DNA of 38,070 nt from Pseudomonadota bacterium (GTDB lineage Bacteria > Pseudomonadota > Alphaproteobacteria > Rhizobiales > Pleomorphomonadaceae), in assembly GCA_018262505.1 (NCBI GenBank), contig JAGSYV010000016.1, forward strand, positions 1-38,070. The letters run 5' to 3'. The position numbers and the translations under genes were made by a program. The notes under the pieces are model-generated. The model saw nothing but the letters and a program-made list of their open reading frames with translations, had not been told where the DNA came from and ran no database searches. Positions within the stretch are counted from its first letter, which is position 1; each line of letters starts with the position of its first letter. This document shows, in pieces, positions 1 through 38,070 of this stretch.

Positions 1-5
1 CCGTC

Positions 6-356
6 ATGGCGATCACCCGCATCGAGCCCGGCAAGCGCATGAGCAACGCCGTCATCCACAACAAGACCGTCTATCTCGCCGGTCAGATCGGCTCGCCGAA
101 GGGCGACGTCAAGTCGCAGGCCGCCGAGGCGCTGGCCGAGGTCGATCGTCTGCTCGCCGCCGCCGGCACCGACAAGACGCGTATCCTCCAGGCCATCGTG
201 TGGCTCGCCGATATGGCTGACTTTGCCGCCATGAACGAAGTATGGGAATCCTGGGTGGCACCCGGCAACACCCCGGCGCGCGCCACCGGCGAAGCCAAGT
301 TGGCCGCGCCGGAATACAAGGTTGAGTTCATCATCACGGCCGCGCTGGCGGATTGA
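6..356 (+). CDS. RidA/YjgF/UK114 family protein
   Basis: The 116-residue protein is about the usual length of a Rid domain and consists of that domain alone. Recognisable parts are the early strand-forming stretch VYLAGQIG (about residues 22-29) and the C-terminal PARATGEAKLA segment (about 90-100), where the family keeps an arginine that binds the substrate carboxylate. Members that have been studied deaminate reactive enamine/imine intermediates from PLP enzymes. This sequence departs from the classic RidA C-terminus, so it may belong to a less characterised Rid subgroup whose substrate is unknown. The ATG lies five bases from the window edge, so its ribosome binding site and upstream partner cannot be seen. 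A gap of about 220 bases separates it from the next gene. Confidence 0.85.
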   Translation: MAITRIEPGKRMSNAVIHNKTVYLAGQIGSPKGDVKSQAAEALAEVDRLLAAAGTDKTRILQAIVWLADMADFAAMNEVWESWVAPGNTPARATGEAKLAAPEYKVEFIITAALAD

Positions 357-436
357 TCCGGCACCAGCCAATCCAGATCTCCAAAGCGCCCGCTGATCCG
401 GCTCGACGCCCTTGAGCGGAAGCCGACCAATGCAGT

Positions 437-486
437 CTGGAGCGTTCTCTTCGGCCCGATGCCCACGGGCTCGGGGAACGCTCCAG
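437..486. repeat. 11-bp perfect inverted repeat with inner stem
   Basis: CTGGAGCGTTC at 437-447 is exactly repeated in reverse complement at 476-486. Between them, CGGCCCG and CGGGCT can form a second stem. It lies in the non-coding stretch between the RidA-family gene and the zntB-like gene. It lacks a T-run on either side, so it does not look like a standard intrinsic terminator. It may be a dispersed extragenic palindrome, an operator or an RNA stem. Confidence 0.6.
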
Positions 487-574
487 AAGCAACGGCCGCA
501 GTGGAAGAACGTCACTCCCGCATGCTATCAGGAAAATCGCGGTCCGCCGCGCCTGTGTCCGGAGTGTATGGCCC

Positions 575-1517
575 TTGCTCAACACCGAGATCCCCGGCTT
601 CGTCTGGGCCTATCGCTTTGATGCCGTTACTGGTGTCGGCCATCCCTTGCCGCCGACCGTGCAACGCGAGGATCTGATTGTCGAGGAGGGCTTCGTATGG
701 CTCCACCTGGCTCTCAGCGACGCCAGGGTGCCGAAATTTCTCGAAGGCTTTGTCGATCTCCCCGAAGCTGCGCGGGCGACATTGACCGATCGCGACAATC
801 ACGTGGTGCTTGTCTCCGACGATGGCGTGCTGCGACATCGGTTGGTTCCGTTTCGCAGCGTCCGAGCATCTGATCATCACCGCGCGGTTGCATCCCTTGC
901 GTTGCGTCGAAGCGGTGCGTCTCGCGGTTGATCGCGGCTTGGCCATCCATGGCGCGGTCGGTGTTTTCGCCGCTGTTGTCACCGAGTTTGAGAAGGTGGT
1001 GGATGCCCTTATCCACGAGATGGGGGACGAGCTTGATCGTATCGAAGACTATGTGTTCGAGACGGCGCCACGCGATGAGCGCCGCCGCCTGGGTCCAGTT
1101 CGGCGCACCGTCGTCCGGCTAAACCGCCAACTCCGGGCCTCTGTGGCGCTGTTCCGCCGCTATCAGCGGTGGGACGAACCCGATCCGCTGCCGACCGGCA
1201 CGATCGAGATGGCCGAAACACTTGCCGATTTGCTCGGCTCGGCATCCCAGGAAATGCAGGGCTTGCAGGATCGGGCCCGCCTTCTGCACGAAGAGATCGA
1301 TTCCAAGATCTCGTCCGAAACCAACCGTCACCTCTACATTCTCTCGATCATGACGGCCTTCCTGTTGCCGCCAACACTGGTGACCGGTTTCTTCGGTATG
1401 AACACCGGCGACCTGCCATTCGCGGGCGAGCACTTTGGTACGCTATTCGCATTTCTGTTGGGTGGGCTGTCGGTGTGGGGCGCCTGGTGGTTCCTGAAAA
1501 GGGTCGGCATCCTCTGA
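575..1517 (+). pseudogene. zntB: ZntB/CorA-type divalent cation transporter, frameshifted
   Basis: Two overlapping frames together spell one CorA/ZntB-type protein. The first part (TTG at 575, with GGAG about ten bases upstream) reads GFVWAYRFD...HPLPP through to DDGVL near 832. The second part continues from DIGWFRF at 834 in the next frame to the stop at 1517. The C-terminal part holds two membrane helices, with the family GMN signature as GMNTGDLPF in the loop between them, and ends in a short basic tail typical of the family. The frame change falls at 828-834 and equals one extra base or two missing bases; GVLCDIGW would be a natural unbroken reading. Intact family members form pentameric channels or transporters for zinc or magnesium. 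As read here no full-length product is made. The TTG at 810 that opens the second frame has no family-like N-terminus. It is either a pseudogene or a sequence error. Confidence 0.8.
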
Positions 1518-1562
1518 AGTGGAGCCGATCGCCCCCAAGCAGACCGGGAAAACTACTATCAA

Positions 1563-1605
1563 CAGAGAAAACTCCCGGCAGTTTGAATTTTCCGGGAGTT
1601 CTCTG
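1563..1605 (-). terminator. Intrinsic terminator at the end of the sugar operon
   Basis: AACTCCCGG (1570-1578) pairs perfectly with CCGGGAGTT (1592-1600). CAGAG (1563-1567) and CTCTG (1601-1605) extend the stem past a two-base bulge. Read on the minus strand the hairpin is followed by a T-rich stretch that includes TTTT. It lies 17 bases past the stop codon of the ATPase gene. Confidence 0.6.
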
Positions 1606-1621
1606 GGAAACACGGTGTCCG

Positions 1622-2731
1622 TTACTCGGCGGCCCGGGCGAGCGGCATGCGGGGGAAGGCGACACCATTCTCGTCGAAAAGATGCAGTCGCTCGGCCGGT
1701 GCCGTCACGGTCAACGTTTGCCCCTTGGCAATGTCCACGTCGCCATCGATCTTCACGGTGATCGGTTCGGGCAGACCGGTGTCGAGATACACCAAGGTCA
1801 CTTCGCCGAGCTTCTCGACGATCGACACCGTACCGGTAAAGAGACCCGGTCCGTCTGTCGGGGTGAGATCTTCAGGCCGCACGCCGAACGTTGCCTTGGC
1901 GTCGAGGTAGGTTGCGGCGACCGTGGCATTCACCGTAACCGGGTTGCCGGTTTCCGGCTGCACCGTCGCCGGCGAGCCAGTACTGGCAATGGTGGCCGAC
2001 ACGATGTTCATGGCCGGCGAGCCGATGAAGCGGGCGACGAACAGGTTGTCTGGCCTGTGATAAAGTTCCATCGGCGTGCCGACTTGCTCCACCACGCCAT
2101 AGTTGAGCACCACGATACGATCGGCCAGCGTCATCGCTTCCACCTGATCGTGGGTGACGTAGATCATGGTGGTGTCCGCCATGCGCTCATGCAGCTTGGC
2201 GATCTCAAGGCGTGTCGCAACGCGCAGTGCGGCGTCGAGATTGGAGAGCGGCTCGTCGAACAGGAAGACCTGGGGATCGCGAACGATGGCACGGCCGATG
2301 GCAACGCGCTGTCGCTGACCGCCGGAGAGTTGCTTGGGCAGGCGATCAAGATAGGGCGTGATCTGTAGCATCTCCGCCGCCTGCCGCACCCGCTGCTCCT
2401 GCTCGCCCGCGGACGTCTTGGCGAGCTTCAGGCCGAAAGCCATGTTCTCGTAGACGGTCATGTGGGGATAGAGAGCATAGCTCTGGAATACCATGGCGAT
2501 GCCGCGCTTGGAGGGCGGCAGCGTGTTGACGACGGTGCCGCCGATCTCGAGCGTACCCTCGGTGATGTCCTCGAGGCCGGCAATGAGCCGCAGAAGCGTC
2601 GACTTGCCGCAGCCGGAAGGGCCGACGAAGACGACGAATTCGCCGGACTTGATGTCGAGGTCGATGCCGTGCAGCACCTGCACGGCACCATAGGCCTTTT
2701 TGACTTGCTTGAGTTTCAGTCCGGCTGACAT
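1622..2731 (-). CDS. ABC sugar transporter ATP-binding protein (MalK/UgpC/ThuK type)
   Basis: This 369-residue protein is the energising ATPase of the sugar importer encoded by the genes upstream of it in the operon. It shows Walker A GPSGCGKST at 37-45, signature LSGGQ at 135-139, Walker B FLFDEP at 156-161 and the switch histidine in THDQVEA at about 194. A C-terminal TOBE-like extension (from about 230, including FGVRPEDLTPTDG) is typical of the MalK/CUT1 group. I chose the ATG at 2731 because GGGAGGAG stands seven bases upstream and homology begins there; the frame is open for 32 more codons without a good site. It is the last gene of the operon and is followed by a hairpin terminator. 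Automatic pipelines often name such proteins UgpC, but the context points to an alpha-glucoside rather than glycerol phosphate. Confidence 0.93.
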   Translation of the reverse strand: MSAGLKLKQVKKAYGAVQVLHGIDLDIKSGEFVVFVGPSGCGKSTLLRLIAGLEDITEGTLEIGGTVVNTLPPSKRGIAMVFQSYALYPHMTVYENMAFGLKLAKTSAGEQEQRVRQAAEMLQITPYLDRLPKQLSGGQRQRVAIGRAIVRDPQVFLFDEPLSNLDAALRVATRLEIAKLHERMADTTMIYVTHDQVEAMTLADRIVVLNYGVVEQVGTPMELYHRPDNLFVARFIGSPAMNIVSATIASTGSPATVQPETGNPVTVNATVAATYLDAKATFGVRPEDLTPTDGPGLFTGTVSIVEKLGEVTLVYLDTGLPEPITVKIDGDVDIAKGQTLTVTAPAERLHLFDENGVAFPRMPLARAAE

Positions 2732-2823
2732 GCGCAACTCCTCCCGCGATTCCGAAGGGTTCTCCCAAACCCGGTTCCAGGAACCCGGCTGGCCCGCAAC
2801 GGCCGGCCGGGCTTTTGTTCCGA

Positions 2824-4485
2824 TCATTTCATCTTGGCGAAAAAGGCACTTTCGGCGGGCAACGTCACCATGCCCTCGACCACCCTTGACGCAAATCCCA
2901 CGTCGGGGACCGCCGCCACGGAAAGGCCCGCCGGGACAGGGAATCCCGCGCCGGTGGGACCGAAATTGAAGACGCAGAGGACTTTCTCATCCCCCGCTTG
3001 GCGCAGGAAAGCGAGAACATGGCCGTCCGACGCCAGGAAACTCAGTGATCCCTTAGTCAGTGCCCGGCTCGTCTTGCGCCAGGCGATCATCGCCTTGTAG
3101 AGCTCGTACTGGCTCTCCGACTTGCCGACCTGTTGGTCGACCGATTTGGCGAGATGGGCCTGAGGCACCGGCAGCCAGGGCTTGGCCGTGGAGAAGCCGG
3201 CATTCGGGGCCTCGGCTTCCCACACCATGGGCGTACGGCAGCCGTCGCGCCCCTTGAACTCCGGCCAGAAGCGGATGCCGTAGGGATCGACCAGATCCTC
3301 GAAGGCAAGGTCCGCTTCGGTGAGGCCGAGTTCGTCCCCTTCATAGATGCAGACCGAGCCACGCAGGCTGAGGTGGAGCGCGGCCATCAGTTTGTCCCGC
3401 TGCGCGGGGTTCTGCGCGAAGGGCAGGAAGCGTGTCGCATAGCGGACGACGTCGTGGTTGGACAACGCCCAGCAAGGCCATGCGTCGCCGGCTTGCGCTT
3501 CGAAGGTCTTCAGCGTCTTTTCCACATAGGCCCGCGTCGGCTCGCCGCCCAGAAGATCGAACGTATAGCTCATGTGCAGCTTGTCGCCGCCCGAGGTGTA
3601 GGCAATCATCGTCTTGAGCGAACGGTCACCGTCGCCAATCTCGCCCACGGTGGTCGAGCCGGGATACTGGTCAAGCAACTGGCGCATCCGCTTCAGGAAC
3701 TCGAGATTCTCCGGCTGGCTCTTGTCATAGATGTGGTCCTGCCGAAGATAGGGATTGACCCGCGGCGCATCGATGGCGTCGACCGGTCGGGTCTGTGGCG
3801 GGTTGGGACGAAGCTGCTCGTCGTGAAAGTAGAAGTTCACGGTGTCGAGCCGGAAGCCGTCGACACCGAGGTCAAGCCAGAACTTCAGCACATCAAGTAA
3901 CGCGTCCTGTACCGCCGGGGCATGAAAATTGAGGTCGGGCTGGCTGGTCAGGAAGTTATGCAGGTAATACTGGCAGCGACGAGTATCCCATTCCCAAGCC
4001 GAGCCGCCGAACACCGACAACCAGTTGTTGGGCGGCGTGCCGTCCGGCTTGGAGTCCGCCCAGACGTACCAGTCCGCCTTGGGGTTGATCTGGTCGTGCC
4101 GGCTTTGCGAGAACCACGGATGCTGATCGGACGTGTGGCTCAGCACCTGATCGATGATCACCTTGATGCCGCGCCGATGCGCTTCGGCAACCATTTTGCG
4201 GAAGTCGTCGAGCGAGCCGAAGATCGGGTCGATATCGCAATAGTCGGAAACGTCATAGCCGAAATCCTTCATCGGCGACTTGAAGAAGGGCGACAGCCAG
4301 ACGGCATCGACGCCGAGATCTTCGAGATAGCCGAGGCGGGCCGTGATGCCGGCCAGATCGCCGATGCCGTCGCTGTTGGAATCCTGGAATGAGCGCGGGT
4401 AGATCTGATAGATCACCGCGCCACGCCACCAGTCTGGATCGGAGGCTCGGTAGAGAGTCGCGGCGGCTTGGTCAGGCATATTCAT
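2824..4485 (-). CDS. Glycoside hydrolase family 13 alpha-glucosidase
   Basis: The 553-residue protein is a cytoplasmic GH13 enzyme without a signal peptide. WWRGAVIYQIYPRSF (about residues 19-33) opens the barrel as in oligo-1,6-glucosidase and alpha-glucosidase relatives. Conserved regions follow: DQVLSHTSD at 112-120, FRLD with the nucleophile Asp214, GEIGD with the acid/base Glu282, and SNHD with Asp345. YEGDELGL at 381-388 is also family-typical. It lies inside the transporter operon, so it very likely splits the imported disaccharide (maltose, sucrose, trehalose or another alpha-glucoside) into hexoses. The start at 4485 fits the usual distance to the first motif. An in-frame TTG at 4608, preceded by AGGAAGG overlapping the stop of the permease gene, would add 41 residues and cannot be excluded. 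Confidence 0.93.
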   Translation of the reverse strand: MNMPDQAAATLYRASDPDWWRGAVIYQIYPRSFQDSNSDGIGDLAGITARLGYLEDLGVDAVWLSPFFKSPMKDFGYDVSDYCDIDPIFGSLDDFRKMVAEAHRRGIKVIIDQVLSHTSDQHPWFSQSRHDQINPKADWYVWADSKPDGTPPNNWLSVFGGSAWEWDTRRCQYYLHNFLTSQPDLNFHAPAVQDALLDVLKFWLDLGVDGFRLDTVNFYFHDEQLRPNPPQTRPVDAIDAPRVNPYLRQDHIYDKSQPENLEFLKRMRQLLDQYPGSTTVGEIGDGDRSLKTMIAYTSGGDKLHMSYTFDLLGGEPTRAYVEKTLKTFEAQAGDAWPCWALSNHDVVRYATRFLPFAQNPAQRDKLMAALHLSLRGSVCIYEGDELGLTEADLAFEDLVDPYGIRFWPEFKGRDGCRTPMVWEAEAPNAGFSTAKPWLPVPQAHLAKSVDQQVGKSESQYELYKAMIAWRKTSRALTKGSLSFLASDGHVLAFLRQAGDEKVLCVFNFGPTGAGFPVPAGLSVAAVPDVGFASRVVEGMVTLPAESAFFAKMK

Positions 4486-4615
4486 CGTCGACAGGTCTTT
4501 CTCTTCATCGATGCCGGCGGGGAGGGCGTCGGCATGGTCCGTGTCGTGGAGCGACGCTGCGGGCGCAAAGCGGGTTTCGCCGCTTCGCTTCCTTTTGGAA
4601 GATCGCAACCCCTTC

Positions 4616-5446
4616 CTAGCCCTTGACGCCGCCGGCCGTCAGCCCCTGCACGATCTTGCGCTGGAAAATCAGCACCAGAACGACGAGTGGAACGGTAACG
4701 ATCACCGATGCCGCCATGATGCGACCCCAGGGAATCTCGTACTGGCTTGCTCCTGACAGGAGCGCGATGGCGACCGGCACCGTGCGCGTCTCGTTGGAAG
4801 AGGTGAAGGTCAAGGCGAACAGGAACTCGTTCCACGCCGCGATAAAGGCCAAAAGGCCCGTCGTCACCAGGGCCGGCCACATCAGCGGCATGAACACCTT
4901 GGTGATGATGATCCACGGGCTGGCGCCGTCGACGATTGCCGCCTCTTCGATCTCCATCGGCAGGTCCCGCATGAAGGTGGTGAGAACCCAGACCGTGAAG
5001 GGCAGGGTGAAGATCGTGTAGGAGAAGATCAGCGCGAAGGGCGTGTTGAACAGGCCGAAGGCCCGCACAAGCTCGAATAGCCCGGCCAGCACGGCGATCT
5101 GCGGAAACATCGACACGGCGAGGATGGTCATCAGGAGCAGGCCGCGGCCGCGGAAGCTGACGCGGGCCAGCGCAAAGGCGGCGGTTACCGCGAGAAACAG
5201 CGCCAGCACCACCACCGACGTCGCCACCAGGATCGAGTTGCCGAGGTTGCGGACGAACACGCCGGTTGTCAGCACCGAGACATAGTTGTCGAGGCTGAAG
5301 TGGACCGGCAGGTAGTTGACCTCGAACAGCGCCGTACCGGATTTGAAGCTCGTCAGGATCGCGTAGTAGAACGGAAAGATCGAGACGAAGACGATCACTG
5401 CCACCAGCAGGTAGAAGGCAGAGGTTTTGGTGTAGGACCAGAGCAT
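4616..5446 (-). CDS. Sugar ABC transporter permease (MalG-type)
   Basis: This 276-residue inner-membrane protein has about six hydrophobic segments. The permease loop EEAAIVDGASPWIIITKVFMP (starting near residue 167), an EAA motif, docks on the ATPase. The short cytoplasmic N-terminus and length match the second permease (MalG/ThuG/AglG) of CUT1 importers. Its ATG overlaps the TGA of the preceding permease gene by one base (TGATG at 5444-5448), so the two are probably translationally coupled, giving equal amounts of the two halves of the channel. A much longer open frame extends upstream in this frame, but it is a shadow of the other permease gene. Confidence 0.92.
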   Translation of the reverse strand: MLWSYTKTSAFYLLVAVIVFVSIFPFYYAILTSFKSGTALFEVNYLPVHFSLDNYVSVLTTGVFVRNLGNSILVATSVVVLALFLAVTAAFALARVSFRGRGLLLMTILAVSMFPQIAVLAGLFELVRAFGLFNTPFALIFSYTIFTLPFTVWVLTTFMRDLPMEIEEAAIVDGASPWIIITKVFMPLMWPALVTTGLLAFIAAWNEFLFALTFTSSNETRTVPVAIALLSGASQYEIPWGRIMAASVIVTVPLVVLVLIFQRKIVQGLTAGGVKG

Positions 5447-6438
5447 CACCGATCTCCCCCGTCGAATCGCACCTTGCCGAGCCAGATGTAGAGGATAGTC
5501 ATCAGGGCGATGATCAGGAACAGCATGGTCGACTGCGCCGAGCCGTAGGCGAACTTGTCGAAGTCGATCAGGTTCTCGCGGGCCAGAACGGAGATAGTCT
5601 TGGTTTGCGCGCTGTTGGGCGTCAACACATAGATCAGGTCGAAAATGCGCATGGCGTCGAGCAGACGGAAGATTACCGCCACCATCAGCGCCGGCCGGAC
5701 CAGCGGCAGTGTCACCCGCCAGAAGGTCCTGACGGGATGAACGCCATCGATGGCTGCCGCCTCGTAGATGTCGCGCGGGATCATCTGCAGACCGGCAAGG
5801 ATGAGAAGCGCCATGAAGGGGGTCGTCTTCCAGACGTCGACGATCAGCACGGCGATCATCGCCGTGTCCGACGAGGCGGTCCAGGCAATCTTGTGGTCGA
5901 TGAGGCCCAGCATCATCAGCATGTCGTTGATGATGCCGAACTGGTCGTTCAGCATCCAGCTCCACATCCGCGCTGACACGATGGTCGGGATCGCCCAGGG
6001 AATGAGGATGGCGGCGCGCACGAGGCCGCGCCCCTTGAACTCGGCGTTGAGCACCAGCGCCACGACCGTGCCGAGAATGGTTTCGAGCGCCACCGAGAGC
6101 ACCGCGAACCGAACCGTATTCCAGACCGCGTTCCACCAGGCGGGATCGGAGAGGAGGCCGGACCAGATGACGCGGCCGCTCTTCAGGACCGTCCAACTCA
6201 GGTAGTTCTTGAAACCGACCAACTCGGCGCCATCGAGATTGGTCAGTGAGGCGTTGGTGAACGAGAAATAGATGGTCCTGAGAAGCGGCCATCCGGCAAC
6301 AATGGCGAGAGCAACCAGCATTGGCACCAGGAACCAGCCGGCTGCCCTGAGGCGCTGGCGCATCAGTTCGGACCTCACCCGTTTAGGGTGCCCCGGGCCG
6401 GTCGGCATGATCCGGATCGTCGAATGTGTGGAGGCCAT
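5446..6438 (-). CDS. Sugar ABC transporter permease (MalF-type)
   Basis: The 330-residue inner-membrane protein is the first permease of the importer. After a hydrophilic N-terminus the helix FLVPMLVALAIVAGWPLL begins near residue 36. A larger periplasmic loop follows, as is usual for MalF-type partners. The EAA loop reads EAAAIDGVHPVRTFWRVTLP in the C-terminal third. I chose the ATG at 6438 because AGGA stands about eight bases upstream; an in-frame ATG at 6462 lacks a site. The stretch ARMWSWMLNDQFGIIND resembles permeases of the rhizobial trehalose/maltose system (ThuF), which guides the guess about substrate, but I could not run a comparison. Confidence 0.9.
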   Translation of the reverse strand: MASTHSTIRIMPTGPGHPKRVRSELMRQRLRAAGWFLVPMLVALAIVAGWPLLRTIYFSFTNASLTNLDGAELVGFKNYLSWTVLKSGRVIWSGLLSDPAWWNAVWNTVRFAVLSVALETILGTVVALVLNAEFKGRGLVRAAILIPWAIPTIVSARMWSWMLNDQFGIINDMLMMLGLIDHKIAWTASSDTAMIAVLIVDVWKTTPFMALLILAGLQMIPRDIYEAAAIDGVHPVRTFWRVTLPLVRPALMVAVIFRLLDAMRIFDLIYVLTPNSAQTKTISVLARENLIDFDKFAYGSAQSTMLFLIIALMTILYIWLGKVRFDGGDR

Positions 6439-6604
6439 GGCAATTCCTGCGATGGAGGGCATCGGTCCGCCGCGGCGGCACCGGTCACGCGCAGTCCGGA
6501 AACAGAGGGACGTCCGACAGCTGCCTCGTCGGCTGAAAAGCTCTGGCGGCTTTCAACTCGAAATCCACAAGACGGGCAGGGCGGAACGAGCCGCTCCGGA
6601 AGGA

Positions 6605-6645
6605 TCCGGCCGCCCGAGCGTCCAAGACGACGTCGGGCGGCCGGA
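6605..6645 (-). other. Intercistronic stem-loop behind the binding-protein gene
   Basis: CCGGCCGCCCGA (6606-6617) pairs perfectly with TCGGGCGGCCGG (6633-6644), and 6605/6645 add one more pair around a 15-base loop. It stands a few bases past the stop of the binding-protein gene and about 170 bases before the first permease. Stem-loops in this place are well known in binding-protein operons (malE-malF), where they shield the upstream message from decay or partly terminate transcription, so the binding protein is made in excess. No T-run follows, so RNA stabilisation is likelier than termination. Confidence 0.7.
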
Positions 6646-6657
6646 GAGTGGCGCGGC

Positions 6658-7923
<1,266 letters not shown>

Positions 7924-7990
7924 CAAGTCCTCCCTTGAATGCGGCACTTCTCCCGAATGCCGCACTGGGTGCGAAGCGCCTGGAATCCCC

Positions 7991-8002
7991 CAAAGCGCTT
8001 TG
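7991..8002. promoter_or_regulatory. LacI-type operator, proximal
   Basis: CAAAGCGCTTTG is a perfect 12-base palindrome with the AANCGNTT core of LacI/GalR-family operators. It begins just downstream of the predicted start of transcription of the sugar operon, a place where a bound repressor blocks RNA polymerase. Confidence 0.75.
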
Positions 8003-8011
8003 AACGAGGGG

Positions 8012-8040
8012 ATCATCCTTGAAAGGAAAGTTCCTGTCAA
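8012..8040 (-). promoter_or_regulatory. Sigma-70-type promoter of the sugar operon
   Basis: On the minus strand, TTGACA (8040-8035, perfect -35) is followed after exactly 17 bases by GATGAT (8017-8012, four of six matches to the -10). Transcription would start near 8005, giving an 82-base leader. One LacI-type palindrome lies just inside the transcript and another just upstream of the -35 element. Confidence 0.65.
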
Positions 8041-8048
8041 CTGGTCAA

Positions 8049-8062
8049 TGTAACCGTTTGCA
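8049..8062. promoter_or_regulatory. LacI-type operator, distal
   Basis: TGTAACCGTTTGCA matches the pattern TGNAANCGNTTNCA seen in many LacI-family operators, although the arms are only partly symmetric. It sits upstream of the -35 element. Its centre is about 59 bases from the centre of the proximal palindrome, so a tetrameric regulator could bridge the two, or it could serve autoregulation of the divergent regulator gene. Confidence 0.5.
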
Positions 8063-8234
8063 GGAAGGGTTTGGACCGCCTGGATGGCAGCTCGAGCCAT
8101 GCCGATCCTTTGAGCAGGGTGGTCAATGGGGTGTAACAGTATCGCTACAAATGGTAAGGCTCGCTCATCGGCGTCGGCTCCAGGCTTCCGGGGGGAAGAA
8201 CGAGACGACCGTCCGATGACGACGGAAAGTGATA

Positions 8235-9212
8235 ATGAATCTTAAGGAATTGGCTGCCGAGCTGCGTCTGTCGCAGACGACTGTCAGTCGTGCGCTCAAC
8301 GGATATCCCGAGGTCAGCGAGAAAACGCGCGAAATCGTGCTCGCCGCTGCGCAACGTTTCGGATATCGGCCGAGCCCGGCGGCTCGGCGCCTTGCAACCG
8401 GGCGTGCTCACGCTTTGGGCGTTGTATTCAATGCCGAGCGAAACGCGTTCATGGATCCGCTTTTCGTCGAATATCTCGCCGGCGTTGCCGAGACCAGCGC
8501 CAAGGAGGGGTTCGATATTCTCATCAGTCCGTCGACGCCGCGTGACGAGATTGTCAGCTTCGGCCGGCTGGCCCGCGACGGCACCGTCGATGTGATCATC
8601 CTGTCGGCACCGCAGGTTACCGACGCGCGCATTGCCCTGCTGAGCGAGTTGGAATTCCCCTTCGTCGTGCATGGCCGCCCGCCGGAACCGGCCGGGGTCT
8701 CCTATATTGATATCGACAATTTCGGCGCCTTCCAGCAGGCGACCAGCTTCCTGATCCAACTGGGGCACCGTCGCATCATGCTGATGAACGGTGAGGAACA
8801 CTTCACTTTTGCGCAGGATCGCTCGCGGGGCGCCGCCGTCGCTTTTGCCGCCGCCGGGCTGCCCGAGGGCTTGCTCGAAGAGCATTTCATGCCGATGACC
8901 GCCGAGAACGCCTATCGTTGCGCCCGTCAGGCGCTGGAAAGCGATGCGCGGCCGACGGCCATTTTATGCGGCTCCATTCTGGTGGCGCTCGGTGTGCTGC
9001 GCGCCGCCGCCGAACTCGGTCTCGAAGTGCCGCGCGACCTGTCGATCGTTGCCCATGACGACGAAATGCCCGCCTTCCCGGCCGACCAGTTCCACCCTCA
9101 GTTGACGACGACGCGGTCCTCGATCCGTGCTGCTGGTGCCCGCGTCGCCGAGATGGCGCTGGCCCGGGTGGCTGGGCAAAAGCCGGGCGCGGTCGCCGAG
9201 GTGTGCAACTGA
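8235..9212 (+). CDS. LacI-family transcriptional regulator of the sugar operon
   Basis: The 325-residue protein starts with the LacI helix-turn-helix and hinge. LKELAAELRLSQTTVSRALNG covers about residues 3-23, followed by VSEKTREIVLAAAQRFGYRPSPAARRLATGR. The rest is the periplasmic-binding-protein-like effector domain (ALGVVFNAERNAFMDPLF onward, with GHRRI near the middle). It is divergent from the sugar operon, and two LacI-type operators lie between them, so it almost certainly controls that operon in response to the sugar. I prefer the ATG at 8235, preceded by GGAAAG, to the GTG at 8229, which would leave only two or three bases of spacing. Confidence 0.9.
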   Translation: MNLKELAAELRLSQTTVSRALNGYPEVSEKTREIVLAAAQRFGYRPSPAARRLATGRAHALGVVFNAERNAFMDPLFVEYLAGVAETSAKEGFDILISPSTPRDEIVSFGRLARDGTVDVIILSAPQVTDARIALLSELEFPFVVHGRPPEPAGVSYIDIDNFGAFQQATSFLIQLGHRRIMLMNGEEHFTFAQDRSRGAAVAFAAAGLPEGLLEEHFMPMTAENAYRCARQALESDARPTAILCGSILVALGVLRAAAELGLEVPRDLSIVAHDDEMPAFPADQFHPQLTTTRSSIRAAGARVAEMALARVAGQKPGAVAEVCN

Positions 9213-9507
9213 TCGTCCGTGGATCGACGGCCGCCGCTCCCGAGAGAGCATGAGGCGGCGCGCGCCGAAGGTCGTGAACGGCGCCATTAGAATACAAAAC
9301 TAGTAGATAATAGATATTGTTAGCCGAGATTGACATTCGGCCAAAGCAAAACGGTCTCGACGGAAAGATTTTCTCTTTTCTCCTTTCGCAGGAGTGCGCG
9401 CTTTCTTGAGAGCATCGGGGGGGCTTGATACCGCTTCGTCAGTATCTCCGGTCAGGGGACCGGCAGAGAGGAAGCCGCGACGTTCATCGCGCACGAGGTG
9501 AGTTCAG
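9213..9507. other. Non-coding region upstream of cysD
   Basis: No gene is supported in these 295 bases. The left part holds GC-rich short inverted repeats that could end the regulator transcript. The middle (9290-9390) is AT-rich and probably contains the cysD promoter; TTGACA occurs at about 9330, but no convincing -10 follows at the right distance. CCGGTC (9448-9453) and GACCGG (9458-9463) form a perfect six-pair hairpin with a four-base loop in the presumed cysD leader. I do not recognise a known riboswitch here. Confidence 0.45.
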
Positions 9508-10304
9508 GTGTCCCAGGATCGTCTGACCCATTTGAAGCGTCTCGAAGCGGAATCCATCCACGTTATCCGCGAGGTCGCCGCCGAATTCCGTAATCCGGTC
9601 ATGCTCTATTCGATCGGTAAGGACTCATCGGTCATGCTGCGCCTGGCGCTCAAGGCTTTCTATCCTGGAAAGTTGCCGTTTCCGCTGCTGCACGTCGACA
9701 CCACCTGGAAGTTTCGCGAGATGATCGCCTTCCGCGACGCGACGGTGAAGAAGGAAGGGCTCGATCTGCGCATGGTTTCGACGCGGCCTTCGGCGGCGCC
9801 CGCCGGGACGAAGAGAAGAGCAGGGCGAAGGAGCGCGTCTTCTCATTCCGCACCGACACCCACGCCTGGGACCCCAAGAACCAGCGGCCGGAACTCTGGC
9901 ATCTCTATAATGCCCGCGTCCGACCGGGCGAAAGCATCCGCGTCTTCCCGCTGTCCAATTGGACCGAACTCGACATCTGGCAATATATCCTGCTCGAGAA
10001 GATCCCGATCGTGCCGCTCTATTTCTCCGCCGAGCGACCGGTGGTGAATCGGGGGGGGCAGTGGATCATGGTGGACGACGATCGTCTGCCGCTTCAGCCG
10101 GGTGAAACGCCCGAATTGCGCCGCGTTCGCTTCCGCACGCTCGGCTGCTATCCGTTGACTGCCGCTGTCGAAAGCGACGCGGCAACTCTGCCGGAAATCG
10201 TCCGCGAGATGCTGATCGCCCGGACGTCCGAGCGCTCTGGTCGCCTGATCGATCACGACGATGCCGCCTCCATGGAAAAGAAGAAGCGGGAAGGCTATTT
10301 CTGA
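9508..10304 (+). pseudogene. cysD: Sulfate adenylyltransferase subunit 2, internal deletion and frameshift
   Basis: CysD with CysN makes APS from ATP and sulfate. From the GTG at 9508 the N-terminal part reads correctly, including the PP-loop [18 protein letters not shown] and [16 protein letters not shown], up to GLDLRMV near 9777. From about 9768 a different frame gives [18 protein letters not shown] and continues normally ([35 protein letters not shown]) to the stop at 10304. The family segment between these points, which normally holds a TNPEG-like and an HGS-like motif and MKTEGL, is missing, about 35-40 residues. The pieces sum to about 264 residues against roughly 300 in the family. 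Both readings are plausible over the same bases (about 9768-9777), as expected if a deletion ran between short direct repeats. The stop overlaps the start of cysNC by one base. As read, the enzyme would be dead; an assembly collapse is the alternative. Confidence 0.85.
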
Positions 10305-12232
10305 TGAACGCCATCGACCCGAACGTCGCCGCCGATGCCACCGCTTTTACCGACTATCTTGGCCGACACGAACGCAAGAGCCTGCTCCGCTTTCTCACCT
10401 GCGGTTCGGTTGACGACGGCAAGTCGACCCTGATCGGCCGTTTGCTCTACGATTCCAAGTTGCTGTTCGAGGACCAGCTTTCGAGCCTCGAGAGAGATTC
10501 GCGCAAGCACGGCACCGTCGGCGACGACATCGACTTGGCGCTGCTTGTCGACGGCCTGGAGGCCGAGCGCGAACAAGGTATTACCATCGACGTCGCCTAC
10601 CGTTTTTTCTCCACGGACAAGCGAAAGTTCATCGTCGCCGACACGCCCGGCCACGAGCAATACACGCGCAACATGGCGACCGGTGCGTCCACCTCCGACC
10701 TCGCCGTGATCCTGATCGACGCGCGGCGCGGCGTGTTGACCCAAACGCGCCGTCATTCCTTCATCGTGTCGCTGGTCGGCATTCGCCACATTGTGCTGGC
10801 GGTCAACAAGATCGACCTTGTCGATTTTTCCGAGGCCGTCTTCGAGGACATCGTCGCCGACTACCGAGCTTTCGCCGCCGATCTCGGCTTCGAAACGCTG
10901 ACCGCTATTCCTCTCAGTGCGCGCTATGGCGACAACGTGCTTGAGCGCAGCGCCCGCATTCCCTGGTACAAAGGTCCGACGCTGGTCGAGCATCTGGAAA
11001 CCGTGGCCATCGACGATGACGCGACCGAACGGGCGTTCCGTCTGCCGGTGCAGTGGGTCAACCGCCCGAACCTTGATTTTCGTGGCTTCTCCGGCACGAT
11101 TGCGTCCGGTACCGTCAGGCGCGGCGACGCCGTGGTGGTCGCAAAATCCGGCCGGACATCGACGGTGAAGTCGATCGTTACCTTCGACGGCGAGCTTGAT
11201 GCTGCTTCGGCCGGCGAAGCGGTGACGCTGACGCTCGCCGACGAGATCGACATCTCACGCGGTGATGTGCTGTCGTCCGTCGCGGACCGGCCGGAAGTGT
11301 CCGACCAGTTCGCCGCCCATCTGATCTGGATGGCCGACGAGCCACTCCTGCCCGGGCGCCCCTATCTCCTCAAGATCGGCGCCCGCCAAGTGACCGTCCA
11401 GGTCACGACGATCCGTCACAAGATCGACGTCAACACCGGCGGTGAGCTGCCGGCGAAGAGCCTTGCTCTCAACGAGGTCGGTATCACCAACCTCTCCTTG
11501 TCCGAGCCGGTTGCCTTCGATCCTTATGCGGTCAACCGCGAGACCGGTGCCTTTATTCTTATTGACCGGCTTTCCAATCTCACTGTCGGCGCTGGCATGA
11601 TCGATCACGGTTTGCGCCGCGCCGGCAACATCCATTGGCAGGCGCTTGATGTCGACAAACGCGCGCGGGCACTCGCCAAGGGGCAGAAACCGGCCGTCGT
11701 TTGGTTCACGGGCCTCTCCGGCGCCGGAAAGTCCACCATTGCCAACCTCGTCGAGAAGAAGCTGACCGCACTTGGTCGCCATGCTTACATTCTCGATGGT
11801 GACAATGTCCGCCACGGCCTCAACCGCGACCTCGGTTTCTCCGATGCCGACCGGGTCGAGAATATCAGGCGCGTTGCCGAGACGGCCAAGTTGTTCGTCG
11901 ACGCCGGCCTGATCGTGCTGGTTTCCTTCATTTCCCCGTTCCGTGCTGAGCGTCAATTGGCTCGGGAACTGGTGGAGGAGGGCGAGTTCTTCGAGGTTTT
12001 CGTCGATACCCCGCTCGATGTCGCTGAGGCACGCGATCCCAAAGGCCTCTACGCCAAGGCACGGGCCGGCGAGATCGCCCGTTTCACTGGTATCTCATCG
12101 CCATACGAGGCGCCTGATAGCCCGGAGATACACCTCGATACCACGTCAGCCGCCGCCGACTTGCTGGCCGAGCATGTCGTCGCCCATCTTCAGGACGCCG
12201 GCATCGTCCCCGGCGGTGAGGTCTCGATCTGA
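10304..12232 (+). CDS. cysNC: Bifunctional sulfate adenylyltransferase subunit 1 / APS kinase
   Basis: This 642-residue fusion joins the GTPase subunit of ATP sulfurylase with adenylylsulfate kinase. The CysN part has GSVDDGKS at 34-41, DTPGHEQY at 113-120 and NKIDL at 168-172, followed by two elongation-factor-like beta domains to about 440. The CysC part has a second P-loop, GLSGAGKS at 470-477, then [16 protein letters not shown] at 498-513 and FISPFRAER at 542-550. The arrangement is the NodQ/CysNC type known from rhizobia. It would activate the GTP-dependent formation of APS with CysD and phosphorylate APS to PAPS. Its ATG overlaps the TGA of cysD (TGATG), so translation is coupled, which makes the damage in cysD important for this gene too. 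The stop lies three bases from the convergent MFS gene, leaving no room for a terminator. Confidence 0.96.
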
Positions 12233-12235
12233 CGC

Positions 12236-13645
12236 TCAGCCGTATATGTCGGCCCGATGCAGCTTGCCCATGCGAAGAGCGAAGGCGAACGGCGGCAGTG
12301 CCAACAGGATCGCAGCGGCGAAGGCAATGATCATTGCGAAACGGAGACCTTCTGGCGAGTGGTCACTCGCGAAGCCGGCGAGATTGGCGACTAGGCCAAA
12401 GATCGCCGAGCCCGCGGCATAGCCGGCCGATTGCAGCGTCGGCAGCAGCGCCGACGCCTTGTCGCGCTCGCCCTCGGGGTGGGTTTCCATCACCACCTGG
12501 CAGAGGCTGCCCCAGGCAATCCCCATGCCGAGGCCGATGACCAACTGGCCAAGCATGACCAATGCCAGGAGGTGTTGGGCCATGGCCGTGAGGCCGACGA
12601 GAAGCCCGACGACCAGTACCGACGCACCGATAGCTACGAACGCCAACCGCCTTCCCCTGCCGTCGAAGTTGGCAACCGTCACGGCGCCTCCGCTCCAGGC
12701 GACGGCCAGTATGGCGCCGATGCCGCCTGCCAAGGCGGGTCCATATCCCCAGAGATGCTGTATGACATAGACCAGGAAAACACCGGTTACCGATTGGGCC
12801 AGCGGCAGGAAGAAGATCGTCCAGAGACCCAACCCCGGTACGCTGGAAAGCCCGAAGGCGCCTCGCGGCAGGATCGACACGCGGGCGGACAAGTCGATGC
12901 GCACGGCGGCGGTCAGGGCAAGAGCGGCGCCGGCCACCACGATGGCAGCCTTCCACGATTCCTCGAACGCAACGCCGGCAATCGAGATCGCCATCATGGC
13001 AAGCGCCACGAGACCAAGCCGCACGCCTGGAAAGATCCCGGCGTCGTGGTTGCGTGCCTCTTGCGGCACCGCCATGTGGACGAGAAACAGGAATACGGCG
13101 ACGATCGGCAGGTTGACGAGGAAGGCGGCGCGCCAGCTCACCATTTCCGTAATGACGCCGGCCAGCACTGGCCCGCCGAAAGCAGCGACGGCCCAGACGA
13201 TCGCCTCGGCACCGAACAGCTTTGCGACCAGTCGCGCCGGGAAGAGCTGCGGAATCAGCGCGAAGGCGACGGCCGCAACCAAGCCTTCGCCGGCTCCCTG
13301 AACGGTGCGGCCAACGAGAACCAGTTCCATGCTGGGCGACAGCGCCGCGGCAAGCGTGCCGACGGCGAACACGCCACTCGCCACGAACAGGCAGCGTCGT
13401 GCGCCAAAGCGCGCCTTGAGGAGCGGTGCTGAGGCACCGGCGGTGATTGAGGCGACGATATAGACGGTGAGCGTCCAGGAAATGTAGGCCTCGCCATGCA
13501 ATTCACCCACCGCCGTTGGCATCGCGGTCGATACCAGAAAGGCATTGAAGGCGAAGATCGCCGTGGCAAGCATCAGCGTGAGCGAGGCTGCCAGATGATG
13601 CGGGGCGACGAGCTCGGACCAACGGCCGGATGAAGCGGGGTGCAT
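12236..13645 (-). CDS. MFS transporter, drug:proton antiporter type
   Basis: The 469-residue protein is strongly hydrophobic with about twelve to fourteen membrane segments. The early helix ends in FNAFLVSTAMPTAVGEL, and GRTVQGAGEGLVAAVAFALIPQLFP matches motif C-like sequences of the drug:H+ antiporter groups. Such proteins export small molecules with the proton gradient; the substrate cannot be told. I chose the ATG at 13645 (MHPASSGRW); 32 more codons upstream are open but look non-coding. No Shine-Dalgarno sequence is visible before this start, so translation may be weak or leaderless. It converges on cysNC and is divergent from sdhE with 172 bases between. Confidence 0.85.
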   Translation of the reverse strand: MHPASSGRWSELVAPHHLAASLTLMLATAIFAFNAFLVSTAMPTAVGELHGEAYISWTLTVYIVASITAGASAPLLKARFGARRCLFVASGVFAVGTLAAALSPSMELVLVGRTVQGAGEGLVAAVAFALIPQLFPARLVAKLFGAEAIVWAVAAFGGPVLAGVITEMVSWRAAFLVNLPIVAVFLFLVHMAVPQEARNHDAGIFPGVRLGLVALAMMAISIAGVAFEESWKAAIVVAGAALALTAAVRIDLSARVSILPRGAFGLSSVPGLGLWTIFFLPLAQSVTGVFLVYVIQHLWGYGPALAGGIGAILAVAWSGGAVTVANFDGRGRRLAFVAIGASVLVVGLLVGLTAMAQHLLALVMLGQLVIGLGMGIAWGSLCQVVMETHPEGERDKASALLPTLQSAGYAAGSAIFGLVANLAGFASDHSPEGLRFAMIIAFAAAILLALPPFAFALRMGKLHRADIYG

Positions 13646-13817
13646 GATAAAAAGCCGAAGCAATACTGGAAAAGGGTGCCCCCTATAGCAGCCCTGAGCA
13701 GTTGCGGATACGGCGGACAACCGGCGAGCGTTGCCTTTCACCGTAGAATTCCGCTATCAGACAGGCGAGGGCACGCCCGCGGGCTGAATTCCCTTTCGAT
13801 TTTCAGGAGAAAAGCCG

Positions 13818-14111
13818 ATGTCGGGACTTAGCCGCACGTCCGATGACCTCTCGCCACGACGCCGGAAGATTCTCTATCACGCCTGGCACCGCGGTACGCG
13901 CGAGTTGGATCTACTGCTTGGGCGGTTCGCCGACGACGCTATTGCCAACCTGACGGATGCCGAACTCGACGAGTTCGAGGCTCTTCTCGAAGTTGACGAC
14001 CGGGAACTGTTCGGCTGGATCCTCGGCAAGGTACCGGTTCCCGAAACCGCGCCCAAAGCGGTGTTCTCGAAGGTGATCGCCTTCGCTCGCGAGCACCCGG
14101 TCAGCGGCTGA
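13818..14111 (+). CDS. sdhE: Succinate dehydrogenase assembly factor SdhE
   Basis: This 97-residue protein has the small helical SdhE (formerly DUF339) fold. RRRKILYHAWHRGTRELDLLLGRF contains the RGxxE motif (Arg25, Gly26, Glu29) that is essential for adding covalent FAD to SdhA. The following DAELDEFEALLEVDDRELFGWI is also family-typical. Acting in the cytoplasm, it matures the succinate dehydrogenase flavoprotein. AGGAG precedes the ATG by about nine bases. In alphaproteobacteria this gene often lies next to mfd; here a diguanylate cyclase gene on the other strand sits between them. Confidence 0.92.
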   Translation: MSGLSRTSDDLSPRRRKILYHAWHRGTRELDLLLGRFADDAIANLTDAELDEFEALLEVDDRELFGWILGKVPVPETAPKAVFSKVIAFAREHPVSG

Positions 14112-14117
14112 TCGGCC

Positions 14118-15353
14118 TCAGGTGGCGGCGGTTGCCGGTTGGCTAGTCCGCTCATTGATCCGTGAAAAGGTGTGCTGCGACGTCGGCGGATTCGGGCGAT
14201 GGATAACCACGCGGTTGCGTCCCTCGCTCTTGGCTTTGTAGAGCGCGGCGTCTGTCGCGCTATGCAGCAACTCGTAATCCGAGCCGACGTCCGTCACGCC
14301 GGCCACTCCACCGCTCACTGTGAAGCGAAGTTCGCCTTTGGTGGTATCCAGCCGACAGGTGTGGGTGAGCTGGCGAATGAGTTCCGCGAAGGTTGCGGCT
14401 GTGGCCACGTTTGCATCCGGAAAGAACAGCGCAAACTCTTCGCCTCCCACCCGCGCTATGATGGCGCGCTCAGGGGCCGCCTTGGCAAGGATGCGCGCGA
14501 ATTCGATCAGCGTACGGTCGCCCGTCGAATGGCCGTAAGTGTCGTTGATGTGTTTGAAGTGATCCAGGTCGAACAGAGCTAAAGCCCCCTTGCCGGGGTG
14601 GTCTGCCAGACGCGGCAGAACTTCCTTATGGAAGCACCGCCGATTGGCGAGTCCCGTCAGCTCGTCGGTTTCCGCCGCGATGCGAAACCGTCGCTCCGAG
14701 CGCTGAGCGACCAGAGCCATTTGAAGGAGACCGGAGAAAACGACGACGGCCATCGAGCCGACCAGAGTAAGGCCGATCAGCGGACCGCTCGGAAGGGTAG
14801 CGATGGTTGGATCGAGTGGAAACAACAAGAGATAGATTATGCGGGCCACCAGCATCGCTTGCTGGAAGGCGATGACAACCACCGTCAGGACGAGCGCCGG
14901 CAAACGTTCCTTTCGGCATTGGCGGACAAGTTCGATGGCAAGGATCAGCAGGTAGAAGAACTGCATGATCGAGACAATGTGCGCCCTGACATTGATATCG
15001 GCAAAGAGCTGCCGATCGCAGGCAAAGGCGAGCCAGACGAGCGCGCCGAGCAGCGCGAAGAGACGGTCGCCGCCTGGGGACTTGCCCATGAAGCGGCGAT
15101 AACCGAGCCAGATCAGTCCGGACGCCAACAACAGCATGGCATTGCTGATGACGATGGAAAACAACGCCGGAATGTAGCCGCGCAGCCCCAGCATGATCAT
15201 GGAGATGGTGGCGAGGCCGTAGGCAACGCCCCAGATAAGTACGCAAATCTCGTTTCTGACGGCTCGCCAGATCACCAGGTGGCTGACCGAGACACAGCCG
15301 CCGGTCACGGCAGCCGCGATGACAAGAGACGGAACATGCAGGACTGCGCTCAC
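14118..15353 (-). CDS. Membrane diguanylate cyclase, GGEEF type without I-site
   Basis: The 411-residue protein has an N-terminal membrane domain of about six or seven helices (residues 1-215) and a C-terminal GGDEF domain. The domain shows DELTGLANRRCF at about 230-241, FDLDHFKHINDTYGH at 261-275 and the active-site RVGGEEF at 301-307. It should make cyclic di-GMP from GTP. The inhibitory RxxD motif normally placed five residues before the active site is absent, so product inhibition at that site is unlikely. I chose the GTG at 15353, with AGAGG eight bases upstream; an in-frame GTG at 15386 is possible. It lies convergent to sdhE with six bases between stops. It is a paralogue of the cyclase at 19469-20677: NAMLLLASGLIWLGYRRF here corresponds to NAVLALAYGLIWLGFQLF there. 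Confidence 0.92.
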   Translation of the reverse strand: MSAVLHVPSLVIAAAVTGGCVSVSHLVIWRAVRNEICVLIWGVAYGLATISMIMLGLRGYIPALFSIVISNAMLLLASGLIWLGYRRFMGKSPGGDRLFALLGALVWLAFACDRQLFADINVRAHIVSIMQFFYLLILAIELVRQCRKERLPALVLTVVVIAFQQAMLVARIIYLLLFPLDPTIATLPSGPLIGLTLVGSMAVVVFSGLLQMALVAQRSERRFRIAAETDELTGLANRRCFHKEVLPRLADHPGKGALALFDLDHFKHINDTYGHSTGDRTLIEFARILAKAAPERAIIARVGGEEFALFFPDANVATAATFAELIRQLTHTCRLDTTKGELRFTVSGGVAGVTDVGSDYELLHSATDAALYKAKSEGRNRVVIHRPNPPTSQHTFSRINERTSQPATAAT

Positions 15354-15703
15354 GAGATGGACCTCTCGGCATGGCCGACTGTTCACAACCTGCCTAGAAA
15401 GGGTCGGAGTCGTGATGAACGAATTTAGTAAGGATTATAGAAGGAATGCTAAATAGATATGTGAAAACACGATCCCTGTCGAAGAATGCAGGAATGGGTC
15501 CTTCGGTCCATCGCATTCCACCACTTCAGAGTGGGGGGTACAGCACCCCAAGCAGGGCAATCACAACCAACGCCCCTTCGCCGGTTCGATGCTGAATTGC
15601 TAACCGATTGTAATTTCTATATTTTCTGTTTTTTCTTGGGGTTTCCTTTTACCTTCGAATGCTTTAGAAGAACATCCTTCCGTCCACTGCAGATACCGCC
15701 GCC
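15354..15703. other. Long non-coding region between cyclase gene and mfd
   Basis: These 350 bases hold the divergent promoters of the cyclase gene and mfd, and no supported gene. CCAC/GTGG (15521-15534) and GGGGT/ACCCC (15535-15549) form two hairpins directly abutting. To their right is a marked AT-rich tract (15596-15660) with TTGCTA at about 15598 and TATATT or TATTTT after it, a possible mfd promoter, though the spacing is not ideal. No Shine-Dalgarno sequence is seen before the mfd ATG. A 13-codon frame at 15415-15456 is too short to call. Confidence 0.4.
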
Positions 15704-18700
15704 ATGCCCCTGTCCTGGTCTAGCCTGCTGTCCGACTTTTCCGCCGTCACGGTTGCCGCCGTTCCCGATGGCGCCGAGGCGCTGGCGCTTGCCGAACTGG
15801 TGCGGTCGGGAAAGCGGCGGGGACTCGACGCGGTCTACGTCGCTCGCGACGGGCAGCGGCTACAGCAGCTCCAGCGGGCGCTTGCCTTCTTCGCGCCAGA
15901 GATCGGCGTGCTGGAATTCCCTGGTTGGGATTGCCTTCCCTACGATCGCGTGTCGCCGACGCCTGCCGTCGTCGCCCGGCGCATGACGACGCTGTCGGAG
16001 TTGGCCGCGCACGCCGGGGACACCCGTCCCTTCGTGATGCTGACCACCGTCAACGCGCTGGTGCAGCGCGTGGTGCCGCCGTCCATGGTGTCGGGACAAG
16101 TGATGACGCTGGCGCCCGGCAACATTGCCGATATGGGCAAGCTGACGGCTTGGCTGGAGGACGCGGGTTTTTCCCGTTCCTCAACAGTGCGCGACACCGG
16201 TGAGTATGCCGTGCGCGGCGGCATTCTCGACCTTTATGCGCCAGGCACGGAAGCGCCGGTCCGCCTCGATTTCTTTGGCGACCAGCTCGAATCGATCCGC
16301 ACGTTCGATCCGGAAACCCAGCGTTCAACGGGACAGTTGAGGCGCCTGGACCTCGTGCCGATGAGTGAGGTGCAGATCACCCCGGCGTCGATCAAGCGCT
16401 TCCGGCAAGGCTATGTCGCCGCCTTTGGGGCTGCGACCTCGGGCGACCCGATGTACGAGGCCGTGAGCGAAGGACGCCGCTACGCCGGTATTGAACATTG
16501 GCTGCCGCTCTTCCACGAGCAACTCGGCACTCTGTTCGATTACACCGGCGATGCGTCGATCATGGTGGATTCGCTGGTCGATGAGGCGGTGAACGAGCGC
16601 CTCACCACCATCGTCGATCACTACGAGGCCCGCCTCGATACGCTGAAGACCGCCGGTTCCGGCGCGCCTTACAAGCCAATGCCGCCGACCACGCTGTACC
16701 TCGCCGAGAGCGAGTTGCAGGGCCTGCTTGCCCGTCGCGCCGTCGCCCGCCTGACACCGTTCAACCGACCTGAACAATCCGCAGTGAAGGTGGTCGATTT
16801 TGGCGGCAAGACCGGCCGGTCATTTGCCGCCGAACGAGCGGCCGGCGATGTCAACATCTTCGACGCGCTGGTGAAACACATTGCGTCGCTCGGCGCGGAA
16901 AAGCGCAAGGTAATCCTTGCCTGCTGGTCGGAGGGCTCGCGTGATCGCCTTGCCCAGATCATCCGCGACCATGGCGGCCAGGCAACCGAACTCGTTCCCC
17001 ATCTCGACGCGGCCCTGAAGGCGCCCGCCGGCGTGTTGCCGCTGGCCATTCTGGGTATCGAGACCGGCTTCGAAGTGCCTGATTTCGTGGTCATCGCCGA
17101 GCAGGACGTGCTGGGCGACCGGCTGGTGCGCGGCGCCAAGAGCCGCAAGAAGGCCGAGAACTTCATCAAAGAAGCAACGAGCCTTGCCGAGGGCGACCTC
17201 GTCGTCCACGTCGACCATGGCATCGGCCGCTTTGTCGGCCTGAAGACGATCGAAGCGGCTGGCGCGCCACATGACTGCCTGGAGATCGTCTATGCCGGCG
17301 GCGATAAGCTGTTCCTGCCGGTTGAGAATATCGAACTTCTGAGCCGCTACGGCTCCGATGATACCGAAGCGCAGCTTGACAAGCTGGGCGGTGGCGCGTG
17401 GCAGGCGCGCAAGGCACGGCTGAAGAAGCGCATCCGCGAGATCGCCGACGAGTTGATCAAGACGGCGGCCGCCCGGCTGCTCAAGACGGCGCCGGTTCTG
17501 TCGCCGCCCGAAGGTCTCTACGACGATTTCGCCGCTCGCTTCCCCTATGACGAAACCGAAGACCAGCTCAATGCCATCGAGGCGGTGGCCGGCGACTTGT
17601 CCTCCGGCCGGCCGATGGATCGCCTCGTCTGTGGCGACGTCGGCTTTGGCAAGACGGAAGTGGCGCTCCGCGCCGCCTTCCTCGCGGCGATGAGCGGTAA
17701 GCAGGTGGCGGTCGTCGTGCCGACGACGCTGCTGTCGCGCCAGCATTTCCGCACCTTCCACGACCGCTTCAAGGGCTTGCCGATCAACGTACGGCAGGCC
17801 TCGCGCCTCGTCCCCTCCAAGGATCTGGCTGCCACCAAGGCGGGCATCGCCGATGGCACCGTCGATGTCGCAGTGGGCACGCATGCGTTGCTCACCAAGG
17901 GCATCGAATTCAAGGACCTTGGCCTGCTGATCATCGATGAGGAGCAGCATTTCGGCGTCAAGCACAAGGAGCGGCTGAAGGAGCTGAAATCCGACGTGCA
18001 CGTGCTGACGCTGTCGGCAACGCCGATCCCGCGCACGCTGCAACTGGCGCTGACCGGCGTCCGGGAGCTGTCGCTGATCGCGACGCCGCCGGTCGACCGT
18101 CTTGCCGTGCGCACCTTCGTCACGCCCTTCGACCCGCTGATCGTCCGCGAGGCGATCCTCAGGGAGAAATACCGGGGAGGGCAGGTGTTCTACGTCTGCC
18201 CGCGCGTTGCCGACCTCGCCAGCCAGCGCGAGTTCCTGGAAAAGCACGTGCCGGAAGTGAAGGTGGCGGTCGCCCACGGCCAGATGGCGGCGACGCAGCT
18301 CGAAGACATCATGAATGCCTTCTACGAAGGCCAGTATGACGTGTTGCTTTCGACGACCATTGTTGAATCCGGCCTCGATATTCCGACGGCCAATACGCTG
18401 ATCATCCATCGTGCCGACATGTTCGGTCTCGCTCAGCTCTACCAGCTCAAGGGGCGCGTCGGCCGCTCCAAGACACGCGCCTATGCCATCTTCACGACGC
18501 CGCCGGAGAACCGCGTCAATACGGTGGCAGAGCGTCGGCTCAAGGTCTTGCAGTCGCTCGATACGCTCGGGGCCGGCTTCCAACTGGCGAGCCACGATCT
18601 CGATTTGCGCGGCGCCGGCAACCTGCTTGGCGAAGAGCAGTCCGGCCACATCCGGGAGGTCGGCTACGAACTCTACCAGCAGATGCTGGAAGAGGCCGTC

Positions 18701-19339
18701 GCCCAGCTCAAGGCCGGTATCGTCGACGAGGTGGTGGAAGATCAATGGTCGCCGCAGATCACGCTCGGCACGCCGGTCATGATCCCCGACCAATACGTAC
18801 CCGACCTGCAGCTACGCCTTGGCCTTTATCGGCGTCTCGCCGACCTTGAGGACAGCGGTTCGATCGACGCCTTCGGTGCCGAGCTGATCGACCGCTTCGG
18901 CCCGCTGCCGGAAGAGGTCGAACACCTGCTCAAGACCATCACCATCAAGAGCCTGTGCCGCAAGGCCAATATCGACAAGATCGACGCCGGTCCGAAGGGG
19001 CTTGTGTTGTCCTTCCGCGATGGCAAGTTTGAAAATCCGGCAGCGCTTGTCCAGTACATCGGCGAACAAGGCTCGCTCGCCAAGATCCGGCCGGACCAGA
19101 AGATCGTGCTGACGCGCGACTGGCCGGAGCCCGAGCAGCGCCTCAAGGGCACCGCGGCCGTGTTGCTGAAGCTCGTCCGCATGGTCGCCGATGCCAAATC
19201 CGGAGCTTCGACCGCGCTCGCGCCCATCGAGCCACAGAAACTGAAGCTCAAGCCGACACCGCCTCCGCCGCCACCTGCGCCAAGGCCGAAGGGGCGTTAC
19301 CCGTCGCTGGCATCGCTCAAAGGAAAAGGCCGGCGTTAA
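15704..19339 (+). CDS. mfd: Transcription-repair coupling factor Mfd
   Basis: The 1211-residue protein frees RNA polymerase stalled at DNA damage and recruits UvrA. The N-terminal UvrB-like part (FPGWDCLPYDRVSP at about 72-85, TGEYAVRGGILDLYAP at 165-180) is complete. The polymerase-interacting domain begins at EGDLVVHVDHGIGRFVGL (about 496-513). The RecG-like translocase has Walker A GDVGFGKT at 644-651, DEEQ at 745-748 and TLSATPIPRTLQLAL at about 769-783. The C-terminal regulatory domain is present, followed by a run of prolines and a basic tail (PKGRYPSLASLKGKGRR) that makes the protein slightly longer than most Mfd proteins. The ATG has no obvious ribosome binding site, but homology starts close to it. 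Confidence 0.97.
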   Translation: MPLSWSSLLSDFSAVTVAAVPDGAEALALAELVRSGKRRGLDAVYVARDGQRLQQLQRALAFFAPEIGVLEFPGWDCLPYDRVSPTPAVVARRMTTLSELAAHAGDTRPFVMLTTVNALVQRVVPPSMVSGQVMTLAPGNIADMGKLTAWLEDAGFSRSSTVRDTGEYAVRGGILDLYAPGTEAPVRLDFFGDQLESIRTFDPETQRSTGQLRRLDLVPMSEVQITPASIKRFRQGYVAAFGAATSGDPMYEAVSEGRRYAGIEHWLPLFHEQLGTLFDYTGDASIMVDSLVDEAVNERLTTIVDHYEARLDTLKTAGSGAPYKPMPPTTLYLAESELQGLLARRAVARLTPFNRPEQSAVKVVDFGGKTGRSFAAERAAGDVNIFDALVKHIASLGAEKRKVILACWSEGSRDRLAQIIRDHGGQATELVPHLDAALKAPAGVLPLAILGIETGFEVPDFVVIAEQDVLGDRLVRGAKSRKKAENFIKEATSLAEGDLVVHVDHGIGRFVGLKTIEAAGAPHDCLEIVYAGGDKLFLPVENIELLSRYGSDDTEAQLDKLGGGAWQARKARLKKRIREIADELIKTAAARLLKTAPVLSPPEGLYDDFAARFPYDETEDQLNAIEAVAGDLSSGRPMDRLVCGDVGFGKTEVALRAAFLAAMSGKQVAVVVPTTLLSRQHFRTFHDRFKGLPINVRQASRLVPSKDLAATKAGIADGTVDVAVGTHALLTKGIEFKDLGLLIIDEEQHFGVKHKERLKELKSDVHVLTLSATPIPRTLQLALTGVRELSLIATPPVDRLAVRTFVTPFDPLIVREAILREKYRGGQVFYVCPRVADLASQREFLEKHVPEVKVAVAHGQMAATQLEDIMNAFYEGQYDVLLSTTIVESGLDIPTANTLIIHRADMFGLAQLYQLKGRVGRSKTRAYAIFTTPPENRVNTVAERRLKVLQSLDTLGAGFQLASHDLDLRGAGNLLGEEQSGHIREVGYELYQQMLEEAVAQLKAGIVDEVVEDQWSPQITLGTPVMIPDQYVPDLQLRLGLYRRLADLEDSGSIDAFGAELIDRFGPLPEEVEHLLKTITIKSLCRKANIDKIDAGPKGLVLSFRDGKFENPAALVQYIGEQGSLAKIRPDQKIVLTRDWPEPEQRLKGTAAVLLKLVRMVADAKSGASTALAPIEPQKLKLKPTPPPPPPAPRPKGRYPSLASLKGKGRR

Positions 19340-19468
19340 GCCTGCCCTCGAGTCGGAAAATCTTGGCGTTGCGCCTTGAATCCTACACTTTTCTGACACA
19401 ATCGAGTGTTGTCATAATTGTTCCTGCAATGAAGTGACCCCGCGGTGTTTGAACGCGTGGAGGTCGTC

Positions 19469-20677
19469 ATGGGCGAGCTGATCAACGTTTCGACGTTATT
19501 GTTAGTAGGCGTGCTCGGTGGAGCAACGGCGGGCACAGCTTTTGGCTTTATTTGGCTGATGGAACGACGCAACTCAGCCTTAGGCGTCTGGGCTGCTTCC
19601 TTGTGGTTTGGCGCCGCTGCCTGCGCATTCTACATGCTGCGTCCGGTGGTGCCGGATTGGACGTCGGTGTTGTTCGGCAACGCCGTACTAGCCTTGGCTT
19701 ACGGCTTGATCTGGCTCGGCTTCCAGCTTTTCGAGGGCTGCCGGCCAGTTGTCTGGAAGGCTGCGGTTGGTGCCATCGCATGGCTGCCTTTCGTCGCCGT
19801 TCCCTTGCTCCGTAACGAACCTGCCTTGCACGCGGCTCTCGCGGCAATGGTGATGGCCCTTTATTCGCTGGCGATCGCGTGGAAGCTCATTCTGCGTCGT
19901 CGGGTCGAGCCGTTACCGGCGCGGCTGCCGATCGCTGTGTTGTTTGCCGTTCACGGTACGCTCTATATGCTGCGCGTGCCGCTGCTCCTGCTCTTTCCCG
20001 ATTTTGGTTTCGACGCCGCCTTTGATCAGTCGCCGCTGTTTATCGTCGGTGTCTTGGAGGCATTGCTGTTCACGCTGTTCCTTGTGGTTGCCATGCTGAC
20101 GCTGATTGCTCAGCGCGACGCCCGCTTCCACCGCAAGGCGGCGGACATTGATCGGCTGACCAGCCTGCCCAATCGGGCAGCCTTCTTTCGAGATGCCGAG
20201 ACACTGCTCCAAGGGAGCTGCGAGCGCGGTGTGCTGATGGTGTTCGACCTCGACCACTTCCGCTTCGTCAACGATCATTTTGGCCGGGCGGAAGGGGATC
20301 GGGCGCTCCGAGCCTTTGCTCAGGTCCTGAATCGTGAAGTACGCCCGCCCGACATCGTTGCGCGGATTGGCGATGAGGAGTTTGCGCTGTTCATGCCATC
20401 GATCCGGCTCGACGTCGGTCTGTCGATTGCCGAGTATCTCTGCCGCCGGACCGAGGAACTGAGGCTGATGACCGAAGGCGGCGAGCATATTCCGCTCACC
20501 ACCAGCGTTGGCGTGGCGGCCGTTGCTGACGTCGGTGCCAATATCGAGGCGCTGATGGTGGCCGCTGGCGCGGCGCTTGGCGAGGCCAAACGCATCGGAA
20601 GGAACCGGTGCCGTGCCTATCGTGCCGCGTCGAAGCTGCACAATCGTCTGGTGGATGATTGGCTCAAGACCGGTTGA
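19469..20677 (+). CDS. Membrane GGDEF protein, GDEEF variant with I-site
   Basis: The 402-residue protein has about six to seven N-terminal membrane helices (1-215) and a GGDEF domain with DIDRLTSLPNRAAFF (about 226-240) and FDLDHFRFVNDHFG (259-272). The active-site motif reads GDEEF (301-305) instead of GG(D/E)EF: the second glycine, which lies at the GTP-binding turn, is aspartate. The inhibitory RxxD motif is intact as RPPD (292-295), exactly five residues upstream. It could be a cyclase of altered activity or a c-di-GMP receptor. I chose the ATG at 19469, which has GGAGG six bases upstream, over the start eight codons earlier. It is a paralogue of the cyclase at 14118-15353, and the two flank mfd. 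Confidence 0.9.
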   Translation: MGELINVSTLLLVGVLGGATAGTAFGFIWLMERRNSALGVWAASLWFGAAACAFYMLRPVVPDWTSVLFGNAVLALAYGLIWLGFQLFEGCRPVVWKAAVGAIAWLPFVAVPLLRNEPALHAALAAMVMALYSLAIAWKLILRRRVEPLPARLPIAVLFAVHGTLYMLRVPLLLLFPDFGFDAAFDQSPLFIVGVLEALLFTLFLVVAMLTLIAQRDARFHRKAADIDRLTSLPNRAAFFRDAETLLQGSCERGVLMVFDLDHFRFVNDHFGRAEGDRALRAFAQVLNREVRPPDIVARIGDEEFALFMPSIRLDVGLSIAEYLCRRTEELRLMTEGGEHIPLTTSVGVAAVADVGANIEALMVAAGAALGEAKRIGRNRCRAYRAASKLHNRLVDDWLKTG

Positions 20678-20688
20678 CGGTCTCTGTT

Positions 20689-21759
20689 TCAGACCGAAGC
20701 CGCGGTCTTCGGGCGGATCGCCATCGTTCCGAGCAGCAGCGCCACGTAAATCACGATGGCCGCGATGATCAGCCACGCCGGACAGCGCAGCTTTTCGGTC
20801 GCCTCCATGGCATCGAACGTAATGCGCAGCCCAATCGCGATCTGCAGCAGCATCGCAGGCACATAGAGGATCGGCACGTAGCGGACCGGTGCCCCTGTGA
20901 CGGCCGGCAGGATGATCGGCGCATGGGCGAATACCATCGACAGGATGAAGCCGACGGCGATGGCGTGGATGGCCGCGTCATGGCCGTACATGCTTTCGCC
21001 CGGCGGCAACAGGGAAAGGCTTGCGGCGGCGACGATCAGCCAGCCGTAACCGCAGATCAGCATGAGGGCGGAGAAGCGCGCGAACCCGTGCGTGCGAACG
21101 GTGCGGAGCGCGATGTCCTCCCTGAGCAGCCAGAGCGCGATGCCGGCAAGCGCCACGGAAAGCAGCGTCGAGCCTTGCCATGGCTGGCCCAGCGCGAGCG
21201 CCAGCGCAAACAGCGCGACGAGGACGATCAGCAGGCCGCGAGCGGCCAGCGTTGGCCGTAACAGGCGCGATAGCTCGATCCGCTCGGCGACGACCGTCAG
21301 GATCAGGAAGCCGAGCCAGACATAGCCCACCTCCGCCAGCGTGCGGCCGGAAATCCAGAAGAGGGTTCCAAGTGGCCATAGCGCAGCGGCAACTGTCATC
21401 AATCCGGTGAACAATGTCGGTAGTTTCCAGGTTGCGAGAGCCGTGAGCAGCGTCAATCCCACGCCGGCAGCGAGGAACAAGGGAGCGGTCGCCTCGGCAT
21501 AGCCGGAAAGCAACAGGACGGCACCGGCCGCCGACAGAGCTGGTACCAACAGCGCGGCGAGGCGATCGTCGGCCACGGCCCGCTCAAGGGAAATCAACGT
21601 GCCGAAAAAGCCCGAAACCATGATGGCGCCGTGCATGTCCGCCAGGTCACCCACCGGTGCGACCACGCCGAGACGCGCCAGCCCACCCGTGAGGCCGGCC
21701 ACCAGCGAGGCCGCCGCCGTCACGGCAAGGGCGATGCGGAGAATCGGGGCGAGCGTCAT
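20689..21759 (-). CDS. NnrS-like polytopic membrane protein
   Basis: The 356-residue protein is almost wholly hydrophobic, with about twelve membrane helices. Conserved-looking histidines occur in DMHGAIMVSGFF (His43) and in the segment HDAAIHAIAVGFILSMVFAHAP (about residues 260-285). This recalls NnrS, a haem-binding membrane protein linked to nitric oxide stress and denitrification. It is the last gene of a three-gene operon with a MIP18-type and a DUF2249 protein, both often found near denitrification or NO-response genes. GGAG stands seven bases before the ATG at 21759. I would call it NnrS-like rather than NnrS, because family assignment needs a profile search. Confidence 0.7.
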   Translation of the reverse strand: MTLAPILRIALAVTAAASLVAGLTGGLARLGVVAPVGDLADMHGAIMVSGFFGTLISLERAVADDRLAALLVPALSAAGAVLLLSGYAEATAPLFLAAGVGLTLLTALATWKLPTLFTGLMTVAAALWPLGTLFWISGRTLAEVGYVWLGFLILTVVAERIELSRLLRPTLAARGLLIVLVALFALALALGQPWQGSTLLSVALAGIALWLLREDIALRTVRTHGFARFSALMLICGYGWLIVAAASLSLLPPGESMYGHDAAIHAIAVGFILSMVFAHAPIILPAVTGAPVRYVPILYVPAMLLQIAIGLRITFDAMEATEKLRCPAWLIIAAIVIYVALLLGTMAIRPKTAASV

Positions 21760-21812
21760 GGCAGGGCTCCATGGATGCATCTGAAACGGTGGCGACGTTG
21801 TATTCTTGCGCC

Positions 21813-22163
21813 TCAGCGTCCGAACAGGCCGGCGGCGAACTTCGAAACGGCCGCCTCGAAACGCGACGGCTGGCGCTCGAAACGCGAGCGGACGGCCGGA
21901 TCGGCGAGTTCCGGCGACCAGATAGCCGACTTGTCGATTGCGACGGTCACCTTCCACCCCGCTCCGGCTGCCTTTTCCACGGCGACGCGGGCGGTTTCCG
22001 CGATCAGACTGCCAAGCGGGCAGGTCGGTGTCGTCATCATCAGCTCGACGTGGATCGCGCCGTCACCGATATCGAGACGGCGCACGAGGCCGAGCGAGAC
22101 GATGTCGATGCCGAGCTCGGGATCGTCGACGGTTGCGAGGGCGGCGAGGATCTGCGGTTTCAT
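21813..22163 (-). CDS. MIP18 family (DUF59) iron-sulfur assembly-type protein
   Basis: This 116-residue protein has the MIP18/DUF59 landmarks DDPELGIDIVSLGLV (about residues 13-27) and TTPTCPLG (44-51) with the conserved Cys48. The family includes PaaD, SufT and eukaryotic Cia2, which help to place iron-sulfur clusters in target proteins. A C-terminal extension (about 85-116) is basic and unlike the core. Four bases separate it from the upstream DUF2249 gene, and its ribosome binding site (GGAG) lies inside the end of that gene, so translation is coupled. A role in maturing a metalloprotein needed under low oxygen or nitrogen oxides is a guess from context. Confidence 0.85.
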   Translation of the reverse strand: MKPQILAALATVDDPELGIDIVSLGLVRRLDIGDGAIHVELMMTTPTCPLGSLIAETARVAVEKAAGAGWKVTVAIDKSAIWSPELADPAVRSRFERQPSRFEAAVSKFAAGLFGR

Positions 22164-22167
22164 CGCT

Positions 22168-22413
22168 TCATCTCCGGGTCAGTCGGATGCGCCAGATATC
22201 CGGTCCTTGTTCGAGGTAGTCCCAGTTGAACCCAACCAAGGTCCGCTCCTCGAAATGCTGGCGCAGCGGCACCGGGTCGAAGCTATTGATGATTTCCATC
22301 GCTTGACCCGGCTCCAGGGCATCGAAGCTCTCGATGATGGTAGCGCGACGGAGTTCGCAAGGCAGACGGCGCACATCGAGCACGCTCACAGGGGCGATCG
22401 TATCAAGGGGCAT
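22168..22413 (-). CDS. DUF2249 domain protein
   Basis: The 81-residue protein matches the small TusA-like DUF2249 fold: VLDVRRLPCELRRATIIESFDAL early on, then GQAMEIINSFDPVPLRQHFE, and GPDIWRIRLTRR at the end. The LPCELR stretch keeps one cysteine (about residue 19), although the usual register of this motif in the family is a matter for alignment. Function is unknown; such genes are common near hemerythrin, NnrS and nitrite or NO reductase genes. It is the first gene of the operon. GGAG stands about nine bases before the ATG and is part of a perfect palindrome. Confidence 0.8.
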   Translation of the reverse strand: MPLDTIAPVSVLDVRRLPCELRRATIIESFDALEPGQAMEIINSFDPVPLRQHFEERTLVGFNWDYLEQGPDIWRIRLTRR

Positions 22414-22420
22414 CGTCGGG

Positions 22421-22446
22421 GTCTCCGTTATTCGATGAACGGAGAC
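22421..22446. promoter_or_regulatory. 9-bp palindrome covering the DUF2249 ribosome binding site
   Basis: GTCTCCGTT (22421-22429) and AACGGAGAC (22438-22446) are perfect reverse complements around eight bases. On the minus strand the arm next to the gene contains the GGAG that serves the DUF2249 start. As DNA it could be an operator overlapping the start of transcription. As RNA it would hide the ribosome binding site. Confidence 0.6.
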
Positions 22447-22470
22447 TAGCTTTCTCGTCGCACAGCCTCG

Positions 22471-22484
22471 TTGTCGCGCAGCAA
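22471..22484. promoter_or_regulatory. Candidate FNR/NnrR-type box
   Basis: TTGTCGCGCAGCAA has the TTG-N8-CAA form bound by Crp/Fnr-family regulators such as FnrL, FixK and NnrR. Its centre lies about 64 bases upstream of the DUF2249 ATG. With the usual -41.5 spacing, transcription would start near 22436 with TAGTCT as a -10 element. The pattern alone is common, so the gene content is what makes it credible. Confidence 0.4.
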
Positions 22485-22500
22485 ACTTTGCATACGGAAA

Positions 22501-22526
22501 AGCAACGGCGCCCCGAAGGGCGCCGT
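22501..22526 (-). terminator. Intrinsic terminator of fucO
   Basis: ACGGCGCCC (22505-22513) pairs with GGGCGCCGT (22518-22526) around a four-base loop. On the minus strand the stem is followed by TTGCTTTTCC. It lies 36 bases past the fucO stop and separates it from the DUF2249 operon. Confidence 0.8.
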
Positions 22527-22561
22527 CAGATGTCATTTCAGGATAGGGTGAAGCCGTTGCG

Positions 22562-23713
22562 TCAGAGGATCGAGCGATAGAGCGCTTCGATTTCCGGCAC
22601 GCTGGTTTCGCGCGGGTTGCCACCGGTGCAGACGTCGGCAAAGGCCGCCTTGGCGAGCGCCGGAATGTCCTCGGCCTTGACGCCGACTTCGCTCAGCTTG
22701 GCGGGAATGCCGACATCGGTGGACAACTTCTGCACAGCCGCTACCGCCGCCTTGCGGGCTTCGGCGATCGGCATGGATTCGGTGCCCTTGACGCCGAGAG
22801 CAGCAGCAATGGCCCGATACTTCTCACCGGTGAAGTCGGCGTTATAGGCCATCAGCGTCGGCAGCAACACGGCGTTGGCGACGCCGTGCGGCGTGTTGTA
22901 GAAGGCGCCGAGCGGATGGGCCATGCCGTGCACGAGACCGAGACCGACGTTGGAAAAACCCATGCCGGCCACGTACTGGCCAAGCGCCATGTCCTCGACG
23001 CCCTTGGCATCGCCCGCGCAGGAGGCGCGCAGCGAGCGGCCGATGATTTCGATCGCCTTGATGTGCAGCGCGTCGGAAAGCTCCCAGGCACCCTTGGTGA
23101 TGTAACCCTCGATAGCGTGCGTCAATGCGTCCATGCCGGTCGCCGCCTTGAGCGGCTTCGGCATGGTGGCCATCAATTCGCTGTCGATGATGGCGACCTG
23201 CGGAATGTCGTGCGGGTCGATGCAGACGAACTTGCGGCGCTTTTCCTCATCGGTGATGACATAGTTGATGGTCACCTCGGCGGCGGTGCCGGCGGTGGTG
23301 GCCAGGGCAATGATCGGCACCGACGGCGTCTTGGTGGGCGCAAAACCCTCAAGGCTGCGCACGTCGGCAAATTCCGGATTGTTGGTGATGATGCCGATCG
23401 CCTTGGCGGTATCCTGCGGCGAGCCGCCGCCGATGGCGACGAGATAGTCGGCCTTGGCTTTGGCGAAGGCGGCGACGCCTTCCTTGACGACAGCGATGGT
23501 CGGATTGGGCATCACCTTGTCGAACAGCTCATAGGCCAGACCGGCCGCGTCCAGGAGGCTGGTGACCTTGGCCACCGTGCCGGCCTTGACCAGCACCGCA
23601 TCGGTGACCACCAGCGCCTTCTTGTAGCCGCGACGCTGTACCTCGCCGACCAGCTCGGCACGGGCGCCAGCGCCGAAATAGGACGTCTCGTTGAGAATCA
23701 TGCGATGGGACAT
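22562..23713 (-). CDS. fucO: Lactaldehyde reductase (iron-dependent group III alcohol dehydrogenase)
   Basis: The 383-residue protein reduces L-lactaldehyde to 1,2-propanediol with NADH, or acts in the reverse direction on propanediol. It resembles E. coli FucO closely from memory: RMILNET at the start, GGGSPQD at 96-101 for NAD, NYVITDEEKRRKFVC, and KAATGMDALTHAIEGYIT. The four metal ligands are Asp195, His199, His262 and His276. GGAGG stands eight bases before the ATG at 23713. No other fucose or rhamnose gene lies nearby, so it may serve in handling of other aldehydes or diols. It has its own terminator and a large upstream region. Confidence 0.92.
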   Translation of the reverse strand: MSHRMILNETSYFGAGARAELVGEVQRRGYKKALVVTDAVLVKAGTVAKVTSLLDAAGLAYELFDKVMPNPTIAVVKEGVAAFAKAKADYLVAIGGGSPQDTAKAIGIITNNPEFADVRSLEGFAPTKTPSVPIIALATTAGTAAEVTINYVITDEEKRRKFVCIDPHDIPQVAIIDSELMATMPKPLKAATGMDALTHAIEGYITKGAWELSDALHIKAIEIIGRSLRASCAGDAKGVEDMALGQYVAGMGFSNVGLGLVHGMAHPLGAFYNTPHGVANAVLLPTLMAYNADFTGEKYRAIAAALGVKGTESMPIAEARKAAVAAVQKLSTDVGIPAKLSEVGVKAEDIPALAKAAFADVCTGGNPRETSVPEIEALYRSIL

Positions 23714-24072
23714 GCTGCGTTCCTCCTGAAGCCGGCTTACCGGCACGTCGATGGCTGCGGCGCTCGTGGCCGGCAACCTGCCGGGATTGGATCCGATGCG
23801 TCCGCACGCCGATCGCGAAGGGGGAGGGCACAAAGATCGCCAACCGCGGTCCCTGCCACGAAAGCCGCCGAGAGCTGAGCCGTCTTGAAAGCTATTGGCT
23901 CGCAAGGTCGCTCACAACCTCGCACGAACCCCTATCTTTTGATCGAAAATGATTGAATTTGAAACTTTTGCGGAATAGATGAGGATACAGTTCCGCAAAA
24001 GCCGAGCGGCCCGGAAGACGTTTCGACGCGGAACGTGTTGCAGAAAGCTGGATGTCTAGGCTTAGCTGCCCT
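23714..24072. other. fucO upstream region
   Basis: No gene is supported in these 359 bases. The part next to fucO (23714-23900) is GC-rich. The part from 23925 to 24000 is AT-rich and holds the inverted repeat annotated separately. The minus-strand stretch behind it (TTTCAAATTCAATC and beyond) is a reasonable place for the fucO promoter, but I cannot fix the -35 and -10 elements. Confidence 0.4.
23965..24001. promoter_or_regulatory. 11-bp perfect inverted repeat, operator or terminator
   Basis: CTTTTGCGGAA (23965-23975) and TTCCGCAAAAG (23991-24001) are exact reverse complements with 15 bases between. On the minus strand it lies 72 bases past the stop of the MFS gene and about 250 bases upstream of fucO. 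The A-tract is inside the second arm and only TTT follows, so it is not a classical terminator. Two inverted copies of TTTTGCGGAA about 2.5 helical turns apart fit a dimeric regulator. Confidence 0.5.
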
Positions 24073-25377
24073 TTAGTCGAGCGCTCGCTGGCGGGTTTCC
24101 GCATCGATCTGCGAGGCGGCAATCGCGGCAAAGATCAAAAGCACGGCGAACAGGGCCACCGCCGCACCGAAGCTGCGGGCGATCAGAAGCGACAATAGCG
24201 ACGGTGCCAGCAGCCCGCCGAGCCGGGCCATGGCGCCAGCGGCGCCCATGCCGCTCGCCCGCGCCGCCGTCGGATAGAGTTCCGGCGTATAGGCGTAAAG
24301 CGCGCCCCACGTGCCGAGCAGCGCAAAGCTCATCAGAAGGATCGCCGTTGCCACAAGGCTCGCGTTGCCGGCAATGACGAACAGCACGCAGCCAGCCGCC
24401 GACAGCAGCAGAAAACCGATCAGAGTCGGCCTGCGCCCGATCCGCTCAACACCCCAGGCCGCGAGTGCATAGCCTGGCAGTTGAGCCAGCGCGACGACGA
24501 CGAGGAAGCCATAGCCGCGGACGAATCCGAATCCCTCGCCTGCGAGCCGCGCCGGCATCCATGTGAAGATCCCATAATAGCTGAGCGACACCAGAAACCA
24601 GACGGCGAGCATCAACAGCGTCCGCTTTCTCAGCGCAGGGGACAACAGCCGGACGGTTCGAGGTGCTTCACCGGCGACGAGCGGCTCGGAAAGCGGCGTT
24701 TTGCCATTGGCCATCAAAACGCGGTCGATGACGGCCCGCGCCTCGTCACCCCGCCCCTTGCTGAGAAGATAGAGTGGCGATTCCGGTACCATCAGGCGCA
24801 GCCAAAAGCCGATCAGTGCCGGGATGGCGGTTACGAGAAGGATGGCGCGCCAGGCATCCGCCAAGCCGGCTGAGGCCGCGGCCCAGGCGGCGAGCGCCAC
24901 TACCACCGTGCCGATCGCCCAGAAAGCCTCCAGCATTACCAACCAGCGCCCGCGCCGGTCCGAGGGCAGGAACTCGGCCATCATGGCGTAGTCGACCGGC
25001 AGTGTGCCACCCACGGCAACCCCGGTGAGAAAACGCGCAACGAGCAGCAGCGCGAAGTTTGGCGCGAATACCGAAGCAAGACCGAACAGGCCATCGCACG
25101 CCACAGTCACCAGCAATACCCGTCGGCGGCCGATGCGATCGGCAATCCGACCGAACAGCGCCGCGCCGATCATCATGCCGAGGAAGAACAAGGTGCCGGT
25201 CTGCAGCGCCTCGGGCACTGTCAGGCCAAAGCTGGCCGCGATCGATGGGGCGGTAAAGCCGACGGCCAGGACCTGCATGGCATCGGCAGCCCATACGAGG
25301 CCAAAGATGCCGAGAAGTCGTCGCTGAAACGGGCCGGTGCCGGCCTGATCTAGGGCGGAAACGATGGCAACCGGCAT
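24073..25377 (-). CDS. MFS transporter, sugar/aromatic acid symporter type
   Basis: The 434-residue protein has twelve predicted helices with a longer central loop (about residues 205-245). Motif A-like GRIADRIGRRRVLL follows helix 2, and VPESPLYLLSKGRGDEA after helix 6 is typical of the sugar porter, aromatic acid:proton symporter and NiaP-like groups. TPELYPTAARASGMG in the second half supports this. Substrate cannot be deduced. GAGG stands about eight bases before the ATG at 25377. It shares orientation with fucO but lies about 360 bases upstream of it, so a common transcript is doubtful. Confidence 0.88.
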   Translation of the reverse strand: MPVAIVSALDQAGTGPFQRRLLGIFGLVWAADAMQVLAVGFTAPSIAASFGLTVPEALQTGTLFFLGMMIGAALFGRIADRIGRRRVLLVTVACDGLFGLASVFAPNFALLLVARFLTGVAVGGTLPVDYAMMAEFLPSDRRGRWLVMLEAFWAIGTVVVALAAWAAASAGLADAWRAILLVTAIPALIGFWLRLMVPESPLYLLSKGRGDEARAVIDRVLMANGKTPLSEPLVAGEAPRTVRLLSPALRKRTLLMLAVWFLVSLSYYGIFTWMPARLAGEGFGFVRGYGFLVVVALAQLPGYALAAWGVERIGRRPTLIGFLLLSAAGCVLFVIAGNASLVATAILLMSFALLGTWGALYAYTPELYPTAARASGMGAAGAMARLGGLLAPSLLSLLIARSFGAAVALFAVLLIFAAIAASQIDAETRQRALD

Positions 25378-25512
25378 GGCGATACCTCAAATCGAGGGTT
25401 GGTATGCCTCTTTCATAGACCAAAGTCGCAGGCAGGAAAACCAAACCTTTACCGAACCTGCAACTTCCTTAGGCACGCCAGGACCGAACGCGGCTTCGTG
25501 ATCGCTCCAGGG

Positions 25513-25542
25513 GTGACTAATACTAAAGTCGTATGCTATAAT
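25513..25542 (+). promoter_or_regulatory. Sigma-70-type promoter of orphan transcription unit
   Basis: A perfect -10 element TATAAT stands at 25537-25542, with GTGACT (25513-25518, four of six to TTGACA) 18 bases upstream. Transcription would start near 25549. This is the best-looking -10 in the window and it faces no known gene. Confidence 0.6.
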
Positions 25543-25582
25543 CCTGGACAAGATAAATTGACGATCGAGGTAAGAAGCGATC

Positions 25583-25735
25583 ATGAGTGATATGTCACAG
25601 GACGCCGTCAAGTGTCCGTTCATCCGGTGCCGTCACCCCGTACCGCGCTCCTGGAGCGAAGGATGCGCTTCGAGCTGCTTCTTCCTTCGCAAGGAGCGCC
25701 GACGGGTTACTGTCCGCCATACCTACGACTTCTAA
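25583..25735 (+). CDS. Possible 50-residue Cys/Arg-rich peptide, unknown function
   Basis: From the ATG at 25583 (AAGAAG about eight bases upstream, with GAGG a little further) the frame encodes 50 residues. It contains CPFIRC near the start (about residues 11-16), further cysteines at about 28 and 32, and the basic stretch RKERRRVTVR before a short end HTYDF. No membrane helix or signal is evident. The TAA overlaps the first bases of the terminator stem, so a ribosome finishing this frame would keep the terminator from folding, as in attenuation. The frame is small and GC-rich, and nothing else proves translation. I cannot assign a function. Confidence 0.3.
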   Translation: MSDMSQDAVKCPFIRCRHPVPRSWSEGCASSCFFLRKERRRVTVRHTYDF

Positions 25736-25759
25736 GGAGGGGTTCGCCCCTCCTTTTTT
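25734..25759 (+). terminator. Strong intrinsic terminator
   Basis: AAGGAGGGG (25734-25742) pairs perfectly with CCCCTCCTT (25747-25755) around the very stable TTCG tetraloop, followed by a run of T to 25759. It is the clearest terminator in the window and ends the orphan unit that starts near 25549. Confidence 0.92.
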
Positions 25760-25894
25760 ATTATAGCGCGACACCTGCCCGAGAGAACGGCGGCCTCACA
25801 TTGCCGAAGACAATCGGCAGCTTCGATGCGCGCCGATAACCAGAGATATCGTTGCTGAACAACGTGGTGGTGGGCTGGCCCGATTCAGTAAGTT

Positions 25895-25970
25895 TGGTGA
25901 GCGCGATGGGATTCGAACCCATGACCCCATGATTAAAAGTCACGTGCTCTACCGACTGAGCTACGCGCTC
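25895..25970 (-). tRNA. tRNA-Lys (UUU anticodon), CCA encoded
   Basis: The minus strand from 25970 to 25895 folds into a 76-base cloverleaf. The seven-pair acceptor stem is GAGCGCG with CGCGCTC, followed by discriminator A and an encoded CCA. TAGCTCAG opens the D-arm. The anticodon loop CTTTTAA has anticodon TTT, so it reads lysine codons. The T-arm is ATGGG-TTCGAAT-CCCAT. A -10-like TATACT lies about 37 bases upstream on the same strand. Confidence 0.97.
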
Positions 25971-26276
25971 CCACCTTGATCGCAGCGGCAGTTACCACCT
26001 TCACCGAGTATAACCCGCAACAGGGCCGGCGCGAACGGGCTTTCACATACCCGACCCGAACCGACATGGCAACCGAGGGCAGGGCGTTTTTCGTCCCTCG
26101 GCAAAGCCACGCCCGCTTTTCCGGTGTGTCCGGAAGAGCACGGATCCACCACGAACAGCGACGAAGCCGGCCTATGCGTGGCGCTGGGCATTGCGCCGGG
26201 TATTTGAATCGTTTTATCGAAGGCGCAATTCTCGTGCGGTCGCCATAAACGGAGCCGCCGCTTTTCCCATTGATCG
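25971..26276. other. Non-coding region between tRNA-Lys and MFS gene
   Basis: No gene is supported in these 306 bases. On the minus strand TATACT (26012-26007) is a good -10 for the tRNA gene, with only a weak -35 (TTCGCG or GTTCGC). CCGAGGG/CCCTCGG (26073-26079 and 26095-26101) and CTTTTCCGG/CCGGAAGAG (26116-26124 and 26130-26138, one wobble pair) are two neighbouring hairpins. Neither has a T-run. The promoter of the plus-strand MFS gene should lie here but I cannot fix it. Confidence 0.4.
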
Positions 26277-27497
26277 GTGAGTCCCGTGTTTACCGCCTTG
26301 CGCATCGGCACCCTTTACTTCGGCTCGTCCTTCCTCACGGCCAACTGGCTGACGCGCATGCCGGATCTGCTTGCCCATCTCGGCGTCGACAAGGCGACCA
26401 TGGGGCTCGCGCTCTTTCTAGGGCCGGTGGGGGCTCTGGTCACGGCACCGATCGCCGGGCCATTGATGGACCGCTTCGCCGCCGCGCGCGTCGGCGTCTG
26501 GGGGTTGGTGCTCGCCGCGATGATGGTGCTCGGCATCGGTCTTGCTGGCCATTGGATGGTGCTGGCCGCGGTATTGTTCTTCGCCGGTGTCGGCAATACT
26601 CTGTTCGAGATCGGTGGCAACGCCGGTGTCCAGCGCCTGGAGACGACCACCGGCGGCAAGTACATGGCCCAATGTCATGGCTACTGGAGCCTCGGCTTCG
26701 TCTGTGGTGCCCTATCGGCCGGTCTATTTGGCCAGTTTGGTGTGCCATTGATCTGGCACCTCGCGACGGTGGCGGCGCTCGGCGTGGTCGGTTGTGCTGG
26801 CATCGCCCGCTTGCTCCCGCGCTCCATGTATGTGCGCGTTCCCTCTCCAGTCGGGGGTGCCAAGCCGCCGCTGTTTACGTTGCCGAGCATCAGCCTGATT
26901 GGTCTCTGCATCATGGCCACCGGCGTGACGCTGGCCGAGGGCGCGGTCTACGACTGGGGCACGCTGTTTCTGCGCGAGCAGCTTCAACCAAGCCCGTTCT
27001 GGACATCGGCCGCCTACGGCACTTTCCCGCTCACCATGTTCGTCGGCCGGGTGGCAGGCGACTGGTTTCGGGCGCGCTATCGGGCGTCCGGCATCGTCCG
27101 CGTCTGCGCAACGACGACGGCCGTCGGGCTGATCGGCTTTATCTTTTCGCCGCATATCGCGATCTCCGGTCTGTCGCTGGCACTGATGGGCGTCGGCGTT
27201 TCGCTGGTCATGCCGATCGGCGTGGCGGCGGCCGGTGACAAGCCGGGCGACGCGGCGCGCAACGTCGCGGCCATGTCGATGATCATCACTTCCATCTTCT
27301 TGTTGGCGCCGCCCGGTGTCGGCTTCGTGGCCCAACATTTCGGCCTGACGGCGGCTTTCCTGCTGATGCTGCCCTTCGTGGCGATGTCGGGCGTTTTCGC
27401 CCGCGAAGCCGATCCGCTGGTCGCCGTTCCTGGCAGCCAACAAAAGATAGTTGGCGAGCCCGCCGCCGTTGGTGATACGAAGATTTCGACCACATAG
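26277..27497 (+). CDS. MFS transporter (YbjJ/MosC-like)
   Basis: The 406-residue protein has twelve predicted helices. TANWLTRMPDLLAHLGVDKATMGLALFLGPVGAL in the first helices and AEGAVYDWGTLFL at the start of the second half are typical of the YbjJ/MosC branch of the major facilitator superfamily. Substrates of that branch are mostly unknown; some rhizobial members were linked to rhizopine handling. The given start is a GTG at 26277 without a good ribosome binding site; a GTG at 26286 preceded by GGTGAG is an alternative and changes only three residues. It is followed after 25 bases by the quinone oxidoreductase gene in the same direction, so they may form an operon. Confidence 0.88.
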   Translation: MSPVFTALRIGTLYFGSSFLTANWLTRMPDLLAHLGVDKATMGLALFLGPVGALVTAPIAGPLMDRFAAARVGVWGLVLAAMMVLGIGLAGHWMVLAAVLFFAGVGNTLFEIGGNAGVQRLETTTGGKYMAQCHGYWSLGFVCGALSAGLFGQFGVPLIWHLATVAALGVVGCAGIARLLPRSMYVRVPSPVGGAKPPLFTLPSISLIGLCIMATGVTLAEGAVYDWGTLFLREQLQPSPFWTSAAYGTFPLTMFVGRVAGDWFRARYRASGIVRVCATTTAVGLIGFIFSPHIAISGLSLALMGVGVSLVMPIGVAAAGDKPGDAARNVAAMSMIITSIFLLAPPGVGFVAQHFGLTAAFLLMLPFVAMSGVFAREADPLVAVPGSQQKIVGEPAAVGDTKISTT

Positions 27498-27522
27498 CCC
27501 TAGGTTTGCGGGAGTGAAGGCC

Positions 27523-28500
27523 ATGGTGAAGGCGATTGTCGTCCGTAAAACGGGCGGACCCGAAGTGATGTCCGTCGAGGAAGTCCAAGTCGGCATGCCC
27601 GGTCCGGGGGAAGTGCGCCTGAGGCACACCGCGATCGGCGTCAACTTCATCGACACCTACTACCGCAAAGGCATTTATCCCGCGCCGGCCGGCCTGCCGT
27701 TCATCCCGGGTGCCGAAGCCGTGGGCATCGTGGAAAAGGTGGGTGAGGGTGTTGCCCAGTTCCATCCCGGCGATCGTGTTGCCTATGCCGGATCGGTCGG
27801 CGCCTATACCGAAGCGCGCCTCATCTCGGCGCAGAGGCTGGTCCGCGTTCCCGACGACATCGATGGTTTTACCGTCGCGGCGAGCCTCCTCAAGGGCATG
27901 ACGGTGCAATATCTGCTGCGCCAGACCTTTCAGGTGACGCGCGATCATACCGTGCTGTTTCATGCCGGTGCCGGTGGCGTCGGCCAGATCGCCGGTCAAT
28001 GGCTGAAATCGATTGGCGCGACCTCCATCGCCACGGTCGGCTCGGAAGAGAAGGCTGAGATAGCCAGGGCCTGCGGCTACACGCACGTCATCAACTATCG
28101 TACCGACGATTTCGTCGCCCGCGTCGGCGAGATAACGCGCGGCGCCAAGTGCGATGTCGTCTACGATTCGGTTGGCAGGGATACGTTCCCGGCTTCGCTC
28201 GACTGTTTGAAGCCGCGCGGCCTGTTCGTCTCCTTCGGCAATTCCTCGGGAACGGTATCGGAATTCAATCTCGGCATTCTGTCGCAGAAAGGGTCGCTTT
28301 ATGCGACACGTCCGACGCTCGGTCACTACACCGCGACGCGCGGCGATCTCGACGCCTGCGCAGAGGATCTGTTCGAGCAGATCCGAAATGAGGTGGTGAC
28401 GATCAACGTCGGGCAGAAGTTCGCGCTGACCAACGCCGTCGCCTGCCACAAGGCCATGGAGGCCCGAGAAACGGTCGGCTCGACGCTGCTGACGGTTTGA
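27523..28500 (+). CDS. qor: NADPH:quinone oxidoreductase (zeta-crystallin type)
   Basis: The 325-residue protein is a zinc-free medium-chain dehydrogenase/reductase. GVNFIDTYYRKGIYP (about residues 40-54) and the dinucleotide-binding AGAGGVGQ (148-155) match quinone reductase QOR. DVVYDSVGRDTFPASLDCLKPRG in the C-terminal half is also family-typical. It reduces quinones in one-electron steps with NADPH in the cytoplasm. I chose the ATG at 27523 with GGGAG about nine bases upstream; the longer frame has no support. The stop lies nine bases from the convergent erpA. Confidence 0.92.
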   Translation: MVKAIVVRKTGGPEVMSVEEVQVGMPGPGEVRLRHTAIGVNFIDTYYRKGIYPAPAGLPFIPGAEAVGIVEKVGEGVAQFHPGDRVAYAGSVGAYTEARLISAQRLVRVPDDIDGFTVAASLLKGMTVQYLLRQTFQVTRDHTVLFHAGAGGVGQIAGQWLKSIGATSIATVGSEEKAEIARACGYTHVINYRTDDFVARVGEITRGAKCDVVYDSVGRDTFPASLDCLKPRGLFVSFGNSSGTVSEFNLGILSQKGSLYATRPTLGHYTATRGDLDACAEDLFEQIRNEVVTINVGQKFALTNAVACHKAMEARETVGSTLLTV

Positions 28501-28509
28501 AAGTCGGCG

Positions 28510-28848
28510 TCAGACGGAAAATGATGTCCCGCAGCCGCAGCTCGACGTGGCGTTCGGATTGTTGATCTTGAAGGACTGCCCCATCAGGTCGTCGACGAAG
28601 TCGATCTCGGAGCCGTCCATGAAAGGCAGCGAAACCGCGTCGATCAGCACTGTCGCGCCATCGCGCTCGATGGCGAGATCATCGGCATTTTGTCCCTCGA
28701 CGAGGTCGAATCGATAGGAAAAGCCCGAGCAGCCGCCGCCCTCGACCGAGATCCGCAACGCCGTTTTGCCGGGCTGCTTCTCCAATACCTTGGAGATCCG
28801 GCGCGCGGCGCCGGCGGTCATGGTGATGTTGGCGGTGAGAACTTCCAT
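28510..28848 (-). CDS. erpA: Iron-sulfur cluster insertion protein, A-type (ErpA/IscA)
   Basis: This 112-residue A-type carrier has the three conserved cysteines: Cys40 in GGGCSGF, and Cys104 and Cys106 in SSCGCGTSF. It carries iron-sulfur clusters to target enzymes. MEVLTANITMTAGAARRI at the start and INNPNA before the last cysteines are typical of the ErpA/IscA family. In rhizobia this gene commonly stands divergent from dgt, as here with 140 bases between. ErpA and IscA are hard to tell apart from sequence alone; position favours ErpA. Confidence 0.92.
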   Translation of the reverse strand: MEVLTANITMTAGAARRISKVLEKQPGKTALRISVEGGGCSGFSYRFDLVEGQNADDLAIERDGATVLIDAVSLPFMDGSEIDFVDDLMGQSFKINNPNATSSCGCGTSFSV

Positions 28849-28988
28849 GGCGGTTCCTAGGGCTCGAATGACTTGAAAGTGTGATCCCTGCTGACATACG
28901 TAAGGCAGCGGATGGCAAAGTCAAATGGCGGCTGCGAGAGCCGGTCATGCGCATTTGCCGAGGCTGAACACATGTTCGGGAGGTCATC

Positions 28989-30203
28989 GTGGCAGGTCTA
29001 GGGTTTGGTACGGAACCGCTGGCGCCTTTTGCCGTCCACCCGGAGGAAAGCCGCGGCCGGCGTTATCCAGAGCCGGCGAGCCCGACGCGCACGCCGTTCC
29101 AGCGCGACCGCGACCGCATCATCCACTCCACCACCTTCCGTCGTCTGAAGCACAAGACCCAGGTTTTCGTGTTTCATGAAGGCGATCATTACCGCACCCG
29201 TCTCACCCACACGCTGGAGGTCGCGCAGATCGGCCGCGCGCTTGCCCGTGCCCTGAGGCTGAATGAGGATCTCGCCGAAGCGCTGGCGCTCGCCCACGAC
29301 GTCGGCCACACGCCGTTCGGCCACACCGGCGAAGACGCGCTCGACGCCTGTCTCGCGGGCTTCGGCGGCTTCGACCATAATGCCCAGTCCTTTCGGGCGG
29401 TCACCGAGCTGGAACATTCCTACGCCGAATTCGACGGGCTCAACCTGTCCTGGGAAACGCTGGAAGGCCTGGTCAAGCACAACGGCCCGCTGACCGACAC
29501 GGACGGCAAGCCGATCGGCCGCCATGCCGAGCGAGGGCTGCCGGTGGCCCTCCTTGCCTATCCCGACCTCTATTCTCTCAAGCTCGACACATATGCCAGT
29601 GCCGAAGCGCAGTGCGCGGCGATTGCCGACGATATTGCCTACGACGCCCACGACATTGACGATGGGCTGCGTGCCGGGCTGTTTTCCCTCGATGACCTCA
29701 GGCCGCTGCCGCTGATCGGCGGCTTCCTCGAGGCGATCGAGACGAAATATCCTGGCCTCGACCGGCATCGTACCATCCACGAAATCACCCGGCGACTGAT
29801 CACCGCCATGGTGGAGGACGTGATTGCCGCAGCGCTTGGCCGGCTCGCCGCCCTCAATCCACGGTCATCCGACGACATCCGGCAGGCCGGCCACACGGTG
29901 GTGATGTTTTCCGAGGAAATGGCCGCCATTGACGCCGCCATCAAGGGGTTTCTCTTTCCACGCATGTACCGGCATCCGGAGGTCATGCGGGTGCGCCGCG
30001 ATGCCGATCGTGTGGTGAAAGACCTGTTCGATAAATACGTCACCCATCCGGACTTCATGCCGGAGGAATGGCGGCGCGATCTCGATGCCAGTGACGAGAC
30101 CGCTCTCGCCCGGCGGGTCGGCGACTATATCGCCGGCATGACCGACCGTTTCGCCATCCAGGAACACCGCCGCTGGTTTGACGATACGCCGGAATTGCGC
30201 TAG
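28989..30203 (+). CDS. dgt: Deoxyguanosinetriphosphate triphosphohydrolase-like protein
   Basis: The 404-residue HD-domain enzyme removes triphosphate from deoxynucleoside triphosphates. Metal ligands are seen in [13 protein letters not shown] (His74) and [18 protein letters not shown] (His103, Asp104). [22 protein letters not shown] (about 39-60) is the family N-terminal signature, and KHNGPL and [17 protein letters not shown] follow. It belongs to the dgt-like group common in alphaproteobacteria. The GTG start at 28989 has GGGAGG about seven bases upstream. It opens the plus-strand housekeeping block and is followed by argS after 44 bases. Confidence 0.93.
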
Positions 30204-30247
30204 GCCCCTCGCCGAATGGCCGGAATCCGGCTCCCACGAGGTACCCG

Positions 30248-31999
30248 ATGAATATCTTCCAGGTGTTCGGCGAGCGCATTCGCTCGGCCATCGCTTCCCT
30301 GTTGCTCGACGTTCCCGCCGATGTGCTCGCGCGCGTCGCCGTCGAGCCGCCGCGCGATGCGAGCCATGGCGATGTCGCCACCAACGCCGCCATGCTCTTG
30401 GCAAAGCCGCTGGGCAAGAAGCCGCGCGAGCTCGCCGAAGAGATCGCCGTGGCGCTCCGGAACGATCCGGATGTCGAGGTGGTCGAGGTGGCTGGCCCGG
30501 GGTTCATCAACCTCCGCATATCCAAGGCTTTCTGGACCGGCTTTTTGAAGACGTCGCTGGCCGAAGGGCTGGACGTGGGTGTGACGAATCTTGGCAAGAG
30601 CCTCAAGGTCGATGTCGAATATGTCTCGGCCAACCCCACCGGGCCGATGCACGTCGGCCATTGCCGCGGCGCCGTGGTGGGCGATGCGCTCGCCCGCCTA
30701 CTGGCCAAAGCCGGTTTTGACGTCACCAAGGAATATTACATCAATGACGCCGGCGGACAGATCGACGTGCTGGCGCGCTCCGCTTTCCTGCGCTACCGCG
30801 AGGCGCTGGGCGAGACGATCGAAATCCCGGAAGGGCTTTATCCCGGTGACTATCTGAAGCCTGTGGGCGAGGCGCTCAAGGCGAGCTGGGGTGACCGGCT
30901 GCTGACGATGCCGGAGGCCGAGTGGTTGCCGGTTATCAAGAAGCTCGCCGTCGACATGATGATGGACATGATCCGTGACGATCTGGCAATGCTTGGCGTC
31001 CGGCATGACCTGTTCTTCTCCGAGAAGACGCTGCACGATCCGCGCGGCAACGAGCCCTCCGAAATCGCCGAGATGATTGAGGAGTTCCGCAAGCGCAACC
31101 TCGTCTATGATGGCCGCCTGCCGCCGCCCAAGGGGCAACTGCCCGACGATTGGGAGGATCGCGAGCAGGTGCTCTTCCGCTCGTCGTCCGCCGGTGACGA
31201 TGTCGATCGTCCCCTGGTCAAATCTGACGGCAGCTATACCTATTTCGCCGCCGACGTTGCCTACATGCGCTCGAAGTATCAGCGCGGCTTCAAGCAGATG
31301 ATCTTCATCCTTGGCGCCGACCATGGCGGTTATGTCAAAAGGCTCGAAGCGGTCGGTAACGCCATTTCCGGCGGCACTGTCGAGGTGATCGTCCGTCTCT
31401 GCCAGTTGGTGAAGCTTTATCGGGGCGGCGAGCCGGTCAAGATGAGTAAGCGTTCCGGCGATTTCGTCACGCTCGCCGAGGTCGTCGAGGAAGTCGGCCG
31501 TGACGCCGTGCGCTTCATGATGCTGATGCGCAAGAACGACGCTCCCCTTGACTTCGACTTCGTCAAGGTGAAGGAACAGAGCAAGGACAACCCCGTCTTT
31601 TACGTCCAGTATGCGCATGCGCGCTGCCATTCGATCCTGCGCCAAGCGCGCGAAACGGCACCCGAAGTGGCCGCTGCCGACGAATCGGCAGCCCCGCTAT
31701 ATTTGCTTTCCGACCCGTCCGAGTTGGCGTTGATCCGTAAATTGGCCGAATTTCCCCGCGTTATTGACTCCGCCGCCGACTCCCATGAGCCACACCGGGT
31801 CGCTTTTTATCTGTATGAACTGGCTGGCGACTTCCACGGACATTGGAACGCCGGCAAGGAAAATGTAAATTTGCGTTTTGTTAACCCTGATGAACCACTG
31901 TTGACCCACGCGCGCTTGGCTCTGGTCAAGGCAGTCAGGAACGTTCTCGCGTCGGGCCTTGAGGTTCTTGGCGTCAATGCGCCCCAAGAGATGAGGTAA
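30248..31999 (+). CDS. argS: Arginyl-tRNA synthetase
   Basis: The 583-residue class I synthetase charges tRNA-Arg. The N-terminal additional domain (1-110) includes the characteristic [13 protein letters not shown]. The HIGH motif appears as HVGH (135-138) in [18 protein letters not shown], and KMSKR lies at 398-402. The C-terminal anticodon-binding domain has [13 protein letters not shown] and is complete. GAGGT stands seven bases before the ATG. It is part of the conserved block and precedes the SPOR-domain gene by 29 bases. Confidence 0.97.
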
Positions 32000-32028
32000 T
32001 CGTCTCGTCGGATCGTCTGGTCCTGGCG

Positions 32029-33603
32029 GTGGCGAAGAAAAAAACGGGAAGAGCGACGCCGATGGTTAGGAGCAGCGCAGCCGAAGAGTCCCCGATGCGG
32101 CCCGCCGTATCCGATGGCGATAGGCGGCTCACCGAAGAAGAGCGCTTCTATGAAGACCTTCTCAGTGGCCGCGAAGCCAGCGACGCTGATATGGACCAGT
32201 TTGTCGACGCCCTCGCTGCCGAACTGGAACAGGATATCGCGTCGATGAACCCGGTCGATGTGCGCACCGGCCAGGTCTACAAACCGGCCAACGCACGCAA
32301 GACCAGCCAGGCTTACGATCCGTGGGACGATCAGGCTCTCGACGAGTTCATGGCCGAGTTCGAACGCGATGGTGTCGACCCGGTCGTTGATGAGTTCGGC
32401 GTTCTTCCGCCCCATGTTGGCGACCCGGAGTTCGAGCCTTCCAACTCGCTCGGCCGCCGTCGCCTCATGACAGCAGTTGCCGCGGCCGTCCTCATTATGG
32501 CGACTGGTTTCGCCGGCTGGGCCTTCCTTGGTGGTTCGACTGGTTTCGGCGAGGCTGTGGTCGTAAGGGCGCCCGACGGCCCCTATAAGGTCAAACCCGA
32601 TCCAAACGCTCAGGAAGTTGTGGCTTCTTCTGAAGGTGCCTCGGTCTACGATACGGTCGGCGGCGCCCCGCCCAAGAGTGAGGAGCGATTGGTTGCTCGC
32701 AGCGGGGATGTGCCCGCGCTGCCGGCCGTCACGCCGCACGTTTCGCGAATCACGCTTCCGGACGGCCAGGAAGTTGAAGCGGAGCTTCCGACCGGGTTCG
32801 ACCCCAACGAAACGGGGCCTCGCCGTGTTCGTACCGTGCTGGTTCGGCCCGATGGTTCGCTGATCGAGACGCCGGCCGACAAGACGGCAAACGCGACTGC
32901 CGCTGCCACGCCGCCGCCAAGCGATGCGGCCGGGCAGATTATCGCCCGCAGCGAGACCGCGGGCGATGTCGCCAGCACTGACGATGCCGAGGGGGGCACC
33001 GGTCTGCCACCGCTCGCTTCGGCCGATCAGACCGTGGCGTCCGACACGCCCCCAGCCGCGCCCCAGGGACTGCCGCCGAGCAACTTGACCGATGCTTCCG
33101 GCCAGTCGATGCCAATCAATCTGGCAGCTGTGGCCAGTGCCACACCGGATGCCTCCGTCGAAACGACAGCTTCTGTGCCAACCCAGGCATTGGCACCGCT
33201 GCCGCCTGACAAGCCGGCTGTTCCAACTGCCGCGCCGTCATCCGGTCCGCTTGATTTGACGGCGGCGGCTGGCAAGGTACAGCCCGCCGCTCCGACACAA
33301 GTGGCAAGCTTGCCGGCGGCGACCCAAGCCGCGCCGCCGCCAGCGGTTGCGAGTGGCAGCGCTGGCGCCTATGTGCAGTTATCGTCCCAGCGTAGCGAGG
33401 ACGCGGCACGCTCTGCTTTCGCCGCATTGCAGCGGAAATTTCCATCGATTCTCGGCTCGGCGGTTGCCGATATCCAGCAGGCTGATCTCGGCAGCAAGGG
33501 TGTCTACTACCGGGCACGTGTCGGTGCGCCGACCAAGGAAGCCGCGGTGGCGCTCTGCGAGCAGCTTCGTTCGGCCGGCGGCGACTGTCTGATCGCCCGC
33601 TGA
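32029..33603 (+). CDS. SPOR-domain cell envelope protein
   Basis: The 524-residue protein has a cytoplasmic acidic N-terminus of about 145 residues and one membrane helix (about 146-168, LMTAVAAAVLIMATGFAGWAF). A long low-complexity periplasmic stretch rich in Pro, Ala and Thr (about 170-440) follows. The C-terminal SPOR domain (from about 447, GAYVQLSSQRSEDAARSAFAAL to the end) binds denuded peptidoglycan at division sites. Such genes between argS and nagZ are usual in rhizobia. The start is uncertain: a GTG at 32029 with no good ribosome binding site is given; ATG at 32062 or 32095 are alternatives that would not affect the domains. Confidence 0.88.
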   Translation: MAKKKTGRATPMVRSSAAEESPMRPAVSDGDRRLTEEERFYEDLLSGREASDADMDQFVDALAAELEQDIASMNPVDVRTGQVYKPANARKTSQAYDPWDDQALDEFMAEFERDGVDPVVDEFGVLPPHVGDPEFEPSNSLGRRRLMTAVAAAVLIMATGFAGWAFLGGSTGFGEAVVVRAPDGPYKVKPDPNAQEVVASSEGASVYDTVGGAPPKSEERLVARSGDVPALPAVTPHVSRITLPDGQEVEAELPTGFDPNETGPRRVRTVLVRPDGSLIETPADKTANATAAATPPPSDAAGQIIARSETAGDVASTDDAEGGTGLPPLASADQTVASDTPPAAPQGLPPSNLTDASGQSMPINLAAVASATPDASVETTASVPTQALAPLPPDKPAVPTAAPSSGPLDLTAAAGKVQPAAPTQVASLPAATQAAPPPAVASGSAGAYVQLSSQRSEDAARSAFAALQRKFPSILGSAVADIQQADLGSKGVYYRARVGAPTKEAAVALCEQLRSAGGDCLIAR

Positions 33604-33675
33604 ACCAGTTCGCGACTTTCGGCCGCGTTGGGTGCCGGACGGCATTCGGCGCGGCCGTTTCTTTGGAGATTGCCA

Positions 33676-34692
33676 ATGTCCCGCGCTTTCGTGACCGGCC
33701 TCAAGGGATCGGCGCTGTCCGCTGAGGAACGCGCCTTCCTGGCCGAGGCGGCGCCCTGGGGCCTCATCCTGTTTCGCCGCAACGTCGAAGACGCCGATCA
33801 GCTGAGGCGTCTGACCGCCGACTTCCGCGACGCCGTCGGCTGGCGGGCCCCGGTTCTGGTCGACCAGGAAGGCGGCCGCGTGCAGCGGCTGACGGCGCCG
33901 AACTGGCGCAAGTATCCATCAGGACGCCGGCTGGCCGGCGCGGCAACGCTCGCCGGTGACGCCAAGCTGATTGAAGATGTTGCCCACCTGATCGGCGATG
34001 ATCTCGCCGCCGTCGGCATCGACGTCGACTGCGCGCCGTGCCTCGACATAGCCACCCCCGATATGACGCCGGCCATCGGTGACCGCAGCTACGGCGAACA
34101 ACCAGGCCTGGTGGCGGCCGCCGGTCGCGCCTTCGCCAACGGTCTGATCGCCGCCGGTGTGCTGCCGGTGATCAAACATATTCCAGGTCACGGCCGCGCT
34201 CGTGTTGACAGCCACCATGAACTGCCGGTGGTCGATGTCGCCCTCGAGAGCCTCGCCATTGCCGATTTCGCGCCCTTCGCCGCGCTGGCCGATCTGCCGG
34301 CGGCGATGACCGCCCACCTCGTCTATACGGCGATTGATGCGGATCGCCCTGCGACGCAATCGCCGGTGGTCATCGAACAGATCATCCGCAAGCGCATTGG
34401 CTTCGACGGCCTGCTTTTCTCCGACGACCTGTCCATGAATGCCTTGAAGGGCACGCTGGCCGAGCGGGCACGGGCAACGCTCGCTGCCGGCTGTGACATT
34501 GCTCTCCATTGCTCGGGTGATATGGGCGAAATGGTCGCCGTTGCCACTGAGGCGCCTGAACTCGAGGGAAAAGCGGCGTCACGGGCGGAAAGGGCATTGA
34601 TGGCGCGCTCCGGAAGGCCGCATGATGACGCGGATGGCGTGCTCGCCCGGCTCGATACCGCGCTGGCCGCCTTTGATGCTGCCGGTTCGTAG
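33676..34692 (+). CDS. nagZ: Beta-N-acetylhexosaminidase NagZ
   Basis: The 338-residue GH3 enzyme removes GlcNAc from recycled anhydromuropeptides in the cytoplasm. The family signature is complete: VLVDQEGGRVQRL (about 61-73), KHIPGHGRARVDSHHELP with Lys167, His168 and the catalytic dyad Asp178/His180, and the nucleophile-bearing SDDLSMNAL. GGAG stands about eight bases before the ATG at 33676. The upstream 16 open codons are not supported. It follows the SPOR-domain gene, with which it shares the theme of peptidoglycan. Confidence 0.95.
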   Translation: MSRAFVTGLKGSALSAEERAFLAEAAPWGLILFRRNVEDADQLRRLTADFRDAVGWRAPVLVDQEGGRVQRLTAPNWRKYPSGRRLAGAATLAGDAKLIEDVAHLIGDDLAAVGIDVDCAPCLDIATPDMTPAIGDRSYGEQPGLVAAAGRAFANGLIAAGVLPVIKHIPGHGRARVDSHHELPVVDVALESLAIADFAPFAALADLPAAMTAHLVYTAIDADRPATQSPVVIEQIIRKRIGFDGLLFSDDLSMNALKGTLAERARATLAAGCDIALHCSGDMGEMVAVATEAPELEGKAASRAERALMARSGRPHDDADGVLARLDTALAAFDAAGS

Positions 34693-34723
34693 GCCGGTGC
34701 AACGCGGGTGAGATGATTTCTTG

Positions 34724-35539
34724 ATGGCGACGACCGACGAGTGGAGTGAACCGAGGCTCGACATCGACCCGACGGCCGAAGAGGCGTTCGTGGTCGATCT
34801 CGATGGCTTCGAAGGGCCGCTCGACCTGTTGTTGACGCTTGCTCGCAATCAGAAGGTCGATCTGGCTCGCATCTCCATCCTCGCTCTCGCCAACCAGTAT
34901 CTTGCCTTCATCGAGCGGCTGGGCGAGCGCCGGCTGGAACTGGCGGCCGACTATCTGGTGATGGCAGCCTGGCTCGCCTATCTCAAATCACGGCTGATGT
35001 TGCCGCCCGATGAAACGCCCGGTGACGAGCCTTCCGCGGAAGAACTCGCCGGCATGTTGGCCATGCGGCTGAAACGCCTCGAAGGCATCCGCATCTTGGC
35101 CACCCGGCTCATCGATCGGTCCCGACTCGGCCGCGACGTCCTGCCACGTGGTGCTCCCGAGGAGATGGGCCTTGTTCGGCGCTCGTTGTGGGAGGCCAGC
35201 CTTTTCGATCTGCTTGACGCCTATGGCCGACAGCGCCAGCGCGACATGGTGCGTGTCCACACCGTCCGCCGACGGCAGGTCTGGGCATTGGCCGATGCGC
35301 GCGACCTCCTGGAGCGGTTGATCGGCACGATCGCCGACTGGGCTCCGATCGACGACTATCTCATCCGCTACATGACCGGACCGGAATCGCGCGCCACGGT
35401 TCGGGCCTCGGCCTTTTCGGCCTCGCTGGAGCTGGTCCGCGAAGGGCGGATGGAACTGATGCAATCCGGGCCGTTCGCGCCGCTCTACGTGCGCAAAGGG
35501 CAGGGGAGGTCCGATACGCCTGAGGAGGGCGACCTATGA
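34724..35539 (+). CDS. scpA: Segregation and condensation protein A
   Basis: The 271-residue kleisin subunit of the SMC-ScpAB complex bridges the SMC heads in chromosome condensation. The N-terminal signature FEGPLDLLLTLARNQKVDLARISI (about 28-51) and ADYLVMAAWLAYLKSRLMLPP (about 76-96) are clear, and a C-terminal winged helix follows. The start is the ATG at 34724; only a weak GGTGAG lies about 13 bases upstream, so a TTG at 34721 is possible. The end overlaps the ATG of scpB in an ATGA, so the two are coupled. Confidence 0.95.
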   Translation: MATTDEWSEPRLDIDPTAEEAFVVDLDGFEGPLDLLLTLARNQKVDLARISILALANQYLAFIERLGERRLELAADYLVMAAWLAYLKSRLMLPPDETPGDEPSAEELAGMLAMRLKRLEGIRILATRLIDRSRLGRDVLPRGAPEEMGLVRRSLWEASLFDLLDAYGRQRQRDMVRVHTVRRRQVWALADARDLLERLIGTIADWAPIDDYLIRYMTGPESRATVRASAFSASLELVREGRMELMQSGPFAPLYVRKGQGRSDTPEEGDL

Positions 35540-36258
35540 ATCGTTCGGACTTCACCGACGAAACGCCCCATGGCCAGCTTCGACTGTTCGCCGGCAACCG
35601 CGATCCGGCGGAATACGAGGCCTGGATGACGGCGATCCGCGGCGCCGAGGCGATCCTGTTCGCATCCGCCCAGCCTGTCGACGCCGAGGAGCTTGCTGAG
35701 CGCTTGGCGCCCGGCACCGACGTTCGGCAAGTCTTGGCCGATTTGCGCACCATCTATGCCTCGCGCGGTGTCAACCTCGTCGAAGTCGCCGGCAAATGGA
35801 TGTTTCGCACGGCTCCCGACCTTGCCCACCTTTTGGTCCGAGAGCAGGTCGAGCCGAAGAAGCTGTCGCGGGCTGCGCTGGAGACATTGGCAATCATCGC
35901 CTACCACCAGCCGGTTACCCGCGCCGAGATTGAGGAGATTCGCGGCGTTTCCACCAACAAGGGCACGCTCGATGTGCTCATGGAGACCGGTTGGATCAGG
36001 ATGCGTGGCCGTCGCCGCACGCCCGGGCGACCGCTCACCTACGGCACCACGGAGGCCTTTCTGGTGCACTTCGGCCTTGAGGCAGTGACCGATCTGCCGG
36101 GTGTCGATGACCTCAAGGCGGCGGGTTTCCTGGAGGGTGCGGTGCCGCCGGGCTTCCGCATACCGATTCCCAACGCGTCTGACACACTGATGCCCGACGA
36201 AGATCCTCTGACCGAACTCGACTTCCAGGACTACGAACCGCTGCCACCCGAGGAATGA
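35536..36258 (+). CDS. scpB: Segregation and condensation protein B
   Basis: The 240-residue protein has two winged helices that bind ScpA. AEAILFASAQPVDAEELAERL (about 36-56) marks the first, and LSRAALETLAIIAYHQPVTRAEIEEIRGV (about 112-140) is the most conserved stretch. A C-terminal extension of about 40 residues is acidic and ends in EPLPPEE. The start overlaps the scpA stop by four bases. A gap of 139 bases follows before tatA. Confidence 0.95.
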   Translation: MNRSDFTDETPHGQLRLFAGNRDPAEYEAWMTAIRGAEAILFASAQPVDAEELAERLAPGTDVRQVLADLRTIYASRGVNLVEVAGKWMFRTAPDLAHLLVREQVEPKKLSRAALETLAIIAYHQPVTRAEIEEIRGVSTNKGTLDVLMETGWIRMRGRRRTPGRPLTYGTTEAFLVHFGLEAVTDLPGVDDLKAAGFLEGAVPPGFRIPIPNASDTLMPDEDPLTELDFQDYEPLPPEE

Positions 36259-36397
36259 GGCTTTTTCGAGGTTAGCCGACCAGCACCTTCAGAAAGCCGG
36301 AATTCCTCTCTAGCTTGGTCGCGGTTTCTTGCGACAGGGCGTGCGTTGTGCAAGAGTGCCGCCACTTTTGGGCGGGCTATGCCCTCTGGAGACAAAA

Positions 36398-36595
36398 ATG
36401 GGTTCGTTGAGCATCTGGCATTGGCTGATCGTCTTGGTCGTCGTTCTCATTCTGTTTGGCGGTCGGGGCAAAATTCCCGAGCTGATGGGTGATTTCGCCA
36501 AGGGCATCAAAAACTTCAAGAAGGGCATGAATGACGACGATGAAACGCCGTCGAAGCCCGTCGAGAACAAGCCCGACGAACCGCCACGGGTCTGA
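36398..36595 (+). CDS. tatA: Sec-independent translocase subunit TatA
   Basis: The 65-residue protein has one N-terminal membrane helix ([15 protein letters not shown], about 8-22), then the amphipathic helix [20 protein letters not shown] (25-44), then a charged tail. This is the classical TatA layout. It multimerises to make the passage for folded proteins with twin-arginine signals. GGAG stands six bases before the ATG, which favours 36398 over the earlier in-frame start. It is the first gene of tatABC. Confidence 0.96.
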
Positions 36596-36674
36596 TCGAT
36601 CCTCGTATCGTGCGTTCATCAATGAGGCGGCGCGCCTGATGGCGTGGTGTGTGCCGATGGCAGGCGAGTGAGCG

Positions 36675-37184
36675 ATGTTTGAAGTCGGCTGGACGGAAAT
36701 CCTGGTGATCGCCATCGTGGCGCTCATCGTCTTTCCCACCAAGGATCTGCCGCGTCTGCTGAGGACCGTCGGTCAACTGGTCGGCAAGGCGCGGCGCATG
36801 GCCGGCGACATGCAGTCGCAGTTCAATCAGGCGCTGCGTGAGGCCGAGCGCGAGGCCGATCTCGCCGACCTCAAGAACAGCGTCCAGAACGCCAATCCGT
36901 TGACCGATCTCAAAAAGGCCTTCGATCCCGTACGCACATTGGGTGACGACCTGAAGAAAACGGTTGCGACGCCAATCTCGCCGAAAGCTGTCGAATCTGC
37001 GGCTACCCCGGTCCCAACCGACGCGTCCCTGCCGGCGGCAACTGCGACGCCCGCCGACGGATCGGTACCGACTGAGGCTCATCATCCGACGGAAGTCTCG
37101 CCGCCGGCCGGACCGGAAAAGCCAGTTGACGAACGGGCTTCCGGAGCGTCCGCTTCGGCTGGCAAGGACGGGGGCGCCGCATGA
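36675..37184 (+). CDS. tatB: Sec-independent translocase subunit TatB
   Basis: The 169-residue protein starts with the TatB signature MFEVGWTEILVIAIVALIVF, with the conserved Glu8 in its helix. The amphipathic helix PRLLRTVGQLVGKARRMAGDM follows, and a coiled, charged stretch runs to about 100. The last 70 residues are a Pro/Ala/Thr-rich low-complexity tail. With TatC it forms the receptor for twin-arginine signal peptides. It overlaps tatC by four bases (ATGA). Confidence 0.95.
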   Translation: MFEVGWTEILVIAIVALIVFPTKDLPRLLRTVGQLVGKARRMAGDMQSQFNQALREAEREADLADLKNSVQNANPLTDLKKAFDPVRTLGDDLKKTVATPISPKAVESAATPVPTDASLPAATATPADGSVPTEAHHPTEVSPPAGPEKPVDERASGASASAGKDGGAA

Positions 37185-37981
37185 CGACCAAGGACGAAGA
37201 CGACGAGATTGAGGCGTCTAAGGCCCCACTCATCGCGCATCTTGCCGAACTGCGGTCACGTCTCCTGAAGTCGCTGGTCGCGATTCTTATCTGTTTCCTG
37301 ATTTGCTTCTTCTTTGCCCAGGATATTTTCAACATCCTGGTCATCCCTTACGAGCGCGCGGCGGGCGCCTCGCAAAACGTGCGGCTGATCTACACCGCGC
37401 CGCAGGAGTATTTTTTCACCCAGCTGAAGCTCGCCCTGTTCGGCGCCTTTTTCATCGCCTTTCCGGTGATCGCCAACCAGATCTACATGTTCGTGGCACC
37501 GGGCCTCTACAAACATGAGCGGCAGGCCTTTCTGCCCTTTCTGATCGCCACGCCGATCCTGTTCCTGCTCGGCGCACTGATGGTGTTCTTCTTCGTGATG
37601 CCGGCCATCATGCTGTTTTTCCTGTCGATGCAGCAGACGGGCGGCAATGGGAAGGCGGCAATCGAACTCTTGCCCAAAGTGTCGGAGTACCTCAGCCTGA
37701 TCATGACGCTGATCTTCGCCTTCGGGATTGTGTTCCAACTGCCGGTGGTGCTGACATTGCTCGCTCGGATCGGTGTCGTTACCGAGGCGGGACTGAAGTC
37801 CTGGCGTCGCTACGCCATCTTGCTTTCCTTCGTGGTGGCCGCCGTATTGACGCCGCCTGACCCGATGAGCCAAATCCTGCTTGCGGTTCCGACGATGGTT
37901 CTCTACGAAGTGTCCATCATTGCCGTCAGGTACATCAAAAAGCGCGGCGAGTCCCGGGACGTCTCCACCACCGAAGGCTGA
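37181..37981 (+). CDS. tatC: Sec-independent translocase subunit TatC
   Basis: The 266-residue protein has six predicted membrane helices. The N-terminal LIAHLAELRSRLLKSL (about 12-27) and the first cytoplasmic loop APGLYKHERQAFLPF, with the glutamate that binds the twin-arginine signal, are the diagnostic features. FRLPVV-like FQLPVVLTLLARIGVV and LTPPDPMSQ near the end are also conserved. It shares a four-base overlap with tatB and precedes serS by 39 bases, as in other rhizobia. Confidence 0.97.
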   Translation: MTTKDEDDEIEASKAPLIAHLAELRSRLLKSLVAILICFLICFFFAQDIFNILVIPYERAAGASQNVRLIYTAPQEYFFTQLKLALFGAFFIAFPVIANQIYMFVAPGLYKHERQAFLPFLIATPILFLLGALMVFFFVMPAIMLFFLSMQQTGGNGKAAIELLPKVSEYLSLIMTLIFAFGIVFQLPVVLTLLARIGVVTEAGLKSWRRYAILLSFVVAAVLTPPDPMSQILLAVPTMVLYEVSIIAVRYIKKRGESRDVSTTEG

Positions 37982-38020
37982 TGCGAGGGCTCCGGCGGAC
38001 GTGCCGCGCGGGGAAAGCCA

Positions 38021-38070
38021 ATGCTCGACATCAAGTGGATTCGCGACAATCCGGAAGCCCTGAAGCACGC
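38021..38070 (+). CDS. serS: Seryl-tRNA synthetase, start only
   Basis: The last 50 bases open a frame reading MLDIKWIRDNPEALKHA, the typical beginning of bacterial SerRS (long coiled-coil arm follows in the full protein). GGGGAAAG stands a few bases before the ATG. The gene is cut by the window edge. Its place after tatC matches rhizobial gene order, which supports the call despite the short piece. Confidence 0.9.
   Translation, partial: MLDIKWIRDNPEALKH

Follow-up and report, generated by a model that had tools for sequence, protein, structure and literature searches.

The short transcription unit at positions 25,513 to 25,759 of the window (the whole stretch of 38,070 nucleotides that was analysed; contig C16 of an assembly of 5.28 Mb in 257 contigs) would best be read as a protein gene, neither an RNA gene nor an attenuator, which shares a regulon with other genes for very small proteins in the genus Pleomorphomonas. 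We put the probability of both parts holding together at about 75%. Taken separately, it is almost certain, judging from the pattern of sequence conservation, that the frame encodes a protein of 50 amino acids, and it is highly probable that the genes for this protein and for two others of 70 and 47 amino acids are controlled as one regulon. The features of the locus are:

25513..25518, + strand: -35-like promoter hexamer GTGACT (promoter scan; TGACT invariant in 12 of 12 species)
25520..25534, + strand: promoter box ATACTAAAGTCGTAT of the form ATAC-N7-GTAT, presumed operator of a dimeric regulator (alignment; recurrence before small genes)
25534..25542, + strand: extended -10 element TGCTATAAT (TG-N-TAT invariant in 12 of 12 species)
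25572..25577, + strand: putative ribosome-binding-site-like AAGAAG (read from the sequence; AGAAGG in most relatives)
25583..25735, + strand: coding sequence of the 50-aa four-cysteine protein including the stop codon (uninterrupted and free of indels in all 12 aligned species)
25645..25699, + strand: long stem inside the 50-codon frame (predicted fold)
25734..25755, + strand: intrinsic terminator-like hairpin overlapping the stop codon (terminator scan; in 5 of 13 loci)
25419..25433, + strand: variant box copy ACCAAAGTCGCAGGC on the MFS side (direct repeat, 80% identical over 15 nt)
24073..25377, - strand: divergent MFS transporter gene (Pfam MFS_1 and Sugar_tr)
25895..25970, - strand: tRNA-Lys (Rfam)

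An earlier note on this DNA had described an orphan transcription unit, and the unit does look stand-alone. It is situated between the divergent MFS gene, which adjoins the 50-aa gene in each of the 12 genomes with that gene, and the antisense tRNA-Lys. The next gene on the same strand, again an MFS gene (26277), lies past the terminator and the tRNA; it was seen downstream in 7 of the 11 genomes examined and not within the 1.5-5 kb covered in the other four. The TATAAT reported at 25537 is indeed there (25537-25542), separated by an 18-nt spacer from GTGACT at 25513-25518; TG precedes the second hexamer and 10 of 12 hexamer positions match, the full TATAAT being present in 4 of 12 species as read by eye from the alignment. 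Between 25000 and 26600 one promoter-like site was observed against a mean of 0.5 in shuffled sequences, and the hairpin at 25734-25755, with the nine pairs, TTCG loop and T-run described before, was the single terminator-like site (shuffle mean 1.4).

The surroundings gave two further observations. Two genes away from the small gene lies a lactaldehyde reductase gene (22565-23713, - strand; NCBIfam NF007911, 679.8 bits, cut-off 537); the accessible text of PMC12595884/PMC7486931 ties the VtlR-controlled small proteins of Brucella to fucose use, which is perhaps a coincidence. In Pleomorphomonas carboxyditropha (G003) the tRNA-Lys beside the locus appears interrupted: its 3' part aligns, after which the sequences diverge (L004, from about 1900), and no tRNA was called across 3.3 kb of this locus, so that integration at tRNA-Lys is possible. 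The locus DNA matched 192 plasmid records, and the 20 matches listed cover the tRNA end of the query only; with the 50-aa protein as query 13 plasmid records were returned, the best with an E value of 2, and no match was found in viral contigs.

The 50-codon frame was confirmed at 25583-25735, with its TAA at 25733-25735 overlapping the first two bases of the terminator stem and the RKERRR stretch at residues 36-41. In a DNA search the locus matched 12 of the 14 genomes of the same genus (its own included; G007 and G008 had no match) and none of 86 others. The frame is open across the same 50 codons without indels in all 12 aligned species, and variable columns number 15, 8 and 40 of 50 at codon positions 1, 2 and 3. 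Pooled pN/pS over the 12 species is 0.14, compared with 1.76, 4.23, 1.92, 0.23 and 5.47 in the other five frames; the reverse frame with the value of 0.23 is interrupted by one or more stops in every species. Mean identity is 91% in the 30-column promoter, 70% in the leader, 86% in the ORF and 35% after the stop, and the encoded sequence is conserved along the entire length of the protein. Conservation of the frame is far in excess of chance. The earlier note had considered the frame possibly coding; the homologue search and the analysis of synonymous changes bear this out, with the frame conserved and selection acting on its codons. The true start is perhaps codon 4, since codon 1 is ATC in G004, and codon 4 is ATG or TTG in all 12 species.

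The protein has the consensus MSDLSQDAVKCPFIRCRHPVPRAWSEGCASSCFLLRKERRRITVRHTYDF. Its four cysteines (C11, C16, C28 and C32) and eight further residues are invariant in 12 distinct proteins, including a homologue of 51 aa in G008 that is encoded at a different locus and is 36% identical; CRHP-PR-W-EGC is invariant with this homologue included as well. The latter, which was first reached through the box search described below and not through a protein search (it starts 74 nt downstream of a box), retains C11, C16, R17, H18, P19, P21, R22, W24, E26, G27, C28 and C32 and lacks the RKERRR stretch. A profile that includes it (A6) finds the family in 13 of the 14 Pleomorphomonas genomes, the exception being G007. 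In the other 383 sampled genomes of the order the same profile gave 13 partial matches (E 7.6e-4 to 0.0089), and profile A2 gave partial matches in 13 of 297 genomes (E 6.9e-4 to 0.0095). All out-of-genus matches were partial and were taken as noise; these searches scored 17 (A6) and 23 (A2) first-look candidates per genome, so that distant relatives can escape them. No family in Pfam, NCBIfam or PHROGs reached threshold for the 50-aa protein, which does not match DUF1127 (PF06568); the sole sub-threshold Pfam match was Se_S_carrier (E 0.053). A profile search of the PDB returned six TFIIB chains (E 0.28-0.31), which were taken as chance. Four conserved residues of ligand type, as expected of a small zinc-binding protein, are present, and the predicted folds are of low confidence (mean pLDDT 52.8 and 48.7). 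As far as searched, the family appears to be new, with relatives found in one genus only.

The core of the promoter box, ATACTAAAGTCGTAT, sits in the spacer between the -35 and -10 elements of the 50-aa gene. When ATACTAAAGTCGTA was searched with at most one mismatch in the 14 genomes of the genus, 35 matches were found (17 exact, 18 with one mismatch), compared with 3 for the reversed pattern. Every one of the 17 exact matches lies upstream of the 50-aa gene (9, at 57-63 nt) or of a gene for a 70-aa protein (8, at 121 nt). The 18 matches with one mismatch precede the 50-aa gene (3), the G008 homologue (1), the 70-aa gene (3), a 47-aa gene (4), an anfH-like gene (4) and other sequences (3), the matches in G009 and G012 having been allotted by coordinates. 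The three other sequences appear unrelated, and the reversed-pattern control suggests about three chance matches. Because orthologous promoters are not independent, the number of independent events is far smaller than 35. The distance between box and start codon is 57-63, 121 or 182 nt, the spacing between box and -10 element varies between genes (by eye), and the 7-nt middle of ATAC-N7-GTAT is conserved here. In the literature searched, the box sequence was not found in any of four spellings.

The 70-aa protein, which starts MSRFAPTTAT, belongs to a family present in 13 of the 14 genomes of the genus (e. g. G000:C199:28685-29015, L075, L125), with weaker relatives in 15 more genomes of 12 other genera among 100 searched. 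A box with 0-2 mismatches lies upstream of the gene in all 13 genomes of the genus, 12 of them seen in the upstream stretches compared and G009 through the genome-wide box search; upstream of the out-of-genus relatives it is absent (5-7 mismatches in the 12 of 15 examined). Pfam gave no match for the 70-aa protein itself. A paralogue in G003 has a box copy with 4 mismatches and a match to DUF1127 below threshold (E 0.029). The 47-aa protein is rich in arginine (MFAQAPLNRTFRESRAVERG...) and has no NCBIfam match; about 80 nt upstream of its gene the box reads ATACGAAAGTCGTAT, an almost perfect palindrome (G000:C148:30584-30597, L135; G010 C7; G012; G005 C45). No match to the 50-aa or to the 70-aa gene turned up in G007.

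Further copies of related sequence were seen. Towards the MFS gene, at a distance of 103 bp from the promoter box, lies a variant box whose core ACCAAAGTCGCA is exact in 9 of 12 species. ACCAAAGTCGCATCGGC is conserved in two species (L066 in G006, L073 in G004) upstream of a gene which we take to be that of a sulfide:quinone oxidoreductase. Both copies are leads only, since the looser 12-mer ACYAAAGTCGYA shows no enrichment, with 16 matches in 5 genomes versus 14 for the reversed pattern. In G007, AGACTAAAGTCGTA is found at C23:223326-223339 (L112), upstream of what is presumably a glucose-6-phosphate dehydrogenase gene.

The box also precedes a nifH-type gene in G003, in G012 and twice in the window's own assembly (G000 C202 and C221; promoter loci L122, L139, L140, L141 and L172). 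In G012 the operon is anfHDGK, with the NifH-type protein, AnfD, AnfG and AnfK above the NCBIfam cut-offs, and the other three anfH-like genes were judged from the N-terminus alone. TAATACTAAAGTCGTGGCACG is invariant in the four promoters and the bases immediately upstream of it vary; a -24 element alone would account for its last seven bases. The 15-nt sequence TAATACTAAAGTCGT, common to these promoters and that of the window, lies directly against the -24 element. TGT-N10-ACA does not occur in the anfH-promoter stretches examined. The four promoters are homologous and may represent one event. Pleomorphomonas has nitrogen-fixing members. A wider regulon is conceivable, albeit rather unlikely, in which one dimeric regulator would couple the 50-, 70- and 47-aa proteins to the iron-only nitrogenase operon anfHDGK. 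In such an as yet undescribed regulon the role of the four-cysteine protein would be that of a novel small helper or regulator, called upon when the cell changes to molybdenum-free nitrogen fixation or encounters the same metal or redox signal. If true, this would place a layer of control on the iron-only nitrogenase besides AnfA.

The box could also be nothing but a strongly conserved form of core promoter, shared without any common regulator. At the 50-aa gene it follows a -35-like hexamer and abuts the extended -10 element, and the lack of enrichment of the looser 12-mer points the same way. Yet the 14-mer is specific, all its exact matches standing before two small-gene families, and its varying distance from the start codon, its nearly palindromic form at the 47-aa gene and its position beside a -24-type promoter at anfH all speak against this explanation, which we consider improbable.

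About equally improbable is that the regulator is LsrB/VtlR and that the gene set is the VtlR small-protein regulon as it occurs in Pleomorphomonas, with an altered box. According to the accessible parts of PMC12595884 and PMC7486931, VtlR/LsrB directly activates genes for small proteins and the AbcR RNA in Brucella and Agrobacterium, through a box given as CAATGCAGCCATGCA or GCAT-N3-TG-N3-T; in Rhizobiales lsrB forms an operon with trxB (PMC11975290, accessible part). As would be expected for lsrB, the window's own assembly has a trxB-LysR pair with a candidate ar15/AbcR-like RNA downstream (G000:C179:19665-22012; L138, L169), and similar sequences lie at the equivalent place in G012 and G008 (L170, L171). 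Furthermore, CAATGC-N3-CATGC, which resembles CAATGCAGCCATGCA, stands before relatives of the 70-aa gene in G097 and G058 (by eye). However, the ar15 match (28.8 bits) is below the cut-off of 40, and in 8 of 14 control genomes, too, the same search gave matches under its cut-off. Neither the trxB/LysR loci (three genomes) nor the AbcR-like locus has a site with fewer than 4 mismatches to our box, and the AbcR-like promoter of G008 has a GCAT/ATGC-type sequence instead (by eye). In the window promoter, read by eye, ATACTAAAGTCGTA stands in place of the VtlR/LsrB box. LsrB/VtlR was considered as the regulator and is not favoured.

A third alternative is a non-coding or dual-function small RNA in which the frame is incidental or secondary. 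The nested stem at 25645-25699 is present, with 8+8 pairs plus 2 inner pairs and hence slightly larger than the 15 pairs claimed, and the whole transcript, terminator included, folds better than dinucleotide shuffles (z -4.13, none of 200 as good). When protein and codon usage are preserved in the shuffling, the window ORF by itself scores z -1.94; across the 12 species the values range from -2.5 (G003) to +1.86 (G004), and most others are near 0. In the alignment 83.3% of the cells of the long stem are paired; the figure is 37-54% for versions slid by 1-3 columns, a difference to be expected, as one of the aligned sequences supplied the stem in the first place. In shuffled alignments it is 82.1%, and 42 of 500 reached the observed value. 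Pairs changed on both sides number 2 in the stem (1.5 in shuffles), and in the RNAalifold consensus, whose covariation term is 0.06, 3 of the 50 predicted pairs differ on both sides. In Rfam the tRNA-Lys is the only family in the window at the gathering cut-off. With E values up to 10, 25380-25900 yielded STnc290 alone (E 8.7, 14.8 bits against a cut-off of 60), over the terminator. The free small RNA proposed earlier is not supported by these results: there is no Rfam family at threshold and no covariation beyond that of shuffles, and codons are what selection acts on. The test set by the earlier note, conservation of stems or frame in related genomes, comes out in favour of the frame and gives no support for the stem. 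We regard an RNA function as quite improbable; a reading of sequence alone can mistake the imprint of a coding region for a structured RNA.

Attenuation, in which a ribosome at the junction of stop codon and terminator would set read-through into a downstream gene, was also raised earlier, as was an arginine/ornithine-type leader cut off from its gene. Among 13 loci, stop codon and terminator stem meet in five, namely the window and four relatives; in the remaining 8 a simple scan reaching 160 nt from the stop gave no terminator-like site. With a precedent in the ribosome-dependent attenuation of a Sinorhizobium meliloti DUF1127 gene through a small ORF (PMC12218461, accessible part), such a leader is nevertheless highly improbable here, contradicted as it is already by this lack of conservation, and further by the absence of a constant gene downstream on the same strand, by the antisense tRNA-Lys that comes next in the window and by conservation along the whole protein.

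To return to the protein gene with a shared regulon, a likely mechanism is that the genes for the 50-, 70- and 47-aa proteins are switched together by a dimeric regulator, possibly one of the LysR type, that binds in the stretch separating the -35-like hexamer from the -10 element; the divergent MFS gene may share the switch through its variant box. The LysR type is suggested by the ATAC-N7-GTAT form of the box, and at 25520-25534 T-N11-A lies within dyad symmetry, as in LysR-type operators. The form also fits other dimeric regulators, and we hold the assignment as a tentative one, somewhat short of an even chance. A combination of a nifH promoter with a LysR regulator was not found in the literature searched. 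The less sure step is the role of the 50-aa protein (CX4C-X11-CX3C), which may be a cytosolic adaptor based on zinc or thiols that acts on a partner while the signal of the regulator is present; we would give this slightly less credence than the LysR assignment. The analysis adds a small-protein family without relatives found outside one genus, and a concrete DNA box that would tie scattered tiny genes into one circuit.

The locus resembles several known systems in part. Like attenuator leader ORFs such as that of S. meliloti duf1127, the frame is short and, in 5 of 13 loci, ends at a terminator, but the terminator is not conserved, no constant gene follows and the entire protein is conserved. 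With AnfA sites, for which the accessible part of PMC7294313 gives the consensus TAC-N6-GTA, it shares TAC...GTA half-sites and a related box in four anfH-like promoters. AnfA was rejected as the regulator because of spacing and position: the spacing here is 7 instead of 6 nt, and the anfH copies read GTG on the right and abut the -24 element. The promoter of the small gene is sigma-70-like. In BenM/CatM operators the consensus is ATAC-N7-GTAT with T-N11-A, as far as the accessible text of PMC6628147 goes, and the window box has the same form; in contrast to that system, no benzoate or catechol genes were identified nearby and the 7-nt middle is conserved. The VtlR/LsrB regulon differs in its box, which is reported in the accessible sources as CAATGCAGCCATGCA and here reads ATACTAAAGTCGTA, and in its proteins, the 50-aa protein having four cysteines and no DUF1127 match. 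What the two have in common is the arrangement, i. e. one regulator-type box before several scattered genes for very small arginine-rich proteins, and VtlR-like sequences precede the out-of-genus relatives of the 70-aa gene (by eye).
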